This document shows positions 1 to 64,000 of a stretch of DNA of 64,000 nucleotides, in pieces. Positions within the stretch are counted from its first letter, which is position 1. Each line of letters starts with the position of its first letter. Origin of the DNA: Candidatus Kapaibacterium sp. (lineage in GTDB: Bacteria > Bacteroidota > Ignavibacteria > Kapaibacteriales > UBA2268). Below the pieces are notes generated by a model, which had not been told where the DNA came from, made no database searches, and saw only the letters and a list, made by a program, of their open reading frames with translations. The position numbers and the translations under genes were made by a program. The stretch lies in assembly GCA_026390695.1 (NCBI GenBank), contig JAPLFL010000095.1, forward strand, positions 1-64,000. The letters run 5' to 3'.

Positions 1-1206
1 AAAACTTATGCTACTCAGCTTAATAGCGATTCAATCAAGCAAACGCATTTTATAACCTGCGCTCAATGGGGTATTCATCCCAAAATGGCAAGAGCTCTAA
101 AAGTTAATTGCGACCATGGTGATTATTGTCCTGATACCCTAACTTCAAATAATTTATCAGAACCTTGGCAAATGGATTATATCTGGCGTCCTGATGATAA
201 TGCAGCACCTAATCATAACTCCAGAGCTTTCAGCTACAAAGCTAACTTAATTGTAAATCCAAATAATTTTAGCCCGAATTACAATGACCCTGAACGGAAT
301 ATTTGGGGATTTCGTTACTGTGGTATTCAGGGCAGAGATACAAGTGGAAATACATTAGCATTAACAACAGGCATGACATATACAAATCCCGTTTTAGCCT
401 ATCCTTGGATGAATAATAAATATTATAGCTTTGATGATCCTAATCCAAATATTAACGGCCAACACTTCATCATCACAGTAAATCTACGTCGCAAAGATTT
501 AAATATATCCGATAGTGCAAAAGGCACTGCCCCTGTTTTATCAATTATTCTGCCTTATTATTTGTGTCCAACAAATTCTCATGTAGTAGATACTGGTGTA
601 ATAAATTTTGATGCTTTACCAGATTCTACAACCAAATCATCAATGGCATATACTTATTATGACGGAACAAATTATCATATTATCAATAGAGGAATATGTT
701 ATGGAATGGTATCCGGCAATTGTAATACATTTACAATCACACAAGCTATGCTTCCAAATCACTTAGATACTATTGGAGGAATCAGTCCTGATATTACTAT
801 CTCTGCAAGTTTTACATGTAATGGTATTTTTCCAAAGAATAAATTATTTAAAATTAATGACAATGATACAAATACATCTCACATCGATTCCATTGGTTGC
901 AATGTTTATTACTATCCTAATTCTTCGATTCAATTAAATTATATCCGCATCGGCAACCCACGAAGTGATAAACTCTTCAAAGGCGGATATGATACAATTG
1001 CACATAATACATTACAAAGTGGAATGGATATTATGCATAATTTCGGTTATCAGTATTTTAGAATTGACCCGAATGATGAATGGTGTCCCGAAGACCAATG
1101 GGATGCAATCCGCTATATTAATTTATTAATGGGAAAAACCACAGTAGCCGAGGGGAGTTCCGTTGATGCAAGGTATTTGTATCATGTGGATTGTAAAATA
1201 AAGTAA
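1..1206 (+). CDS. Unknown protein, 5' end cut by window edge
   Basis: The frame is open from base 1, so the gene begins upstream of the window and the first ATG at 85 is probably internal. About 400 residues are visible. I do not recognise a family. The protein is rich in Asn, Asp, Tyr and Thr and has scattered cysteines (for example CGIQG, LCPTN, GICYG, FTCNG, CPEDQW), as in many extracellular proteins of this group. No membrane segment and no T9SS sorting domain is visible at its C-terminus, which ends in HVDCKIK. A strong hairpin terminator follows, so it is the last gene of its transcript. The function is unknown. Confidence 0.7.
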   Translation, partial: KTYATQLNSDSIKQTHFITCAQWGIHPKMARALKVNCDHGDYCPDTLTSNNLSEPWQMDYIWRPDDNAAPNHNSRAFSYKANLIVNPNNFSPNYNDPERNIWGFRYCGIQGRDTSGNTLALTTGMTYTNPVLAYPWMNNKYYSFDDPNPNINGQHFIITVNLRRKDLNISDSAKGTAPVLSIILPYYLCPTNSHVVDTGVINFDALPDSTTKSSMAYTYYDGTNYHIINRGICYGMVSGNCNTFTITQAMLPNHLDTIGGISPDITISASFTCNGIFPKNKLFKINDNDTNTSHIDSIGCNVYYYPNSSIQLNYIRIGNPRSDKLFKGGYDTIAHNTLQSGMDIMHNFGYQYFRIDPNDEWCPEDQWDAIRYINLLMGKTTVAEGSSVDARYLYHVDCKIK

Positions 1207-1293
1207 CTAACTTAGCAACCTGTCAGATATTTTATCTTTCAGGTAATATCAAATCATAATGAAATTCTGACTTTAGACTAATTGCTAATAATT

Positions 1294-1331
1294 TATCCGG
1301 TCAGCTTTTAACAACTGACCGGATATTTTTT
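1294..1331 (+). terminator. Rho-independent terminator of the unknown gene
   Basis: An 11-bp perfect stem (TATCCGGTCAG at 1294-1304 with its complement at 1315-1325) has a 10-nt loop and is followed by TTTTTTAT. It lies between convergent genes. The T-tract is on the plus side, so it mainly serves the plus-strand gene; the minus-side tail is only A/T-rich. Confidence 0.85.
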
Positions 1332-2685
1332 ATAATACAATTGATCCTTCGCCCATGCTCTCAAGTGTGCGGCAGACAAAATTAAGATATCGTCCGGCTA
1401 ATGCTCCGTCTATTATCCGGTGATCGTACGTAATCGAGATGTAAGCCATGTTGCGAACGGCTATATGATCTTCGCCATCCACATCAATAACCATCGGACG
1501 CTTTTTAATGGCTCCTACACCGAGAATGGCAGCTTGTGGCTGATTAATTATCGGTGTGCCGAATAATGTTCCAAATACACCTACATTCGTCAAAGTAAAT
1601 GTTCCGCCCTGAATATCGTCAGGATTTAGTTTTTTGGAACGTGCGCGAGTTGCCAGATCATAAAATGCACGGGCAAGTCCGGTAAAACTTAGAGCATCGG
1701 CATTCTTTGCAACCGGTACTATTAGATTTCCATCATCAAGAACTGTTGCCATTCCGAAATTTATCCGCCGATGACGTATGATATTGCTACCATCAACACT
1801 GACATTGACCATCGGGAATTCTTTAAGACCGCGAATGGCAGCCATAGTGAAGAATGGGGTATAGGTCAGTTTAAATCCTTCTTTATTCATAAAAGCATCG
1901 CCATGCTTTTTCACATATTTTACAATACCGGTAACATCAGCTTCCGAAACAGAGGTAACGTGGGGTGATGTGTGCTTGGAATAAACCATGTGCTCGGCAA
2001 TAAGTTTGCGCATTCTGTCCATCGGAATAATTTCATCATCATCACCGATAGAAACAATGGATGATGCCGGTTTAACAATGATTGCTTGCGAGGCAGGGGC
2101 AGGCATTGCTGAAGGAGCAGTCTCGGATTTCTTAACAATGGCAGGTTGAACAGTTGATTTAGCTTTATTATCAAGATATGCAAGTATATCTTTTTTTGTA
2201 ACACGGCCATCAGCGCCCGAACCCTGAATTTCAGATAATTGAGCAGCGCTTAAATTATTCTCTTTTGCAATTTCCTTGACTACCGGTGAGTAAAATCGCT
2301 TTTCATCAGATTCGGCAGGTGGATTAAACTCAGCCATGATCGAAGCGGCAACCGACGGCATTGCTTCAGTACCTGTAACAGGAGCGGCAATAGGTTCAGG
2401 TGCAGCTTTCGTTTCGACAATTATCGGAGGATTTTCTTCTTCCGTATAATCCGTGGAAATATAAGCTATTACTTTACCTACATCGACGGTTTCACCTGTT
2501 TGGTTAATTATCTCGGATAATACTCCTGCAGCAGGGGATGGTACTTCCGTATCAACTTTATCAGTAGAAATCTCAAGAATCATTTCGTCTCGATCGACTT
2601 TATCACCGACACTTTTAAGCCATTTTGTGATAGTACCTTCTTGGAGTGATTCGCCCATCTTGGGCATGATTACATCTATTTTCAT
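1330..2685 (-). CDS. 2-oxoacid dehydrogenase complex E2, dihydrolipoamide acyltransferase
   Basis: This is the acyltransferase core of a pyruvate, 2-oxoglutarate or branched-chain 2-oxoacid dehydrogenase. A single N-terminal lipoyl domain (about 1-78) carries the lipoylated lysine in ISTDKVDTEV (Lys43). A Pro/Ala-rich linker follows, then an E3-binding domain (about 130-172, with SPVVKEIAKENNL and GADGRVTKKDIL), a second flexible linker, and the catalytic domain (about 215-451) with the active-site motif DHRIIDG (His422). At 451 residues it has the usual one-lipoyl-domain length. The start is supported by AAAGGA five bases upstream of the ATG. No E1 or E3 gene is adjacent, so the substrate cannot be assigned. 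Confidence 0.93.
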   Translation of the reverse strand: MKIDVIMPKMGESLQEGTITKWLKSVGDKVDRDEMILEISTDKVDTEVPSPAAGVLSEIINQTGETVDVGKVIAYISTDYTEEENPPIIVETKAAPEPIAAPVTGTEAMPSVAASIMAEFNPPAESDEKRFYSPVVKEIAKENNLSAAQLSEIQGSGADGRVTKKDILAYLDNKAKSTVQPAIVKKSETAPSAMPAPASQAIIVKPASSIVSIGDDDEIIPMDRMRKLIAEHMVYSKHTSPHVTSVSEADVTGIVKYVKKHGDAFMNKEGFKLTYTPFFTMAAIRGLKEFPMVNVSVDGSNIIRHRRINFGMATVLDDGNLIVPVAKNADALSFTGLARAFYDLATRARSKKLNPDDIQGGTFTLTNVGVFGTLFGTPIINQPQAAILGVGAIKKRPMVIDVDGEDHIAVRNMAYISITYDHRIIDGALAGRYLNFVCRTLESMGEGSIVL

Positions 2686-2830
2686 AAATTCCTTTAAAAC
2701 ATAATAAATACAATTTTCTTTTAATCAGCTTAGAACAACTCGTTAATCCTCTTATAAGTAAAAGCATTTAAGAATTTCAATTTAGTCTGACTTCTAAGTA
2801 AAGTTTTTGTCACTTTTATCATTGATTAAT

Positions 2831-2889
2831 GTGCAGGAATTCTCATCCAGCACCACTTTTGTTGATTCACTCTCTTACAGAATTGACAG
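2831..2889. repeat. Degenerate copy of the dispersed palindromic repeat
   Basis: Within the 282-bp gap upstream of the E2 gene, bases 2831-2855 match 11411-11435 at 22 of 25 positions (GCAGGAATTCTCATCCAG versus GCAGGAATCCTCATCCAG). The stretch ends in AATTGACAG, like the AATGACAG end of the intact copy. The outer arms have decayed. I see nothing else in this gap besides the E2 ribosome-binding site. Confidence 0.6.
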
Positions 2890-2967
2890 AAACGAAGCTT
2901 AGATAATTGCCTCTTTGTGTGAAGCCATTAACAAATTGATTGAAAATTCTCATACATTTTTCCTATT

Positions 2968-3675
2968 TTATCTTTTAAATACCGAATCATCAATATTTTT
3001 GTCAAACTCAATTTTTGTGAAAGTTATCTTCATGGTCATCATCTGTGCATCAATTTCCATAAGAGTTGGGATTTGAACACCTGAAAAATCTTTATATTCT
3101 TTGAGGTTTGTCGTTAATTCCATCTCACCGTTGGGTCCCTGCATTTTAGCTTTCATTTGAAGAGTTTTGTACGACGATCTATCGACAAAATATGTAAATT
3201 CTTTCTGATCTTTTTCGACAGCTTTAATTTTATAGCAATCGGTTCCGTCAACTGATTCAACACCAACAAGTGATAGAGTTATACCTAATTGTTTATAATT
3301 AATTAAACGATCTCCGAAAATATTGATTTGACTCTGAAGCTGAGAAGAAGTTTCTTTATCAAGTTCATTTGTATCGGTACCCATAAATGGATTTACAGAC
3401 CAGCCTTTTTCGCCGTCAAAAGCCTGAATAATAGTTTTACCTTGCATATCCATATCAATTCGGATTTTATTTGGCTTTTTAACAAAAAAATTCATTGCCC
3501 CTGACATTCCCATTACTTCTTGTTTGGCTTCCAGTCTTACTGTTTTGAATTTCTGATATTTGTCAATTCCATTTTTGGATTCCATTTTTGCTACAATTTC
3601 ATCAATAGACTCTGAAAATAGATTTACCGATGCAATAAATGCTAAGATTAGTAATAAGCGTAGTTTGTTTTTCAT
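2968..3675 (-). CDS. LolA-like outer-membrane lipoprotein carrier/sorting protein
   Basis: The 235-residue exported protein has a signal peptide of about 22 residues (basic MKNK, then LRLLLILAFIASVNLFSES). The mature part looks like the LolA/LolB-type beta fold: it opens with a helix (IDEIVAKMESKNGIDKYQKF), continues with repeated strands (TVRLEAKQEV, RIDMDMQGKTIIQAF, YKIKAVEKDQKEFTYFVDRSSY) and contains DGEKGW. Such proteins carry lipoproteins or lipid across the periplasm. The start is backed by AGGG upstream. It lies 23 bp downstream of thyX on the same strand, probably in one transcript, with no evident functional link. Confidence 0.75.
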   Translation of the reverse strand: MKNKLRLLLILAFIASVNLFSESIDEIVAKMESKNGIDKYQKFKTVRLEAKQEVMGMSGAMNFFVKKPNKIRIDMDMQGKTIIQAFDGEKGWSVNPFMGTDTNELDKETSSQLQSQINIFGDRLINYKQLGITLSLVGVESVDGTDCYKIKAVEKDQKEFTYFVDRSSYKTLQMKAKMQGPNGEMELTTNLKEYKDFSGVQIPTLMEIDAQMMTMKITFTKIEFDKNIDDSVFKR

Positions 3676-3698
3676 AAATACCCTGTTTTTTATTAAAA

Positions 3699-4550
3699 TT
3701 AAATATTAATTATCTTTTTTATTTTTTCTTTAAATTCACTCAACTCACGACCCTTAAGACGATGAGAATCGAAATTAATTTGATCGAATTTATCAAATGA
3801 AATAATTTCTTTTAAAGCAGTGAGTTCTTTCTTGGATAAATTTACTGAATTAAGCATATAGTCTTCAAAAGCAGTATAAGCATAAGGGACAGCAAGTTTT
3901 AATATGTCGGCTATTACTTCTCCATAAACCCGGATTTCGTACTGAGCATGATGATCAAGACGAAGTTCAAGAAAATGAAACAAATTATGCAAATCAATTT
4001 TCCAGTACCATTCAGTATAGGTGGAAAGAGGTAGATTAATTCTTGCAATTTCTCTTGCAATTTTCTTATCTAAGAAATTCTCATATTCAGTGAAAAGAAA
4101 CTCTTGAGTGTTCTTCATTTGTTCAATCACTGTATCGGATGTCTCGTTGTCCACAAGTTCTTCGCTTCTGCCTTGTTTATTAATAGCGCTCTGCAGCCGT
4201 AACTGTTCTGATTCAGGTATGTAGAATTCATTTTTCATTTCCGAATATCTGCCGCTGTATTCATTCACATTGGCTGTTCTGTGTCTGATCCACTGACGTG
4301 CCACAAAAATAGGTAGTTTAATATGAAACTTGAGTTCAACCATCTCAAAGGGTGATGTGTGGCGATTGCGCATGAGATAATTAATCAGGCTCAGGTCTTC
4401 GTTTACAGATTTTGTCCCTTTGCCGTACGAAACCCTTGCAGCCTGAACAATAGAACTATCATCACCCATAATGTCGATCAGTCTTACAAAACCTTTATTA
4501 AGACATTTATATTCTTTTCCAATAATTTCTTTAATATTTTCGTTAATCAT
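3699..4550 (-). CDS. thyX: Flavin-dependent thymidylate synthase ThyX
   Basis: This enzyme makes dTMP from dUMP using methylene-tetrahydrofolate and FAD. The ThyX signature is clear: RQWIRHRTANVNEYSGRYSE, corresponding to RHR-X7-S with the conserved downstream Arg. Conserved RINLPLSTYTEWYWKIDLHN and HAQYEIRVYGEVI segments follow. I place the start at 4550 (protein MINENIKEI, 283 residues) because AAGG lies six bases upstream. An in-frame ATG 13 codons earlier (4589) has no such signal and adds an unrelated N-terminus. It is followed by the LolA-like gene. Confidence 0.93.
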   Translation of the reverse strand: MINENIKEIIGKEYKCLNKGFVRLIDIMGDDSSIVQAARVSYGKGTKSVNEDLSLINYLMRNRHTSPFEMVELKFHIKLPIFVARQWIRHRTANVNEYSGRYSEMKNEFYIPESEQLRLQSAINKQGRSEELVDNETSDTVIEQMKNTQEFLFTEYENFLDKKIAREIARINLPLSTYTEWYWKIDLHNLFHFLELRLDHHAQYEIRVYGEVIADILKLAVPYAYTAFEDYMLNSVNLSKKELTALKEIISFDKFDQINFDSHRLKGRELSEFKEKIKKIINI

Positions 4551-4677
4551 CAATAACCTTTTTGAAAATAAATCGTATATATCAAGCAAATAGACGGCAA
4601 TTTAATAAAAAAATATTAATTAAGACCGTAAAATAGAAAAAATTTTGATATTTTTGTAAATAATTAAGGAGTAAAAT

Positions 4678-5373
4678 ATGAAAGCAAGAAATATATTAGG
4701 GGGAATACTTATTTTTTTCGGTATTCTAATGTTAACAGCACAACTGAAAATATTTAGTTTCCCATTCGATGTGATTGATTTATGGCCATTGATAATAATT
4801 TTCTTCGGAATATACGAGATGTTCAGGAAAAGAAATTCCTTCTTTGGTGGACTGATAATATTTTCAATCGGACTTATTTTTCTTGCAAGTTCATTCGATT
4901 GGCTTCATGGTGGGTTCTGGAGTGCTTTTTGGCCTTTGTTGCTTGTTATGATAGGAATCAGACTTGTTTACCCTCAATTTTATCATCGGGAAATAAATCT
5001 AAACAAATGTAGAACCACTTTTCAAGAAAACCTTGAGGATAGAATAAATATTTCAACGATTTTTTCATCAACAAAAAATGATTCAAAATCTCCTGACTTT
5101 AAGGGTGGATCAATCGCCGTTGTAATGGGGCAATCGATTATTGATCTTCGTGCATCTACTTTAACACCTCTTGGTGCTTTTCTTGAAGTAAGCGTGGTGA
5201 TGGGCACTGTAAAAATGCACATTCCAAATAACTGGAATTTGATTTTATCCGGTACTCCGGTTATGGGTTCAGTTGAAAACAGGACTTTTCAAGTAAATGC
5301 TGTTAATGATTCCTCTCCGAAGTTAACAATTAAATATGAGGTTATAATGGGAGAGTTTGTTATTTATAATTAG
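4678..5373 (+). CDS. LiaF-like membrane protein (LiaI/LiaF-type transmembrane region)
   Basis: The N-terminal half (about 1-100) has three or four hydrophobic segments of the LiaI/LiaF type, including NILGGILIFFGILML, LWPLIIIFFGIYEMF, GGLIIFSIGLIFLASSF and WPLLLVMIGIRLVY. The C-terminal half (about 140-231) has the repeated Gly/Val strands of the LiaF-like beta domain: GGSIAVVMGQSIIDLR, VSVVMGTVKMHIP, GTPVMGSVENRT. Relatives sense or respond to cell-envelope stress in other phyla; no sensor kinase is adjacent here, so that role is inferred. The ATG follows AAGGAG with good spacing. The gap after it (5374-5578) shows no further gene. Confidence 0.8.
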   Translation: MKARNILGGILIFFGILMLTAQLKIFSFPFDVIDLWPLIIIFFGIYEMFRKRNSFFGGLIIFSIGLIFLASSFDWLHGGFWSAFWPLLLVMIGIRLVYPQFYHREINLNKCRTTFQENLEDRINISTIFSSTKNDSKSPDFKGGSIAVVMGQSIIDLRASTLTPLGAFLEVSVVMGTVKMHIPNNWNLILSGTPVMGSVENRTFQVNAVNDSSPKLTIKYEVIMGEFVIYN

Positions 5374-5578
5374 TTGACCAATGCACAATTATCAAGCAAG
5401 TCTAAATTCTTAACGTGACGAAAAAGCAAGTCATAATACAAGTTCGAAGTTGGAAACTTATAAATGAGCAAATTAGCCGATTATCATATAGTTAGTATGG
5501 ATAATTTTAAATAAAACCAAAATAATTAGAAATAAATATACTTTACAAGATTTACAAACTTTAAGAACTTTACACTTT

Positions 5579-6586
5579 ATGAACTCAATTGAAAACATCG
5601 ACAAAAAACCAGTAATTTTAAGCGGCATAACTCCTTCCGGAATTTTAACAATCGGACATTTGACAGGTGCATTGCATAATTGGGTAAAATTGCAAAATTC
5701 TTATGATTGTTATTTTATGATTGCCGATCAGCATGCTATAACTGTTAAGCAAGAACCGGCAGCCCTGCGAAAAAGGACACTTGACACAGCCGCTATGTTT
5801 ATTGCATGTGGAATCGACCCTGAAACTTCAAATTTATTCATTCAATCACATGTGCCCGAACATTCGCAACTGACATGGGTTCTTTCTTGTTTTACCGGAA
5901 TGGGTGAGTGTGGACGAATGACTCAATACAAGGATAAATCCGAAAAACATTCTGAAAATGTCGGATTATTTGCTTATCCTATATTAATGGCATCTGATAT
6001 CTTAATATATCAAGCCAATCTTGTTCCGGTTGGTGAGGATCAGAAGCAACATTTGGAATTATCCAGAAATCTTGCAAATAGGTTTAATTTTAATTATTCG
6101 GAGACATTTGCAGTACCAGAGCCTTTTATAGCTGAAATTGGCGCAAGGATTATGAGTTTGCAGGAACCTAATAAAAAAATGTCAAAATCAGATGAAAACT
6201 CGAATGCAACAATTTTTTTGACAGACTCAGATACTGAAATAAAGAATAAGATTAAAAGAGCTGTAACCGATTCAGGGACTGGAATTAAGTTTTCTGATGA
6301 AAAACCTGGAATTGCAAATTTGATGACGCTTTACAATATCTCATCCGGCAAATCGTTTAAAGAAATTGAAGAAGAATTTGAAAATGCAGGGTATGGAGAC
6401 TTTAAGAAAGCAGTTGGAGATTCCGTAGCCAATTATTTAAATCCGATTCGTGATAAGTACTTTGAATTAAGAAATAATGAATTGAAGTTAAAAGAAATTC
6501 TTTCACTTGGCGCAGATAAAGCAAGAAAAACTGCAATGAAAACTTTGAGAAAAGTTTATAAAAAAATTGGATTTGTTAGTTTATGA
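5579..6586 (+). CDS. trpS: Tryptophanyl-tRNA synthetase
   Basis: This class I aminoacyl-tRNA synthetase charges tRNA-Trp. The HIGH-type motif is TIGH (residues 24-27, within PSGILTIGHLTGAL) and the second signature is KMSKS (200-204). ASDILIYQANLVPVGEDQKQH is the conserved family segment. At 335 residues it has the usual bacterial length. It is followed at short distance by the KdsC-type phosphatase and two small envelope proteins, a plausible transcript ending at the terminator near 8030-8062. Confidence 0.97.
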   Translation: MNSIENIDKKPVILSGITPSGILTIGHLTGALHNWVKLQNSYDCYFMIADQHAITVKQEPAALRKRTLDTAAMFIACGIDPETSNLFIQSHVPEHSQLTWVLSCFTGMGECGRMTQYKDKSEKHSENVGLFAYPILMASDILIYQANLVPVGEDQKQHLELSRNLANRFNFNYSETFAVPEPFIAEIGARIMSLQEPNKKMSKSDENSNATIFLTDSDTEIKNKIKRAVTDSGTGIKFSDEKPGIANLMTLYNISSGKSFKEIEEEFENAGYGDFKKAVGDSVANYLNPIRDKYFELRNNELKLKEILSLGADKARKTAMKTLRKVYKKIGFVSL

Positions 6587-6627
6587 ATTTCTTAAAAATA
6601 TTCACATTTTCAAATAAAGAATAAATA

Positions 6628-7137
6628 ATGGTTAATTCTGGAATAATAGAAAAATTTAAGAATGTAAAAATTTTGGTTATGGATGTTGACGGCACTCTAA
6701 CCGATTCTTCCATGTATTATTCCGAACGTGGCGAAGAATTAAAACGCTTTTCGACCAGAGATGGTATGGGACTGACAATTTTCCACAAACATGGCTTCCA
6801 ATCTGCGATTCTTACGAGTGAAAATTCAATTATTGCACAGCAGCGCGCTAAAAAACTTAAAGTAAACCATGTAATAATTGATTCCAAAGATAAATCAAAC
6901 GATCTTATTAATTTGGTTGAATCTTTAGATTTGAAGCTTAATAATGTAGCTTATATAGGTGATGATGTCAATGATGCTGAGGCTATGAAACTGGCAGGAA
7001 TTTCTGCATGCCCTGCCGATTCTGTTAATTTAATAAAAGATATTGCGGATTATCAGTGTAAATTCAATGGCGGCAATGGTGCTGTTCGTGAATTCATTGA
7101 ACTGATCTTGCAAAATAATGATAAACCAATTTTTTAA
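6628..7137 (+). CDS. KdsC-family HAD phosphatase (KDO 8-phosphate phosphatase)
   Basis: A small HAD phosphatase without a cap domain, 169 residues. Motif I is MDVDGTLTD (nucleophile Asp19, acid/base Asp21), motif II TSEN, then a lysine in KDKS and motif III GDDVNDAEAM. This layout matches KdsC, which removes phosphate from KDO 8-phosphate on the way to lipopolysaccharide core. Related YrbI proteins act on other sugar acids, and no kdsA or kdsB is adjacent, so the exact substrate is inferred. Confidence 0.85.
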   Translation: MVNSGIIEKFKNVKILVMDVDGTLTDSSMYYSERGEELKRFSTRDGMGLTIFHKHGFQSAILTSENSIIAQQRAKKLKVNHVIIDSKDKSNDLINLVESLDLKLNNVAYIGDDVNDAEAMKLAGISACPADSVNLIKDIADYQCKFNGGNGAVREFIELILQNNDKPIF

Positions 7138-7156
7138 TATATTTCGGAGAAATAAA

Positions 7157-7579
7157 ATGAGTGACAACGGTACAAATGAATTTTCAAAAGGCTTATTGCT
7201 TGGTTCTTTGATAGGTGGAGCAATCGGAGCCATGGCTGCACTACTTCTTGCGCCAAAAAGCGGAAAAGAATTTCGTCGTGATTTGGCTGATAAATCTGTT
7301 GAATATTATAGTAAGGCTTCTGATGCGATTAATACTGTTTCAGAGAACTATTCACCTGTAATAACCAGTGCTATCAATGAAGGTAAAGCCAAAGCACAAA
7401 GCATTATTGATTCAGCAAAAAATAAGGCAAATTCTTTAATCTCTGACGCTGAAAAAGCAATTCAAGAGGCTAAAGCAAAAGCTACTAACACGCGCGAAAG
7501 CATTCAGGATAAGTTTGAAACTGTTCGCGATGCTACCAAAGCTGGTGTCGATGCTTTCAAGAGCGAATTAAACTCATAA
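7157..7579 (+). CDS. YtxH domain-containing small envelope protein
   Basis: An approximately 140-residue protein with one N-terminal glycine/alanine-rich membrane segment (GLLLGSLIGGAIGAMAALLLAPKSGKEFR), the hallmark of the YtxH (gas vesicle/general stress) family, followed by a long Lys/Ala/Glu-rich helical region that probably forms a coiled coil. I choose 7157 as start because GGAGA precedes it; an upstream ATG at 7118 in the same frame overlaps the phosphatase gene. It forms a pair with the DUF948-like gene that follows. Confidence 0.82.
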   Translation: MSDNGTNEFSKGLLLGSLIGGAIGAMAALLLAPKSGKEFRRDLADKSVEYYSKASDAINTVSENYSPVITSAINEGKAKAQSIIDSAKNKANSLISDAEKAIQEAKAKATNTRESIQDKFETVRDATKAGVDAFKSELNS

Positions 7580-7598
7580 TCGGAAAGGAGAAACAGCG

Positions 7599-7988
7599 GT
7601 GAACATCCTCATAGAAATTTTTGCAACAATAGCTTTATTAGCTTTTGTTATTCTGACTATTTATGCAATGATTTCTTTAAAAAATCTCGTTGCTTTAATG
7701 AATGATAGCCGTAATTCACTGATTCAGATCACCAGCGATATGAATCAACTCAAGGATAAGCTCATCATATCCTTAGATAGTGTGAACAGTGCTACCAAAC
7801 AAATCGAATCGACTGTGACACATCTCGAAAGCCATGCTGATACTATTTTAGGAGCATTTGATCCGTTTATTAAACTGACTGACATAGTTTATGATAAAAT
7901 TGCACCACCTGTTACAACTGTTGCAACAATTGTTTCAGCCGCATCTAAAGCAGTCTCAGCCTTTGTTAATGTACTTTCTAAAAAGTAA
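7599..7988 (+). CDS. DUF948-like membrane-anchored coiled-coil protein
   Basis: 129 residues: one N-terminal membrane helix (IEIFATIALLAFVILTIYAM) and then an amphipathic helical region (LVALMNDSRNSLIQITSDMN and following). The arrangement matches DUF948 proteins, which often neighbour YtxH genes, as here. The start codon is GTG with a strong AAGGAG eight bases upstream. The function of the family is not established; a structural or stress role at the inner membrane is inferred. It is the last gene before the terminator. Confidence 0.75.
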   Translation: MNILIEIFATIALLAFVILTIYAMISLKNLVALMNDSRNSLIQITSDMNQLKDKLIISLDSVNSATKQIESTVTHLESHADTILGAFDPFIKLTDIVYDKIAPPVTTVATIVSAASKAVSAFVNVLSKK

Positions 7989-8029
7989 TAATCATTGTTT
8001 TTTCAAAATGTGAACTAATGAAAAATAAA

Positions 8030-8062
8030 AAAAATCCGGTAGAGAAAATTAACCGGATTTTT
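8030..8062 (+). terminator. Rho-independent terminator after the DUF948-like gene
   Basis: A stem of AAAAATCCGGT (8030-8040) with ACCGGATTTTT (from 8052), a loop of about 11 bases, and a run of T. It ends the plus-strand trpS/kdsC-like/YtxH/DUF948 run ahead of murB. Confidence 0.85.
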
Positions 8063-8093
8063 TATATCTATACATCACTTATAACTATCCATC

Positions 8094-9113
8094 ATGTTTC
8101 TCGATAATTATTCTTTAAAAAATTACAATACTTTTGGGATTGATGTTAAAACTAAACTCTATACTGAAATCAAAGATTTAAATCAATTTAAAAATGTATT
8201 TCAATCAAAAGAGTTTCATGAAAACAAGCGATTAATAATAGGAGCCGGATCAAATCTATTATTTGCTAAAGATTATGATGGGCTGATAATCAGTTTGGAG
8301 AATAAAGATATAACGAGTTTTGAGGAAGAACGTGATTTTATATATCATCAGGTTAATGCAGGCGTGCACTGGCATGAGTTTGTCAGATATTGTATGGAAA
8401 ATAAGTTCTATGGGCCAGAGAATCTTGCTTTGATTCCGGGAAAAGTTGGAGCTGCTCCTGTTCAAAATATTGGAGCTTATGGTGCCGAACAGAAAGATTT
8501 TTTCTACTCACTGTTAGGTTTCGATTTGAATAGCGGAGAAAAAATTGAAATGAGTTTTGAAGACTGTAAATTCGGATACAGAGATTCAATTTTCAAACAC
8601 GAATTAGCAAGTAATTTTCTGATATTTTCCGTAATTTATAGAACATATAAAACTACAAAATTAAATACTTCTTATTTTGAAATTGAACGAGAATTAAACA
8701 AATATCCGCCTTCAGAGCATACACCTGAAAAAATCTATGAAATAGTTTGCACTGCTCGCAGATCAAAAATTCAGGATCCATCAATAGTTGGGAATGCCGG
8801 AAGTTTTTTTAAAAATCCAACCTTTAACAATGAATTAGCAGAAGATTTGGTACAAAAATTTCCTGAAATCCCAATCTATAAAATCAATGATCATTTATAT
8901 AAAACTTCAGCTGCATGGCTGATTGAGCGTGCAGGCTGGAAAGGCTTTCGCAGAGCCGATGCCGCTGTATCAGATATTCACTCCTTGGTACTATTGAATT
9001 ATGGCAATGCCAGCGGTGTTGATATTTTGAATTTATCAGTTGAAATTCAAGATTCAATCTTTTCCAAATTTGGAATACACTTGGATAGGGAAGTTGTATT
9101 AATTTCTAATTAA
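8094..9113 (+). CDS. murB: UDP-N-acetylenolpyruvoylglucosamine reductase
   Basis: This is the second committed enzyme of peptidoglycan precursor synthesis: it reduces UDP-GlcNAc-enolpyruvate to UDP-MurNAc with FAD and NADPH. It shows the family start YNTFGIDVKTKL, the FAD-binding GAGSNLLF (about 50-57), LIPGKVGAAPVQNIGAYG (113-130), the conserved Arg in GYRDSIFK (Arg163), and the catalytic serine in GNAGSFFKNP (Ser237). The 339-residue length and the preserved YGAEQKDFF segment match the longer, E. coli-like (type I) MurB. It starts shortly after the upstream terminator. Confidence 0.95.
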   Translation: MFLDNYSLKNYNTFGIDVKTKLYTEIKDLNQFKNVFQSKEFHENKRLIIGAGSNLLFAKDYDGLIISLENKDITSFEEERDFIYHQVNAGVHWHEFVRYCMENKFYGPENLALIPGKVGAAPVQNIGAYGAEQKDFFYSLLGFDLNSGEKIEMSFEDCKFGYRDSIFKHELASNFLIFSVIYRTYKTTKLNTSYFEIERELNKYPPSEHTPEKIYEIVCTARRSKIQDPSIVGNAGSFFKNPTFNNELAEDLVQKFPEIPIYKINDHLYKTSAAWLIERAGWKGFRRADAAVSDIHSLVLLNYGNASGVDILNLSVEIQDSIFSKFGIHLDREVVLISN

Positions 9114-9275
9114 AAATTACGAATAAAAGCAATTAATAATTAACCGGCATTTGGAAATTAATAATTAATATATTAATTTGTGATGTCGTATTGGAATAAT
9201 TTATCATCAGCTTTGGCGTTAGATACTTAATTTATTTGAAATAATTTTTGTTTAATAAATTTAAGGTTTTGTATC

Positions 9276-11288
9276 ATGAAAAAGGTTCTTTATTCATTTG
9301 TGTTAATCCTTCTGATTTCGGCTTCAGCCCTGCTTGCTGAGTCCAAACGGATGGTTCTTATCGAAGAAGTTACAAGCGGTAATTGCGGTACATGTGCATA
9401 TTTAAATGTCGCATTTAATGATTTTATCCGTACTCATCAGGATGTGCTCATTCCTGCAATTTATCATTCAGGCAATGGTGCTGCCGAATTTGTATATGAT
9501 CAGGATCCAAGTTTCCTATCTTCAAGAATTTGGGGAGTGTATGTAAGCGGTACTTTAGGTACACCTGCTGCATGGTCGAACGGTACCAAACTCAGCGATT
9601 TGACTGCAATAAACGGTGAATATTATAAGTATAAAGATGATGTATCACCGTACTCAATCTATGTTTTCGAGTCAAGAAACGGCAGTTCGATTGATGTAAC
9701 CGTTATCGTAAAGACAGATGTTGATATAGTAAATAAAAGTTTAATTGTAGAGTCAATTGAAGACAATGTTAAAGTATCACCCAAAGCCTCGAACGGCGAA
9801 TCTTTGTTCCCTTGGGTTGTTCGCGGAATGTTTCCCGGGCCCTCACCAACTCAGGCTTACAAGTTGAACATGACGGCAGGACAAACCAAATCATTTAATC
9901 TGAAAGTTAATATTCCTACTTATTGCACAGCCACAAATTTTTATATGATCGCATTCATTCAGGATTTAGCAGCATCTAATAAAGCTGTTCTTCAAGCAGC
10001 AAAAACAGGCGATTCTAAATTGGCTGTTCCTCAAATTGCTTATACTGATCAACAAGTTTTATTTGATAATGTAAAAGACGCTACTACTCAGACTTTCAAC
10101 ATTACCAACAGTGGATTGGCCAAATTGAATATTCAATCCATCAGTATTATGAACGATAATAATCAAATGTTTCAGATCACAGGAACTAAGCCAACATTCA
10201 TGCTTCCCGGCGATTCTTATGACATTCCTATTAAATTCTCACCAGTTGAAAATGGCACTTCAACGGCATCTCTTGTAATTGTTACCGACTCTAAAACAGA
10301 TGCAACTCTTAATATTCCTATAACTGGAATTGCTTCAGGAGTAGTGCCAAAGCCGGCAATCATTGTTGATCTTTCAACTGTTGATTTCAGTAGTCAATCT
10401 GGTAAAACTATTCAAACTTTGAAAATAAATAATAACGGTAAAGCAGATTTAACTGTAAATACTTTAACAATCAGCGGAGAAAATGTTTTCAAATTGGAAA
10501 CAACTGCTCCATTTACTCTAAAACCAGCTGAATCAAAAGATGTTAACATCAGCTTCAATCCGATCGACAATAAAGCTTACTCAGCAAATTTAATTATTGC
10601 TTCAAATGCAAATAATACTCCTTCACTTAGTGTACCTTTAAAGGGCACTGGTAGCGGAATTATTAAAAGTCCAAGCATTTCTTGTGACTTCGCAAAATTG
10701 GATTTCGGAACCTGCACGACAAGTAAGTTAGTAACCTTAAAAATCTCGAACACTGGTTCAGGAGACATGTCAGTAACAAATTTCACTTTTACACCGGACG
10801 ATGGTGTATTTTCAACAACCGTCAAAACATTCCCCTTTACTATTAAAGCTAATACAGTATTTAATTTATTAGTACAATTCACGCCCAAGGGCAATGCAAC
10901 TTATTCTGCGCAAATGAGCATTGAATCTAATGCTTCAAACAACCCAAGCTACAAAGTTGATTTAACGGCCATTGGATCAGGATTAAAGAAAGTTGAAGAT
11001 GATACAGCAAATAATACAGAGCAGCAGCCAACATTTACGATTACACCTAACCCAACATCAGGTCTCACGCACATTGATATAAACGGGTTAAATAATAATG
11101 CACTTGATGATCTTGGTATTTATGATGTATCTGGGAATAAAGTTGGCAATATTAAGGTCTGTGGCTGTATAAGAAACACATTTAATGCCGATTATGATTG
11201 TTCCGATTTGATCACCGGTACATATTATATCATTGCCAAATCAGGACAGAAGAAATTCAGTTCTGTACTTTCAGTTGCCAGAAAATAA
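9276..11288 (+). CDS. Secreted thioredoxin-like (Omp28-type) protein with HYDIN repeats and T9SS sorting domain
   Basis: 670 residues with a signal peptide (about 1-21). Residues 25-230 resemble the Omp28-like thioredoxin fold: LIEEVTSGNCGTCAYLN carries a CxxC pair at Cys37/Cys40, followed by PAIYHSGNGAAEF. Three choice-of-anchor-D/HYDIN-type beta domains follow (about 240-355, 360-460 and 465-570), each with a pattern like LKINNNGKADLTVNTLTISG. A type A T9SS sorting domain ends the protein (ITPNPTSGLTHIDI and YYIIAKSGQKKFSSVLSVA). It is predicted to be on the cell surface or secreted; whether the CxxC is redox active is not known. Confidence 0.88.
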   Translation: MKKVLYSFVLILLISASALLAESKRMVLIEEVTSGNCGTCAYLNVAFNDFIRTHQDVLIPAIYHSGNGAAEFVYDQDPSFLSSRIWGVYVSGTLGTPAAWSNGTKLSDLTAINGEYYKYKDDVSPYSIYVFESRNGSSIDVTVIVKTDVDIVNKSLIVESIEDNVKVSPKASNGESLFPWVVRGMFPGPSPTQAYKLNMTAGQTKSFNLKVNIPTYCTATNFYMIAFIQDLAASNKAVLQAAKTGDSKLAVPQIAYTDQQVLFDNVKDATTQTFNITNSGLAKLNIQSISIMNDNNQMFQITGTKPTFMLPGDSYDIPIKFSPVENGTSTASLVIVTDSKTDATLNIPITGIASGVVPKPAIIVDLSTVDFSSQSGKTIQTLKINNNGKADLTVNTLTISGENVFKLETTAPFTLKPAESKDVNISFNPIDNKAYSANLIIASNANNTPSLSVPLKGTGSGIIKSPSISCDFAKLDFGTCTTSKLVTLKISNTGSGDMSVTNFTFTPDDGVFSTTVKTFPFTIKANTVFNLLVQFTPKGNATYSAQMSIESNASNNPSYKVDLTAIGSGLKKVEDDTANNTEQQPTFTITPNPTSGLTHIDINGLNNNALDDLGIYDVSGNKVGNIKVCGCIRNTFNADYDCSDLITGTYYIIAKSGQKKFSSVLSVARK

Positions 11289-11312
11289 AATACTGAAGTT
11301 TCTTCTATTTAG

Positions 11313-11350
11313 TAGCGCCGGCGAACAATTTCCGGCGCTATTTTTTTTTA
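11313..11350 (+). terminator. Rho-independent terminator of the thioredoxin-like T9SS gene
   Basis: A GC-rich perfect 9-bp stem TAGCGCCGG (11313-11321) / CCGGCGCTA (11332-11340) is followed by nine or more T. It ends the plus-strand gene facing rplY. Confidence 0.92.
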
Positions 11351-11396
11351 TTTACATGGATTAATTATAGCATTTCCTTAATGAATTAGAAATAAT

Positions 11397-11467
11397 TGTC
11401 ATTCCTGCGCATGCAGGAATCCTCATCCAGTACCAATCAGGGGATTCCTGCATTCGCAGGAATGACA
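11397..11467. repeat. Intact 71-bp palindromic REP-like repeat
   Basis: The outer inverted ends TGTCATTCCTGCG (11397-11409) and CGCAGGAATGACA (11455-11467) are exact complements. Each end also forms its own hairpin (ATTCCTGC-4 nt-GCAGGAAT). Related copies lie at 2831-2889 (decayed), 53721-53883 (one arm split by an insertion), 53763-53834 (inside that insertion) and 54361-54424 (inside punA). It is a small non-coding palindromic element; its mobilising enzyme is not in the window. Confidence 0.85.
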
Positions 11468-11520
11468 GCGATAAAGAATTTTTACACAAGCTCATTCACA
11501 GGAATTACATTTATAGTACC

Positions 11521-11645
11521 AATTCGCTTTCAATCATAGAATATTCTTTTTTCCAGTTCCATTCGACATCACTCAGGGAACAAATCCATTTTTTTAACCG
11601 GAGTAGAAACGGACATTTTTTGTTTTTAATGATTGAAAGGGAATT
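11521..11645. repeat. Inverted repeat, 125 bp, unknown element
   Basis: AATTCGCTTTCAATCA (11521-11536) and TGATTGAAAGGGAATT (11630-11645) are complementary at 15 of 16 positions. The roughly 93-bp interior has no good reading frame. The element abuts the next inverted repeat exactly. Confidence 0.6.
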
Positions 11646-11769
11646 ATATCATTTCCTATTTCAGAAAAATAAAATCAAGCTCAGAAGAGGACGTCTAAGC
11701 TACTATAAATCATAGTAGAACAGACGTCATAATCTGTTTTATCGATTAATTTCAAATAGGAAATGATAT
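11646..11769. repeat. Nested palindromic element, 124 bp, with perfect 16-bp ends
   Basis: ATATCATTTCCTATTT (11646-11661) is perfectly repeated in inverse at 11754-11769. Inside are GACGTCT (11690-11696) with AGACGTC (11722-11728), and CTACTAT (11700-11706) with ATAGTAG (11712-11718) around a 5-nt loop. The whole element could fold into one long interrupted hairpin, as MITEs and some structured RNAs do. No coding potential is seen. Confidence 0.75.
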
Positions 11770-11810
11770 TAGTCTTACAACTTCAATTTTCTTAACTTTG
11801 CACTTGAATA

Positions 11811-11848
11811 TTTTTCAAAAAAAAAGCCCCGGAATGTTCTCCCAGGGC
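11811..11848 (-). terminator. Rho-independent terminator of rplY
   Basis: Read on the minus strand, GCCCTGGGA (11848-11840) pairs with TTCCGGGGC (11834-11826), with a five-base loop and two G-T pairs, and a run of T follows (complement of 11811-11825). It closes the tRNA-Gln/prs/rplY unit. Confidence 0.88.
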
Positions 11849-11881
11849 AATGCAAGTAATAAGGTTTGTTTTATTTTGAAA

Positions 11882-12472
11882 TTATTTTTTCTTAGACGGT
11901 GCAGCTTCTTCCACTTTGGCTACCACACGTGGCTGTGTAACGTGAGCTATAACAGTTTCAGGATTGACTTCAAATTCAACACCGGGAATACTAATGTCGC
12001 GAAAATGTATTGAATCCCCCATATTCATCTTGGATACTTCTACTTCCAATGAATCTGGAAGATCTTTTGGATAACATTTTACATGGACTTTTCTAATGTT
12101 TTGCATCATCATTCCACCAAGGCGAACACCAGCGGATTGACCTTTCAAATTAACAGGAATTTCCATCTGGACTTTTTTATCAAGCGGAAGACCCATTAGG
12201 TCAAAGTGCATCAATTGATCTGTTACAGGATCAAAAAATTTGTCTTTTAAAACACAATTTCTTGTTTCGGTATCACCTTCGATTTGAAGATTAACCAGCT
12301 TGGAGTGGGCTGTATAAACAATATCACGAAGATCAAGTGGTTTGACACTTATTGAAATGGCTTCATCGCCTTTAAAATAATAAATGCCGGGAACAAGTCC
12401 TGAGGCTCGGGTAGATTTGGCGCTTTTTTTGCCACTTTCTCTTTTGAATGCAACTAATTTTACTTCATTCAT
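11882..12472 (-). CDS. rplY: 50S ribosomal protein L25/Ctc
   Basis: This is the 5S rRNA-binding protein of the large subunit, in the long TL5/Ctc form. Residues 1-95 are the L25 RNA-binding domain (KRESGKKSAKSTRASGLVPG, then VYTAHSKLVNL and NCVLKDKFFDPVTDQLMHFD). Residues 96-185 are the C-terminal beta domain (KVQMEIPVNLKGQSAGVRLG through DSIHFRDISIPGVEFEVNPE). A Lys-rich tail ends the protein, 196 residues in all. AAAGGA precedes the ATG. It is 24 bp downstream of prs, the common prs-rplY pairing, and has its own terminator. Confidence 0.95.
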   Translation of the reverse strand: MNEVKLVAFKRESGKKSAKSTRASGLVPGIYYFKGDEAISISVKPLDLRDIVYTAHSKLVNLQIEGDTETRNCVLKDKFFDPVTDQLMHFDLMGLPLDKKVQMEIPVNLKGQSAGVRLGGMMMQNIRKVHVKCYPKDLPDSLEVEVSKMNMGDSIHFRDISIPGVEFEVNPETVIAHVTQPRVVAKVEEAAPSKKK

Positions 12473-12496
12473 AAAAAATCCTTTATATAATTAAAT

Positions 12497-13435
12497 TTAT
12501 CTTTCTATATCAAACAGTGTACTTATAGACCTATTGTCGTGAGTGCGTATGATGGCTTCTCCTAATAATTCAGCAACTGACACTATTTTAATTTTTTCTA
12601 TTTCACGTTTGAGTGGAATTGTATCCGTAACATAAAGTTTTTTCAAGGCATCACATTTTTCGATCTTATCAAGAGCAGCACCGGATAAAACAGGATGGAC
12701 GCAAATTCCGATAATTTCACGTGCTCCTTTCTCTTTTAAGGCTTCTGCACAGCTCAAAAATGTGCTTCCTGTATCAATCATATCATCAACGACTAAAACA
12801 TTTTTATCATTTACATCACCGATTATATGCATTATTTCAGCAACATTATGGGCTGGACGACGTTTATCTACAAGTACAAGTCCTGCATCAAGACTACGTG
12901 CATATTTTCTTGCAGTTTTGATTCCACCTGCATCAGGAGCCGAGACAACGATGTTTTCAAGTTTTAATCTGTTAATAGTACGGATGAGAGCAGGTGAAGC
13001 GTATAAATGGTCCAGTGGGATGTCAAAAAAACCTTGAATCTGAGAAGAATGCAGATCAATCGTTATAATTCTGTCGGCTCCGGCTCTGACGAGAAGATTA
13101 GCCACTAATCTGGCTGTAATTGAAACTCTTGGTTGGTCTTTTCTATCTTGTCTGGCATACCCGAAATAGGGGATGACAATAGTTACTCTGTGGCATGAGG
13201 CACGTTTTGCTGCATCTATCAGCATAAGCAGTTCCATCAGATTGTCTGTAGGAGCCTGAGTTGATTGAATAATAAAAAGATCTATCCCTCGGATATTCTC
13301 CTCGTATTTAACCCAAAGTTCCCCATCACTAAAAGTTTTGATTAATGTTCCGGTAAGATTTATACCTATATGTTCGGCAACTTTTCTTGCAAGAGTGGGA
13401 TTGGACCTACCTGTAGCTACTTTTATTTCAGCCAT
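12497..13435 (-). CDS. prs: Ribose-phosphate pyrophosphokinase
   Basis: It makes PRPP from ribose 5-phosphate and ATP for nucleotide, His and Trp synthesis. Class I PRPP synthetase features are present: FSDGELWVKYEENIRG near the N-terminus, PYFGYARQDRKDQPR (the ATP-binding flexible region), TIDLHSSQIQGFFDIPLDHL, and the PRPP-binding loop VLVVDDMIDTGST. The length of 312 residues is typical. It lies directly downstream of tRNA-Gln and upstream of rplY, apparently under the promoter near 13579-13609. The PRPP-consuming gene upp is elsewhere in the window. Confidence 0.97.
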   Translation of the reverse strand: MAEIKVATGRSNPTLARKVAEHIGINLTGTLIKTFSDGELWVKYEENIRGIDLFIIQSTQAPTDNLMELLMLIDAAKRASCHRVTIVIPYFGYARQDRKDQPRVSITARLVANLLVRAGADRIITIDLHSSQIQGFFDIPLDHLYASPALIRTINRLKLENIVVSAPDAGGIKTARKYARSLDAGLVLVDKRRPAHNVAEIMHIIGDVNDKNVLVVDDMIDTGSTFLSCAEALKEKGAREIIGICVHPVLSGAALDKIEKCDALKKLYVTDTIPLKREIEKIKIVSVAELLGEAIIRTHDNRSISTLFDIER

Positions 13436-13458
13436 TATTTCTTATCTGTAAAAAACAG

Positions 13459-13530
13459 CAGGGATGGATGGACTCGAACCAACGAATGTCGCCTCCAAAG
13501 GGCGATGCCTTACCACTTGGCTACATCCCT
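13459..13530 (-). tRNA. tRNA-Gln (anticodon TTG)
   Basis: A 72-nt cloverleaf. The acceptor AGGGATG pairs perfectly with CATCCCT, the D arm is GCC/GGC, and the anticodon stem TCGCC/GGCGA encloses the loop CTTTGGA with anticodon TTG. The T loop is TTCGAGT. The T stem GTTGG/CCATC has one U-U mismatch. The discriminator is G and CCA is not encoded. It is 23 bp upstream of prs on the same strand, so it is probably processed from the prs-rplY transcript. Confidence 0.95.
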
Positions 13531-13578
13531 GTTAAAAATTTATGTCAACAATTCCTGCTTTTCAGAAAAACAAGAAAA

Positions 13579-13609
13579 CAAATATAAGACTTTTTTTTTA
13601 AACCTCAAA
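13579..13609 (-). promoter_or_regulatory. Bacteroidota-type promoter of tRNA-Gln/prs/rplY
   Basis: On the minus strand TTTG (13609-13606) is followed after 19 bases by TATATTTG (13586-13579), matching the TTTG-N19-TAnnTTTG housekeeping promoter known in Bacteroidota. The mature tRNA begins about 48 bases downstream. Confidence 0.7.
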
Positions 13610-13774
13610 AAGGGTAGTATGAATAATCTAATGTAATTAACATTTATAAATAATGAAAACTATTTTAATAGCTCATTTATGAGATTTACTGCATATTTTC
13701 ACAAATTAAATTGAAATACATTTTAATAATTTGTAATTTGCAAAAATAAGATTTGTTCGACTAATTATTTATAT

Positions 13775-16720
13775 ATGAAATATTTTATTCTGATATTTTG
13801 TCTGATTATTCTCTCAAGAATGGCAATGACAGCCGGTATTGAAGATAATAATTCAAATACAACAAACGAAAATCTAAAGAGAATTGAGGAAATTCAAAGA
13901 GCTAATGAATTTTTCATGAGGCATTTTGAATCTGCCCATCCAACTCCAGATTTCAATACACAATTTCCTGCAAATAGCATTCTGAGCGCTCCAGTTAGTA
14001 GTAGTATGTTTGAAAATCATAATTGCGTGGTCGATGAAACTGGCACTGAACGTATGCAAAATGAATCATCAATAGCTGTTAATCCCAAAAATCCATTAAA
14101 TATAATCGCATCTGCAGTTGATTATCGTGATAATTCTTCCACATGGATCTATGTCTCATCTGATGCGGGTAAAACATGGAAAAATATTAATTTAAAAAAG
14201 CCATTTCCAAATTGGGCAGCTTCCAATGACCCATCTGTGACTTTTGCAAATGATGGCACTGCATATTTTGTGTATGGTGGCTTTGCTTCAGTGAAAGACT
14301 CTACAGGTTCCTACACTGAAAATGGAGTTTTTTTTGCACGCTCAACTGACGAAGGAAAAACTTGGGTAGCACACATACCTGTAATACTGCATCGTGGCAC
14401 TCAGACACTTGATTCTACGTTTGAAGACAAGTATTATATCACTGTAGATAATAGTACCGCATCCAATTATAAAAACAATCTTTATATACCTTGGAAGCGG
14501 GTAACAGCGCGCGATTCGGCGACTCAGATAGTCATCGCCCGATCAACCGATATGGGGAATACTTGGTCTGTTCCGAAAAATGTAAGTAAGAGGCTATCTC
14601 ATTCTTCTGAAGATACTACCTACGGGCAGAGTTTTCCATTGTCGATTGTTGGGGACAAGGGTGAAGTTTATGTTATATGGAACGATGGAATAGCGCATTC
14701 AATTGGCTTCTCCAAGAGTTTAGATGGTGGTCTCACATTTTCTCAACAAAAATATATTCAAAGTTATAATATTCTCGGTAAAACAAAATATTTAGCCGTT
14801 CAAGGTGGATACAGGCATACAGTTAAAGGTACAGTCCGCTGTGAATCATATCCTTCAATGGTTTGCGATATTTATACTTCATCAAGAAAAGGTTGGCTTT
14901 ATCTGACATGGGCAGCGGATGCTAATCCTAATATTTATTTTTCAAGATCGACTGATGGCGGTAATTCATGGACACCTGCTAAGATTATACATTCAGATAC
15001 AAGTGGTGATCAGTTTTTCCAGTGGATTGCTATTGATGATAAAAATGGTGATCTTGCTGTCATGTACTTGGATAGTCGCCGTGATACAGCAAATATGATG
15101 TCAGAATGTTGGGTCTCATATTCATCTGATGGCGGTGATACATGGACTGACAGAGTAGTTTCGGAAATTCCATTTGATTTGAGGTTAAATCCATTTGGTA
15201 AATCCTTTGCCGGAGACTACAGTGGATGCAGCTTTCATAATGGAATCATTTATCCTTCATGGGTTGATATGAGAAATTCGGTTACGAACATATCTAACAG
15301 TGACGCATTCACAGCCATTATTAACACAAAGGCTCCTTCTCCGCCCGATAATTTTATTGCATCAACTATTGCTGATTATCCTGATAAAATTCATCTGAGC
15401 TGGAATACTCCCAAGTCCAGGTCTTTTGGGCAGATGCTCGATCCGAAGGATTTTAATTATATATTAACACGAGATAGTAATTTTAAAATTATTCTAAATT
15501 CAGGTACAAATGATTACCTTGATTCAAATTTGATTGCATTTAACAAATATAAATATTCTATACGTACAGCTACAGCAAATGACACAAGTATTGTAGTAAT
15601 ATCTGATGCTTTTTCCGGGGGATCATTAAATGCTGATAGACCTCTTATTCTATCAACTTTAGGGGATATTAATAACAACTTGAAGATTAATGTTAAAATA
15701 CCTTCTCTCAGAGCCGACTTACAAACAAAATTAAATAATTTGATTAGTCTTACTTTATTTGATGGAGCTACACAACTTGCAAACTACTCTATGTCAGAAG
15801 TTGATACAGGGAAAGTTCGTCAATTTAATTATCAAAGCAATCAAAGTGGCTACTATTTTATTTTCGGCACTCTTCAAACACGATATCCGTTCACAGGAGC
15901 GAGTTACAAAACATATAACAGTGATTCCTCAAAGGTTCATCTTTGCTATACAGGTTCGATTCAGAGCCAATTTACAGAAGATTTTAACGCTTCGAAATTA
16001 ATGAAATATTATATTAATGGTAGCTTTGGATTGTCCACAAAGTTTTATCATAGTTCACCAAGCTCTCTGGCTCTGTCTCCTGATAAAAATTATGAAAATA
16101 ATTCACGAGATACAATTATTATTTTTCCAGTTTTAAGCGCAGGAAATAATAGATTTATTTTATCATTCTGGCATGCTGCTATTGTTCAAAAGGGCGACTC
16201 AGCATACCTTGAATATTCTAACAATCTCAAAGATTGGTTTCAATTGAATAATTATGATATTGGTTCATTTCCAGCTTGGGCAGATGGTTTATTAAATTCA
16301 GATGATTGGAAAAAAGAGGAGTTCGTTATTAAATCCAATGGCTCTGACACTTTGTATGTAAGATTCAGATTCAAATCTAATCCAATTAAAAACGATCTTG
16401 GTTGGTTTATTGATGATTTAGCAATTAATGCTATTACTTCTGTTCAGGAAAATTCTGAAGAATTTCGTCGGGTTGAGTTATATCCGCTACCAGCGCTGAA
16501 TTATATTAATATTAAAGTATTAGACGATGATTTTAATATTAATAGTATCAGAATAATAAATTCATTAGGAATTGCTTCCACTGCGGATATTAAAACTATT
16601 TATTTTAATTCCGGATTGCTTACTCTCGATGTTTCTGACTATTATGAAGGTACATATATTTTAGAATTAAAAATAAGGAATGGAATTATTCGACATTATA
16701 TGTTTGTATTAATTCGATGA
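13775..16720 (+). CDS. Secreted BNR/sialidase-like beta-propeller protein with T9SS sorting domain
   Basis: 981 residues with a signal peptide (about 1-20). Residues about 95-520 carry at least six Asp-box (BNR) motifs of the S-x-D-x-G-x-T-W type: SSDAGKTW, STDEGKTW, STDMGNTW, SLDGGLTF, STDGGNSW and SSDGGDTW. This indicates a sialidase-type propeller. A fibronectin-III-like segment follows (near PPDNFIASTIADYPDKIHLSW), then a carbohydrate-binding-like beta sandwich (about 740-890), and a C-terminal T9SS sorting domain. The catalytic Arg triad and Tyr of true sialidases cannot be confirmed by eye, so glycosidase activity is uncertain. It is only 12 bp upstream of pth. Confidence 0.85.
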   Translation: MKYFILIFCLIILSRMAMTAGIEDNNSNTTNENLKRIEEIQRANEFFMRHFESAHPTPDFNTQFPANSILSAPVSSSMFENHNCVVDETGTERMQNESSIAVNPKNPLNIIASAVDYRDNSSTWIYVSSDAGKTWKNINLKKPFPNWAASNDPSVTFANDGTAYFVYGGFASVKDSTGSYTENGVFFARSTDEGKTWVAHIPVILHRGTQTLDSTFEDKYYITVDNSTASNYKNNLYIPWKRVTARDSATQIVIARSTDMGNTWSVPKNVSKRLSHSSEDTTYGQSFPLSIVGDKGEVYVIWNDGIAHSIGFSKSLDGGLTFSQQKYIQSYNILGKTKYLAVQGGYRHTVKGTVRCESYPSMVCDIYTSSRKGWLYLTWAADANPNIYFSRSTDGGNSWTPAKIIHSDTSGDQFFQWIAIDDKNGDLAVMYLDSRRDTANMMSECWVSYSSDGGDTWTDRVVSEIPFDLRLNPFGKSFAGDYSGCSFHNGIIYPSWVDMRNSVTNISNSDAFTAIINTKAPSPPDNFIASTIADYPDKIHLSWNTPKSRSFGQMLDPKDFNYILTRDSNFKIILNSGTNDYLDSNLIAFNKYKYSIRTATANDTSIVVISDAFSGGSLNADRPLILSTLGDINNNLKINVKIPSLRADLQTKLNNLISLTLFDGATQLANYSMSEVDTGKVRQFNYQSNQSGYYFIFGTLQTRYPFTGASYKTYNSDSSKVHLCYTGSIQSQFTEDFNASKLMKYYINGSFGLSTKFYHSSPSSLALSPDKNYENNSRDTIIIFPVLSAGNNRFILSFWHAAIVQKGDSAYLEYSNNLKDWFQLNNYDIGSFPAWADGLLNSDDWKKEEFVIKSNGSDTLYVRFRFKSNPIKNDLGWFIDDLAINAITSVQENSEEFRRVELYPLPALNYINIKVLDDDFNINSIRIINSLGIASTADIKTIYFNSGLLTLDVSDYYEGTYILELKIRNGIIRHYMFVLIR

Positions 16721-16732
16721 AACGATAATATT

Positions 16733-17407
16733 TTGTCTAACAGTTTCGATTATTTAATTGCAGGTTTAGGAAATCCCGGTAAAAAGTATGAACATAACCG
16801 CCATAACATAGGATGGAAGGTTATTTCAGCTATTTGTGAAAAATATAAACAAGTTCTAGAAAACTGTAATCCGCTCTCATACCAAGCTGAAGCAGTGATA
16901 TCTTCAAAAAGAGTTTTACTTTGCCAACCAACAACATATATGAACGGTTCGGGAGAAGCAGTAGCTCTTCTTCTAAAGAAATATCAAATTGCAATTCAAA
17001 ATCTAATCGTAATATGTGACGAATATAATTTTCAGGTCGGGAAGGTTCATTTTCGCTTATCCGGCTCTGATGGCGGCCATAATGGTATCGCATCAATAAT
17101 TGAACATTTAGATACTACTGAATTTTATCGTCTTCGATGTGGTATAGGAAAAAATTTTGAACCCGGTGCTATGGTCGATTATGTACTTTCAAATTTTGCA
17201 GAAAATGAAATAACACAGGTCGATAAAATGATCAAACACTCAATTGATGCAATAGAACATTTTTTAAGATATAACCCTGCCAGAGCCATTTCCGAAATTA
17301 ATTCGGAAAAATTGTGGAAAGGAACCCCAACATCAAAAAAGAGTATTATTGAAAAGCAAGAGCACAATGAAACTCCCACTGAGTCATTAATAAACGTCAA
17401 TTTGTAA
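16733..17407 (+). CDS. pth: Peptidyl-tRNA hydrolase
   Basis: It recycles peptidyl-tRNA released from stalled ribosomes. The family start GLGNPGKKYEHNRHNIGW contains the conserved Asn (Asn14) and catalytic His (His24). PTTYMNGSGEAV, CDEYNFQVGKVHFRLSGSDG with the following GGHNGIASI, and FYRLRCGIG are all in place. Only a TTG start fits: the frame is closed by a stop 15 bases upstream and the conserved N-terminus begins six residues after the TTG. At 224 residues it has a longer, charged C-terminal tail than E. coli Pth (194). Confidence 0.93.
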   Translation: MSNSFDYLIAGLGNPGKKYEHNRHNIGWKVISAICEKYKQVLENCNPLSYQAEAVISSKRVLLCQPTTYMNGSGEAVALLLKKYQIAIQNLIVICDEYNFQVGKVHFRLSGSDGGHNGIASIIEHLDTTEFYRLRCGIGKNFEPGAMVDYVLSNFAENEITQVDKMIKHSIDAIEHFLRYNPARAISEINSEKLWKGTPTSKKSIIEKQEHNETPTESLINVNL

Positions 17408-17470
17408 CTAATCTTAGATTAAAACCGTCTATACATAACTAAATTCCAACAAATTAGAATAAATGAACAA

Positions 17471-20400
17471 ATGAATTTCCAATATAGATTGATCATACTA
17501 TTATTTTCTTTTTTTATTGTTATTAATTATAAAGCATCTGCTATACTTACTTTGCAGATAAAAGACATAGCATTTCAGGAGCAGGTTGAAGTTAATTCAT
17601 ATCCATATTTTTCAGTTTACGTTAAAGCAAATCTTAACGGTAATCAAGTCCCACTGGACATTTTAAATTTTCAATTAGTAGAAGATAATGTTTCAAGCAC
17701 TCCAGTTGAGGTAGTTAGCTCAACGGGTGGCTGGCAAAAAGTGAAATGGTATTCTCGCACCAGAAGCTTCCAAACAAACGGCTGGGCTGATGTAGTTGCA
17801 GTATATAGTAATGAAGTTGCGCAAAAAAGAGCCAATTATAATTTCGTTAATAATTTTAAAGTAATCTTTAAGGCATCGAATGGAGCTGACAAATCGCAAA
17901 TTGAAGAAATGGATTTCGGCTTTGTAAGTCCCGGAGTTGAGTATGACAAACAAGTGCGCGTATGGCCATTTATCGGTAAGATCGACAGTAGCGGCACTGC
18001 GAAGTATATAATGATTGATTCGATAAAAAGCCATACTCCGTATTTCAGTGTCAATTGGCAGGGAAACAGTGATCAAATGTATCCGCCACCAGTCAAGGCA
18101 CAGATAGGTTTTGATTATCTTAATGATATATTTTTTAAACCTCCTGATACAAATTATCATCGTGATAAAATTTCAGTTTATTATGAAGGTGGAGCAAGAA
18201 CAGATCTATTTGTTTCAGGTAATAGGTACTATATTCCAAGCAAAACACTGCTTAATTTAACAAATCCAAATGGTGGAGAAATATTTCAACCATGTGACAA
18301 TGTGCCTATCAAATGGAAAGGTAACCTTAAAGCTGCTCCGGTTAAAGTTGAGTTTTCTTCAAACCGTGGTCAAAACTGGACTTCTCTTGGTGATATTATT
18401 GATACTGTGACCTACTGGTCTGTTCCAAATATTAAATCTGATTATTGTTATTTCAAAATCAGTCAACAATTTAAACAATTATCCTTAAAAACTCTATCTG
18501 TAGAGGGCAGAGCTATCTCTGCAATGAATTTTTCAAGTGATGGCACACATTTTTTATTGGCACAGGATAATGCTAAAATTTTCGAGTGGAACTTAATTTC
18601 TTTTACTTATTCACAGCCATATTTGATCACCGATTTGATTAGTTCAGACCTGTATAATCAATCAAAAATAAAATCAATTGAATATTTGCCAGGAGATCAA
18701 AAATTTGCTGTTTTGTTTCAACTAACCGATGGCTCAATTTATTCTCCTGATTCTGTAGCATACTTCAAAGTTGGCTCTTACTCACCTGAAAGAAAGATTG
18801 AATATAATCCGAACTATGGATTTAAAAAAGCTCAATTTGACAGTAAGAAACAATTTTTTGCTGCTATTCCTGATTTTGGATCTACTTTGAATATATTTCG
18901 TACATCCGATGCAGGTTTAGAAAAAACTTTGCAATTTAATTCAATAATTAGAACTTTTTGTTTTAATAAAGAACTTGATACAGCTGCTGTAGTTCTGATG
19001 AATGGAGATATTCATCTCATTTCGGTTCCGAATTTTAATATATTAAAAACCATGAATTTTCCTGATATTCCTTTGGTTATTCAAATGTCTCTATCAAGAA
19101 ATGGAAAATATCTGGGGTTAGCTTGTCAAACTCCGACTGTATCTTCGAGTGCCAGTCCTGGTACTAATCAATTGCATATAGTTCAGCTTGATCTTGGTGA
19201 TATAATATTGACAAAGAGAAATAACGGGAGTGACCCAGTTGGTCTTGATTTTAATGTAGTTTCAACAACCATGATGGTTGGAACAGGTTATTATCCTCAG
19301 ATTAAATTATGGAATTTGCAGAACCAAACATATAATGATGCGACAGGCGTTAGTGGCCAGTTACAGAGCATTAGCTTTTCACCCGACGGACACTTTTATG
19401 TTGCAGCATCTGGGAATGAAATTAATTACATTGGCTTCTCTTATCCTGAGCAGGACAGCTCTGACAGGCCTTTTAGAGTTGCTTTTCCATCTTTGAAGTA
19501 CGATTCTTTAATTTGCGACAAAGTGTATCTTGGAGATACACTGACTCGGTCTTTTAAATCATTTATCAATAATAATGGTGAAGTCCCTGCATATCTAAGA
19601 AGAAGTTCCTTCACTAATGCAATGAATTTTTTCCTGACCAAATCTATGGTTCCAGACACAATTATTCCTGGAAATTACAAAGATATTGTTATAAATTTTG
19701 TTCCAATTGATACTGGAAAATTAACAGATACCTTGACATTAAGCACCTGCACAATTGATTTTAAGATTAATATGAACGGCATAGGTTTGCCTCGGCATTT
19801 GACTATAATAAATAAACTGAATGATTTTGGCGAGCAATGCGTTGGAACTCCAATAATTAAAGAAATAGAAATATGTCGGAATGATGATCCAGTGCCTATT
19901 AAGATTAATTCTCTAAAAATGAAAAAAACTTATTTATCTGCATTTTCCTTTGTTAGTCCGATTAGTGACACAATTTTGAAACCAGGCGAAATATTGAAAG
20001 TTAAGATTCAGTTTCGTCCCGATGCAATAGGACAGATTTCTGACTCTCTATTGATTTATCATTCAAATCAAATTAAACATTATGTTGTTAATAAATTTAC
20101 TGGAACTGGCATTGGAACTAATGTTTCAGTTAGTCATCAATATTTGCTTTTTGTGCCTGAAATATTAAGCAGAAAGATTAAAATTAAAAATAAAAGTAAC
20201 AATTCTATTGTCTTACAGCAAGCTAACATTACTCCAGCAGCCGGTTTTACATTTCTCACAGCTTTACCGGTTAATTTTAATATTGGTGATGAAAAAGAAG
20301 TCGAAATTGCATGGAATGGCACCGATAAAACAAGTTCTTTTTTAAATTTGATTCTAACTCCTTGCGCTTCTACTGAGGCTATTAGTCTTGGGTTCTATTC

Positions 20401-21091
20401 TTCAAATGTTCAAGTTTCAATTCCAACCATAAAAGCAGATCCACGAGAACAAGCCACGATACCTATTAATTTTAAATCAGATGAATTTCGACCCTATAAT
20501 GGAATTAGATCTTTCAAAACAGAGTTTTCAATTCATCCTGGATTATTTTTACCACAATCTGCAAAAAGCGTGTATGGTACTGTTCAGATTATAAAAAATG
20601 AAATTGTTGCTGATAAGAGAATTGTAGGTATAAATGTGGACGGAGATTTTCCGCATGATGGTGTGGCTGCCGAGATTATAGGAGTTGCCGGATTAGCTGA
20701 GACTGATACATCTACTATCATAATTAATCAATTTTCCAATTTTTGGGGTAAAGCCGTTAATGTCAGCACCCAGAACGGATTTTTCCAATTGATCAATCTT
20801 TGTGGTAATCGTCGAATATTGAATAATCCGAGTTTGAAAATTATTAACATTTCTCCAAATCCTTCATCAGGTAATGCCAGACTTGATTTTTACTCTGATA
20901 ATAAACAAATGCACAAAATTGAGATATTTGATGAACTTGCCACTAAAGTCTATGAAACGGAACTTCAAACAACTTCGATTGGTGATAATTCTTGTTATTT
21001 GGAACTCAATAATTTATTTAATGGTGTTTATAAGGTGATGATTCGCCAGGGAACTAACTTTTCAGTGATTAACTTAATGGTTGCAAAATAA
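17471..21091 (+). CDS. Large secreted protein with WD40-like propeller, HYDIN domains and T9SS sorting domain
   Basis: 1206 residues with a signal peptide (about 1-25). The regions in order are: an N-terminal beta-rich part; a NPNGGEIFQPCDNVPIKW segment typical of surface-protein Ig-like modules (about 262-345); a propeller-like part with weak WD40-type repeats (about 350-655, including LQSISFSPDGHFYVAAS); several HYDIN/choice-of-anchor-D domains (about 670-990) with LGDTLTRSF and IVINFVPIDTGKLTDTL; and a type A T9SS domain (IINISPNPSSGNARLDFYSD to the end). Its stop overlaps the start of the OmpA-family gene (TAATG), so the two are translationally coupled and may act together at the outer membrane. 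Substrate or partner unknown. Confidence 0.85.
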   Translation: MNFQYRLIILLFSFFIVINYKASAILTLQIKDIAFQEQVEVNSYPYFSVYVKANLNGNQVPLDILNFQLVEDNVSSTPVEVVSSTGGWQKVKWYSRTRSFQTNGWADVVAVYSNEVAQKRANYNFVNNFKVIFKASNGADKSQIEEMDFGFVSPGVEYDKQVRVWPFIGKIDSSGTAKYIMIDSIKSHTPYFSVNWQGNSDQMYPPPVKAQIGFDYLNDIFFKPPDTNYHRDKISVYYEGGARTDLFVSGNRYYIPSKTLLNLTNPNGGEIFQPCDNVPIKWKGNLKAAPVKVEFSSNRGQNWTSLGDIIDTVTYWSVPNIKSDYCYFKISQQFKQLSLKTLSVEGRAISAMNFSSDGTHFLLAQDNAKIFEWNLISFTYSQPYLITDLISSDLYNQSKIKSIEYLPGDQKFAVLFQLTDGSIYSPDSVAYFKVGSYSPERKIEYNPNYGFKKAQFDSKKQFFAAIPDFGSTLNIFRTSDAGLEKTLQFNSIIRTFCFNKELDTAAVVLMNGDIHLISVPNFNILKTMNFPDIPLVIQMSLSRNGKYLGLACQTPTVSSSASPGTNQLHIVQLDLGDIILTKRNNGSDPVGLDFNVVSTTMMVGTGYYPQIKLWNLQNQTYNDATGVSGQLQSISFSPDGHFYVAASGNEINYIGFSYPEQDSSDRPFRVAFPSLKYDSLICDKVYLGDTLTRSFKSFINNNGEVPAYLRRSSFTNAMNFFLTKSMVPDTIIPGNYKDIVINFVPIDTGKLTDTLTLSTCTIDFKINMNGIGLPRHLTIINKLNDFGEQCVGTPIIKEIEICRNDDPVPIKINSLKMKKTYLSAFSFVSPISDTILKPGEILKVKIQFRPDAIGQISDSLLIYHSNQIKHYVVNKFTGTGIGTNVSVSHQYLLFVPEILSRKIKIKNKSNNSIVLQQANITPAAGFTFLTALPVNFNIGDEKEVEIAWNGTDKTSSFLNLILTPCASTEAISLGFYSSNVQVSIPTIKADPREQATIPINFKSDEFRPYNGIRSFKTEFSIHPGLFLPQSAKSVYGTVQIIKNEIVADKRIVGINVDGDFPHDGVAAEIIGVAGLAETDTSTIIINQFSNFWGKAVNVSTQNGFFQLINLCGNRRILNNPSLKIINISPNPSSGNARLDFYSDNKQMHKIEIFDELATKVYETELQTTSIGDNSCYLELNNLFNGVYKVMIRQGTNFSVINLMVAK

Positions 21092-23007
21092 TGAACTATA
21101 TTAAATTGACTTATTTCAAAGTAGTATTAATATTTTTTGTATCAGTAATTTCACATTCTGTTGCTAAAGATAAATACTCCGAATATGGCATCAGTGGCGG
21201 AATATATTTAAACACCAACATTAATATTGCAAAATTTAATCAGATTGTCAATTGTCCTAACTGTTTAAATAATTTTACAAGCTCAGTCGGCTTAGGGTAT
21301 AGTATTTTTGTAGGAATTGAAAAAAAATCCGATACAAAATTATTAAATAGTGATTATTTATACTCTCTGAGAGCTTCATTTCAGGATTTATCTGCATCTT
21401 TCTTGCAAGATGAGTTTTTTGCAAATAAAATTTCGGGTAATACTTATGTACAAGCTGTTTCAGAGCATACTTTGAGTCCCGCTATTAAAATAATTAGCAT
21501 TGAACCTTCAATATATTTTTGTATTATGAATAATTTCCCAATGACAATTAAGCTTGGCTTTCAGAGTGCTTTTATTATGACAAGCACATTTGATCAAAAG
21601 GAATACTTAAAATCACCAACAGATTTTTATTTTGAAAATGGTACTAAGACCCGTTCTGTGTATCATGGCCCTATTACAAATGGTAATTCATTCTATTTTG
21701 CATTGGAAACAGGAATTAGATATGAAGCTTGGACAAGTGCTTGCTGGAAATTATATCCTGAAGTTAATTTTGGTTATGGATTGACAAATGTTGCAAAATC
21801 TCTTAATTGGAGCATTTCAACTGTCAGGACAGGGGTATCTTTAGTTTATAATCACCCGTATCCGGCTCCTGTTGCCCCTGCGTTTCCTCCGATTCCAAAT
21901 CCGCCTCCAGTACCTAAACCTGAAGACCTCAAGCCAATTCAATCTGATATAAATATTTTTACAAACAATACACTCATTCAAGATGCTTCAAAGCCCACAA
22001 CTGAAGTTGTTATTAGCGAATATTTATCTCAAAATGTTTTTTTACCAATTATTTTTTTTGAAAATGGAACAGATCATACGATGCAATCATCTGATCTTAC
22101 GGATAAAATAGTTGAATATTTAAATGATAATCAAAATGAGAGTATCTGTTTGCAAGCCTACAGTGCAGAAAATGAATCGGAGAATATATCAAAAACAAGA
22201 ATAGATTTGGTTATTTCCGAATTAGAAAAAAGGGATATTGATACAAAACGTATTGTAACTTGCTCTGATCCTATAATTTCAAAAACATTTAAAGACTCAC
22301 CTCAGAGAAATGAGGAGTTAAGCCGAATTGAATTTGTTTTCGATAAAGGTAATACAATATGTGTTTTGAATAAGAAAAAATTTAAAGACCAAATAAAACC
22401 ACTCGAATTAAAAATTATTCCGAATTTGTCATCGGATGAAAAAATATTGATAAATGGAAACGTGAAAGTTGGGAATAGGAGCTATAAAATCGGATTGGAT
22501 CCAGTTATAATAGATGCAAGCCCAATATCAACAAATGATACTATTTTCGATAAAAATATTCCTATTGAACTTAGTGCTGAACTTATTGATCAGGAAAAGC
22601 AAGTTAAAAAAATCTATAAAAATTATTCAATTGAAATAGAAAAAAAGAACTTGCCTTATCAAATATTAAATTACGGGGCGAATCCTGATTTAGATAATCA
22701 AATAATAATTGCTTTATTTAGCTTTGACGAGGCCAAGCCACTTGGATATAACCTAAAGGGAATTGAATTCATTAAAACGGCTTTAAAAGAGGGAAAAACA
22801 GTAGAAATTCGGGCATTAACTGATAATATTGGAACGGTAGATCATAATTCGAGGTTAGCCGGTTTGCGAGCAAAAGTTGCAACTGATTTATTTTCTGAAT
22901 ATAAAAGTCAATTAAAAATAGAAATACCCGACCATTTTATATACCCCAATGATACTCCGCTGGGTAGAATGCGCAACAGAAGCGTAATTGCGAAGATCAT
23001 CGATTAG
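21091..23007 (+). CDS. OmpA-family outer-membrane protein with two OmpA-like regions
   Basis: 638 residues. A signal peptide (about 1-25) leads into a beta-rich region (about 27-255) compatible with an outer-membrane barrel (GISGGIYLNTNINIAKF, alternating strands). A Pro-rich linker follows (PAPVAPAFPPIPNPPPVPKP), then a first OmpA-like region (about 310-425, with LPIIFFENGTDHTMQSSDL and ENISKTRIDLVISELEKRDI). A connecting beta domain leads to a C-terminal OmpA-like peptidoglycan-binding region (about 545-638, VEIRALTDNIGTVDHNSRLA, GRMRNRSVIAKI). It starts inside the stop codon of the upstream T9SS cargo gene. Its 3' end overlaps the convergent dnaG by 4 bp. Confidence 0.85.
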   Translation: MNYIKLTYFKVVLIFFVSVISHSVAKDKYSEYGISGGIYLNTNINIAKFNQIVNCPNCLNNFTSSVGLGYSIFVGIEKKSDTKLLNSDYLYSLRASFQDLSASFLQDEFFANKISGNTYVQAVSEHTLSPAIKIISIEPSIYFCIMNNFPMTIKLGFQSAFIMTSTFDQKEYLKSPTDFYFENGTKTRSVYHGPITNGNSFYFALETGIRYEAWTSACWKLYPEVNFGYGLTNVAKSLNWSISTVRTGVSLVYNHPYPAPVAPAFPPIPNPPPVPKPEDLKPIQSDINIFTNNTLIQDASKPTTEVVISEYLSQNVFLPIIFFENGTDHTMQSSDLTDKIVEYLNDNQNESICLQAYSAENESENISKTRIDLVISELEKRDIDTKRIVTCSDPIISKTFKDSPQRNEELSRIEFVFDKGNTICVLNKKKFKDQIKPLELKIIPNLSSDEKILINGNVKVGNRSYKIGLDPVIIDASPISTNDTIFDKNIPIELSAELIDQEKQVKKIYKNYSIEIEKKNLPYQILNYGANPDLDNQIIIALFSFDEAKPLGYNLKGIEFIKTALKEGKTVEIRALTDNIGTVDHNSRLAGLRAKVATDLFSEYKSQLKIEIPDHFIYPNDTPLGRMRNRSVIAKIID

Positions 23008-24893
23008 AATGAGTCATTGCCAATAAGTTCATCATTGATCTGACTTCGTCGTTCATCTATTTGAATAATTTGTTTTGTAATTTTGGTATCAATAGAATTT
23101 GTCTTTAGAAGCGCAGTTAGTCTCTTTCTCTCAAATTCCAATGCTTTTAATTCTAATTTAAATACACAATCTTTTATTATTGTGGCAGATTTATTTTCAT
23201 TGGGCATAGCACCAAAATTTTCCCATTTATCACTTTGTTTTTCATCAAGCATGGAAAGCAATATCAGAGATTCTTTCAAAACAGGATCAATAGCTTCATC
23301 TTCAGTGAGAGCCCTGTTTATATCGGTATTTTCCTCGGACAATTCGACAATTAATGAAAATAATTTATGAGCCGCACTCGTTATGAGTAAATTTTTTGAA
23401 AAATTATATTTATCAAATAAAATATTGATATTATTTTTTGATTCTAATGCCAATATGATTATTAATTTTTCTTCGGGCAGAAGTGAGTCAATTGTGCTTT
23501 TAGGAGAATAAATAAATTGAATTTCTTGAAAATTTAAAGAATCATTACTTAGCTCTTTCTTTGTAATATTCTCTTCAGAAGCCTTGACAGCAGCGGCATT
23601 ATTGGAAACCTCCTTCTCCTTATAAAGAGTTATCAGTTGATTTTCACTTAAATTTAAATGTGATGCAATAATCCTGAAATAATCGTCGTGTTGCAGTTTA
23701 TCAGGGATTTTGGAAATTAATTTAAGTAAACTCCTTGCAATTTCCGATTTGTAACTTGGTGAACCAAAATCGCCACGGGTTCTATATATTTGAATGAGAA
23801 ATTCGAGAAAATTTTGTCCTTTCTTGATATATTGATCAAATTCCTCCTTGCCATGTTCGCGAACGAAGCTGTCTGGATCTTCCTTTTCAGGTAAGCGCAC
23901 AATAAAAAGTTCGTAACCTTGAGAAATTGCAATGTCAATTCCTCTTTCAGTGGCTTTGAGTCCTGCCTGATCACCATCATAGACTATATACAACTTCTTT
24001 GAATATCTGCCGAGAAGCTGCAATTGCTCATTTGTAAGAGATGTACCGGAGGATGCCACTACATTGCTTATTCCAGCTTGATGCAGAGTCAGAGCATCTG
24101 CGTAACCTTCGACCATGATTGAATAATTCAAATTACGTATAGAATTTTTCGCTTCAAAAAGAGCATAGAGAGTACGTGATTTATCATAAACTATTGATTG
24201 TGAGGAATTGATGTATTTTGGCTGTGAATCGTCATCATTCATGCGTCTGGCTCCAAAAGCCACAATTCGTCCGAGATTATCTTTGATAGAGAACATCACT
24301 CTGCCGCGAAACATATCAAAGTATCCTTTATCTCCGCGTTTTATGAGACCTGCCTGTTCCAATGTGTCTTCTTCGAAACTTTTCTTCTTTAAATATTTAT
24401 AGAGCATATCCCAAGAATCAGCAGAATAGCCAACATTAAACTTTTTTATCATTTCATCAGAAAAATGTCTGTTTCTAAGGTATTGCAAAGCATTTTTACC
24501 TGTTTCGGAAAAAAGGAGGTTTGTAAAAAACTCAGAAGCAGCATTCAAAGCCATTAACACAAGTTCTCTTTTATCATCAACTTTTTGTGTTCGTTCATCG
24601 GAATCAATAATCGGAATGCTAAATTTCAGAGCCAGCATTCGGACAGCTTCAGGAAAATTTAATGTATGATATTCCATTACAAAGTTTATAACATTTCCTG
24701 ATTTTCCGCACCCAAAGCACTTATATATACCACGTTCGGGCGAAACAGAAAATGAAGCGGTTTTTTCAGAATGAAATGGGCAAGGTCCGAAGTAATTTGA
24801 TCCCTTTTTCTTTAATCTGACAAATTCACCGATTACATCGACAATATCAGCCACATTTCGCACCTGTTCACTCGTTTCACGGCTGATTCTCAT
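23004..24893 (-). CDS. dnaG: DNA primase
   Basis: It synthesises RNA primers for replication. The N-terminal CHC2 zinc finger has Cys38, His41, Cys59 and Cys62 (CPFHSEKTASFSVSPERG, YKCFGCGKSGN). The catalytic core has the Toprim motifs VEGYADAL and YDGDQAGLKA and the conserved SSGTSLT. The C-terminal region (about 430-629), which binds DnaB helicase in other bacteria, is weakly conserved. The length of 629 residues is normal. The start overlaps the folK stop (ATGA), so folB-folK-dnaG are translationally coupled. Confidence 0.97.
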   Translation of the reverse strand: MRISRETSEQVRNVADIVDVIGEFVRLKKKGSNYFGPCPFHSEKTASFSVSPERGIYKCFGCGKSGNVINFVMEYHTLNFPEAVRMLALKFSIPIIDSDERTQKVDDKRELVLMALNAASEFFTNLLFSETGKNALQYLRNRHFSDEMIKKFNVGYSADSWDMLYKYLKKKSFEEDTLEQAGLIKRGDKGYFDMFRGRVMFSIKDNLGRIVAFGARRMNDDDSQPKYINSSQSIVYDKSRTLYALFEAKNSIRNLNYSIMVEGYADALTLHQAGISNVVASSGTSLTNEQLQLLGRYSKKLYIVYDGDQAGLKATERGIDIAISQGYELFIVRLPEKEDPDSFVREHGKEEFDQYIKKGQNFLEFLIQIYRTRGDFGSPSYKSEIARSLLKLISKIPDKLQHDDYFRIIASHLNLSENQLITLYKEKEVSNNAAAVKASEENITKKELSNDSLNFQEIQFIYSPKSTIDSLLPEEKLIIILALESKNNINILFDKYNFSKNLLITSAAHKLFSLIVELSEENTDINRALTEDEAIDPVLKESLILLSMLDEKQSDKWENFGAMPNENKSATIIKDCVFKLELKALEFERKRLTALLKTNSIDTKITKQIIQIDERRSQINDELIGNDSF

Positions 24894-25414
24894 AATGATT
24901 CCATAAATTTATTCACTTCCGATTTATCTTCACACGCAAAGAGTAGTTCTTCAATATTTTGATTAAACATTGGATGAACTGCTTTGGGAGCTATTTCAAA
25001 GGATGGTAATAAAACAAATTTCCGCTTGTGCATTTCAGGATGGGGTATAGTCAATATTTCATTAGAAAATTCAAGAGAATCATATAAAATAATATCAATG
25101 TCAATTTCCCTTTCATGCCAGCGTTCACGCGCAATTCGCTGGTTTTCAACTTCAATTGCCTTAATTTTGGTCAGTAGCTTTACAGGCTCTAAATCTGTTA
25201 TTCCGGTAATTGAAATATTTAAATACCAGGGCTGATTGAGGTACCCTACTGGCTCACTTTCAAAATATGAGGAACATTTTAGATTTTTAATTATTGAGTA
25301 ATCTCTTAATTTATTTACTGCAGAAGTGATATTTGCCCTACGATCGTTCAGATTGGATCCTAAGGATAACAGAACGAAATGTTGGCCATTTTCGTTATCA
25401 TCAGAGTAGATCAT
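24890..25414 (-). CDS. folK: HPPK, 6-hydroxymethyl-dihydropterin pyrophosphokinase
   Basis: Folate pathway enzyme that transfers pyrophosphate from ATP to hydroxymethyl-dihydropterin. LLSLGSNLNDRRANI, SSYFESEPVGYLNQPWYLN, and the signature RWHEREIDIDIILYD followed by IPHPEMHKRKFVLLP are all present. The length of 174 residues is typical. It overlaps folB upstream and dnaG downstream by ATGA junctions, forming a tight folate-replication operon. Confidence 0.95.
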   Translation of the reverse strand: MIYSDDNENGQHFVLLSLGSNLNDRRANITSAVNKLRDYSIIKNLKCSSYFESEPVGYLNQPWYLNISITGITDLEPVKLLTKIKAIEVENQRIARERWHEREIDIDIILYDSLEFSNEILTIPHPEMHKRKFVLLPSFEIAPKAVHPMFNQNIEELLFACEDKSEVNKFMESL

Positions 25415-25794
25415 ATTTTTCTGCGAGTCATTGTTTGCTCAACTTCAACATATCTAACAACCTGTTGGATTGGAGCACCCATTTTACGTACTCTGACAGT
25501 TGCTTTATCAAGTTGTGTAAATTTTTCAAGAATTGCATTTAAGATTTCATTTGCTATTGTTTCAATCAGGTCGTAACTATCACCGTTAATTACTTCAGAA
25601 ACACAGTACAGTGCCTCTTCATAATTTAGGGCATCGCCAACATCATCATTAACAAATGCATTCTTTGCATCGTAATATAAATCCAAATCAACCTGATATT
25701 TGCCACCTAATTTTTTTTCTTCCGGTTTTACACCATGGTAAGCATAATATTCAGCATCTTTAACACTGAGCCGAGTGATTGAGGTTTCTTTCAT
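25411..25794 (-). CDS. folB: Dihydroneopterin aldolase
   Basis: It cleaves dihydroneopterin, the step before FolK. The protein has 127 residues with the family pattern YYAYHGVKPEEKKLGGKYQV near the start, the substrate-binding DALNYEEALYCV, and YDLIETIANEILNAIL, then KMGAPI. It is the first gene of the folB-folK-dnaG operon. The 154-bp gap to uvrA is divergent and must hold both promoters, though I see no clear consensus site there. Confidence 0.93.
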   Translation of the reverse strand: MKETSITRLSVKDAEYYAYHGVKPEEKKLGGKYQVDLDLYYDAKNAFVNDDVGDALNYEEALYCVSEVINGDSYDLIETIANEILNAILEKFTQLDKATVRVRKMGAPIQQVVRYVEVEQTMTRRKI

Positions 25795-25948
25795 TTTGTC
25801 AAATTATAATTATAAAAAATCAAATTTAATTGTTTTTTACCAGAAAATTGCTAATAATTAGAATTAAGCCGATCCAAACATCTTCTCATAATGATAAAAC
25901 CAAAAAAAATAGCTATTTTTATAGGTTTTGAACAATTTAAATTTGTAA

Positions 25949-28753
25949 ATGAATAAATCCGATATAAAGCCAGCAGAAAAGAAATTTATTCGAATTCGCG
26001 GTGCTAAACTTCATAATTTAAAGAATATTGATTTGGATATTCCCCGAAATGCTTTTACTGTTATAACCGGTTTGAGTGGCTCTGGTAAATCATCGCTTGC
26101 GTTTGACACCATTTATGCTGAAGGTCAGCGGCGATTTGTTGAATCACTTTCATCTTATGCCAGGCAGTTTCTTGAGCGAATGGGCAAGCCAGATGTAGAG
26201 TCAATCATCGGACTTCCACCAGCTGTAGCTATTGAGCAAAAGCCGCCGAGTAAAAATCCACGATCAACTGTCGGTACTTCCACTGAAATATATGATTATC
26301 TTAGAATTTTATTTGCAAGAATTGGAAAAACTTTATGTAAAAATTGTGGAAAGGAAATTCATAAAGATAGTCCTGCAAGCGTTGTCCAATCATTATTAAC
26401 TATGAATGAAGGTGATAAGTTTTATTTACTTTTTCCCCTCCATCCTCAAGCAAAAACAGTTCAATCTGAACTTGAAAATATTCGCTCTCACGGCTTTTTC
26501 CGAGTTATATTAGCGGGAAGTGATGAGATTATTAATCTTGAAAATGCAAAGCTTCCGAAAAAAACTTTATTGAGTGATGTTTATGTTTTAGCAGATCGGT
26601 TTGTGTTGAAAAAAGATAATGAATCAATAACAAGGATAACTGATTCTTTGGAAACAGCTTTTATTCATGGCCCCGGTAAAGTTATTCTAAAAAATACAAC
26701 AAAAAATACTGAATTTTCATATAGTTCAAATTTCGCCTGCGCAGAATGTGATATTATTTATGCAGAACCAGAGCCAAGATTGTTCTCATTTAATAATCCT
26801 TACGGCGCGTGCCCTACCTGTCAGGGATTCGGCAGAACAATAGGAATTGATGAAGACCTTGTTTTTCCTGACAGATATAAATCAATTTCAAAAGGTGCTA
26901 TTGCTCCTTTCAAGTCTTTTGGCTTTACAAATCATTTAAGAGACCTATTGAAAATTGCTCCAAAATATGGAATTCCTGTGGATTCACCAGTATTAGAGCT
27001 AACTTCGGAGCATAAACGTATCATCATGGAAGGTGTGCAGGGATATATTGGTGTGAATGGATTTTTCAATCTTTTGGAAGAAAATAACACAAAAATTCAA
27101 AATCGTATGATGGTGGCCAAGTATCGTGGATACACCAGATGTAATGCATGCGATGGTTCAAGGCTCAGAACATCAGCCAGACAAGTTTTTATCAATGGTA
27201 TGAATATACCGGCGCTCATTAAATTGTCAATTGAAAATGCGCTTGGATTTTTTAAAAAAATCGAACTGTCTAACACCGAAAAAGCCATATCCGATCAGGT
27301 ATTGCGCGAAATTACTTACAGGTTGGAATTACTTCTTGATATTGGATTGGGGTATTTGACTCTTGACAGGCTTTCACACTCCTTATCAGGCGGTGAAGCA
27401 CAACGAATTAATTTATCTACGGCTCTCGGTTTTTCATTGGTTGGGACTTTATATGTACTCGATGAACCCAGTATAGGACTGCATCCAAGAGATACTCAGC
27501 GACTTTTGAATATATTGTATAAATTGAGAAATCTTGGTAATACTATCATCGTAGTCGAACATGATCCTGAAATAATGCGTCAGGCTGATTTTATTGTCGA
27601 TATGGGACCAAGAGCTGGCTCTCAGGGTGGTAATATAAATTATTCCGGTAAGATAGAAGGTATATTATCCTGCGAAACATCATTAACTGGAAAATACCTC
27701 TCAGGAGCAATGCAAATTCCAATCCCTAAGACCAGATGCAAGGGGACCGGCGATTCTCTTAAAATTATCAAACCAAGAAAAAATAATTTAATGATAGATT
27801 CTGTTGAAATCCCACTCGGCTGTATGACTGTAGTTACTGGAGTTTCAGGCTCAGGAAAAAGCACACTGGTACATGATGTTATATATAATTATCTAAAAAA
27901 ATTCGGATCGGGTTACACTGGTCAGTCTGCGGTATTTGAAAAATTTCTCGGATCTGAAGCTATCAATAATGTTGAATTAGTTGATCAATCTCCAATTGGC
28001 CGCTCCAGTCGCTCCACTCCTGTTACTTATACGAAAGCATTCGACTATATTCGTGATATTTTTGCTCAAACACAAGCCGCAAAGCAGCTTGGATGGCGTG
28101 CCGGACATTTTTCATTTAATGTTGAGGGTGGTAGGTGCGAGATTTGTGAAGGGGAAGGTATTGTTACGGTAGAAATGCAGTTTTTACCAGATGTTCATCT
28201 TATTTGCGAAGCCTGCAATGGCACACGATATAAGAAGGATGCACGTACCATTACTTATAAAGATAAAAGTATTATCGATGTTCTGAATATGACTATAGAT
28301 GAGGCTGCTGAATATTTTTGTGATTATGAACGTGTAAAAAAGAAACTTAAAATTCTTCAGGATGTAGGATTAGGTTATTTGCAGCTTGGGCAGCCGAGTT
28401 CGATGCTTTCCGGAGGTGAATCGCAAAGAGTAAAACTGGCAAATCATCTTGATTCTCAGCGTGATGGTTCAACCATGTTTATTTTTGATGAACCAACAAC
28501 TGGCCTGCATACCGATGATATTGCAAAATTACTCTACTGCTTTTCAAGACTCGTTGATCAGGAACATACTGTTCTAATAATTGAACATAATCTTCATGTT
28601 ATTGCATCAGCAGACTGGGTAATCGATTTGGGCCCAGATGCGGGTGAAAAAGGTGGTAGAATTGTAGCCTTCGGAACTCCTGAGACAATTGCCAAGAAGA
28701 CAGAAACACATACTGGTAGGGCACTCTCCGAGTTTTTTAACATAATGCAATAA
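25949..28753 (+). CDS. uvrA: Excinuclease ABC subunit A
   Basis: The damage-sensing ATPase of nucleotide excision repair. It has two ABC modules with Walker A motifs GLSGSGKSSLAFDT (near residue 42) and GVSGSGKSTLVHDV (near 630), each with an ABC signature (LSGGEAQRINL and LSGGESQRVKL) and Walker B (LYVLDEPSIGLH and MFIFDEPTTGLH). The zinc-module cysteines are present in CAEC/CPTCQGFG and CEICEGEG/CEACNGTRY. At 934 residues it is full length. It ends 8 bp from the convergent dCMP deaminase gene. Confidence 0.98.
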   Translation: MNKSDIKPAEKKFIRIRGAKLHNLKNIDLDIPRNAFTVITGLSGSGKSSLAFDTIYAEGQRRFVESLSSYARQFLERMGKPDVESIIGLPPAVAIEQKPPSKNPRSTVGTSTEIYDYLRILFARIGKTLCKNCGKEIHKDSPASVVQSLLTMNEGDKFYLLFPLHPQAKTVQSELENIRSHGFFRVILAGSDEIINLENAKLPKKTLLSDVYVLADRFVLKKDNESITRITDSLETAFIHGPGKVILKNTTKNTEFSYSSNFACAECDIIYAEPEPRLFSFNNPYGACPTCQGFGRTIGIDEDLVFPDRYKSISKGAIAPFKSFGFTNHLRDLLKIAPKYGIPVDSPVLELTSEHKRIIMEGVQGYIGVNGFFNLLEENNTKIQNRMMVAKYRGYTRCNACDGSRLRTSARQVFINGMNIPALIKLSIENALGFFKKIELSNTEKAISDQVLREITYRLELLLDIGLGYLTLDRLSHSLSGGEAQRINLSTALGFSLVGTLYVLDEPSIGLHPRDTQRLLNILYKLRNLGNTIIVVEHDPEIMRQADFIVDMGPRAGSQGGNINYSGKIEGILSCETSLTGKYLSGAMQIPIPKTRCKGTGDSLKIIKPRKNNLMIDSVEIPLGCMTVVTGVSGSGKSTLVHDVIYNYLKKFGSGYTGQSAVFEKFLGSEAINNVELVDQSPIGRSSRSTPVTYTKAFDYIRDIFAQTQAAKQLGWRAGHFSFNVEGGRCEICEGEGIVTVEMQFLPDVHLICEACNGTRYKKDARTITYKDKSIIDVLNMTIDEAAEYFCDYERVKKKLKILQDVGLGYLQLGQPSSMLSGGESQRVKLANHLDSQRDGSTMFIFDEPTTGLHTDDIAKLLYCFSRLVDQEHTVLIIEHNLHVIASADWVIDLGPDAGEKGGRIVAFGTPETIAKKTETHTGRALSEFFNIMQ

Positions 28754-28761
28754 AAAATATT

Positions 28762-29313
28762 TTATTTTTCAGACGCATTATTTAGTGATATTGCAGCATT
28801 ATATAGTTCAGCATTCATATAAATTTCAGGTATAATTATATCACATTCTTCCCATCGTAGCTGAACGCCGGCTTCTGCAAGCATTTCCAGCGTTCTTTGG
28901 TATGACTTTTCCCAATTCCCGTTTGTTTTGCTATCGTAGAATGATTGTCCGTTTCTATGGACAACAATTTCTGAGATGCCTGTTTGAATTATACCTCTTG
29001 CACAATCCGTACAGGGCAGCCATGGTACGTAAAGTTTGCAACCTTTCAACTTTGTACCTCGACGGGCAGCATTATAAATGGCATTTCTTTCGGCATGTTC
29101 CATCCAAAAATATTTTTCGCCATTTTCACGTGAAAGCCGAATTCCGGATTCGTCGCTTTCAATGCCACGAGACAGAGAATTATATCCTGTTGATACTAAA
29201 ACATTATCGGAATCAACTATTATTGATCCGACGTGGGTATGTGCATCGCGGCTTCTCATTCCGACTAAATAGCACATAGTTATATATAATTGATCCCAGT
29301 CAGGTCTGTTCAT
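28762..29313 (-). CDS. Deoxycytidylate (dCMP) deaminase
   Basis: It converts dCMP to dUMP, the substrate of thymidylate synthase (thyX is in this window). The zinc site is complete: the HAE motif in WMEHAERNAIYNAARRG, and PCTDC in YVPWLPCTDCARGIIQ. The N-terminal MRSRDAHTHVGSIIVD and TGYNSLSRG are typical. At 183 residues it has the usual length plus a C-terminal extension. It lies one base after the lipoprotein gene on the same strand. A related zinc deaminase with another nucleotide substrate is the main alternative. Confidence 0.88.
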   Translation of the reverse strand: MNRPDWDQLYITMCYLVGMRSRDAHTHVGSIIVDSDNVLVSTGYNSLSRGIESDESGIRLSRENGEKYFWMEHAERNAIYNAARRGTKLKGCKLYVPWLPCTDCARGIIQTGISEIVVHRNGQSFYDSKTNGNWEKSYQRTLEMLAEAGVQLRWEECDIIIPEIYMNAELYNAAISLNNASEK

Positions 29314-29314
29314 A

Positions 29315-29926
29315 TTAATTAAATGATTTGTTTATGACAGTTATTTTTTCAGGATATGTAATTTCACCAAAAATTGTGCTTACTGTAGGCTGGACTTCTA
29401 ATTTCAATTTTTCAGGACTTCCTTTAATCCCACCAAGTGACAGTATGATATTAACTGCACTTTCAGCATTTGAAAAGTTGAGAACTTTAAATAAATTTGC
29501 ACTTACCCTGATTGGTACTGTAATTCCATGTCCTCCGGGTGTTATTTCAGAGGGTGTTTCTGTTATACCGCTAATAAGTTCATTATCATTCAAAAACAGC
29601 TTCCAGTCTAATTTTGTTAATGTGCATGTAATTCGCTGAGTACCGGAATTTCCATCATTTGGATTTAATATTTTTAGCCTCAACATAAATTCAACGGGAA
29701 TTTTCTGCATATTATAGGATGCCATAAACCGAATTACTTCCTCGGCACCAAAATCTTTAAAAGTGTTTTTTTCTGATATGTCAAAACCATTCATTCGGAA
29801 GGCACTAATGCCATCAATCTTAAATTTAAGATTTTTTATTGTATTCTTGCCAAAAAAGAGTGAACAGGAATTAAGTGAAATAATAAAGAATATGGCCACG
29901 AAAATAATGACAAGTTTGCGTTTCAT
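29315..29926 (-). CDS. Putative lipoprotein with LEA14-like (WHy) fold
   Basis: 203 residues with a lipoprotein signal: the hydrophobic segment VIIFVAIFFIISLNSC ends in lipobox LNSC, so Cys at about 21 would be acylated. The mature part resembles LEA14-type proteins: IKNLKFKIDGISAFRMNGFD, VEFMLRLKILNPNDGNSG, and TLTKLDWKLFLNDNELISGI. Such domains occur in bacterial envelope proteins of unknown function. AAGGAA precedes the ATG. It is transcribed together with the dCMP deaminase. Confidence 0.7.
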   Translation of the reverse strand: MKRKLVIIFVAIFFIISLNSCSLFFGKNTIKNLKFKIDGISAFRMNGFDISEKNTFKDFGAEEVIRFMASYNMQKIPVEFMLRLKILNPNDGNSGTQRITCTLTKLDWKLFLNDNELISGITETPSEITPGGHGITVPIRVSANLFKVLNFSNAESAVNIILSLGGIKGSPEKLKLEVQPTVSTIFGEITYPEKITVINKSFN

Positions 29927-29981
29927 TATATTTCCTTAAAATTGATATTAAAAAAAAGTAATAAATTTTCTCTAAACATAT

Positions 29982-30017
29982 AAAAAAAATACATTCATAC
30001 GAAGTATAAATGTATTT
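29982..30017 (-). terminator. Rho-independent terminator of the response regulator gene
   Basis: A 14-bp stem, with one T-G pair and a three-base loop, is formed by 30017-30004 with 30000-29987. It is followed on the minus strand by a run of T (complement of 29982-29989). It ends the response-regulator transcript ahead of the lipoprotein gene. Confidence 0.88.
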
Positions 30018-30037
30018 ATTTTAATAAAAAGGATTAA

Positions 30038-30520
30038 CTAATCAATTCCATTTTCTGTTAATACAGCTTCAAAATCAGTAGATGCAATCTCGCCCGCGAT
30101 AATCTTCTGGGCTGTTTCTCTAATGAAAATTTTCTTTTTTCTTTCGATACTGATTGACGAAAGTAATTTAACTTTCGCAATTAGTAATTTTTCTTCAATA
30201 GGTTTACTCAAAAAGTCGTCTGAGCCTGCTTCAATGGATTTCAATTGGTTTGCAACATCATTCAAAGCTGTTACTATTACAACAGGAATATGCTTTGTTG
30301 TATCGTCACTTTTAATTCTTTTTACAGTTTCATAACCGTCCATTCTGGGCATCATAACGTCGAGAACAACTGCGTCCGGGTGGCGCTCGCCAATTTTTTC
30401 AAGACAGTCTATTCCGTCAAATGCTTCTTTTGCATCATAACCATTAGATTCTAAATATCTTTTCAAAAGTTTTGTTGTTATTTTATTGTCATCAACAACC
30501 AGTATAAAGGGTTTTTCCAT
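30038..30520 (-). CDS. Single-domain (CheY-like) response regulator
   Basis: 160 residues: one receiver domain (1-120) with acidic residues Asp10/Asp11 (VVDDNKITTK), phosphoacceptor Asp54 (VVLDVMMPRMDG), Thr84 (VIVTALND) and Lys106 (SKPI). A charged helical tail of about 40 residues shows no recognisable DNA-binding domain. No histidine kinase is nearby, so it is an orphan. AAGGAT precedes the ATG. It has its own terminator, so it is a one-gene transcript. Its output is unknown. Confidence 0.9.
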   Translation of the reverse strand: MEKPFILVVDDNKITTKLLKRYLESNGYDAKEAFDGIDCLEKIGERHPDAVVLDVMMPRMDGYETVKRIKSDDTTKHIPVVIVTALNDVANQLKSIEAGSDDFLSKPIEEKLLIAKVKLLSSISIERKKKIFIRETAQKIIAGEIASTDFEAVLTENGID

Positions 30521-30994
30521 TTAATAATCCTTCTTATTTACACCAAATAGGAACATTTAACAAACACATTATTTGATCTCTGAATAAATTAATTAATCCA
30601 TTAATCAAATGTAAAATGCAAATATATTGAATTTTTTTTAAATACAAGAGCGATTACATTTTTTTTATCATTTTCTTCATAAATATCATCAATAATTGCT
30701 TTGTATTAAAATAATTTAGATGTAATTTAATAATCTATTCATATATTAATTTATATTAATAATAAATTTTATTATATGTAATTGAAATAGATCTGTAGCG
30801 GCTTTTAAATTTCAATAATTAAAATTAAAATAAAATAATCTGTTTATTTACTGTCACCAAGTAAAAATAAAATATAAATTTCGATTCTAATGAATTATTA
30901 TTAATATAAATAATTATTGTTAAGCAATATTTATTCTTATTTATCGTGTAAACAAAGCTAAATTATAAATTAAAATTATTATTATTTAAATTTT
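30521..30994. other. 474-bp very AT-rich divergent intergenic region
   Basis: It separates the minus-strand response regulator from dnaX. It is visibly richer in A/T than its surroundings, with many short A/T runs (for example 30885-30920), no convincing reading frame, no clear DnaA-box cluster and no obvious repeat. It must hold promoters for both genes, but I could not pick out a convincing consensus site. Confidence 0.6.
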
Positions 30995-32806
30995 ATGCTC
31001 AGTTCGGAAAAAAGAAATGAATTTGTTGTAACTGCAAGAAAGTGGCGTCCACAGCGTTTTTCTGATGTTGTCGGTCAGCAACACATCTCTACAACTCTTA
31101 AAAATGCGATTTCATCTAATAGGATTCATCATGCATATTTGTTCTGTGGGCCAAGAGGAGTAGGTAAAACCACAACAGCACGGATTCTTGCAAGAGCCAT
31201 TAACTGTGAAAATCCTAAAGAATTTGAACCATGCAATAATTGCGAAACATGTATAGCTGTACTTGAAGGCAAATCTTTGGATATTATCGAAATTGACGGA
31301 GCTTCTAATAATAGTGTTGATGATGTCAGAAAATTACGTGAAAATTCCAAATATCCTCCTTCGCTTGGAAAATATAAAATGTATATTATTGATGAAGTAC
31401 ACATGCTGTCCACTTCCGCATTTAATGCTCTTTTAAAAACACTTGAAGAACCGCCGCCACACTTACTATTTGTTTTTGCAACCACTGAATCTCATAAATT
31501 ACCGGCAACTATTATCAGTAGATGCCAGCGATTTGATTTTCGTAGAATGGAAATCAACGAAATTTCGAGCCAACTAAGAATGATAGCCGCTACTGAGAAT
31601 ATTACCATTGATGAGGAATCTCTTGTAACGATTGCAAAAAAGGCTGATGGTTCAATGCGTGACGGTCAGTCTATTTTCGATCGTATCGTTGCTTTTTGTG
31701 GAATGAATATTATTTATGCTGAAATGGCAGAGGCTCTTCATTTGATAGATACAGAATTCTTTTTTAGAATTAGTGATGCAATAAGAAGTAATAATATTTC
31801 TGAAATGTTTCATATTGCAGATGAAGTTATCCGAAAGGGGTATGATCTCCAAGAATGTATGCAGGGGCTTCTGGAGCATTTCCGAAATATTTTAACAATT
31901 AAAGCTACCTCTGATATTAAAATGATTGACTCTTCAGCTTCAACCATTGAGAGATATAAATCAGAGGTTGATTTTTATTCAAAAGCAGATCTGTTGCGTA
32001 TTTTGAACATTATTTCCAGTACTGAACAAACTTTGAAATATAGTGCCCAGCCTCGAATAAAATTTGAAATGGGGCTTCTGCAGCTTGCATCATTAGATTC
32101 TCTTGTTGAAATAGGAGAATTGTTAAATGAAATAAAATTACTGAAGTCAAATCCTGAGATTTTAAATGCACGTGTTATTCAGACGATAAAGTCGTCGGAA
32201 CCTATTAAAAAGAATGTAATCAATTCAGACCCTTCATTGGTTTATAATACTAAACCTGCACCTGTTCTGGAAAAATCATCCGAAGTACAGAATAAAATAT
32301 CCGAACCTTCATTACCGGCATCTGCAGAGCTTGTGAAGGATTCTGCCACTGTAATTGATAAGGTAAACAGACAGCCTATTAAAGAAAATCTTGAAGATTC
32401 CTGGATCGATTTTATAAGGAAAATTGCAGGTTCAAAGTCCGGATCAATGCTGCTGGATCAAGCAAAAGTTATTTTTAATGATGCTGAAATTATACTTAAT
32501 ATTGATAACAATTTTGTTTATGAAAATATTTTTCAAAAAAGGGGAATTCTTCAATCTGAATTGAAGGATTTTTACGGTAAGCATATTTCTGTAAAACTTA
32601 TTAAAATCGAAGATCTGGGTAGCCATGATAGTAGCTCTTCAGGAATTGAAACTGATGTTGAAATATATAATTCACAAAACAAGAATTTTATTGATAATTC
32701 GTCAATCAATAGTACTATAGCTGAGAATAATTCAAATAAAATATCAGATAAGCATCCTATTGAACGTTCGATAATCGATTTATTTGATGCAAAGCAGCTT
32801 TTTTAA
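30995..32806 (+). CDS. dnaX: DNA polymerase III subunit gamma/tau
   Basis: The clamp-loader ATPase. After KWRPQRFSDVVGQQHI come Walker A GPRGVGKTTTAR, a zinc-binding cluster (INCENPKEFEPCNNCETC), Walker B IIDEVHMLS, sensor 1 FVFATTESHKLPATIISRCQ, and sensor 2 GSMRDGQSIFD. Domain III runs to about residue 370. The C-terminal part is Ser/Lys-rich with a small conserved tail (about 465-540, SWIDFIRKIAGSKSG). The length of 603 residues fits the tau-like product. No convincing programmed frameshift site was found. Confidence 0.96.
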   Translation: MLSSEKRNEFVVTARKWRPQRFSDVVGQQHISTTLKNAISSNRIHHAYLFCGPRGVGKTTTARILARAINCENPKEFEPCNNCETCIAVLEGKSLDIIEIDGASNNSVDDVRKLRENSKYPPSLGKYKMYIIDEVHMLSTSAFNALLKTLEEPPPHLLFVFATTESHKLPATIISRCQRFDFRRMEINEISSQLRMIAATENITIDEESLVTIAKKADGSMRDGQSIFDRIVAFCGMNIIYAEMAEALHLIDTEFFFRISDAIRSNNISEMFHIADEVIRKGYDLQECMQGLLEHFRNILTIKATSDIKMIDSSASTIERYKSEVDFYSKADLLRILNIISSTEQTLKYSAQPRIKFEMGLLQLASLDSLVEIGELLNEIKLLKSNPEILNARVIQTIKSSEPIKKNVINSDPSLVYNTKPAPVLEKSSEVQNKISEPSLPASAELVKDSATVIDKVNRQPIKENLEDSWIDFIRKIAGSKSGSMLLDQAKVIFNDAEIILNIDNNFVYENIFQKRGILQSELKDFYGKHISVKLIKIEDLGSHDSSSSGIETDVEIYNSQNKNFIDNSSINSTIAENNSNKISDKHPIERSIIDLFDAKQLF

Positions 32807-32833
32807 TAATTTAATAAGGGGGAGGGGATCATC

Positions 32834-33304
32834 ATGGAAATAGGTGATATTATACCGGCATTTTCAGCCACTGCAGATGATGGATCAACAATTAGCAGCG
32901 AATCTTTAAGAAATAAATTAAATGTCATATATTTTTATCCTAAGGACAATACAAGCGGTTGTACTCAAGAAGCATGTGACTTTAGGGATAATATGGTAAG
33001 GATTAGCGGGTTGGGAGTTAATCTTATCGGAGTTAGCCCTGATAGCGTTAAATCACATTCAGGATTTATCCAAAAATACGGATTGAATTTCAAATTGATT
33101 GCCGATGTAAATAAAGATTTATGTAATTTATTTTCTGTTATGGGCGAAAAATCCTTATATGGCAGGAAATATATGGGGGTGATCAGATCTACGTTTCTAA
33201 TAAATTCCGAGCTTGAAGTTCTTTATAAATGGACTAAAGTCAAGGTTAGTGGCCATGTTGATGAGATTATTTCAAAGATACAAGAAATAAATAAAAATGA
33301 TTGA
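32834..33304 (+). CDS. bcp: Thioredoxin-dependent thiol peroxidase (Bcp/PrxQ peroxiredoxin)
   Basis: It reduces hydroperoxides. The peroxidatic Cys43 and resolving Cys48 lie in the PrxQ signature YPKDNTSGCTQEACDFRD. Downstream are GVSPDSVKSHSGFIQKYGLN, FKLIADVNKDLCNLF, and GVIRSTFLINSE. The length of 156 residues is typical. A G-rich ribosome-binding region (GGGAGGGG) lies before the ATG. The last eight bases overlap the start of the TatD frame, so the two are translationally coupled. Confidence 0.95.
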   Translation: MEIGDIIPAFSATADDGSTISSESLRNKLNVIYFYPKDNTSGCTQEACDFRDNMVRISGLGVNLIGVSPDSVKSHSGFIQKYGLNFKLIADVNKDLCNLFSVMGEKSLYGRKYMGVIRSTFLINSELEVLYKWTKVKVSGHVDEIISKIQEINKND

Positions 33305-34724
33305 TACACACGCTCACATTGATACCACTACTTTCGACAATGACAGGGACGAGATGCTTCAAAGAGCCTTCAGTGCTGGTATTGAAAATATCATTATTCC
33401 TTCAATTGAACCGGAAACATTTGATAAAGTTTATATTTCTGCCGGACTAAGTGATAAAATATTTTGTGGAATCGGCATTCATCCTCACTATGCTAAGACT
33501 GTTAATACTGATTCATTAACAGAAATTGAAAATCGTTCATTTCACCCCAAAACCATTGCAATAGGAGAGATTGGTCTTGATTACTATTATGATTTCGCTC
33601 CGAAAAATATTCAGATTAACGCATTCAGAGATCAATTGGAAATAGCAAAGTCAAGGAAATTGCCTGTAATTGTTCATAACAGAGAATCGGATCGTGATTT
33701 GATGGAAAACCTGAAATCAGCTCAGAACGGGGATTTGCAGGGAGTTTTACATTGTTTTTCAGGTGATAAAAATACTTTGAAACAAGCCATGGATTTAGGT
33801 TTTTATATATCTTTCACTGGAAATATTACTTTCAAAAAAAGTACATTATCTGACATAGTAGAAATTTGTCCGGTTGACCGTTTCATGTTGGAAACAGATT
33901 GCCCATGGATGGCTCCCATACCTAATCGTGGCAAAAGAAACGAACCATCTTTATTGTATTTAATTGCAGAAAAAGTTTCAGAAATAAAAAAAATCACAAC
34001 TCATGAGGTTATAGAAATGACAAACAATAATGCAAGAAAACTTTTTGGATTACTTATTGTTATGTTTATTATTTTTTTAAATTCAAACAAGTCAATATCA
34101 CAAACCACAGATTCGACTCAATCAGACACAGTTTCCAAAGTTCTACAAATTGAAAATCCTTATGAAAAGAAAGTTGGAATTAGCTTTTTATTAGGTTTGA
34201 ATACGAACATTGCAACTCAAAAATATGGGAAGAATCAGCAATCAAAAATTAATATTACTTATGAGGGTTTGGTGAGCTATGGAGGCGCAATATCCTTTTT
34301 CCCATTTGATTTTCTTGAACTTGAAGCTACTTATTTTTATACCAAAAATCAGAAAATTGCAGATGAAAATCCTCCGTTTGTTAAGCCATTTAAATACCAT
34401 ACAGTTGAATTCGGGTCACATTGGCTTGTTAATCCATTTTCAAGAATTAGTATTTTCGGCACTATCGGTGCTTCATATATGCGATCAATTGAGTTGACAG
34501 AACATTCCAATTATGCAGTGAATACCGGTTTAGGTATAAATATTAATATCCCATTTGCTTATGGACAATTTGTCCCAGTGCTCGAATGGAGACTTGATTT
34601 TTTTGTTAATGAATATGTCGGAAGTGCTATTTTAGTGAAAGGTAAGCCACCTGAGCCGGATGTTCATACTTCAAACTTCTTTTCGTTCCCAAGATTCGGT
34701 CTCTTTTATTACCCTAAATTTTAA
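33297..34724 (+). CDS. TatD-family metal-dependent hydrolase fused in frame to an outer-membrane barrel
   Basis: 475 residues in one uninterrupted frame. Residues 1-251 are a complete TatD DNase-type hydrolase: metal-binding THAHID (His5, His7), Glu91 (IGEIGLDYYYD), His127 (VIVHNRES), His152 (LHCFSGD), Asp201 (LETDCPWMAP), and the usual C-terminal end NNNARKLFG. Where such proteins normally stop, the frame continues through a hydrophobic stretch (GLLIVMFIIFLNS) into a beta-rich region (about 280-475) ending in YYPKF. A C-terminal Phe is typical of outer-membrane barrels. A cytoplasmic DNase joined to an exported barrel is unexpected; see the internal start at 34017. Confidence 0.85.
   Translation: MIDTHAHIDTTTFDNDRDEMLQRAFSAGIENIIIPSIEPETFDKVYISAGLSDKIFCGIGIHPHYAKTVNTDSLTEIENRSFHPKTIAIGEIGLDYYYDFAPKNIQINAFRDQLEIAKSRKLPVIVHNRESDRDLMENLKSAQNGDLQGVLHCFSGDKNTLKQAMDLGFYISFTGNITFKKSTLSDIVEICPVDRFMLETDCPWMAPIPNRGKRNEPSLLYLIAEKVSEIKKITTHEVIEMTNNNARKLFGLLIVMFIIFLNSNKSISQTTDSTQSDTVSKVLQIENPYEKKVGISFLLGLNTNIATQKYGKNQQSKINITYEGLVSYGGAISFFPFDFLELEATYFYTKNQKIADENPPFVKPFKYHTVEFGSHWLVNPFSRISIFGTIGASYMRSIELTEHSNYAVNTGLGININIPFAYGQFVPVLEWRLDFFVNEYVGSAILVKGKPPEPDVHTSNFFSFPRFGLFYYPKF
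34017..34724 (+). CDS. Probable separately initiated outer-membrane beta-barrel protein (in-frame, within the TatD frame)
   Basis: An in-frame ATG at residue 241 of the TatD frame is preceded by GAGG (34005-34008) with eight bases of spacing, a good Shine-Dalgarno. Translation from it gives a 235-residue protein whose first 30 residues make a normal signal peptide: MTNNNARKLFG (basic), LLIVMFIIFLNS (hydrophobic), then NKSISQ. The mature part has alternating barrel strands (VGISFLLGLNTNI, FLELEATYFYTKNQK, RISIFGTIGASYMRS, GQFVPVLEWRLDFFV) and a C-terminal Phe. It may be the main way the barrel is made; this is inferred from sequence alone. Confidence 0.55.
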   Translation: MTNNNARKLFGLLIVMFIIFLNSNKSISQTTDSTQSDTVSKVLQIENPYEKKVGISFLLGLNTNIATQKYGKNQQSKINITYEGLVSYGGAISFFPFDFLELEATYFYTKNQKIADENPPFVKPFKYHTVEFGSHWLVNPFSRISIFGTIGASYMRSIELTEHSNYAVNTGLGININIPFAYGQFVPVLEWRLDFFVNEYVGSAILVKGKPPEPDVHTSNFFSFPRFGLFYYPKF

Positions 34725-34749
34725 CGATTATTTATTTTTGGAATAAAAC

Positions 34750-35373
34750 ATGATAAATTTGTTAGAACATCCTTTAGTAAGTCATAATTTGGTGAGTTTA
34801 CGTAATTCTGAAACTGATTGCAATAATTTTAGGGTTGCAGCAAAAAAACTCGGATATTTTCTCGCAATTGATTTATTAAGCAACTTAAAAACAAAGCCGG
34901 TAACTTTCAACACACCTAATGAAAGCTGTGAAGGTGATCAAATCGGTGAGAAGGTTATTCTGATGCCAATTTTAAGAGCTGGATTATTACTTCTGGAGCC
35001 ATTTCTCGAAATTTATCCAGATTCAGTCGTAGGATATTACGGAGTGAAAAGGAATGAAGAAACCTTGGAACCAAATGAGTATTATTATTCAATGCCGGAG
35101 TTTGATGAGTTAGACAGGATTATTATTTTAGATCCTATGATAGCAACCGGTGGAAGTGCATGCGCAGCTATAGCCCGACTTCAGCTCGATGGTGCAACAA
35201 ATATTTCAATTGCTGCTTTGATTGCAGCTCCCGAAGGAGTTGAGAAAATTCTGACTGAATTCCCATCTGTCTCAATTTATTGTACGGCTCTTGACCGTGG
35301 ATTAAACGAAAGAGGATATATAGTACCGGGTTTAGGAGATGCAGGCGATAGAATGAACAATACTATTGTTTAA
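34750..35373 (+). CDS. upp: Uracil phosphoribosyltransferase
   Basis: Pyrimidine salvage: uracil plus PRPP to UMP. Family features are the start HPLVSHNLVSLRN, LMPILRAGLLLLEPFLEIYP, the PRPP-binding loop IILDPMIATGGSA, and the uracil-binding C-terminus RGYIVPGLGDAGDR. The length of 207 residues is typical. It follows the TatD/barrel gene by 25 bp on the same strand. Confidence 0.96.
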   Translation: MINLLEHPLVSHNLVSLRNSETDCNNFRVAAKKLGYFLAIDLLSNLKTKPVTFNTPNESCEGDQIGEKVILMPILRAGLLLLEPFLEIYPDSVVGYYGVKRNEETLEPNEYYYSMPEFDELDRIIILDPMIATGGSACAAIARLQLDGATNISIAALIAAPEGVEKILTEFPSVSIYCTALDRGLNERGYIVPGLGDAGDRMNNTIV

Positions 35374-35473
35374 TTGTTGAATAATGAAATTTAAAACTGC
35401 AAATGAAAATATATGATAAAACAGGTTATTAATTCATAATTAATTATCCATTATTATCATATTTTGTCTCTCA

Positions 35474-35505
35474 TTTGGTTGGGAACTGAAAATTTCGTAA
35501 TTTTG
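35474..35505 (+). promoter_or_regulatory. Bacteroidota-type promoter of the yceD-rpmF-fab operon
   Basis: TTTG (35474-35477), 20 bases, then TAATTTTG (35498-35505). The yceD GTG start is 29 bases downstream. The same two boxes at the same 20-base spacing precede tRNA-Arg and SRP RNA in this window. Confidence 0.7.
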
Positions 35506-35534
35506 AGGTTTTAGTAAAAGTAAAATAGATTAAA

Positions 35535-36047
35535 GTGTTTAGAATTCTTATTCATGGTATCAAAGACGGAGAATATAAATTGAATCTGAGCGCAGATGCA
35601 AGTCAAATAGGTTTCTTACCGGAAGAGTTTTTCGGAACAGTCACTTTCACAGGTTTAATGAGAAAAATAACTAAGAAAATTTCAATTACCGGAACCGCAG
35701 GATGTACTGCCAGCTTAGTTTGTGACAGAACTCTTACTGATTATAACGAAGAAATTTCAGCTTCCGTCAGTGTTTCTTATTTAACTGATTCTTTTTTATT
35801 TTTAAACAGATCATCAAATGATTCATCAGATAGTGAATTGATTATTATTCATGAAGACGAGAAAGAAATTGATCTAACTGAAGAAATCACTCAACAGCTT
35901 TCAGTCTCATTACCTATGAAAAGATTAGCACCAGACGTAAGAGAGATTGATATTAATGATCTATTTCCCGAAATTGAAATTATTTCATCAGAAGCCACAA
36001 TAGGTGATGATAGGTGGAGTAAATTAAAAAATGTTGTAATAAACTAA
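35535..36047 (+). CDS. YceD/DUF177 family protein
   Basis: 170 residues. DUF177 proteins sit next to rpmF across bacteria, as here (34 bp before it), and are linked to 23S rRNA and L32 accumulation. The family pattern is seen: FTGLMRKITKKISITGTAGCTASLVCDRTLTDYNEEISASVSV in the first half, and EEITQQLSVSLPMKRL in the second. The start is a GTG; no upstream ATG fits the frame. It is the first gene of the rpmF-plsX-fab operon. Confidence 0.82.
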   Translation: MFRILIHGIKDGEYKLNLSADASQIGFLPEEFFGTVTFTGLMRKITKKISITGTAGCTASLVCDRTLTDYNEEISASVSVSYLTDSFLFLNRSSNDSSDSELIIIHEDEKEIDLTEEITQQLSVSLPMKRLAPDVREIDINDLFPEIEIISSEATIGDDRWSKLKNVVIN

Positions 36048-36081
36048 ATTTTGAATTTTATTATTTACCATAGAGTATAAA

Positions 36082-36258
36082 ATGCCAAATCCAAATCGAA
36101 AATCTTCATCAACAAGACGTGATAAAAGACGTACGCACTACAAAGCTACCGTCACACAAACAAGTACTTGCCCTCAGTGCAGTGCTGTTAAACTTCCACA
36201 CGCTGCATGCCCTGAATGCGGTTACTATAATGGGCGTAAAATTATTGCTAAAGTTTGA
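36082..36258 (+). CDS. rpmF: 50S ribosomal protein L32
   Basis: 58 residues, short and basic. It starts MPNPNRKSSSTRRDKRRTHY, the L32 pattern, and carries two zinc-ribbon pairs, CPQC and CPEC, nine residues apart. It ends YYNGRKIIAKV. It lies between yceD and plsX in the standard order. Confidence 0.97.
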   Translation: MPNPNRKSSSTRRDKRRTHYKATVTQTSTCPQCSAVKLPHAACPECGYYNGRKIIAKV

Positions 36259-36278
36259 TTTAAATCATTACAAAAGCT

Positions 36279-37310
36279 TTGATGAATCAAGAGTCTCAAA
36301 AAAAATTGAAAATTGCATTAGACGCAATGGGTAGCGACTACTCACCCAATAGCGAAATTGATGGAGTAATTAGTTTTTTCAATCAAAATCCGGATTTGAT
36401 GAATTCGGTTGAAGTTATTTTAGTCGGTGATGAGAAATTATTACGAGATAAATTAGCTTCTAATAAATTGGTTGATAAAAACATTACTTTTCACCATGCA
36501 TCACAAGTTGTGGAAATGTGCGATGAGCCTACTTCTATTTTAAAGAATAAAAAAGATTCATCATTGTACAAAGGTCTTGTTCTTGTTAAAAATAAAGAAG
36601 CTGATGCTTTCCTTTCAGCAGGTAACACCGGTGGTGTACTTTCAGTTTCGACCGTACTTTTGGGGAGAATAAACGGTGTTAGCCGTCCTACTATTGGAGC
36701 GCTTTTCCCAACAAAGAACAAAGATTTCTGCCTTGTAGTTGATGTTGGAGCAAATGCTGAGGTTAAACCGAAATTCCTGTACGAATTTGGAATTATGGGA
36801 AGTATATATGCATCTGAAATATTGGGAATCAAGAGTCCCAGGGTTGGTTTACTTAATATTGGCGAAGAGGAATCAAAAGGCACTTCTATCATTCAGGAGG
36901 CGCACCAGTTAATGAAAAAGGCTGACTTTAATTTCATTGGCAATATCGAAGGACGTGATATTTTACAGGGTAATGTTGATGTTGTGATCTGTGACGGGTT
37001 TGTCGGAAATATAGTTATGAAATTTGCTGAGAGCGTTATTGATTTCCTCAAAGGATCATTTAAAAATTATGCAGCACAGGGATTTATCAATAAAATTTCA
37101 GTAGCTTTGTTTCTCCCAATTCTTAAAAATGTTCTTAAAAGCCTTGATTATCAGGAATCCGGTGGAGTACCTTTAATCGGAGTAAATGGAAATGTCATTA
37201 TCGGCCATGGGAAATCTACTCCTAAAGCCATTATGAATATGATCAACAGAGCAGTAGATGCTATTCAAAAAGATATTAACCGTCAAATTGAAGCCAAACT
37301 AAACACATAA
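36279..37310 (+). CDS. plsX: Phosphate acyltransferase PlsX
   Basis: It converts acyl-ACP to acyl-phosphate for phospholipid synthesis. The 343-residue protein begins KIALDAMGSDYSP, followed by ASQVVEMCDEP, ADAFLSAGNTGG, LLNIGEEESKGT, VDVVICDGFVGNIVMK and GNVIIGHGKSTPKAIMN. All are strongly conserved PlsX segments. It is 20 bp after rpmF and 31 bp before fabH, within one operon. Confidence 0.97.
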   Translation: MMNQESQKKLKIALDAMGSDYSPNSEIDGVISFFNQNPDLMNSVEVILVGDEKLLRDKLASNKLVDKNITFHHASQVVEMCDEPTSILKNKKDSSLYKGLVLVKNKEADAFLSAGNTGGVLSVSTVLLGRINGVSRPTIGALFPTKNKDFCLVVDVGANAEVKPKFLYEFGIMGSIYASEILGIKSPRVGLLNIGEEESKGTSIIQEAHQLMKKADFNFIGNIEGRDILQGNVDVVICDGFVGNIVMKFAESVIDFLKGSFKNYAAQGFINKISVALFLPILKNVLKSLDYQESGGVPLIGVNGNVIIGHGKSTPKAIMNMINRAVDAIQKDINRQIEAKLNT

Positions 37311-37341
37311 TCCAATTTTGTTAAAAAATAAAGTATAATAA

Positions 37342-38331
37342 ATGCCAGCTACAATAACTTCTATCGCTCATTTCCTTCCTCCGGATATTTTTACTAATAA
37401 ATATTTTGAGGAATATCTTGAAACAAGCGATGAATGGATAATGACCAGATCGGGGATTTCAGAGCGTCGGTTTGCCAAGGAAGGAGCTACCTCCGATATG
37501 ATTGTACCAGCTGCTTTAGAATGTATTGAAAAACGTGGAATTTCAAAAGAGGATATTGATTGCATAATTGTTGCAACTGTCACTCCTGACCATTTGTTTC
37601 CATCAACTGCATGCGTTGTTCAGAATAAATTAGGAATAAAGAAATGCTGGGGATATGACGTTTCGGCTGCATGTTCAGGATTTTTATTTGCACTTGAATC
37701 TGCATGCGCATTAGTAGAAAGTGGAAGAGCCAAAAAAGTTTTGCTTTGCGGTGCCGATAAAATGAGTTCAATTGTAAATTTTCAGGACAGAGCACAGGCA
37801 ATTCTATTCGGAGACGGAGCAGGAGTTTGTTTGATTGAAACATCGGATGATCCGAATTCGGGCATTTTGGATTCAATATTAAATATCGACGGAGCTGGTG
37901 GTCAATATCTGCATCAGGTTGCCGGAGGCAGTTTCAAACCTGCAAGCCATGAAACAATTGATAAGGGTGAACATTATATCTATCAAGACGGTCAAGCAGT
38001 ATTCAAAGCCGCTGTCGTAGGGATGGCCAATGTTTCCGAAGAAATTATGAAAAAAAATAATTTAACTTCAGACGATGTTCGCTGGCTTGTTCCACATCAG
38101 GCAAATCTAAGAATAATATCAGCCACGGCAAATCGAATGGGTTTATCAAATGATAAAGTTATGGTCAATATTAATAAATATGGGAATACTACCGCCGCTA
38201 CTATCCCGATTTGTTTATCCGAATGGTTGGATAAAGGTGAATTAGTTAAAGGTGATAATATAGTATTAGCGAGTTTTGGTGCAGGTTTTACCTGGGGCGC
38301 CACTTATATAAAATGGAATATGAATAAATAA
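37342..38331 (+). CDS. fabH: 3-oxoacyl-ACP synthase III
   Basis: It starts fatty-acid synthesis by condensing acetyl-CoA with malonyl-ACP. The catalytic triad is present: Cys111 (DVSAACSGFLFAL), His in WLVPHQANLRI, and Asn in NINKYGNTTAATIP. EWIMTRSGISERR near the N-terminus and the C-terminal FGAGFTWG are typical. 329 residues, full length. Confidence 0.97.
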   Translation: MPATITSIAHFLPPDIFTNKYFEEYLETSDEWIMTRSGISERRFAKEGATSDMIVPAALECIEKRGISKEDIDCIIVATVTPDHLFPSTACVVQNKLGIKKCWGYDVSAACSGFLFALESACALVESGRAKKVLLCGADKMSSIVNFQDRAQAILFGDGAGVCLIETSDDPNSGILDSILNIDGAGGQYLHQVAGGSFKPASHETIDKGEHYIYQDGQAVFKAAVVGMANVSEEIMKKNNLTSDDVRWLVPHQANLRIISATANRMGLSNDKVMVNINKYGNTTAATIPICLSEWLDKGELVKGDNIVLASFGAGFTWGATYIKWNMNK

Positions 38332-38345
38332 TTTTTTAAAAATAA

Positions 38346-39269
38346 ATGAACACTGCACTCTTATTTTCCGGTCAAGGCTCTCAATATGTTGGGATGGTTA
38401 AGGATTTGTACGAATCTTCAAATCTTGCAAAAGATATTATAGACTCAGCAGATGCCATTCTCGGATATTCGTTAAGTGAAATTTGTTTTAATGGTCCAAT
38501 TGAAACATTAAAAGAAACAAGATACACCCAACCGGCTATATTTTTACATTCAACAGTTTTGTTTGAGTTGCTTAAAGATAAATTAGATTTTCAAGCAGTT
38601 TCAGGACATTCTGTTGGTGAATATGCCGCTCTTTATGCTGCAGGTGTTCTTAGATTTAAGGATGCATTAAAATTAGTATCATACAGAGCTAATCTAATGT
38701 TCAATGCAGGTGAAGAAATGCCCGGAACAATGTTTGCAATAATTAATCTGGATGATGCTAAGGTAATTGAAATTTGCGAAAGGATAACTAAAAATGCAAA
38801 TGGAGAAGTTGCAGTAGCTGCTAATTTCAATTCACCAGGGCAGGTTGTGATTTCAGGATCGCAGAATTTACTCCGTGAAAACGTAAATGAATTTAAACAA
38901 GCCGGATCCAGAGTAATTGCCAAGGAGTTGATTGTTAGCGGTGCTTTTCATTCACCACTTATGCAATCTGCAAAAAATGAACTTGAACAAGCAATACATT
39001 CTATAAATTTTAATGATGCAAAAGTTCCTGTATATTCGAATGTGAGCGCAAAACCTCTGACTGATGCTAATCAAATAAAAAATGCGCTTATCATGCAATT
39101 GACATCCCCGGTTTTATGGACACAATCATTATTAAATATGAAAGAGGACGGATTTTCAAAATTTATTGAATTAGGACCGGGTTCAGTTCTCCAGGGTTTA
39201 GTTAAAAGAACCCTAACAGAAGTAGAAAATTTGGGCTTTGATAAATTTATTGAATTAAGTAGAGATTAA
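38346..39269 (+). CDS. fabD: Malonyl-CoA:ACP transacylase
   Basis: It loads malonyl groups onto ACP. The nucleophile Ser89 lies in SGHSVGEYAALYAAG, and the first signature is LFSGQGSQYVGM. The catalytic His lies in VSGAFHSPLM. The 307-residue protein has the usual length. It begins 14 bp after fabH. Confidence 0.97.
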   Translation: MNTALLFSGQGSQYVGMVKDLYESSNLAKDIIDSADAILGYSLSEICFNGPIETLKETRYTQPAIFLHSTVLFELLKDKLDFQAVSGHSVGEYAALYAAGVLRFKDALKLVSYRANLMFNAGEEMPGTMFAIINLDDAKVIEICERITKNANGEVAVAANFNSPGQVVISGSQNLLRENVNEFKQAGSRVIAKELIVSGAFHSPLMQSAKNELEQAIHSINFNDAKVPVYSNVSAKPLTDANQIKNALIMQLTSPVLWTQSLLNMKEDGFSKFIELGPGSVLQGLVKRTLTEVENLGFDKFIELSRD

Positions 39270-39315
39270 TTAATTTTTTTTTTGTAAATTTCAGTTTATA
39301 TTTTTTTGAAAAACT

Positions 39316-40068
39316 ATGGCAAATTTGAAAAGGTTCACAGGGAAGACAGTTATAGTGACAGGAGGTTGCAGAGGTATAGGTTTATCAATAGTTGAACGCT
39401 TTGCAAACGAAGGAGCAAGAGTCTTTGCATTAGATTATGTTATTCCCGAAAGCGGAACCCAACTTTTCGACAATGAAGAACTAAACAGCCTTACGAGCTA
39501 TTTACAAGCTGACGTAACAAAAGAAGAATCCGTAAAAGCTGCAATAGATGAGATACTCAAAACAAATCCTAAGATAGAAATTCTTGTAAATAATGCAGGA
39601 ATAACACGTGATAATCTTGTTCTGCGCATGACCGAAGCAGATTGGGACTCAGTGCTAAGTACAAATCTGAAAGGTGCATTTATCTGTACTAAGGTTCTGG
39701 TTAGAACAATGATGGCTCAGAGATTCGGTCGAATAATAAATATTGGATCGGTTGTTGGTACTATGGGAAATATAGGACAAGCAAATTATTCTGCTTCCAA
39801 GGCTGGTTTGATCGGTTTTACTAAATCAATTGCACGTGAATTTGCTTCGAGAAATATATTGGTAAACTGTGTAGCTCCCGGATATGTGCGTACACCGATG
39901 ACAGAAAAATTAAGTGATGATGTTAAACAAAATTTTATGAATAGTATCCCGCTAAAAAGATTGGCCGAACCTTCGGATATAGCCAACGTAGTGTGTTTTT
40001 TCGCCTCAGACGATGCTTCCTACCTGACAGGTCAGTTGGTTCATGTTGATGGCGGAATGGCGATGTAA
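39316..40068 (+). CDS. fabG: 3-oxoacyl-ACP reductase
   Basis: A short-chain dehydrogenase that reduces 3-oxoacyl-ACP with NADPH. The nucleotide-binding motif is TGGCRGIG, with NNAGITRDNLVLRM, Ser in NIGSVVGTMGN, and the catalytic YSASK (NYSASKAGLIGFTKS). The C-terminus has YLTGQLVHVDGGMAM, typical of FabG. 250 residues. It sits in the operon between fabD and acpP. Confidence 0.95.
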   Translation: MANLKRFTGKTVIVTGGCRGIGLSIVERFANEGARVFALDYVIPESGTQLFDNEELNSLTSYLQADVTKEESVKAAIDEILKTNPKIEILVNNAGITRDNLVLRMTEADWDSVLSTNLKGAFICTKVLVRTMMAQRFGRIINIGSVVGTMGNIGQANYSASKAGLIGFTKSIAREFASRNILVNCVAPGYVRTPMTEKLSDDVKQNFMNSIPLKRLAEPSDIANVVCFFASDDASYLTGQLVHVDGGMAM

Positions 40069-40128
40069 GAAATCCCTTTTTATTATATATATTTAATATT
40101 TTTTTTTATTTTTTTAGGAGTATTTAAA

Positions 40129-40368
40129 ATGACTGATTTAAAACAAAAGGTTACTGACATTATTGTTAAAAAACTTGGTGTGGAAGAATCACAAGTAACA
40201 GAAACTGCATCATTCACAAAAGATTTGGGCGCAGATTCACTCGATACCGTAGAATTGATCATGGAATTCGAAAAAGAATTCGGAATAACAATTGAAGATA
40301 GTGACGCTGAAAAAATTCAGACAGTTACAAATGTCGTTCAATTTTTAAGCGAAAAACTTGCTAAATAA
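40129..40368 (+). CDS. acpP: Acyl carrier protein
   Basis: 79 residues, acidic. The phosphopantetheine attachment serine is Ser37 in [17 protein letters not shown] strong AGGAG precedes the ATG, fitting the high expression expected for ACP. It lies between fabG and fabF in the usual order. Confidence 0.98.
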
Positions 40369-40396
40369 TTACTGTTAAAAAAACTATTGGTTAATT

Positions 40397-41659
40397 ATGC
40401 CGAAATATAATTATCCTCGTATTGTCGTTACGGGTATAGGAGCGCTTACACCAGTCGGAAACTCAACATCCGAATTCTGGAATTCCATGATGGAAGGCAG
40501 AAGTGGAACTGCACCTATTACTCGGTTCGATGCGAGTGAATTTGATACAAAGTTTGCCAACGAAGTAAAGAATTTTGATCCGAGTCCTTTCCTTAACCGT
40601 AAGGAAGTTCAGAAAATGGATCTTTTTACACAGTTTGCAATTGCTGCCTCGGCAATGGCTGTCGAGGATGCTGGTATAGATTTTGAAAAAACCGATAAAG
40701 AAAGAGTAGGAGTAATTATCGGTTCTGGTATTGGTGGAATGTGGACTTACCATAATCAACAACAGAATCTTTACTCAAGAAATGGTAATCCTGACCGTAT
40801 CTCACCATATTTTGTTCCGATGCTTATCTCCGATATAGCAGCAGGCCATGTTGCTATTCGTTGGGGATTAAAAGGACCAAACTATGCCACAGTTTCTGCT
40901 TGCGCTACCTCATCACATAGTATTGCTGATGCACTGATGATATTACAACGAGGTGATGCTGACGTGATGTTAGTTGGTGGTGCCGAAGCGGTTATCTGTC
41001 CAATGGGAATAGGCGGATTTAACGCAATGAAAGCGCTTTCAACAAGAAATGATGACTATGTTCATGCCTCAAGTCCTTTCGACCAAAAACGTGATGGTTT
41101 TGTAATGGGCGAAGGATCAGGTATGCTTGTCGTTGAAACTTATGAGCATGCAGTCGGACGCGGAGCAAAAATATATTGCGAACTCGCAGGATTTGGCCTG
41201 ACCGATGACGCTTTCCATATTACACAACCAGCACCTGGTGGTGAAGGAGCCGTCAGATCTATGAGACTCTGTGTTGCCGATGCAGGACTTAAGCTCGAAG
41301 ATATCGACTATATAAATGCCCATGGCACTTCGACGCCGTTTAATGATAGAAATGAAACCCAGGCAGTAAAAACACTTTTTGGTGATCATGCAAATAAACT
41401 TATTGTCAGTTCAACAAAGTCAATGACTGGTCATTTGCTTGGCGCAGCCGGCGCAGTAGAAGCTATTGTTACAGTACTTTCTATAAAAAATCAAATTGTA
41501 CCACCTACAATAAATTATTCGTCTCCTGATCCCGATTGTAATTTGAATTATTCGCCAAATAAACCAACAGCTCATAGAATCAGAGCTGCTATAAGTAATA
41601 CTTTTGGCTTCGGTGGCCATAATGCTTCGATTTGTTTTAAAGAATTTACCGGTGAATAA
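40397..41659 (+). CDS. fabF: 3-oxoacyl-ACP synthase II
   Basis: Elongating ketosynthase of fatty-acid synthesis. Catalytic Cys169 lies in VSACATSSHSI, and the two histidines lie in NAHGTSTPFND and SMTGHLLGAAGA. GVIIGSGIGGM and NTFGFGGHNAS are conserved. 420 residues. It is the last gene of the fab operon: a hairpin terminator follows before rnc. Confidence 0.98.
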   Translation: MPKYNYPRIVVTGIGALTPVGNSTSEFWNSMMEGRSGTAPITRFDASEFDTKFANEVKNFDPSPFLNRKEVQKMDLFTQFAIAASAMAVEDAGIDFEKTDKERVGVIIGSGIGGMWTYHNQQQNLYSRNGNPDRISPYFVPMLISDIAAGHVAIRWGLKGPNYATVSACATSSHSIADALMILQRGDADVMLVGGAEAVICPMGIGGFNAMKALSTRNDDYVHASSPFDQKRDGFVMGEGSGMLVVETYEHAVGRGAKIYCELAGFGLTDDAFHITQPAPGGEGAVRSMRLCVADAGLKLEDIDYINAHGTSTPFNDRNETQAVKTLFGDHANKLIVSSTKSMTGHLLGAAGAVEAIVTVLSIKNQIVPPTINYSSPDPDCNLNYSPNKPTAHRIRAAISNTFGFGGHNASICFKEFTGE

Positions 41660-41671
41660 ATTGCTTATTCT

Positions 41672-41719
41672 ATAAGGAAGCTGTTCGTTAAATAGAACGA
41701 AGCTTCCTTATTTTTTTTT
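41672..41719 (+). terminator. Terminator between fabF and rnc
   Basis: An 11-bp perfect stem ATAAGGAAGCT (41672-41682) / AGCTTCCTTAT (41701-41711), with inner GTTC/GAAC pairing, is followed by a run of T to 41719. Confidence 0.9.
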
Positions 41720-41740
41720 GTTAATCGTTGGGGTAATAAA

Positions 41741-42604
41741 ATTAGTTATTCAGACATATATTCGGGTTTATTAAGATTTCTACCAAAAAATCTGTATAAA
41801 CTTAAATCAGATAGAACAGAAGCATTCCCAAGCCTTGGATTTCTAACTGATGAAAAAAAAGTATTACTTGAAAAACAATTACATATTTCTATCAAACACA
41901 CACACTTTTTTGAACAGGCACTCACACATCGCTCATATATACATGTACTTTCAAATGAAAATGTGCAGTCAAATGAGAGAATGGAATTCTTAGGAGATTC
42001 GATTCTCGGATTTGTAGTAGCAGAATATCTTTTTGAATTACATAAAACCAGAGTTGAAGGTGATCTTACTAAAATGCGATCATGGCTTGTCAATAAAAAT
42101 TCCCTTGCTATTTGTGCAAATAGAATTAATTTAGACAAATTCCTTATGATGAGTTTTTCTGCAGAGAAGGCTCTTAGAACAGGATCGGTCTCAATTCTTG
42201 CAGATGCACTCGAAGCATTGATAGCCGCAATATTTTTGGATTCGGGAATTGATGAAGTCAGAAAATTCATTATTAATAGATTAATACCTCTATTGATGGA
42301 AGAAAAAGTTTTAGATAATAAAAACTTTAAAAGTGATTTGTTAGAACAATCTCAGGCAAAGGTTAAAAAAACTCCTGTCTATAGAACCATTAGCGAGAGT
42401 GGCCCTGATCATGATAAAGAATACATTGTCGGTGTATTTCTGGATAATGATCAAATTGGCTCCGGTTCAGGAAAAAGCAAGAAACAAGCAGAACAGATAG
42501 CTGCTAAAGATGCCCTTGAGCATTATTACATATTTGTGACAACCAATCTGGATTTGTCAGTCAATAAAGATCTGAAATTGGATTCAAATACAATAAATTT
42601 GTGA
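41741..42604 (+). CDS. rnc: Ribonuclease III, apparently with a non-canonical ATT start
   Basis: Double-strand RNA endonuclease of rRNA and mRNA processing. The RNase III signature NERMEFLGDSILGFVVAEY is clear, with the acidic metal ligands, and a C-terminal double-strand RNA-binding domain (about 205-270, FKSDLLEQSQAKVKKTPVYR, GSGKSKKQAEQIAAKDALEH). The conserved N-terminal part (HFFEQALTHRSY) lies upstream of the first possible ATG/GTG/TTG start (GTG at 41963), so the gene must begin earlier. The frame is open back to 41696 without any standard start. ATT at 41741, seven bases after GGGG, gives 287 residues. Exact start uncertain; a sequence error is possible. Confidence 0.85.
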   Translation: MSYSDIYSGLLRFLPKNLYKLKSDRTEAFPSLGFLTDEKKVLLEKQLHISIKHTHFFEQALTHRSYIHVLSNENVQSNERMEFLGDSILGFVVAEYLFELHKTRVEGDLTKMRSWLVNKNSLAICANRINLDKFLMMSFSAEKALRTGSVSILADALEALIAAIFLDSGIDEVRKFIINRLIPLLMEEKVLDNKNFKSDLLEQSQAKVKKTPVYRTISESGPDHDKEYIVGVFLDNDQIGSGSGKSKKQAEQIAAKDALEHYYIFVTTNLDLSVNKDLKLDSNTINL

Positions 42605-42657
42605 AAATAATCTTAATTTTATTTTCCTTTTGTTTACTATTAAGTTAAAGATTGAAA

Positions 42658-44112
42658 ATGGAAAAATTACTTTTTGAAAAATCCTGTTCCGGTCGTAAGG
42701 GATATACAATGCCAGAACTTGATGTAGCTCAAATCAGCATCGGTTCTCAAATACCTGACAAGTTTATTAGAAAATCGACCGCAGCACTGCCAGAGATAAG
42801 TGAAAATGAAATTGCACGTCATTTTATTCGATTATCTCAATTAAACTATAACATTGACAAAGGCTTTTATCCACTTGGATCGTGTACAATGAAATATAAT
42901 CCAAAGGTCAATGAGAAAACATCGGCTATGAGTGGATTTACCAATCTCCATCCCCGCTCTGATGTTGACGCTTCTCAAGGAGCATTAAAATTAATGTTTG
43001 AACTCGGTGAATCTTTAAAAGAAATTTCAGGAATGAAAGGCGTTTCATTACAACCGGCAGCTGGCTCACATGGCGAATTTACCGGAATATTAATGTTTCG
43101 TGCTTATCATCTGGATCGTGGGGATGTTAAAAGGAAAAATATACTTATTCCCGATTCGGCACATGGAACCAATCCATCATCTGCAGCAATTGGAGGATTC
43201 GAGATTATAAGCGTTAAATCTAATGATCGGGGTAGAATTGACATTGAAGATCTAAAATCAAAATGCAATGATGAAGTTGCAGGCTTTATGGTAACTAATC
43301 CGAGCACTTTAGGTATGTTCGAATATGACATTTGTGAAATAGAAAAATTGGTTCATAGCTGTGGTGGCTTAATGTACATGGATGGAGCCAATTTGAACGC
43401 ACTACTTGGAATAGTTCGCCCCGGAGATATGAATTTTGATTGCGTTCATATTAATTTACATAAAACTTTTTCAACTCCACATGGTGGCGGTGGCCCCGGA
43501 GCAGGTCCAGTTTGCGTAAGCGAAAGATTGCTTCCTTATTTACCGGTTCCACAAATTGTTAAAAGCGGCGATCAGTATGATTTAATTGTTGACAATCCTA
43601 AATCCATTGGAAAAGTTCATTCATTTTACGGTAATTTTGGTGTCCTTGTCCGTGCCTATACATATATCAGAATGAATGGTGCAGACGGGATGAGAGCCAT
43701 TAGTGAAAATGCAATCCTTAATGCTAACTATCTTTTAAGTCTAATTAAAGATAAATTTGAGTTGCCCTATAATGAAAGATGTATGCACGAATTTGTCATC
43801 TCAGGTGATCGTCAAAAGGCTTTAGGAGTGTCCACTAAGGATATTGCAAAACGTTTGCTTGATTATGGCTATCATGCACCGACAATATATTTTCCTTTAA
43901 TAGTGCATGAATCAATGTTGATTGAGCCTACTGAAACAGAAACTTTGGAAGCATTGAACGAATTTGCCGATGCCATGCTCAAAATTGCTGCCGAAGCTGA
44001 AACAGAGCCAGATACAGTTAGAAATGCACCAACAACAACTTACGTCAGACGTTTGGACGATGCACTTGCTGCAAGAAAATTAAATGTTTCCTGGTTCTCT
44101 CAGTTAGATTAA
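42658..44112 (+). CDS. gcvPB: Glycine dehydrogenase (decarboxylating) subunit 2
   Basis: C-terminal-type subunit of the two-part P protein of the glycine cleavage system; it holds PLP. The PLP lysine lies in [19 protein letters not shown]. Conserved [32 protein letters not shown], and [13 protein letters not shown] are present. I use the ATG at 42658 (484 residues) rather than the TTG two codons upstream. Subunit 1 (gcvPA), gcvT and gcvH are not adjacent and must be elsewhere. Confidence 0.95.
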
Positions 44113-44314
44113 TTTTTAAATTTTAGATAAAAAAATCAGATATTTCAAAAACAGAAAGAAATATTAAGAGGACTATTAGAACTTGTAAAAAATTCAATTT
44201 CATTCACTAATTGATCCGAACTGTAGTTTTAATTTGGATGAAATTTGAATTATTCCTTTCGTTTGGATTAGAGGATTATTATCTTCATCAAACTTGGGAT
44301 ATTCTGATTCTATC

Positions 44315-44366
44315 TCATAATTGACAATTCATAACTCATAATTGATAACTCATAACTCATAATTAT
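44315..44366. repeat. Short imperfect tandem repeats next to the xseA start
   Basis: Three imperfect direct copies of a unit like CATAACTCATAATTGA run up to the xseA start codon. The rest of the 255-bp gap from 44113 shows no gene, and I see no Shine-Dalgarno before xseA. Confidence 0.7.
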
Positions 44367-44367
44367 C

Positions 44368-45588
44368 ATGATCCGATTGCAACGTGAAGAAGACAAGATT
44401 ACTTTGTCAGTATCCGAATTAACTGAGAAAATATCTCGAGTACTCGAAAGAGAAATAGGAATTGTTTCTGTTTCCGGAGAAATTTCAAATTATAAACTTC
44501 ATTCATCTGGACATAGATACTTTACATTAAAAGATGGTGGAGCATCAATATCGTGTGTCCTGTGGCGCGGCAGACAGCTAAAGTTTAACCCGTCGGATGG
44601 AATGAAAGTCGTCGTTCGCGGTTCTATATCTGTTTTTCCTCCCCGAGGTCAATATCAATTAGATTGCGATACAATCGAACCAGCTGGAATGGGAGACCTC
44701 TTTGTTGCTTTTGAAGCTCTTAAAGCAAAACTTGAAGCTGCTGGTTATTTTGATTCAAACAGAAAAAGAAAAATACCTCAGATTGTTACTAAAATTGGAG
44801 TTGCCACATCACCAACCGGTGCCGTTATTCGTGATATAACTACAACGCTTGAAAGAAGATTTCCTGCTATTCAAATTTATTTCAGACCAACCCTTGTTCA
44901 AGGCGAAGGTTCTTCCGATGATATAGTGAAAGCCATCCGAGAGTTGAATGCAACGGACGCGCAGGTTATTATTTTAGCACGTGGCGGTGGATCGCTTGAA
45001 GATTTATGGTCATTTAATGAAGAGAAAACGGCTGATGCTATTTTTAATTCCAAAAAACCTTTGATTTCGGCTGTAGGACACGAAACCGATTTTACAATTT
45101 CCGATTTTGTTGCCGATTTAAGGGCTGCCACTCCAACTGCTGCTGCTGAACTTGTTTCGCGAATTACTCAATCGGATTTTCTTGATAATCTTTCTGATAC
45201 ATCATCAAATATAACCAAAATGCTAATGAGAAAGATAAATGAAAAGAAACAATATCTTGATTATATGACCGGTACTGCTGCTTTTGGTAAACTTGAACAT
45301 CATATTAAAACTTCGTCATTAAAGATTGATGAAATTCAGAGACGGATAGAATCGAATTTATCAAATAAAATGAATGAATTGAATACTTCTATAGAATCAA
45401 AATCAGTATTAATTAATTCACTTTATCCCCTTGCACCGCTTGGAAAAGGATTTGCTATTATAAAACGGAATGGAAAAATTATCAATAAAGATCAGTCTTT
45501 ATATGATTTTCAAAAAATTGAAATTGAACGTGAAAAAGAAACGGTATTTGCAAGAATCGAAAAACAATTACAGGATGAATTATTCTAA
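44368..45588 (+). CDS. xseA: Exodeoxyribonuclease VII large subunit
   Basis: Single-strand DNA exonuclease subunit. The N-terminal OB fold has VSVSGEISNYKLHSSGHRYFTLKD and SISCVLWRG. The catalytic region has TSPTGAVIRDITTTLERRFP, VIILARGGGSLEDLWSFNEE, and PLISAVGHETDFTISDFVAD. A coiled-coil-like C-terminal region (about 265-350) follows, then the conserved YPLAPLGKGFAIIKRNGKII. 406 residues. Its stop overlaps the next start (TAATG). The small-subunit gene xseB is not visible nearby. Confidence 0.95.
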   Translation: MIRLQREEDKITLSVSELTEKISRVLEREIGIVSVSGEISNYKLHSSGHRYFTLKDGGASISCVLWRGRQLKFNPSDGMKVVVRGSISVFPPRGQYQLDCDTIEPAGMGDLFVAFEALKAKLEAAGYFDSNRKRKIPQIVTKIGVATSPTGAVIRDITTTLERRFPAIQIYFRPTLVQGEGSSDDIVKAIRELNATDAQVIILARGGGSLEDLWSFNEEKTADAIFNSKKPLISAVGHETDFTISDFVADLRAATPTAAAELVSRITQSDFLDNLSDTSSNITKMLMRKINEKKQYLDYMTGTAAFGKLEHHIKTSSLKIDEIQRRIESNLSNKMNELNTSIESKSVLINSLYPLAPLGKGFAIIKRNGKIINKDQSLYDFQKIEIEREKETVFARIEKQLQDELF

Positions 45589-47129
45589 TGAGCAAAAGTA
45601 AGACTGAGAAAATCATTACAAAAAAACCAAGGATAAAAACACAACAATTAGTTTATACACCTCTATCAGAAAAAGAAAAAAATTTTTCTAAAATAGACAT
45701 TTCTGAAGAAATCCTTTTCAAAATTGGTGCTTTAGCAGATGAAACGGGTGTCGAAGTTTATGTTGTTGGAGGATATGTTCGTGATTATTTTCTAAACCGC
45801 GATCGAACAGATTTTGATTGTACGGTAGTTGGTGATGCAATTGCCTTTGCTAACCTGTTTGCTAAAAGAATGAGAAGCAATGCAGTTATTTATGAAAAAT
45901 TCAAAACAGCATTAGTCCCAGTTGGAGAATTAAAAGTTGAATTTGTCGGCACACGAAAGGAAGTTTATTCAGTTGATTCAAGAAATCCAAGTGTAACTGA
46001 AGGTACACTGGAGGAAGACCTCGCACGCCGTGACTTTACAATAAATGCAATGGCAGCTTCACTTAACAAAGTAAAATTCGGTGAAGTAATTGATTTGTTC
46101 AATGGAGCCGAAGACCTGCAAAGCAAAATACTTCGCACACCACTCGATCCGGTTATTACTTATAACGATGATCCCCTTCGTATGATGAGATTAGCCCGTT
46201 TTGCATCTCAATTGGGCTTTGATACCGAAAAGTCATCATTTGATGCTATTAAGGGACTTTGTGATAGAATATCAATCATTTCCAAAGAGCGAATAAGCGA
46301 TGAATTACTTAAAATTATTTCATCGCAGTTTCCGAGCAAAGGGTTTAAGGTATTATTTGAGTCAGGATTATTAAAATTTATATTTCCCGAACTTAATAAT
46401 TTATCTGGTGTTGAAGTGGCTCAGGATGATATGTCTGCTTATTATCATAAGGATGTATTTTGGCACTCACTCAAGGTTTTAGATAATATTGCAAAAGTTA
46501 CTGATAATATTTGGTTACGTTTTGCTGCACTTGTACATGATATTGCAAAACCAAAATCAAAAAAATTCATTCCGGGTATAGGTTGGACTTTTCACGGCCA
46601 CGAAGAATTTGGTGCCCGAATGTTAGAGAAGATATTTCGTAATATGAAACTACCTATGAATCATGTAGAGTATATCCAAAAATTAGTTCGCTTGCATCAA
46701 AGACCTATGGTATTGGTTGATGAAGGTGTGACAGATTCTGCAATCAGAAGACTGGCTTTCACTGCTGGAGATGCATTAGAAGATTTGTTTATGCTGTGCA
46801 AGGCTGATATTACAACTAAAAATCCTAATCTTACCGAAAAATATATATCAAACTATGAGATTGTTTTTCAGAAAGTGATGGAAGTTCAGGAAAAAGACAG
46901 ATTACGCGAGTTCCAATCGCCGGTTCGGGGAGAGATGATTATGGAAATCTGTAATTTGCCAGCTTCCAAATCCATAGGAATAATAAAATCAATGATTGAA
47001 GAAGCGATTCTGGATGGAATAATAGCTAACGATTTTGATGAAGCAATGAACTTTTTCCTCAAACACAAAGAAGAATGGATTGACCTTATTTTTACAGGAC
47101 AATTGGGAAAAGTCAGAAAAAAGTATTAG
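45588..47129 (+). CDS. CCA-adding-type tRNA nucleotidyltransferase with HD domain
   Basis: 513 residues. After a basic, Lys-rich N-terminus (1-35), the class II nucleotidyltransferase head follows: VVGGYVRDYFLNRDRTDFDC with the catalytic DxD pair, then RRDFTINAMA, NDDPLRMMRLARFASQLGF and RISDELLKI. A C-terminal HD domain (about 290-390) has FAALVHDIAKPKSKKF and HGHEEFGARML. This is the CCA-adding enzyme/poly(A) polymerase family. CCA addition is likely because neither tRNA in this window encodes its CCA. It is translationally coupled to xseA. Confidence 0.9.
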   Translation: MSKSKTEKIITKKPRIKTQQLVYTPLSEKEKNFSKIDISEEILFKIGALADETGVEVYVVGGYVRDYFLNRDRTDFDCTVVGDAIAFANLFAKRMRSNAVIYEKFKTALVPVGELKVEFVGTRKEVYSVDSRNPSVTEGTLEEDLARRDFTINAMAASLNKVKFGEVIDLFNGAEDLQSKILRTPLDPVITYNDDPLRMMRLARFASQLGFDTEKSSFDAIKGLCDRISIISKERISDELLKIISSQFPSKGFKVLFESGLLKFIFPELNNLSGVEVAQDDMSAYYHKDVFWHSLKVLDNIAKVTDNIWLRFAALVHDIAKPKSKKFIPGIGWTFHGHEEFGARMLEKIFRNMKLPMNHVEYIQKLVRLHQRPMVLVDEGVTDSAIRRLAFTAGDALEDLFMLCKADITTKNPNLTEKYISNYEIVFQKVMEVQEKDRLREFQSPVRGEMIMEICNLPASKSIGIIKSMIEEAILDGIIANDFDEAMNFFLKHKEEWIDLIFTGQLGKVRKKY

Positions 47130-47154
47130 ATAATATTTTCAGTTACGACTTTAA

Positions 47155-48165
47155 TTAAATTTTATATTGTTTCTCATAATACTCCATATACTCTCCCGAT
47201 CTTACGTTGCCACACCATTTTGGATTATTGAGATACCAATTTACTGTCGAAACAAGACCTTCATCAAAATTAAAGGCTGGTTTCCATGCTAATTCCGATT
47301 CCGCTTTTGAACAATCTATTGCATAACGGCGGTCATGGCCGGGTCTGTCTTTTACATAAGTAATTAATGATTCGGGCTTGTTAAGTATTTTTAGTAAGGT
47401 TTTAACAATTTCAATATTAGGCTTTTCACTTTTGCCACCAAGATTATAAACTTCACCAGATTTACCTTTCAGAAAAGTTGCCCATATACCTGAACAATGA
47501 TCATCCACATAAATCCAGTCTCTGACGTTCATTCCATCACCATAAATAGGTAATTTCTTATCTTCACAAGCATTCAAAACCATCAGAGGAATTAATTTTT
47601 CCGGGAATTGGAATGGGCCATAATTATTAGAGCATCGTGTAATAACTGCATTGAGACCATAAGTATGAACAAAAGCAGAAACAAGATGATCAGCCGCAGC
47701 CTTGGAAGCAGAATAAGGTGAATTCGGTTGTATAGGGCTTGATTCAGTAAATAATCCGGACTCTCCGAGTGACCCATAAACTTCATCGGTTGAAACCTGC
47801 AAGTAACGCCGAATTTTGTGTTTCATTGCAGTCTGAAGCAGGATAAGTGTACCTCCGACATTTGTGTCAATAAAAGGTCTGGCATCTAAAATTGAGCGGT
47901 CAACGTGCGATTCTGCAGCAAAATTGATTATTCCATCAATTTTGTAATAATCGCAAATATTCTCGACTAATTCGGGATTCTGAATTGATCCTTTGACAAA
48001 ATGGTATCGGTGATTTCCTTCAATTTCAATAAGATTTTCGGGATTTCCAGCATAAGTCAAGGAATCAAGATTCACGATATTAATATCCGTATCACGGAGT
48101 ATTTTTCTAATAAAAGCACTGCCTATAAAACCACAGCCACCTGTTACTAATAAATTCTTTATCAT
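47155..48165 (-). CDS. rfbB: dTDP-glucose 4,6-dehydratase
   Basis: Second step of dTDP-rhamnose synthesis for surface polysaccharide. The Rossmann motif is TGGCGFIGSAF at the N-terminus. Catalytic residues follow the family layout: QVSTDEVYGSLGESGLFTE, SPYSASKAAADHLV with the Tyr-X3-Lys pair, TRCSNNYGPFQFPEKLIPL, and DRPGHDRRYAIDCSKAESEL. 336 residues. No rfbA, rfbC or rfbD is adjacent. It is the last gene of the minus-strand run from 52692. Confidence 0.93.
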   Translation of the reverse strand: MIKNLLVTGGCGFIGSAFIRKILRDTDINIVNLDSLTYAGNPENLIEIEGNHRYHFVKGSIQNPELVENICDYYKIDGIINFAAESHVDRSILDARPFIDTNVGGTLILLQTAMKHKIRRYLQVSTDEVYGSLGESGLFTESSPIQPNSPYSASKAAADHLVSAFVHTYGLNAVITRCSNNYGPFQFPEKLIPLMVLNACEDKKLPIYGDGMNVRDWIYVDDHCSGIWATFLKGKSGEVYNLGGKSEKPNIEIVKTLLKILNKPESLITYVKDRPGHDRRYAIDCSKAESELAWKPAFNFDEGLVSTVNWYLNNPKWCGNVRSGEYMEYYEKQYKI

Positions 48166-48187
48166 ATTCTGTATTAAGTAAATTAAA

Positions 48188-49720
48188 TTAATTGTTCATT
48201 ATTATAGGATTACGACCAGATAATTTCATCACAGCCGCAGCAATGGATGAGTATGAATCAGAAAAAGTGTTCATATATAAATCATAATCAAAAAAATCAT
48301 TTAAATAGGGATTTCCAAAGGAGATAATTAAAATGTCCTTATCAAAGCCAAAATTTTTAACTATTTCCTTCAGACTCAAATCGGGATTAACTGATCCGCA
48401 ATATGCTTGTGGACGAAAGAAGGAGGCGATTATTATCATATCACAATCATCAATTCCGTTTTTTATTGAATTTAGATCAACTTCTTCCATGTTTGAATCA
48501 ATGAAGCCAAATTCACAATCGTTAGGGATCGCCTGTGCGAGTAAATTAAAAAAACTGGCTCCTGCACTCAAATCTTCTCCTTGAATAATGGCAAATCCTG
48601 CGACTATTCTTTTTTCATCAATTGGAATAAGATTTTTATCGCCCATTAAATCAATTGCATTATATGCTGCATTCAGTGCTAATTTCTCATTAGGAATATT
48701 AAAATCATCCATTTTATCTAATTTATTATGATAATTGAATAATTTTAAATTTTTCTTTAAGTTGATTATTCTTGAACAGGATTTGTTTAAATTGTCTAAT
48801 AAATCTTGGGATTTATCTATATTTCGCTCTATGAATTCAAGTGCCTCAAAAGGATTAGCAGGTATCAAAGCAATATCTGCACCTGCTTCCAAAGCCCTGA
48901 ACGGTAATTCATATTCTTGATAAAATCCTTTCAGACCTTTCATATCAAGAGCATCTGTAATCAATAAACCAGAATAACTCAGATCATCGCGTATGTATGA
49001 TACAGCTTTTTTGGAAATTGAACAAGGAAATTCAACATCCAGTGCAGGGACAAGTATATGGCCAAGCATTATTGATTCTACATCAGCATCTATTGCTTTG
49101 ATGAAAGGTTTTAAATGTAAATCGGATAATTCTTTAAGAGAAGAAATAATGGTGGGAAGTTCAATATGCGAATCTACTGATGTATCGCCATGTCCGGGGA
49201 AATGTTTTGCACACCCGGCAACAGATCCGAGTTTCAAACCTTTGATATATGAAGAAACATTTTCTTCAACATCTTCTAAATTCTCACCAAAAGCGCGAAT
49301 ATTAATAATTGGATTATTTCTGTTTGAATTGATATCTGCAACAGGAGCTAAATTTAAGCTGATACCGATATTCTTAGCTTCACCGGCAATCGCCGTGGCA
49401 ATTTGCTCTGTGTTAGCACCTTTTGCCATAGCCCAGGCATGTGGAAATGGTGTACCATCCTCAAGTCGCATTGGAAGACCATGCTCAAAATCGGCACAAA
49501 ATAGGAGAGAGATTTCTGAATTAGACTGCAATTCATCTGTCATGGACAGGACAGAAGCCATGGTTCCTGTAAAAACACAAAAGCCGCCTATTCCTTCTTT
49601 CACAAGATTGATTTGCTCTTTCTTGTAATCAGAATCACTAAAATACTTTTCAGTTTCAATCCTTGGAAAGATACACTGAGCAGCAAGTTGGCGGATGGTC
49701 CATCTATTTATCGGATTCAT
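48188..49720 (-). CDS. Glycoside hydrolase family 3, NagZ-like beta-N-acetylhexosaminidase
   Basis: 510 residues. The NagZ/GH3 catalytic signature is AKHFPGHGDTSVDSHIELP (with the His/Asp pair used in catalysis), followed by SIMLGHILVPALD and the nucleophile region LLITDALDMKGL. The N-terminal QINLVKEGIGGFCVFTG and LLFCADFEHGLPMRL are typical. NagZ removes GlcNAc from peptidoglycan fragments in recycling. The length beyond about 340 is a second domain (FGFIDSNMEEVDLNSIKNGI, then a GH3 C-like fold). Its start overlaps the thioesterase gene by 17 bp. Confidence 0.88.
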   Translation of the reverse strand: MNPINRWTIRQLAAQCIFPRIETEKYFSDSDYKKEQINLVKEGIGGFCVFTGTMASVLSMTDELQSNSEISLLFCADFEHGLPMRLEDGTPFPHAWAMAKGANTEQIATAIAGEAKNIGISLNLAPVADINSNRNNPIINIRAFGENLEDVEENVSSYIKGLKLGSVAGCAKHFPGHGDTSVDSHIELPTIISSLKELSDLHLKPFIKAIDADVESIMLGHILVPALDVEFPCSISKKAVSYIRDDLSYSGLLITDALDMKGLKGFYQEYELPFRALEAGADIALIPANPFEALEFIERNIDKSQDLLDNLNKSCSRIINLKKNLKLFNYHNKLDKMDDFNIPNEKLALNAAYNAIDLMGDKNLIPIDEKRIVAGFAIIQGEDLSAGASFFNLLAQAIPNDCEFGFIDSNMEEVDLNSIKNGIDDCDMIIIASFFRPQAYCGSVNPDLSLKEIVKNFGFDKDILIISFGNPYLNDFFDYDLYMNTFSDSYSSIAAAVMKLSGRNPIIMNN

Positions 49721-50168
49721 AAATTACCATGTTTTCTGATTCAAATTCAATAAATATACTTCTAAAATTATCTGGAATTTTTTCAGGTCTTTTTTCGCGA
49801 GCATTAAGAAAAACGAATACTGATGCAGCTTTTGCAAGTATTTCGTTATTTCGGACGACAATATTTTCAAAACAAAATGAGCTTGATTTAATATAAGATA
49901 TTCGAGTATAAATGGAATATTCATCATTAAAGAATGCAGGAATAAAATAATCAATTTCGTTATGAACCACCATCACGGGATATTCACGAAGAAAAGCAGC
50001 AGGATTTTTTACCATACCTAATGTCTTGTAATACTCTGTCCGAGCGGCTTCCATCCAAATAAAATACTTAGCGTTGTGTACAACTCCAAAAGCATCGACA
50101 TCAGAAAAGCGCACTATTCCTTCAAATTTATGTTTGTATTTCTTTAACTCAATTTCCAAATCTAACAT
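49704..50168 (-). CDS. Acyl-CoA thioesterase, hot-dog fold (YbgC/4HBT type)
   Basis: 154 residues. The signature FSDVDAFGVVHNAKYFIWMEA contains the catalytic Asp and His-Asn of 4-hydroxybenzoyl-CoA/YbgC-type thioesterases, followed by ARTEYYKTLGM. The rest (EIDYFIPAFFNDEYSIYTRI, ILAKAASVFVFLNARE) gives the five-strand hot-dog sheet. The substrate is unknown; YbgC relatives act on acyl-CoA or acyl-ACP near the envelope. It lies between threonine aldolase and NagZ-like genes in one run. Confidence 0.85.
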   Translation of the reverse strand: MLDLEIELKKYKHKFEGIVRFSDVDAFGVVHNAKYFIWMEAARTEYYKTLGMVKNPAAFLREYPVMVVHNEIDYFIPAFFNDEYSIYTRISYIKSSSFCFENIVVRNNEILAKAASVFVFLNAREKRPEKIPDNFRSIFIEFESENMVIYESDK

Positions 50169-50174
50169 TTCAAT

Positions 50175-51224
50175 TTATACCATTCTTAATAATACTTCTT
50201 TTATTATCGAAGCAGCATCTATTGCGGCTGTTTCGTTGATTTGCAGGTGGAAAACACATCTTATGGATTGTCCGCCAATCCCTGATAATAATACCCCTTC
50301 ATTTTTACAGTTTAAAACAAAAGTATCGGCACTGATTCCGGCTTTCAATTGAAATACAACCATGTTTGTTTCAACAGAATCAATATTAACAGTCAGTAAA
50401 TCGGTTTCAGTTATTGCTAAGGCAAATTTCTTAGCATTTTTATGATCATTAACAATAAGCGGAAAATTATTTTTTATGGCATAAAGTCCTGCAGCAGCCA
50501 ATATACCAGCTTGGCGCATACCACCACCAAGTATTTTTCTCATTTTTAAAGCATGTTTAATTGTTTCTTTTGAGCCAACTAACACTGAACCGACAGGCGC
50601 ACCTAATCCCTTTGAAAGGCATACGGATATCGAATCGAAGGAATGAGCATACTCTTTTGGTGAAATCTCAGTAGCAGCGCAAGCATTCCATAATCTTGCA
50701 CCATCTAAGTGGAAAATCATTTTATTCTCTTTTGCAATCTGTTCGACTTCTTTAATATATGATAAGCTAATAATCGAGCCTCCATGGCGATTATGAGTAT
50801 TCTCAAGACAAATCATCGAGCTGACCGGAAAATAATAAATATCTGGTCTGATAGCATTCTTTATAGCATCAATCGGTATTTCACCACGCTCTGAAGGCAA
50901 TTGACGAACCATAACTCGCGAGATGAAAGCTGGTGCGGCTGTTTCATAGTAAAATATATGTGCGTTTGATTCTGCAATAATTTCATCTCCGGATTTGGTA
51001 TTAACAGCAATTGCTATTTGATTACTCATTGTACCGGAAGGAACATATAAAGCCGCTTCCTTGCCTAATAATTCCGCGACATAGTTCTGCAACGCGTTTA
51101 CAGTCGGGTCTTCTCCATAGACATCGTCACCGACTTTTGCATCAAACATCGCTTGGCGCATCTGCTCGGTCGGTACGGTGACTGTATCAGATCTAAGATC
51201 AATTATTGAAGGATGTTCATTCAT
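50175..51224 (-). CDS. Low-specificity L-threonine aldolase
   Basis: PLP enzyme cleaving L-threonine or allo-threonine to glycine and acetaldehyde. The start [56 protein letters not shown], and the PLP lysine in [19 protein letters not shown] are all present. I choose 51224 (349 residues) since GGGAGA precedes it; 12 extra in-frame residues upstream overlap the 5'-nucleotidase gene. That gene's stop ends one base before this start. Confidence 0.93.
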
Positions 51225-51225
51225 A

Positions 51226-52692
51226 TTAATATCTCCCTTTTTTATCAATTTTATCATCAAGAGGATTATCTGGACTGGTTTTTAATGTTTTTATCAAATC
51301 AATCAAAGGCTGACGGAAATTTATACCGGTCATAAATGGCTGTGAGTCTTGACCTTTGAATTTAAACTTATCACCGTTTGAATAAATATAATCAGTTATA
51401 ACAACTTTGTAAACTTTATTACGATCAAGCTTTTCACCATTGGCAAGCCAGAAGCCATTCCTTGCAACCAAGCCTCCAACGTATGGTTTACAGCATTTGA
51501 TATTATCAATAATTTGTTCACCGGTTAATTTAACAATATATATTTCGTTTTCAAATGGCAATACACCCATGATAGAAGCCAATGTAATGTTTCCTACCGG
51601 TATTATTTGACGGATTCCATGTCGGTTACTCATTGAAATTTGCGCTTCGGGGAAGGCTGCCAGCCATGAATCCACAACAAGATTACCTAATATATCATTA
51701 TCAATCTGAATTCCGTTTTTCGTATAACCAATTGAAACATCTGTTTCTTTACTTGTAATATCACGCCATTTGTTTATAACTTTCTTGACATCGGCGTCAG
51801 GAGCTATTTTTGTATTAGGTTCAATTTTCTCCTTTAAAGAGATCACTTTTTTAGTACTTTTATCAAAATCAATATCAACGCGTGCATATTTCATAAAGTT
51901 GGATGTCGGTTCAATAAAAGCCACTCCATCCTTAGTAGAATTTAATTCGGAATGACAATGTCCTGTCCCAACGAATGTATAACCCAGAGACTTGAACAGG
52001 GCGGATAATTCTATAATGTCCTTCGAACAATCGTGAATAATGGCTATAAGGATTTCTGCACTGTCCCTGAGCAATTGAGGTGTATATTCGGTCAAAACGC
52101 TGATGTATGGCAGAAACTCGTAACCCTCCACATTAGCAGGCTTAGTCAGACCGGGAGTTGCCACATTGCTTAATCCTATTATTCCAACTTTAACACCTTG
52201 TATAGTTTTAATAATATATGGTTTTACAAATTCTGGAATCTTATGGTCGCTTTTGCGGCGGAAATTGGCAGATAAATAGGGGAAACTTGCTTCAGATAAG
52301 TTCTTTTTGATATTTTCAATTCCAAAGTCAAATTCATGGTTTCCAAGCGCTGAAAGTGAATAGTGCATTGCATTCATCGTTTCAACTGTGGCTTCACCTT
52401 TGGTAATTGTTGAAATGGCAGGTCCAGTCCAGTTATCACCACCACTAATCAGTAAGAATGCTTTGTTTGTATCATAGCCTTCTTTTTGTTTAAATTCTGT
52501 CATCATTGAAGCTGCGCCACCATTGCGGAAAGAACTATCAATCCAGCCATGTTCATCACTGGTGTAGAGAATACTTATTTTCACTCTCGTATCCTCTGAA
52601 AAAGCAAGAAGCTCCGACCCGCTTAATCTTATGAACAGGAGTGTGTGTATAATAATTTTTGATAGATTGATTAAATATTTTGTCCGAATCAT
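51226..52692 (-). CDS. Periplasmic 5'-nucleotidase/metallophosphatase (UshA-like)
   Basis: 488 residues with an N-terminal hydrophobic signal (about 1-30). The metallophosphatase motifs are [43 protein letters not shown] and GTGHCHSE. The C-terminal 5'-nucleotidase domain (about 290-480) has [19 protein letters not shown]. Probable nucleotide scavenging in the periplasm. It is the first gene of a five-gene minus-strand run. The short gap to the divergent sugar kinase (52693-52755) must hold both promoters. Confidence 0.9.
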
Positions 52693-52755
52693 AAATAGTC
52701 TGTATTTTACTTAGTTTACTTGCAAAAAAGTTCAAAATTACTAATAATTTAAGAT

Positions 52756-53694
52756 ATGAACATTGCTCAAGCAAAAATATATTGCATTGGTGAAACAGTA
52801 TTTGATATAATATTTGATAATTTTAATCCAATTGCAGCTAATGCCGGTGGATCTGCCTTCAATTCTGCGGTTTCAATTGCCCGCAGTGGGCTTTCTGTCT
52901 GTTTTATATCTGAAATCGGTCATGATATGATAGGGGATCATATTATCAACTTTTTTGAAGAAAATCACGTTTCATCCGAATTTATTTATCGCTTCAAAGA
53001 CGGACAAACACCATTGGCTGTGGCACTATTAGATAAAAATAGAAATGCAAAGTATCAATTTTATAAGAATTATCCTGAAAATAGATTTTTAACAAAAAAT
53101 CCGAAATTTCATGCTTGCGATTATTTGCTTTTTGGCTCATATTTCGCTCTCAATCGGGAACTACGTGGAAAATTAATTGAAATTCTTGAATTAGCTCGAC
53201 GTGCCGGAACGACTATTATTTATGACCCTAATTTCCGAAAACCTCATGGCAAGGAATTACCAGAACTTTTACCTTTTATATTAGAAAATATTGAATTTGC
53301 AGATTTAGTACGTGGTTCAGCGGATGATTTTAAATTGATTTTCAATACAACTGAAATTATAGAGATTTATCAAAAGTGCCATGAAAAGCCACTGATAATG
53401 ACAGATGAAGCAAATGATGTTCAATTTATTAATAATGGGAAAATACTTTCTGTTGAGCAATCATCGATCAATGTTATAAGTACAATAGGAGCGGGTGATT
53501 CGTTTAATGCAGGAATAATTTATTATTTAGTTAAAGAAAATTTAAATAAGTTTGATTTTCAGGAATTAACTGAAGAAAAGTGGAAAAAAATAATAAAGTC
53601 TGGAATTCGATTTGCGCAGAATACATGCGGCTCTTTGGAGAATTATGTTGATAAAGATTTCCTTGTACCAAAGCAGGAGCTTGTGAACAAGTGA
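52756..53694 (+). CDS. PfkB-family carbohydrate kinase
   Basis: 312 residues. The N-terminal NAGGSAFNSAVSIARSGLSV binds sugar, and the C-terminal TIGAGDSFNAGIIYYL holds the catalytic Asp and the anion hole. YDPNFRKPHG and DLVRGSADDFKLIF are typical of fructokinase-like members. The exact sugar is unclear. It is on the plus strand, divergent from the 5'-nucleotidase, and its 3' end is followed by the repeat cluster. Confidence 0.88.
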   Translation: MNIAQAKIYCIGETVFDIIFDNFNPIAANAGGSAFNSAVSIARSGLSVCFISEIGHDMIGDHIINFFEENHVSSEFIYRFKDGQTPLAVALLDKNRNAKYQFYKNYPENRFLTKNPKFHACDYLLFGSYFALNRELRGKLIEILELARRAGTTIIYDPNFRKPHGKELPELLPFILENIEFADLVRGSADDFKLIFNTTEIIEIYQKCHEKPLIMTDEANDVQFINNGKILSVEQSSINVISTIGAGDSFNAGIIYYLVKENLNKFDFQELTEEKWKKIIKSGIRFAQNTCGSLENYVDKDFLVPKQELVNK

Positions 53695-53737
53695 TACAAA
53701 AACCTCAGAATATAAAAATAGGGGATTCCTGCATTCG

Positions 53738-53866
53738 AGACTGTGTGAAAACTTCAATCTCTTGTCATTTTTGCGCATGCAGGAATCCCCTGATTTGCAC
53801 TGGAATGAGGTTCCCGCATGCGCGGGAATGACAGATACGTAATTATTTCGTGTTTTCACACAGTCT
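53738..53866. mobile_element. 129-bp MITE-like element with 15-bp terminal inverted repeats and 6-bp target duplication
   Basis: AGACTGTGTGAAAAC (53738-53752) is perfectly inverted at 53852-53866. CATTCG flanks both ends (53732-53737 and 53867-53872). There is no transposase reading frame, so it would need an enzyme supplied elsewhere. Its interior (53763-53834) is itself a REP-like palindrome pair with TGTCATT and AATGACA ends. Confidence 0.85.
53763..53834. repeat. REP-like palindromic repeat carried inside the MITE-like element
   Basis: Outer ends TGTCATT and AATGACAG; inner hairpins GCGCATGC-type and TTCCCGC/GCGGGAA. The right hairpin has the variant CCCGC core instead of CCTGC, indicating a different subtype from the 11397-11467 copy. 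Confidence 0.75.
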
Positions 53867-53908
53867 CATTCGCAGGAATGACAGAAATGAATAGAAAATA
53901 TTAATTTT

Positions 53909-54820
53909 ATGTTTGGCTTAACAAAAGAATATTCGGATTATTATTCCTCAGTAGCAAAGAGCTTCAGGACTGTGTTTTCACAGTATATTGATGCTTTTGT
54001 AATAATAGGATCAGGTTTGTCAGAGTCTTATTCACAATTTGAAATTGTTGAAAAAATTCCATATTCTGCCGTTGACGGTTTTCCAAAGATAGGAGTAGCA
54101 GGGCATTTGGGTGAGTTTGTGTTATGTAAAGTCAATACAAAAAATATTTTGTTCTTTTCAGGAAGAGTGCATTTTTATGAAGGTAGGAAATTAACTGATT
54201 TGCTCATTGTTCCTGCTCTGGCTGCATATCTCGGAGTAAAGGATATTTTGGTGACTAATGCTGCAGGTGGACTCAATCATAGTTTTGAAGTATCTGATAT
54301 AATGCTGATTGAAGATTTGATGAGTTTCATGTTTCTCAGTGTTGATCAGCTTTTTAGAGTTGTCATTCCTGCGAATGCAGGTATCTCCTATGCAGCTGTG
54401 GAAATGGATTCCGGCATTCACATAAATAACAAGAAAAATGGCTTTACGCCAATTCACATTCGAGGTAATTTAAGAAATGAGATTAACCATGATCTACTGC
54501 ACCGTATGAAAGATAATCTTATTCAACGAAAACAACATTTTAGATGCGGAACTCTGCTGAGTGTGCAGGGGCCAAATTACGAAACACCTGCCGAAATCCG
54601 CATGTACTCTAAGATAGCGGATGCAATAGGAATGAGTACAGTACCAGAGCTAATCTTCGGATCGAGGCTTGGGCTGAGGCAATTGGGAGTATCTATTATC
54701 ACAAATAAACTGAATCCAATAAAACCTGACTTCCTGAGCCACGAAGAAGTTGTAATTGCCGGAAAAAATGCTAATAGAGCGCTGTCTGAGCTGTTTAGTG
54801 GGTATTCTGAGATAATTTAA
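53909..54820 (+). CDS. Purine nucleoside phosphorylase with an in-frame repeat-derived insert
   Basis: Phosphorolysis of purine nucleosides (salvage). Trimeric PNP family features: IIGSGLS near the start, SGRVHFYEGR with the catalytic-site His, VTNAAGGLN, YETPAEIRM with the substrate Glu, GMSTVPE, and the Asn of ITNKLNP. The 303 residues exceed the usual 270-280. The extra part (about 151-175, VIPANAGISYAAVEMDSGIH) is encoded by a palindromic REP-like element and lies just after DIMLIEDLMSFMF, near the loop that normally reads NPL-G. The frame is kept. Whether the enzyme remains active is not known. Confidence 0.88.
   Translation: MFGLTKEYSDYYSSVAKSFRTVFSQYIDAFVIIGSGLSESYSQFEIVEKIPYSAVDGFPKIGVAGHLGEFVLCKVNTKNILFFSGRVHFYEGRKLTDLLIVPALAAYLGVKDILVTNAAGGLNHSFEVSDIMLIEDLMSFMFLSVDQLFRVVIPANAGISYAAVEMDSGIHINNKKNGFTPIHIRGNLRNEINHDLLHRMKDNLIQRKQHFRCGTLLSVQGPNYETPAEIRMYSKIADAIGMSTVPELIFGSRLGLRQLGVSIITNKLNPIKPDFLSHEEVVIAGKNANRALSELFSGYSEII
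54361..54424. repeat. REP-like element inside punA-type gene
   Basis: TGTCATTCCTGCGAATGCAG (54361-54380) is the same left arm as at 11397. A weakened right arm (GATTCCGGCATTCACA) is at 54408-54423. The frame through it encodes the VIPANAGIS-type peptide seen when this repeat class is translated. Confidence 0.8.
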
Positions 54821-54825
54821 ATTCT

Positions 54826-56670
54826 TCAATGCCTCACAATAATCTTCCTAACTTCAGTTCTTTCTTTAAGTTTTATTGCTAATATGTAAATACCATCCGG
54901 AAACTTCGTCATATCTATGCTTCCTTCTTTTGAATTTGATGTTATTGTGATTAAATTCTCTCCAAATAAATTATAAACAGAGATTTCTGCCTTATTATCT
55001 CCCATTTCATTCGTTCTGATATGCAAAATTTCATCAGAAGGGTTCGGAAATATCATTAAATCTTGTTTATTTATCAAATCAGAAACCTTTGTTTTCGTAT
55101 CACATTGATAAATGCTCATCAAATTAATCGAATCTATGTCCGCACCTAAATCTTTTCCATCCGTAGCAAGGTTCTTGTAGATACTGGAAGCACTCAAGCG
55201 ATAATTACCACCCGTAAAATCAATAAAATTGACCGCCGCGTTGTTCGCAGGAAAAAAACTTCCTGCCGGATAATTAGTCGCGCTGCCGCCAATAACCGCA
55301 TTCTTCGTAATAAGCCAGTTCGGATTGAAATATGCGTTTAAAGTAGTCATTGCATTAGCAGTTCCGGTCCCAATAAACCCATAAGCCGCATACGAAACAA
55401 TGTTATTCTTAAATTCAAAGTAGTCAGTCTTTGGCTTACCGTCCGCAACCATGTACGCATTGGTGCAAAAGCCCGTATTATGGTCAAAAATCACATCCGT
55501 AGGGCCGCCAAGTATCTGAAACATCCGCCCATCTCCTCCCGTACCGAGGTTTGTTACGTTCAGAACATTGTTTTGTATCAATAGACGAGATGTCCGCTGG
55601 CTAATATTCGGCGCATCGAAGCCCAAAATATTAATTCCCTGCGCCACATTCACAAAAACATTGAAACGAAACGTAATATCCTGCACCACAGACCACGGCG
55701 CCGTATTATTTTGGTTGCGCGGAGTGAATAAAAGCGCAAATCCGCTCTGACCATTCGGCCAAGAATTCTCCAAACGATTGCCTTCAACCAGAACACGTTG
55801 CGCATTTTTAAATTCAAGAAGGTTTTTCACCGTCCAAGACTGTGTCATCCACGCTAAAGGCTTGAAAATTGTGTTGCAACGTATCTCAATATCCGACGCA
55901 ACCGCGTTCGGTATGCTCGGATCGGAGCCACCGAAAATAATATTCTCGCCCGCACCCTCCAGATAATTATTAACTATCTTCAAAGGGCCCGTCGTGCTGT
56001 ATGCAGCAAGCGCCTGACTGTCCGCACCGGCCTCTTTGCAGTCCGAAACGTATGAATCAATCACCGAAATATACGCCCCATTCATCAAAACACCGCGCCG
56101 ACTCCCCGCAGACGGGTCACCATGAATATAACAGCGGTCAAACACGATATTATTCGGCAACGCGCCCGCCGAAGTCTCGCCATTTCCGATATAAATCACA
56201 TTATAAAGATAACTATTCGCCGTCGGTTTAAATTCAATGCCGACAAATCTGTAATGATGGGCATTCGATGCGGTATTAATCGCGCCCCCGCTTCCCGTAG
56301 CGGCAACAATCGTCGGCATATTAACCGCATCCGCCGGACTAACGCGCGTACATGGTGACGGAAGATTAGAATAAGCCGTCGAACGAATGTAAATCCATCC
56401 CGTACCGGAAGTTTTATTCGGCAGAACAAAAGTTCCTGTGAAAATATTGCCCGCTTGCATCTCGATAATGTCGCCAAGATTCGCCGAATTGAGCGCAGAT
56501 TGAAATTCGGAGCTTGTTTTCACGATAAAAGTCTGTCCACCCGTCGGCGGATTATATTTAGTATTGATAAAAATCTGCGGCAAAGTCGGAAGAACGGCCG
56601 CCGATAATATCAATGATTGGATTATAATCAACAAAACTATAATCGGGACGAATAAATAAGAAGATTTCAT
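54826..56670 (-). CDS. Secreted parallel beta-helix protein with T9SS sorting domain
   Basis: 614 residues with a signal peptide (about 1-24). A right-handed beta-helix-like region (about 40-500) has repeated short strands and turns: GDIIEMQAGNIFTGTFVLPN, HHYRFVGIEF, IVFDRCYIHGD, IEIRCNTIF, VLVEGNRLENSW and VIFDHNTGFCTN. A type A T9SS domain (about 540-614, MIFPNPSDEILHIRT) ends the protein. The fold suggests polysaccharide lyase or hydrolase activity, but catalytic residues cannot be assigned. About 55200-56600 is clearly richer in G+C than its neighbours, while the 3' end encoding the sorting domain is as AT-rich as the rest; see findings. Confidence 0.85.
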   Translation of the reverse strand: MKSSYLFVPIIVLLIIIQSLILSAAVLPTLPQIFINTKYNPPTGGQTFIVKTSSEFQSALNSANLGDIIEMQAGNIFTGTFVLPNKTSGTGWIYIRSTAYSNLPSPCTRVSPADAVNMPTIVAATGSGGAINTASNAHHYRFVGIEFKPTANSYLYNVIYIGNGETSAGALPNNIVFDRCYIHGDPSAGSRRGVLMNGAYISVIDSYVSDCKEAGADSQALAAYSTTGPLKIVNNYLEGAGENIIFGGSDPSIPNAVASDIEIRCNTIFKPLAWMTQSWTVKNLLEFKNAQRVLVEGNRLENSWPNGQSGFALLFTPRNQNNTAPWSVVQDITFRFNVFVNVAQGINILGFDAPNISQRTSRLLIQNNVLNVTNLGTGGDGRMFQILGGPTDVIFDHNTGFCTNAYMVADGKPKTDYFEFKNNIVSYAAYGFIGTGTANAMTTLNAYFNPNWLITKNAVIGGSATNYPAGSFFPANNAAVNFIDFTGGNYRLSASSIYKNLATDGKDLGADIDSINLMSIYQCDTKTKVSDLINKQDLMIFPNPSDEILHIRTNEMGDNKAEISVYNLFGENLITITSNSKEGSIDMTKFPDGIYILAIKLKERTEVRKIIVRH

Positions 56671-56702
56671 AATGCAATATTAAATTTAATATAAAAAAAT
56701 TA

Positions 56703-57227
56703 TCATTCTAATTTTCGCTTTAAAAATTTTGCAATTATATCTTCCGTTGATGATAAAAGAACAATTAGAGGGTCATCTGTAGTTGTTGTTACTTGCTCGC
56801 ATAATACTCTGTTCTTACATTTGTCGATAATGTATAATGAGGTGGACAATTGTGTTATTATTCTTTGATCAAAGAACATACTACCAACATGAATACTAAT
56901 TACGACATCTCCTATGCCAGGAAGATAATCCACTATATTTCCTGACGTGATATTATTTTTATTAGCTGCTTTGGTCATACTTGCCCATTTTGTGTTTTTA
57001 CCAAATTTTGATTTTTGTAAATAATTCCATATCTCATATTGGAATTGCAAAGAGTTGCCGTCGTCATCTTCACTTTCTGAAGGCTCGAACCACACTATCT
57101 TTTTCCATTTGTTTGTTTTTTCATTTTCAAGATAAGGCTCAAAAGCAATAATAGAAAAAAAACCGTGGGCTATTAGTCTGGGAGCAAACATATAAAAAAT
57201 CACAAAAAATAAAACTGATTTTTTTAT
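56703..57227 (-). CDS. Unknown secreted protein, possible ATA start
   Basis: No family recognised. The first standard start (GTG at 57203) falls inside what looks like a signal peptide: upstream in the same frame codons read KKSVLFFVIFYMF, preceded by ATA at 57227-57225, and AAGGA lies six bases before that ATA. The frame is open to 57260 without ATG, GTG or TTG. From ATA the product is 174 residues: two lysines, a hydrophobic run, then a polar mature part with an acidic patch (FEPSESEDDDGNSL) and repeated strands (GDVVISIHVGSMFFDQ). A mutated or miscalled start codon is the alternative. Confidence 0.6.
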   Translation of the reverse strand: MKKSVLFFVIFYMFAPRLIAHGFFSIIAFEPYLENEKTNKWKKIVWFEPSESEDDDGNSLQFQYEIWNYLQKSKFGKNTKWASMTKAANKNNITSGNIVDYLPGIGDVVISIHVGSMFFDQRIITQLSTSLYIIDKCKNRVLCEQVTTTTDDPLIVLLSSTEDIIAKFLKRKLE

Positions 57228-57290
57228 ATTGTGTCCTTCAAATATTTTGAATAAAGTCTAAAACGTTAATAACAATCCAATATTTTTACA

Positions 57291-57321
57291 CCTACTGTCA
57301 GATTATAAATCTGACAGTAGG
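57291..57321. terminator. Perfect 14-bp hairpin downstream of glnA
   Basis: CCTACTGTCAGATT (57291-57304) is perfectly inverted at 57308-57321 with a 3-base loop. It lies nine bases beyond the glnA stop. There is no long T-tract, only A/T-rich sequence on the minus side, so it may be a weak terminator or a 3' stabiliser. Confidence 0.6.
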
Positions 57322-57329
57322 AAATTAAA

Positions 57330-58694
57330 CTATATTATATTCAAATACCGCTTCAGTTCCCAATCGGTAACTGAAATGCGGAAATCATCCCATTCATTCA
57401 TTTTGGCGCGAACGTATTTATCTACGAATTCGTCACCCAATGTTTCACGTATAAGAGCACTTTCGTTGAATTCTTTTACAGCATCGGCTAATGAACCCGG
57501 CAGTGTGCCTATTCCTCGTTCTTTTAACTCATGATGATCAAATTCAAACACATCCTCTTCAACAGGTGCAGGTGGTACCAAATTGTGTTTTATGCCATAT
57601 AACCCGGCTTTAAGTAAAATTGCAAATACAAGGTATGGATTTGCACTTGGATCGGGATTGCGGATCTCCATACGTGTTGCTTTAATCTTACCTTTACTAT
57701 ATCGAGGTATGCGGATTAAAGCCGAGCGATTAGTCTTTGCCCAACAAATATAAGTGCTTGCCTCGTAACCCGGTACAAGACGTTTGTATGAATTTACTAA
57801 CGGATTCAGAATTGCCGCCATTGCTCTGACATGCTGCATTTGCCCTGCAAGATAGCTATAAGCTAATTTAGAAAGTTTATAGTCATTGTTATCATCAAAA
57901 AATAAATTGTCCCCCGACTTTATGGAAAAAAGGCTCTGATGCACGTGCATACCGGATCCGTTAATTCCGGAAATTGGTTTTGGCATAAATGAAATAAATA
58001 AACCATTGCTCTCAGCCACATTTTTGAAAGCAGTTTTGAGAGTCATCACACGATCTGCTGTTATTAAAGCATCATCATAACGGAAGTCAATTTCATGCTG
58101 ACCGGCAGCTACTTCATGGTGACCGGCTTCAATATCTACACCCATTTTCATCAATGTGCGCATCATTTGTGAACGTACATCGTATCCCAAATCGGGCACA
58201 ACATCAAAATATGCGCCATAGTCGTGAGGTTCGGGAATACCGGCACTATTAAATATAATTTTCTCATTATGTTTTTTAAATAAGAAAAATTCAAGTTCTG
58301 GTCCGGTATTGAATAAATAATCGGCATCTGCAGCTTCTTTTAAAGCTTTTTTCAGAATATATCGAGGGTCGCAGGTGTATGGTTCACCATCGGGGAGATG
58401 AACGTCACAAATAAATCGGACGTTATTTGAATCAGGTGTCTGTTGCCAAGGTATGAGCTGATAAGTCGATAAATCAGGCTGCAGGAGCATATCGCTCTCG
58501 AAAATTCTGGTGAAGCCCTCAATAGAAGAGCCATCAAACCATAATCCGTCTTTCAATACATCGGCAAATTTGCTAACTGGTATTGTAATGGATTTTGCCA
58601 TTCCATGCATGTCGGAGAACTGCATGTTGACGAATTCTACCTTATCTTGCTTAAGCTTAGATAATATTTCATCATGTGGAATTTGGTTACTCAT
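57330..58694 (-). CDS. glnA: Glutamine synthetase, type I
   Basis: It makes glutamine from glutamate and ammonia. GSI motifs are present: WFDGSSIEGFTRIFESDMLL, GPELEFFLFKK, AGHHEVAAGQHEIDFRYDDA, NGSGMHVHQSL, ATP-binding KRLVPGYEASTYICWA and RSALIRIPRYS. At 454 residues it is the short GSI-alpha length. The adenylylation-site segment of GSI-beta (NLYDLPP with its Tyr) is absent, so adenylylation control is unlikely. A hairpin follows the stop. Confidence 0.96.
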   Translation of the reverse strand: MSNQIPHDEILSKLKQDKVEFVNMQFSDMHGMAKSITIPVSKFADVLKDGLWFDGSSIEGFTRIFESDMLLQPDLSTYQLIPWQQTPDSNNVRFICDVHLPDGEPYTCDPRYILKKALKEAADADYLFNTGPELEFFLFKKHNEKIIFNSAGIPEPHDYGAYFDVVPDLGYDVRSQMMRTLMKMGVDIEAGHHEVAAGQHEIDFRYDDALITADRVMTLKTAFKNVAESNGLFISFMPKPISGINGSGMHVHQSLFSIKSGDNLFFDDNNDYKLSKLAYSYLAGQMQHVRAMAAILNPLVNSYKRLVPGYEASTYICWAKTNRSALIRIPRYSKGKIKATRMEIRNPDPSANPYLVFAILLKAGLYGIKHNLVPPAPVEEDVFEFDHHELKERGIGTLPGSLADAVKEFNESALIRETLGDEFVDKYVRAKMNEWDDFRISVTDWELKRYLNII

Positions 58695-58722
58695 AATCTT
58701 TCAGAAAAATTGATAATAATGA

Positions 58723-58752
58723 CAAAATATAGACGAAGCTAAATTTTACAAA
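58723..58752 (-). promoter_or_regulatory. Possible glnA promoter within a 333-bp intergenic region
   Basis: On the minus strand TTTG (58752-58749), 17 bases, then TATATTTTG (58731-58723), 29 bases before the glnA ATG. The spacing is shorter and the downstream box one base longer than the consensus, so this is tentative. In the rest of the gap (58695-59027) I see no gene or repeat. Confidence 0.35.
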
Positions 58753-59027
58753 TTTCTTAGTTTTTGGCAATGTTGAAAACTTTTTTAGATTTGGGTGTAA
58801 ATCCTAACTTGGATTTTAGGATTTGGAGTGTAAGTGAAATTGTAATTATTAAAATTGAGAAGTTAATTCAAATTTAAAATCCTTAAATTATTTTTCATTA
58901 AATTGAATGCTCAATAATCCAGTAGAAAAGATCAATATTCTTTTGGATAAACAAACTAATGTAATAAGTTTTACAATATCTTAACCGGCTGATATTAAAT
59001 AATAATCACTATTTAAATTGTATTCAT

Positions 59028-60407
59028 CTAATTCCCGAACAACCTCGCTATGTCATTGTAAAACGCAAATGCCATTAATCCTAAAATAAGAAATACTCCG
59101 ACCTGCTGTATTACCATTTTGACTTTTAATGAAACTTCTCTTCTGATTATTGCTTCGACAATAACGAAAATCAGGTGTCCACCGTCAAGTGCAGGTATTG
59201 GTAAAATATTAATTACTGCAAGCCATAATGAGAGCATTGCCATAAATCTAAGAAGTGGTATCATACCGAGCTGTGCTTGCTCAGATGCAATTTTGGCTAT
59301 TGCTAAGGGGCCACCAAGAGATTTTTTTGCGGATATTGTGCCATTGAATATCTGGACAAAAGAATTTATAAATAATTTGATTGATTTAACTGATTGATTC
59401 CATCCTTCGCCGATTGAACCGAAAAATCCATAATTTACTATATATGATGATCCGTAATAATATTCATCAGGTCCGACACCAATTTTTCCATCTGCATCAG
59501 GTGTGATTGAGTCTGTTAATATTTCATTTCCTCTTTTAAACTCAAATTTAATGGATTTGTTTTTATTATCCTGAAGAATATCTACAAATTCCATGAAACA
59601 AGAAATTTTTGTTCCGTTTAAAGTTACTATTGTGTCATTTGCTTTAAGTTTTGATTTTCCGGCAGGCATGTTTGCATAAACGGATTTTATCAGAAATATT
59701 ATACTATCATGTTCTATTCCAAAGCTCTCTTTATTGACAAGAGAATTTACAATGGATTTGCCTTCTGCATGCAAAGTAAGCGGAGTTCCGTTTCTTAAAA
59801 TATTTATATATCTTGAATCTCCGAATTTATCTAATGCTAAATACTCAAAAAATAATTCCCAAGAATAAATAGTTTGATTATTGATTGAAACAATTCTATC
59901 TCCTCGTTTAAAACCGATTTGTTCTGCAAAGGAATTCTTTTTTACATAATTAATACTTGTGTTGGGATGATGAGTTTCGCCTTGTGATAAAATAATGAAA
60001 GAGAATATCACTATGGTTAGCAGAAAATTCATAATTACTCCGGCAGATAAAGTCATTCCCTTTTGAAAAGGATTTTTTGACCGGAATTCCCATGGTTTAG
60101 GCTCAGTTTTAGCGAATTTGGCATCCATACTTTCATCTATCATACCGGCTATTTTAACATATCCACCCAATGGAATGGCTGACACTCTGTAATCGCACAT
60201 TCCATCTCCGTCGAAATCATCGGGGAGAGGGCCAAAACTAAATCCGGATTTTTTATTCCAGCCAAAAACTCTGTAATACATACCGATTGAAAAAATATCA
60301 ACTCTCATACCGCTCATTCGGGCTGCAATGAAATGACCGAATTCGTGTATGATAACTAATACTCCAAAAACAAGGACAAAATAAAAGATGCTGCTAAGTA
60401 TTCCCAT
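59028..60407 (-). CDS. rseP: Site-2 protease RseP, membrane metalloprotease
   Basis: Intramembrane zinc protease that cleaves anti-sigma factors and other membrane proteins. The zinc motif HEFGH (residues 21-25) lies in the first membrane helix and the third ligand in NILPIPALDGGHL near the C-terminus. Between them are a PDZ domain (about 165-250, EQIGFKRGDRIVSINNQTIY) and a second PDZ-like part (GKSKLKANDTIVTLNG). Four hydrophobic segments. 459 residues, typical. It is the last gene of the rng-dxr-rseP run. Confidence 0.95.
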   Translation of the reverse strand: MGILSSIFYFVLVFGVLVIIHEFGHFIAARMSGMRVDIFSIGMYYRVFGWNKKSGFSFGPLPDDFDGDGMCDYRVSAIPLGGYVKIAGMIDESMDAKFAKTEPKPWEFRSKNPFQKGMTLSAGVIMNFLLTIVIFSFIILSQGETHHPNTSINYVKKNSFAEQIGFKRGDRIVSINNQTIYSWELFFEYLALDKFGDSRYINILRNGTPLTLHAEGKSIVNSLVNKESFGIEHDSIIFLIKSVYANMPAGKSKLKANDTIVTLNGTKISCFMEFVDILQDNKNKSIKFEFKRGNEILTDSITPDADGKIGVGPDEYYYGSSYIVNYGFFGSIGEGWNQSVKSIKLFINSFVQIFNGTISAKKSLGGPLAIAKIASEQAQLGMIPLLRFMAMLSLWLAVINILPIPALDGGHLIFVIVEAIIRREVSLKVKMVIQQVGVFLILGLMAFAFYNDIARLFGN

Positions 60408-60463
60408 AATTCAATATATTTATTTGTTAATATTCATGTTTAATTTATATATCTTCAAATTAT

Positions 60464-61630
60464 TCACTTTAACTCCCTCACGAAGTTTTCGGCCACTAAT
60501 CTGGATTCCAAGTCACAATCGATAATTTCTCCAAATGATGGATTTGATTTGACTACAACTTTTTCTAATGTTTTTTCTATTATCTCTGGAATTTGTGTAA
60601 ATTTTATTTTTGAATCCAAAAACATTTTCACTGCAATTTCATTTGACGCATTTAGTATGGTCGGAGCAGTTCCACCTGTTTCCAAGGCTGAGAACGCTAA
60701 TCCAAGGCATTTAAATTTATCATAATCAGGTTTAAAAAAGGTAAGTTTAGATATTTCAGCCAGATTCAGTCTTGGGAAATCGAATTTATATCTTTTTGGA
60801 AAATTCAGTGCATAAGAAATTGGGGTTCTCATATCTGCTGTCCCAAGTTGGGCTTTCACAGAACCATCCTGATATTGTACCATAGAATGAACAATACTTT
60901 CGGGATGGATAAGAACTTCAATTTGGTGTAAAGCGAAATCAAATAACCAAAAAGCTTCAATAATTTCAAAACCCTTATTCATCATAGTTGCTGAGTCAAT
61001 TGTAATTTTTGAACCCATAGTCCAATTAGGATGTTTTAGAGCCTGTTCTCTTGTAATTTGAGGAAATTCAGAAATCGGTTTATTCAGAAAAGGGCCACCG
61101 GAGGCAGTCAGTATAATTTTCTCAATGCTAGCTTTATCCTCTCCTACCATAGACTGCAATACTGCACTATGTTCGCTGTCGATTGCTAATATTGCTGCAT
61201 CATTCTTTTTAGCGGCTTCAGTAATTATTTTTCCTGCAGCAACCAATGTTTCTTTATTTGCAAGAGCTATATCAGTTCCTGTTTCAAGGGCTGCAAGAGT
61301 TGGTTCAACTCCGGCAAAACCGACTAAAGCAGATACAATAAGGTCATTTTTTTTATCTGTTGCAGCTTGGATCAGTCCTTCTGTTCCAAATAATATTTCT
61401 CCAGAAAAGGAAGTATCTTTTTTGAATAGTTTAAAGGCTGTATAATCACAAATTACAACCCCGAAAGGGTTAAATTTATTGATCTGAGATTCTAAGATAT
61501 CTAATCTGCTATTCGTGGTTAAATAATTAATTTTAAAAGAATTATTTAATTTACTCACTACTTCGAGAGCTTGCACACCAATCGAACCGCTCGAACCAAA
61601 AATGCTGATGTTTCTTGTACTATCTGACAT
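60464..61630 (-). CDS. dxr: 1-deoxy-D-xylulose 5-phosphate reductoisomerase
   Basis: Second step of the MEP isoprenoid pathway. NADPH binding is in IFGSSGSIGVQALEVV at the start. Metal-binding residues lie in AIDSEHSAVLQS, the catalytic ASGGPF in LTASGGPFLNKP, then KITIDSATMMNKGFEIIEA and LIHPESIVHSMV. 388 residues, full length. It begins directly next to the rng stop codon and is followed by rseP, the common dxr-rseP order. Confidence 0.96.
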   Translation of the reverse strand: MSDSTRNISIFGSSGSIGVQALEVVSKLNNSFKINYLTTNSRLDILESQINKFNPFGVVICDYTAFKLFKKDTSFSGEILFGTEGLIQAATDKKNDLIVSALVGFAGVEPTLAALETGTDIALANKETLVAAGKIITEAAKKNDAAILAIDSEHSAVLQSMVGEDKASIEKIILTASGGPFLNKPISEFPQITREQALKHPNWTMGSKITIDSATMMNKGFEIIEAFWLFDFALHQIEVLIHPESIVHSMVQYQDGSVKAQLGTADMRTPISYALNFPKRYKFDFPRLNLAEISKLTFFKPDYDKFKCLGLAFSALETGGTAPTILNASNEIAVKMFLDSKIKFTQIPEIIEKTLEKVVVKSNPSFGEIIDCDLESRLVAENFVRELK

Positions 61631-63274
61631 TTACAAATAATCTTTAGTTATATCTTTTTGTTGTTTAGCAGAAAAGAACTTGAATCCACCCATCGGAATA
61701 TCGTCAGCTTGCCGGATTGATATTTTAACAAAATATTTTAGCATGAATCTTGATAATCGAGAAATTGTTCCTTCATTTAAGAAATTAGCCATACTTGGAT
61801 GTATGTGCAGGATCAGTCTGAACTCGCGAGAATGTAACCGGAAATTTTTTAGCCATCTTTCGATCAAACTCAATAGAGCAGTTTTTGAACGTACACGACC
61901 GGAACCTTCGCACATAGTACAGATTTCACTTGTTTTCTCCATAATATTTTGGTTCACCCGCTGGCGAGTGATCTGCATCAGGCATAATCGAGTAAGTGGA
62001 TAGACAACTGTTTTGGCTCTGTCCTTGTCTAATTCCCTTCTCATTTCATTAAATAACTTTTTTCTATTTGCTTCCTGTGTCATATCAATAAAATCAATCA
62101 AAACTATTCCACCAATATCACGGAGTCTGATCTGGCGTGCAATTTCGCGGAGTGCATCAACATTTGTCTTATATGCAGCAGTTTCTTGCTCTTTATCATA
62201 AGCACGACCGGAATTTACATCTATAACCAACATTGCTTCGGTCTGATCAAAAATCGCAGACCCACCACCAGAGAGGGGAACACGACGCTTATAAGTCGTT
62301 TCCAAATCTTTTTCTATCCCGAAATAATCAAATATTGGAGTAACATTAGTATATAATTCTACTTTTTCAAGATTTCCAGATGATTTCTTTTTTAGATAGG
62401 TTATTACTTCTTTATATAATTTTTTTGAATCGATCCAAACTTTATCCACTTCTTTGTTAAATGTATCTCGGATGACACTGGCAGCCAATTGCATGTCTTG
62501 ATAGAGTAAAGCTGGTGATTTGGATTTCTGAACTTTTTTTTCGATCTCATGCCATGTATCGAGTACTGATTCCCAGTCTTTGACTAATTCATCACCTTTT
62601 CCCTGTGCTGTAGTTCGTATTATACATCCTACACCAGCAGGTAATACTTCTTTTGCAATTGCTCTTAGTCTGCGTCTTTCAGATCGGGATTCGATTTTTT
62701 TAGAAACTCCGATAGTGTTTTCAAAAGGAAGGAGAACTACATATCTTCCGGGGACAGTAATTTTTGTTGTTACTTTAACACCTTTATTTGCAAAGGCTTC
62801 GCGAACAACCTGAACAATTACATCTTGTTTGGGTTCAAGGTTAATATGAACATTACCTGAACGTTTTGTATTAAACATTACTTTGGAGTCATTTGCCGTT
62901 CCACTTTTAGCTTTTCGGAGAGCAATATCAGATTTTGAAGCTTCAGTCACAACTTGTGGCAGTGGCTCAACGTCAAACGGTAAATCATCTACATCATCAT
63001 CAAAATCATCATCATCTTGATCAGCATCTTCTTTATCATGTTCCATTGATTCATCAATATCCGAAAAATGTAAAAAAGCATCTTGTTTTAATCCTATATT
63101 GATAAATGCTGCATTGAGTCCGGGCACAATTCTACTAACTTTACCAAGATATAAATTGCCAATGTATCTTTCCTTATCTGGAAGTTCAATATGGAATTCA
63201 GAAAGACGGGAATCTTCAGTGATAGCTATTCTAACTTCATTGAGAGTGGAATTTATTATTATTTCTTTTTTCAT
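61631..63274 (-). CDS. rng: Ribonuclease G/E family
   Basis: Endoribonuclease for rRNA and mRNA processing. An S1-like N-terminal domain (about 35-165), then the DNase-I-like catalytic core: metal ligands in EAMLVIDVNSGRAYDKEQE and GGIVLIDFIDM, and the zinc-linking CTMCEGSGRV near the C-terminus. 547 residues, longer than E. coli RNase G (489). The S1 region holds an acidic insert (about 75-140, rich in DDDD runs: KEDADQDDDDFDDDVDD), so the substrate contact may differ. It is the first gene of rng-dxr-rseP. Confidence 0.93.
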   Translation of the reverse strand: MKKEIIINSTLNEVRIAITEDSRLSEFHIELPDKERYIGNLYLGKVSRIVPGLNAAFINIGLKQDAFLHFSDIDESMEHDKEDADQDDDDFDDDVDDLPFDVEPLPQVVTEASKSDIALRKAKSGTANDSKVMFNTKRSGNVHINLEPKQDVIVQVVREAFANKGVKVTTKITVPGRYVVLLPFENTIGVSKKIESRSERRRLRAIAKEVLPAGVGCIIRTTAQGKGDELVKDWESVLDTWHEIEKKVQKSKSPALLYQDMQLAASVIRDTFNKEVDKVWIDSKKLYKEVITYLKKKSSGNLEKVELYTNVTPIFDYFGIEKDLETTYKRRVPLSGGGSAIFDQTEAMLVIDVNSGRAYDKEQETAAYKTNVDALREIARQIRLRDIGGIVLIDFIDMTQEANRKKLFNEMRRELDKDRAKTVVYPLTRLCLMQITRQRVNQNIMEKTSEICTMCEGSGRVRSKTALLSLIERWLKNFRLHSREFRLILHIHPSMANFLNEGTISRLSRFMLKYFVKISIRQADDIPMGGFKFFSAKQQKDITKDYL

Positions 63275-63357
63275 TAAACTATTAAAAATGTACCCAAACG
63301 ATCATAAAATCATATTGACGTTTGACCATCTTTATTATTTGATTTTAATAAAAAAAA

Positions 63358-63455
63358 TGGTCAAGTTTACCAAGGCGCTCTAAGAACGAACCGACCGTTG
63401 CTTTCTTCCGAACCTGGCGGGGTTAGGCAAGTCTTAGACGCAAGGGACTTGACCA
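63358..63455 (-). ncRNA. ffs: Small signal recognition particle RNA (4.5S)
   Basis: About 98 nt on the minus strand. The conserved Ffh-binding core reads CCAGGTTCGGAAGAAAGCAA: an apical GGAA-type loop with the asymmetric internal bulge. The 5' end TGGTCAAGT pairs perfectly with the 3' end ACTTGACCA, giving the long closed hairpin of the small bacterial SRP RNA. The 3' arm runs straight into a T-tract (complement of 63351-63357), so the end stem also serves as terminator. It pairs with Ffh to target membrane proteins. Confidence 0.9.
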
Positions 63456-63467
63456 AATTTTCAGTTA

Positions 63468-63498
63468 CAAAATTAAGTATTTTTTATGAAACATGCAA
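63468..63498 (-). promoter_or_regulatory. Promoter of SRP RNA
   Basis: On the minus strand TTG (63498-63496), 20 bases, then TAATTTTG (63475-63468), 12 bases before the predicted RNA end. It is divergent from the tRNA-Arg promoter and has the same spacing. Confidence 0.65.
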
Positions 63499-63504
63499 GA
63501 AAAA

Positions 63505-63536
63505 TTTGCATAAATGAAAAAAAAACCTTAATTTTG
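63505..63536 (+). promoter_or_regulatory. Promoter of tRNA-Arg
   Basis: TTTG (63505-63508), 20 bases, then TAATTTTG (63529-63536). The tRNA begins 30 bases downstream. It has the same box sequence and spacing as the yceD-fab promoter at 35474-35505. Confidence 0.7.
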
Positions 63537-63566
63537 TAATCTTGTCTATCCACAAGATATGAATAT

Positions 63567-63640
<74 letters not shown>

Positions 63641-63684
63641 CGGTTATAGAAAGTAGAAGGTAGAAGAAGGAAGAAGAATTAGGA

Positions 63685-63716
63685 AAAGCCAGAGTGAATC
63701 TGGTTTTTTTTATTTT
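63685..63716 (+). terminator. Terminator of tRNA-Arg
   Basis: AAAGCCAGA (63685-63693) pairs with TCTGGTTTT (63699-63707), with one G-T pair, a 5-nt loop and a run of T. It is preceded by a purine-rich stretch (63645-63681). Confidence 0.8.
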
Positions 63717-63807
63717 TGGAACTTAATACAAAATATTAATTCGTATTTGTTTTAATTTTGCTTAATTTTGTAAATCAGTTAAAATTTGTTTTAAATTGAA
63801 AGATAAA

Positions 63808-64000
63808 ATGTTTCAGTCTTATTTCAAAGCCATTCAAGAAAAATATCTTTCTGATAATGAAAGTTCTGAGCATACGTTTAGAACTGCACTTGAAAACCTA
63901 TTGAAAGAATTTGAATCTCAGAATTCTAAGCGAAATTTGAATATAAAACATGAGCCTCTCAAACAAAATGATAGTGGTCGTCCTGATTTCAAAGTATCGA
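63808..64000 (+). CDS. Start of a probable type ISP restriction-modification/N6-DNA methylase protein, cut by window end
   Basis: Only about 64 residues are visible. They match the N-terminal pattern of large type ISP-like restriction-methylase proteins: FQSYFKAIQEKYL, then EHTFRTALENLLKEFES, then a segment ending in NDSGRPDFKV, where the Asp is part of a nuclease-like fold in this family. The methylase and helicase parts would lie beyond the window. ATG at 63808 with weak upstream signal. The assignment rests on the short N-terminus only. Confidence 0.55.
   Translation, partial: MFQSYFKAIQEKYLSDNESSEHTFRTALENLLKEFESQNSKRNLNIKHEPLKQNDSGRPDFKVS

What the first reader, a model, noticed from the sequence alone, without database searches (positions are those of the whole stretch)
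33297..34724. TatD DNase and an outer-membrane barrel share one frame, with a good internal start at the junction
A complete TatD hydrolase (all metal-binding motifs present) runs without a stop into a signal-peptide-like stretch and a beta-barrel ending in Phe. At the join, GAGG sits eight bases before an in-frame ATG (34017). The codons for MTNNNARKLFG therefore serve twice: as the normal C-terminal end of TatD and as the basic start of a signal peptide. An internal signal peptide in a 475-residue fusion would not normally export the barrel, so either the barrel is mainly made from the internal start, or a long bifunctional form also exists. Two nested products from one frame would be a distinctive arrangement.
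Basis: partly seen in the sequence, partly recalled or inferred. Interest (0 to 1): 0.7.

Follow-up and report, generated by a model that had tools for sequence, protein, structure and literature searches.

The report
Barrel protein nested inside a nuclease
In a whole order of Ignavibacteria-type bacteria, the gene for the housekeeping nuclease TatD runs without a stop into a small outer-membrane barrel, and in the window's family a conserved hidden start signal inside the nuclease's last codons almost certainly lets the cell also make the barrel alone, so one stretch of DNA codes both an enzyme's end and an export signal.

Summary
Window 33297-34724 is one 475-codon frame: a complete TatD, then a Sec-type signal peptide, then an 8-stranded OmpA/OmpX-like barrel. 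The same uninterrupted fusion occurs throughout the window's order and in two other families of the class. The barrel profile was never found clearly unfused.

The inferred internal start is strongly supported in the window's family. Glu237 is coded GAG in 24 of 27 relatives (5.6 expected, P about 4e-15), the strongest codon bias of 1326 tests. A correctly spaced Shine-Dalgarno-ATG pair is present in 31 of 33 (9.2 expected from synonymous recoding). In three relatives lacking Met241 the pair sits upstream with spacing kept. TatDs without a barrel lack it. Gene starts in the window otherwise show no Shine-Dalgarno enrichment.

Best model: nested products. An internal start at 34017 makes the exported barrel. 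The TatD start necessarily makes a 475-residue TatD-signal-barrel, since this is the genome's only TatD; that form is probably inserted with TatD inside and cut at SIS|Q269. Families f4-f7, f13 and f19 lack the pair, and f4-f7 lack Met at 239-241, so the long form may suffice there. No protein was observed.

The parts
33297..34724 (+). Long frame: TatD nuclease, signal peptide and beta-barrel, 475 aa, no internal stop
   Evidence: same architecture and open frame in relatives
33297..34049 (+). Complete TatD DNase domain (residues 1-251), the only TatD in the genome
   Evidence: PF01026 2e-77, invariant metal ligands, single hit in own genome
34005..34009 (+). Internal Shine-Dalgarno GAGGT, inside codons Glu237-Val238
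   Evidence: GAG at 237 in 24/27 vs 5.6 expected; GAG before G 24/26 vs 68/332 elsewhere in the same genes; intact anti-SD GGATCACCTCCTT at the 16S 3' end
34017..34019 (+). Internal in-frame ATG (Met241), start of the nested barrel product
   Evidence: Met at 241 in 28/32 of the family vs 4/106 TatDs without barrel; SD-ATG pair 31/33 vs 9.2 expected
34017..34100 (+). Dual-use stretch: C-terminal end of TatD (MTNNNARKLFG) and signal peptide with predicted cut SIS|Q269
   Evidence: 80 relatives: hydrophobic core mean 2.65, net charge about +2 before it; 74/80 have a small residue then Gln at the predicted cut
34101..34721 (+). Mature 8-stranded OmpA/OmpX/OmpW-like outer-membrane barrel with N-terminal linker
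   Evidence: AlphaFold2 model; Foldseek vs OmpA E 3.5e-7, NspA, OmpX, OmpW
32834..33304 (+). Upstream 156-aa ORF (Bcp/AhpC-type peroxiredoxin by inspection), stop overlapping the TatD start by 8 bases (ATGATTGA)
   Evidence: identity from reading the sequence, not searched

Best explanation
One frame encodes two nested products. (1) Ribosomes that start at 33297 (no Shine-Dalgarno there) make TatD, and because no stop exists they run on through a signal peptide into the barrel, giving a 475-residue precursor (shown by the sequence; amount unknown). (2) Ribosomes that bind the internal GAGGT at 34005 start at ATG 34017 and make a 235-residue barrel precursor with an ordinary N-terminal signal peptide; it is exported by Sec, cut before Gln269 and assembled in the outer membrane (selection for this start is shown; the product is inferred). 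(3) In the long form the same segment, preceded by Arg/Lys, probably acts as a signal-anchor with TatD in the cytoplasm; signal peptidase I then frees the barrel and leaves TatD with a short membrane-embedded tail (inferred). Keeping the internal start would let the barrel be made in excess over the nuclease (inferred). Because the barrel's start lies inside codons TatD needs, the frame is locked open: a stop between the parts would truncate the barrel.
For: Uninterrupted frame in the whole order plus families f13 and f19; A2 barrel-profile hits lie within the TatD frame. GAG at Glu237 is the most biased codon of 1326 tests, 10^-14.4 against 10^-6.3 for the next, and the GAG-before-G context does not explain it. 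SD-ATG pair: window's family 31/33 vs 9.2 expected (P 6e-17), f2 9/9 vs 1.6 (P 5e-8), f3/8/9/10 10/14 vs 3.8 (P 1e-4), plain TatDs 1/85 and radical-SAM-fused 0/21. Non-redundant set below 60% identity: 24/26 vs 7.0, P 5e-13. In L016, L020 and L068, which lack Met241, GAGGTT...ATG sits 8 codons upstream with the same 7-base spacing. AGGT is kept when residue 237 is Gln or Lys (L019, L033, L037, L162, L173). Window gene starts show no SD enrichment (mean -1.45 vs -1.41 kcal/mol random). Signal-peptide features in 80 relatives with Gln at +1 in 74, matching the Q-rule (Q-value 77% in Ignavibacterium album, PMC5837995). Barrel model. Single TatD in the genome.
Against: No expression data. The related Bacteroidia are reported not to recognise Shine-Dalgarno sequences because the 16S tail is sequestered (PMC9976891); whether this holds in Ignavibacteria-type ribosomes is untested. 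Families f4-f7 (0/8), f13 and f19 lack the SD-ATG pair, and the eight f4-f7 genomes have no Met at 239-241, so the internal start is not universal. The general synonymous-conservation scan was too noisy to single out the junction. Per-gene SD duplex energies were only modestly better than recoded controls (median fraction 0.16).
Confidence: 0.78

Rival explanations
1. Polyprotein only: there is no functional internal start; all barrel comes from the 475-residue precursor, whose internal segment is a signal-anchor cut by signal peptidase I.
For: The frame is open in all relatives. Eight genomes of f4-f7 keep the hydrophobic segment without a Met at 239-241 or an SD-start pair, even allowing GTG/TTG. 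Signal peptidase cuts membrane proteins with cytoplasmic N-terminal parts such as RsiP and RsiV (PMC8844934).
Against: Does not explain the GAG bias, the Met241 conservation or their joint relocation in the window's family. An open frame is forced anyway by in-frame nesting.
Confidence: 0.12
2. The internal SD-like sequence is a translational pause that helps co-translational targeting of the long form, not a start site.
For: SD-like sequences inside frames have been proposed to slow ribosomes (own knowledge); the site lies just before a signal-like segment.
Against: A pause needs no ATG, yet ATG and SD are kept together at a 7-base spacing and move together. Met at 239-241 is also enriched in f13/f19 (14/16) where no SD exists.
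Confidence: 0.06
3. A local sequencing error, missed stop or recent stop-loss mutation.
For: None found.
Against: The same open junction in dozens of genomes at 40-49% protein identity.
Confidence: 0.01
4. A true bifunctional protein in which TatD and barrel stay joined, for example a membrane-tethered nuclease working with the barrel.
For: The fusion is ancient and never split where the barrel is detected.
Against: TatD has no export signal of its own, an outer-membrane barrel cannot keep a cytoplasmic N-terminal domain, and the cut site is conserved (74/80).
Confidence: 0.03

Closest known systems
Mycobacteriophage Ms6 lysA/lysA241 (PMC3111421)
   Same: In-frame embedded gene with its own internal Shine-Dalgarno, giving two products from one frame
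   Different: Both Ms6 products are endolysins sharing a domain; here the short product is an unrelated exported barrel whose signal overlaps the end of a cytosolic enzyme
Bacterial N-terminal proteoforms (SsaQ, CcmM, CheA, InfB, ClpB; PMC11005335)
   Same: Internal in-frame starts yielding functional short forms
   Different: There the short form is a truncated version of the same protein, and signal-bearing forms are the longer ones (OmpX, PagC); here the short form alone begins with the signal
TatD-radical SAM fusions (TIGR04038 tatD_link_rSAM)
   Same: TatD of the same class joined in one frame to a second C-terminal domain just after the LFGI end
   Different: Second domain is a radical-SAM enzyme; no signal peptide, no internal SD-ATG (0/21)
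Membrane proteins cut internally by signal peptidase (RsiP, RsiV, LtaS)
   Same: Internal hydrophobic segment followed by a type I cut site, N-terminal part left in or at the membrane
   Different: Not outer-membrane barrels and not linked to a nested start
Small outer-membrane barrels OmpA/OmpX/OmpW/NspA
   Same: Predicted 8-stranded barrel, terminal aromatic residue
   Different: No Pfam or NCBIfam family matched; encoded within the TatD frame in every confident hit

Membership tests
TatD DNase family | Full-length TatD domain above curated cut-off | tested here: met
   PF01026 260 bits vs 27; TIGR00010 251 bits vs 206
TatD DNase family | Metal-binding His/Glu/Asp residues | tested here: met
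   H5, H7, E91, H127, H152, D201 invariant in 30 orthologues
TatD DNase family | Nuclease activity | not testable with these tools
   needs assay
Nested in-frame gene with internal start | Conserved in-frame start codon absent from homologues without the second product | tested here: met
   Met at 239-241 in 29/32 vs 4/106
Nested in-frame gene with internal start | Ribosome-binding site under nucleotide-level selection | tested here: met
   for the window's family, f2 and f3/8/9/10 only
Nested in-frame gene with internal start | Separate short product observed | not testable with these tools
   needs ribosome profiling or N-terminal proteomics
Sec/signal peptidase I signal peptide | Basic n-region, hydrophobic core, small -3/-1 residues | tested here: met
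   no dedicated predictor (SignalP) was available
8-stranded outer-membrane barrel | Eight amphipathic strands, closed barrel, terminal aromatic | tested here: met
   (predicted structure)
8-stranded outer-membrane barrel | Sequence membership in a named family (OmpA, OmpX, OmpW) | tested here: not met
   no Pfam or NCBIfam hit for residues 241-475
TatD-linked radical SAM (TIGR04038) | Radical SAM domain after TatD | tested here: not met
   absent in the window; present in sister families

The most novel reading that the evidence does not exclude
An order-wide, ancient arrangement in which a cytosolic nuclease's essential C-terminal codons double as the n-region of an export signal. The cell makes both a free barrel from a Shine-Dalgarno-driven internal start, in a lineage that otherwise seems hardly to use Shine-Dalgarno sequences, and an obligatory TatD-barrel precursor that signal peptidase splits, leaving a membrane-tethered TatD. 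It would be a bacterial polyprotein and a nested gene at once.
Probability: 0.4. Interest if true: 0.8.

Novelty: new variant of a known kind. Interest (0 to 1): 0.68.

Why it matters
Internal in-frame starts usually give trimmed versions of one protein. Here a conserved internal start would give an unrelated, exported protein from the tail of a housekeeping enzyme, with the same codons serving enzyme and signal peptide. It gives a clean natural test of two open points: whether Ignavibacteria-type ribosomes use Shine-Dalgarno pairing at selected sites although their genes rarely carry it, and whether bacteria process a cytosolic-enzyme/outer-membrane-protein precursor by signal peptidase. It also shows that automatic annotation, which would call one 475-residue 'TatD family hydrolase', can hide an outer-membrane protein in a whole order.

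Tried and rejected
Sequencing error or stop loss: rejected by relatives. General synonymous-conservation scan: overdispersed, not informative at the junction, so replaced by a codon-by-codon enrichment test calibrated over all columns. Barrel-only scan of genome contigs failed because no stretch was conserved enough. The named scan with the whole alignment returned mostly plain TatDs; these served as controls, and one named fused relative, Ignavibacteriae bacterium HGW-Ignavibacteriae-4, was found. An unfused barrel gene next to plain TatD in sister families f11/f26/f27 was looked for and not seen: the next genes look like an LptB-type ATPase, an ApaG-like protein and a ClpC-like protein, by reading. 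Literature searches found no report of a TatD-barrel fusion in this open-access library.

Full report
Observation. The frame 33297-34724 is open for 475 codons. Residues 1-251 are a complete TatD (PF01026, 2e-77; TIGR00010 above cut-off) and the genome's only TatD. Residues 241-268 resemble a signal peptide, and residues 293-473 are predicted as an 8-stranded barrel (mean pLDDT 87.6; full-length model) that Foldseek matches to OmpA, NspA, OmpX and OmpW. GAGG at 34005-34008 lies eight bases before the in-frame ATG at 34017.

Distribution. The window lies in a 4.63 Mb genome in 129 contigs. A named relative that falls among the window's family by sequence is Ignavibacteriae bacterium HGW-Ignavibacteriae-4, phylum Ignavibacteriota in the NCBI taxonomy. 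Of 60 relatives, 58 have a match, nearly all full-length with no internal stop. Over 197 genomes of the class, the genomes of the window's order that were searched, plus family f13, carry TatD-signal-barrel in one frame. Family f19 carries TatD-signal-coiled coil-barrel of about 600 residues, whose barrel is probably a distant relative (hhalign probability 93% with the f13 barrel but only 14.5% with f1). The barrel profile found no unfused barrel in the class or in 296 genomes of the phylum; the one weak extra hit (G299, E 9e-4) is near threshold and was not followed up. Many other families of the class have TatD fused instead to a radical SAM domain (TIGR04038), and some have plain TatD. On a TatD tree the order, f13 and f19 fall in one poorly resolved group together with plain TatDs of f11/f26/f27, so one or several origins remain possible.

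Why the open frame alone proves little. If the barrel starts inside codons that TatD needs, no stop can separate the two without truncating the barrel. The missing stop is therefore expected under both a nested start and a fusion, and nucleotide-level evidence is needed to tell them apart.

Evidence for an internal start. In the window's family Met241 is present in 28 of 32, against 0 of 21 radical-SAM-fused and 4 of 85 plain TatDs. Glu237 is coded GAG in 24 of 27 although these genes prefer GAA (5.6 expected); this is the strongest codon preference among 1326 column tests, 10^-14.4 against 10^-6.3 for the next. The GAG-before-G context does not explain it: 24 of 26 at the site against 68 of 332 elsewhere in the same genes. 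Recoding each peptide with its own gene's synonymous codons gives an SD-ATG pair in 9.2 of 33 genes on average; 31 are observed (P 6e-17). The excess holds in f2 (9 of 9 vs 1.6) and in f3/8/9/10 (10 of 14 vs 3.8), and is absent in controls. It survives thinning to below 60% identity (24 of 26 vs 7.0, P 5e-13). In relatives that lack Met241 (L016, L020, L068) a GAGGTT...ATG pair appears eight codons upstream with identical spacing, and when residue 237 is Gln or Lys the AGGT is still kept. The own genome's 16S rRNA has the intact anti-SD, yet gene starts in the window show no SD enrichment over random sequence, and the TatD start itself has none. The internal site therefore stands out.

Signal peptide. 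In 80 barrel-fused relatives the segment after LF is strongly hydrophobic (mean 2.65 on the Kyte-Doolittle scale against 0.23 in radical-SAM fusions), is preceded by a net charge of about +2, and in 74 of 80 ends in a small residue followed by Gln. This matches the reported rule that signal peptidase I exposes Gln in Bacteroidetes, with a 77% Q-value also in Ignavibacterium album (PMC5837995).

The long form. With no stop and a single TatD gene, every TatD is born joined to the signal and barrel. The basic residues before the hydrophobic segment favour TatD staying inside. Signal peptidase is known to cut membrane proteins with cytoplasmic N-terminal parts (RsiP, RsiV; PMC8844934). Processing of the long form is thus plausible but untested. 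In f4-f7 (eight genomes) no Met lies at 239-241 and no SD-start pair exists even with GTG or TTG allowed, while the signal segment persists. There the long form, or an unrecognised start, must supply the barrel.

Caveats. Bacteroidia ribosomes are reported to ignore SD sequences because the 16S tail is sequestered, and whether the tail is inhibited in Chlorobia is described as unclear (PMC9976891). The selection seen here suggests that ribosomes of this lineage can use an SD at this site, but no translation data exist. Per-gene SD duplex energies were only modestly better than recoded controls; the strength lies in the joint conservation across genomes. Genomes share ancestry, so the P values are guides; the calibration over 1326 columns with the same ancestry and the thinned set are the safer measures.

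Comparison with known cases. Embedded in-frame genes with internal SD are known (Ms6 lysA241, PMC3111421), as are bacterial N-terminal proteoforms (PMC11005335). In those the short product is a truncated form of the same protein, and signal-bearing forms are the longer ones. A short product that is an unrelated exported barrel, beginning within the last codons of a cytosolic enzyme, was not found in the searches made. I rate it a new variant of a known kind.

Noticed in passing
L048, L049, L052-L061, L064 (sister families of the class): TatD is fused in frame to a TIGR04038-type radical SAM domain right after the LFGI end; the same junction has thus accepted two unrelated C-terminal partners in one class.
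   Followed up: partly
L050, L051, L067, L187-L194 (family f19): Variant architecture TatD-signal peptide-charged coiled coil-barrel (about 600 aa), with a conserved ATG two codons upstream (Met239) in most members but no Shine-Dalgarno.
   Followed up: partly
L154, L161, L165 (f5), L163 (f4), L153, L155, L158 (f7), L159 (f6): Genomes that keep the TatD-signal-barrel frame but have no Met at 239-241 and no SD-start pair; how their barrel is made is open.
   Followed up: partly
window 32834-33304: The upstream peroxiredoxin-like ORF has the strongest Shine-Dalgarno-like sequence found in the window (AAGGGGGAGGGG), in a region where most genes have none, and its stop overlaps the TatD start by 8 bases.
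   Followed up: no
L209-L215 (families f11, f26, f27): Plain TatDs group on the tree near the barrel-fused ones and are followed by genes resembling an LptB-type ATPase, ApaG and ClpC (read by eye, not searched), with no barrel gene nearby: either loss of the barrel part or an unfused ancestral state.
   Followed up: partly

Follow-up and report, generated by a model that had tools for sequence, protein, structure and literature searches.

The window analysed here is a stretch of 64,000 nucleotides from Candidatus Kapaibacterium sp. (contig JAPLFL010000095.1, positions 1 to 64,000). Between a PfkB-type kinase gene, which ends at 53694, and a purine nucleoside phosphorylase gene, which starts at 53909, both on the forward strand, the window contains a short insertion that we call T1 (Table 1). 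None of the open reading frames of at least 100 amino acids listed for the window overlaps it. The predicted DNA fold of T1 has an energy of -36.8 kcal/mol, against a mean of -13.06 for shuffled sequences (z = -9.03). A match to the Rfam family MIR319, at 30.5 bits against a gathering score of 54, was rejected as a chance hairpin, and there was no other Rfam match.

Table 1. Coordinates of T1, of REPs in the window and of other elements in the same genome (G000)
Feature	Position	Strand	Remarks
T1 element, 131 bp	53737..53867	+	no ORF; single long imperfect hairpin
T1 left terminal inverted repeat, 16 bp, GAGACTGTGTGAAAAC	53737..53752	+	
T1 right terminal inverted repeat	53852..53867	-	perfect copy of left
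Duplicated 4-nt loop ATTC, left copy	53733..53736	+	
Duplicated 4-nt loop ATTC, right copy	53868..53871	+	
Host palindrome (REP), left stem arm, ATTCCTGC	53725..53732	+	predicted fold of empty copy: 8-bp stem, 4-nt loop
Host palindrome (REP), right stem arm, GCAGGAAT	53872..53879	+	
Internal REP 1: TGTC tag, ATTTTTGC stem, loop GCAT, GCAGGAAT, CCCC tail	53763..53790	+	loop is nesting site in other T1 copies
Internal REP 2, inverted to REP 1: stem GTTCCCGC, loop ATGC, GCGGGAAT, GACA	53807..53833	-	loop is nesting site in other T1 copies
Uninterrupted REP pair	11397..11468	+	second REP, 11440-11468, equals joined flanks of T1
REP pair, second half degenerate	54361..54431	+	in frame inside purine nucleoside phosphorylase gene, 53909-54820
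Intact T2 (G000)	L153:512-642, L006:2079-2209, L020:1100-1230, L038:460-590		
T3 (G000)	L160:377-549, L174:362-534		

An earlier note, made from the sequence of the window, had described a 129-bp segment with perfect inverted ends, flanked on both sides by CATTCG, and both the segment and its flanks are present. At 53737-53867 alone, ends of 15 bp with a 6-bp duplication and ends of 16 bp with a 4-bp duplication fit equally, because the target palindrome provides C and G around its loop. We prefer the second reading, which gives an element of 131 bp, because the IS1182 elements of related genomes start with GAG and because published IS1182-type MITEs are described with 4-bp direct repeats (PMC11578231, PMC3852290). 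The target duplication is thus real, but would comprise ATTC and not CATTCG, with the G on the left and the C on the right assigned to the ends of the element. With 16-bp ends, the duplicated ATTC is precisely the loop of the host palindrome, which has an 8-bp stem. T1 is itself built around two copies of this palindrome, a feature absent from the earlier note.

Joining the flanks of T1 yields 29 bp that are identical to 11440-11468, with 17 bases to the left of the junction and 13 to its right. Since the identity reaches no further than the palindrome, 11440-11468 is another instance of the host repeat rather than the former state of the site at 53737-53867. The earlier note had taken it for an intact empty-site copy; it does display the shape of an empty target, but as a paralogous REP and not as the allelic pre-insertion state. 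Together with 11397-11423 it forms an inverted hairpin pair, in which each member, as single-stranded DNA, is predicted to fold into an 8-bp stem with a 4-nt loop.

The host palindrome fits the CGTC-1/dRS3 kind of REP, a family that includes the dRS3 repeats of Neisseria (PMC3733652). At 11397-11423 and 11440-11468, sequence and fold display a TGTC tag, an 8-bp stem starting with AT and a 4-nt loop, and the REPs here share with the published family the arrangement as inverted pairs and the occasional location within genes. The tails are CCCC or CCT and not CCA, but the CCA tail is given for "most" CGTC-1 REPs in the published account and is not strictly defining (PMC3733652). A further difference from the family as described there is that the REPs studied here act as both target and cargo of a MITE. 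As a separate observation, the REP pair within the purine nucleoside phosphorylase gene is translated as VVIPANAGIS..., and alignments to PDB sequences break across it. The predicted protein is about 32 residues longer than 1vmk, and the extra length lies at this break.

T1 is one of many copies. In the 4.63-Mb assembly, the inner 15 bp of the T1 end have 243 matches with at most 2 mismatches, against 13 for a reversed control pattern, a recurrence far above chance. The whole 163-bp stretch recurs in at least 143 alignments at E<=10 (best 40 of 264 candidates scored). For parsing, we used the 30 best DNA matches, the surroundings of transposase genes, and places among the first 100 listed end matches and 163-bp matches. 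This gave 52 distinct elements with paired ends, a non-random sample chosen by similarity or perfect ends from the roughly 120 expected from 243 end matches. The length is 130-131 bp in 35 of the 52.

An exact 4-bp duplication is present at 21 of the 52 parsed copies, whereas permutation of the right flanks gave a mean of 4.9 and a maximum of 13 in 20,000 rounds (P = 5e-5). When flanks were permuted only within the same loop orientation, 8.5 exact duplications were expected and 19 were observed among 33 copies. Outside the loop, six or more of the eight positions are complementary in 36/52 copies. The flanks carry the loop in opposite orientation at 8 of the 52 copies, which calls for later recombination or another route. 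According to the earlier note, the same ends at sites without any duplication, or a lack of other copies or of a partner insertion sequence in the genome, would speak against transposition. By this measure the outcome is mixed, since 31 parsed copies lack an exact 4-bp duplication and a partner is absent from the own genome, yet other copies are numerous.

Several further structures came to light among these loci. One T1-type element of 293 bp has a foreign interior (L039:254-546, on contig C99 of G000), and its flanks are inverted (GAAT/ATTC) and not direct. Two long end pairs, C3:17885-21073 and C41:133400-136143, were considered as autonomous partners and rejected; they enclose ordinary genes and consist of separate short elements. 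The starts of contigs C77 and C15 and the end of C95 (L002, L030, L043) break in the common sequence ATTTTTGGTTAAGCCTGCTTTTCAAACATACAAACTC, perhaps an unassembled multi-copy element.

T1 also inserts into the REP loops of other copies of itself, which predicts that same-strand ends of neighbours lie one end-to-loop distance apart. In copies of 130-131 bp, these distances are 41-42, 50, 84-85 and 92-94 bp. Same-strand end spacings shorter than 300 bp number 28, of which 25 lie at predicted distances, namely at 41-42 (15 cases), 50 (1), 84-86 (8) and 93 bp (1), a count in which copies within one array are not independent. The three spacings off the prediction are 27, 176 and 281 bp. At locus L048 (contig C15), a 131-bp T1 flanked by ATTC on either side lies in the second loop of an outer T1. 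Removal of the inner T1 and one ATTC restores a T1 of 130 bp that is 97.7% identical to two intact T1s elsewhere.

The same applies to a sister family, T2, which is 131 bp in length, has the ends GAGGCTGTCTCAAAAG, also encloses a REP pair, and often holds a copy of T1. The T2 interior is no further from T1 than the T1s of the genome are from each other (70-84% identity). We found six loci with T1 inside T2, all six with exact duplications. At three of them, removal of T1 leaves 131, 131 and 132 bp with 96.2, 96.9 and 93.8% identity to the intact 131-bp T2 of L153. Reconstruction at the remaining three gives 181, 120 and 171 bp, with only partial matches to this T2. A third repeat family, T3, has the ends ATATCATTTCCT enclosing REP pairs and likewise holds T1 copies, with less clean reconstructions. 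Precise nested insertion of T1 is thus shown for both T1 and T2. The earlier claim of a MITE-like insertion with target duplication is supported by these nested pairs of filled and empty sites, which extend over about 130 bp and are much stronger evidence than the note had.

It could be argued that insertions were few and old, and that REP and T1 have since spread as a composite unit by homologous recombination, gene conversion or larger repeats. The alignment of the whole 163-bp stretch at many places is in line with this, and so is the frequent recombination evident from mixed flanks and tandem arrays. Against it, the flanking loop letters vary among copies and yet agree within a copy, far more often than in the permutations. 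Moreover, T1 is found in lone REPs, in T1, T2 and T3, and in two palindromes of other sequence in the related genome G006. We therefore regard spread as a composite as unlikely, and read the T1 copies as products of separate insertions.

The 163-bp query matches three of 59 other genomes searched (G004, G006 and G014), all from the same family, so that the tally is 4 of 60 with the own genome. Elements were parsed from G004 (5), G006 (5), G014 (10) and Cloacimonadota (1), 21 altogether, of which 7 have an exact 4-bp duplication and 13 a length of 129-133 bp. They have a common interior skeleton, which consists of an end, about 10-18 bases, a GTCAT hairpin, a linker, the inverted hairpin, about 11 bases and the second end, with a hairpin sequence that varies by genus. 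Among ten elements compared, interior identity is 52-67% between genera and 70-84% in the own genome, and several pairs score above shuffles. Together with the common REP-pair skeleton, this identity led us to reject the idea that the interiors of the relatives' elements are unrelated. The lengths of T1, T2 and the relatives' elements cluster at 130-131 bp despite the differing interiors.

Two insertions in G006 (L195 and L203) lie in a palindrome of other sequence, ATTCCCAAAT/ATTTGGGAAT, and agree with duplication of a 4-nt loop, CGGA, only when their right end is taken as one base shorter. They are a hint that shape may rank above sequence in targeting. Nearly all T1 targets are REPs, however, which is compatible with recognition of sequence. 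In G014, T1-type ends are also found around a very different palindromic core, of the ACCCTCCCCGAAGGGGAGGG type or CCCCTTT/AAAGGGG (L210:200-385, L211:204-389 and L215:274-593), which suggests that cores may be exchanged between elements.

Only 10 stretches of an 84,980-species collection that possibly does not include the own genome contain a strict pattern of REP half stem, any four bases and full end. Six stretches come from four Cloacimonadota MAGs and four from three Ignavibacteria/Bacteroidetes MAGs. A second end was found for one of the six Cloacimonadota loci, at 253 bp, and the link to Cloacimonadota is therefore weaker.

With respect to the transposase, the best lead comes from a genome of the same order (G050). 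Its locus L091 is a 1772-bp IS1182 element with GAGGCTGTGTGAAAAC at both ends, one mismatch per 16-bp end from T1, and sits between the arms of a CTCCCCTTT/AAAGGGGAG palindrome. The predicted protein of 549 amino acids matches the NCBIfam model NF033551 for IS1182 transposases at 398.7 bits (cut-off 270). Among the PF01609 and PF00872 transposase loci fetched from 45 genomes, L091 is the one with T1-like ends at both sides. In the same family as the own genome, G075 contains three complete copies of IS1182 type whose ends, GAGGCTGTCTCAYAAG, are T2-like (441.5 bits to NF033551 for L128), and G002 has an IS1182 start, cut by the contig end, that begins with GAGACTGTGTAGAAAC (L131). Among the four complete IS1182 elements examined, L091 and L132 lie between clear inverted arms, L134 between arms of only 4 bp, and L128 between none. 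A 4-bp duplication was present at none of the four.

Neither a PF05598 search nor the L091 protein (no match at 1e-10) revealed an IS1182 transposase in the own assembly. The same was the case for the three relatives that hold T1 (G004, G006 and G014), and for three Cloacimonadota genomes, in a search run without a positive control. The single PF05598 match in the own genome, an IS5-type gene, was rejected as partner, as its flanks lack T1-like ends. The PF01609 search returned the same gene and a broken DDE transposase gene on contig C31, and PF00872 (IS256) had no match. As the searches of the own genome yielded no IS1182 protein, we infer a partner that either has been lost or lies in an assembly gap. 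T1 matches IS1182-type MITEs in its ends, its short length without a transposase and its 4-bp repeats. An autonomous partner in the same genome, another mark of such MITEs, was not found in the assembly; it is not strictly defining, since a partner may disappear or escape assembly. Taken together, the ends, the duplication of 4 bp and the palindromic targets point to an IS1182-family transposase as the mover. The earlier view that T1 is driven from elsewhere is thus plausible, given the absence of such a transposase from the assembly and the near-identical ends of IS1182 elements in relatives.

The ends may also derive from another DDE insertion-sequence family that shares GAG.CTGTGTGAAAAC, for example from an unassembled element of the own genome, in which case the link to IS1182 would be coincidental. 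The lack of a partner in the assembly and the contigs that end in repeats leave room for this, as does the fact that the families searched yielded no more than an IS5-type transposase and a broken DDE one in the own genome. On the other side, three traits, the ends, the 4-bp repeats and the palindromic targets, fit IS1182 together. IS256-type transposases are without a match in the own genome, and no fetched PF01609 or PF00872 locus other than L091 had a close T1-like end pair. On balance, a source outside the IS1182 family appears improbable. That T1 is a RAYT-mobilised assembly of REPs (BIME) and not a DDE-driven MITE is hardly credible, although it contains REP pairs and the own genome has four Y1_Tnp matches: three of these loci have no REP within the stretch examined (up to 1.5 kb on each side), the fourth, which is broken by a stop, has one about 0.8 kb away, so that with none of the four closely flanked by a REP a RAYT-REPtron was rejected, and a duplicated loop next to exact 16-bp ends is characteristic of DDE elements.

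We therefore return to the IS1182 reading. T1 at 53737-53867 is a real and well-supported insertion of a known kind, an IS1182-type MITE in a REP target. Very likely, it is a non-autonomous element for which a transposase acting in trans joins the ends at the 4-nt loop of a palindrome, and gap repair then duplicates the loop. In this scheme, an IS1182-family DDE transposase would bind the 16-bp ends, which are then joined to the two strands that flank the loop of a short palindrome with the stem TTCCTGC/GCAGGAA. The transposase may read its target either as an extruded hairpin or cruciform or as a plain double-stranded dyad. Repair of the gaps would turn the loop into a 4-bp direct repeat. Each copy of T1 would add two landing sites, because T1 carries two such palindromes. 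Nested copies that subsequently lost one side, presumably by recombination, would leave direct arrays repeating at 41-42 and 84-86 bp.

The insertions resemble a pathway that was drawn as a possibility in 2017, in which the ends are joined on the 5' side of the loop in each strand and the loop is thereby duplicated (route c of PMC5678879). In the same account, IS1272, an IS1182-family element, replaces its stem-loop target and leaves no duplication (PMC5678879), and its hairpin targets are described as having little primary sequence conservation (PMC4923244). T1 is similar to IS1272/TnSha1, as presented in these sources, in hairpin targets without common sequence, in 16-bp ends, and in a transposase family that is also that of L091; larger forms in which the left end is repeated in tandem may be counted as a further likeness (PMC5678879, PMC4923244). 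Unlike these elements, T1 keeps the stem on both sides and duplicates the loop.

MITEPye1 of Paracoccus yeei (PMC11578231) and the ISMac2-linked MITEs of Methanosarcina acetivorans (PMC3852290) are likewise small, lack an ORF and have IS1182-like ends. 4-bp direct repeats are given for MITEPye1, which also shares the long hairpin fold, and for one of two ISMac2 entries. MITEPye1 is reported in 1-3 chromosomal copies (PMC11578231), against roughly 120 for T1, and, unlike for T1, the cited accounts of the two groups mention no palindromic target, carried target sites or nesting. ISRm22 and other insertion sequences are described as inserted at the axis of palindromic REPs (PMC1525189), but these are full elements of the IS4, IS110 and IS3 transposase families, and carried REPs are not mentioned in that description. 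A search of the open-licence literature returned no paper on T1. T1 is unusual in the exact duplication of a hairpin loop, in carrying its own targets and in nesting, as seen from spacing arithmetic and reconstruction.

A wider scheme can be put forward tentatively, and we think it rather less probable than its opposite. T1 and T2 may be interchangeable IS1182-type shells of about 131 bp around a core, a REP pair whose loops are landing sites, and the system may seed itself, as each jump would create two new targets and copies would nest. The transposase would read hairpin shape and not sequence, and duplicate the loop. In four genera the shell stays nearly constant in size although the core hairpin varies, as if a paired-end complex measured length.

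The published hairpin cases of the IS1182 family, as described in PMC5678879, replace the hairpin, whereas the genome that carries T1 contains dozens of natural insertions that keep stem and loop. The pairs of filled and empty sites inside elements make it testable whether shape or sequence is recognised. The nesting of T1 is a simple account for the growth of MITE-REP mosaics and of tandem arrays of 42 and 85 bp, and such arrays in assemblies need not stem from replication slippage.
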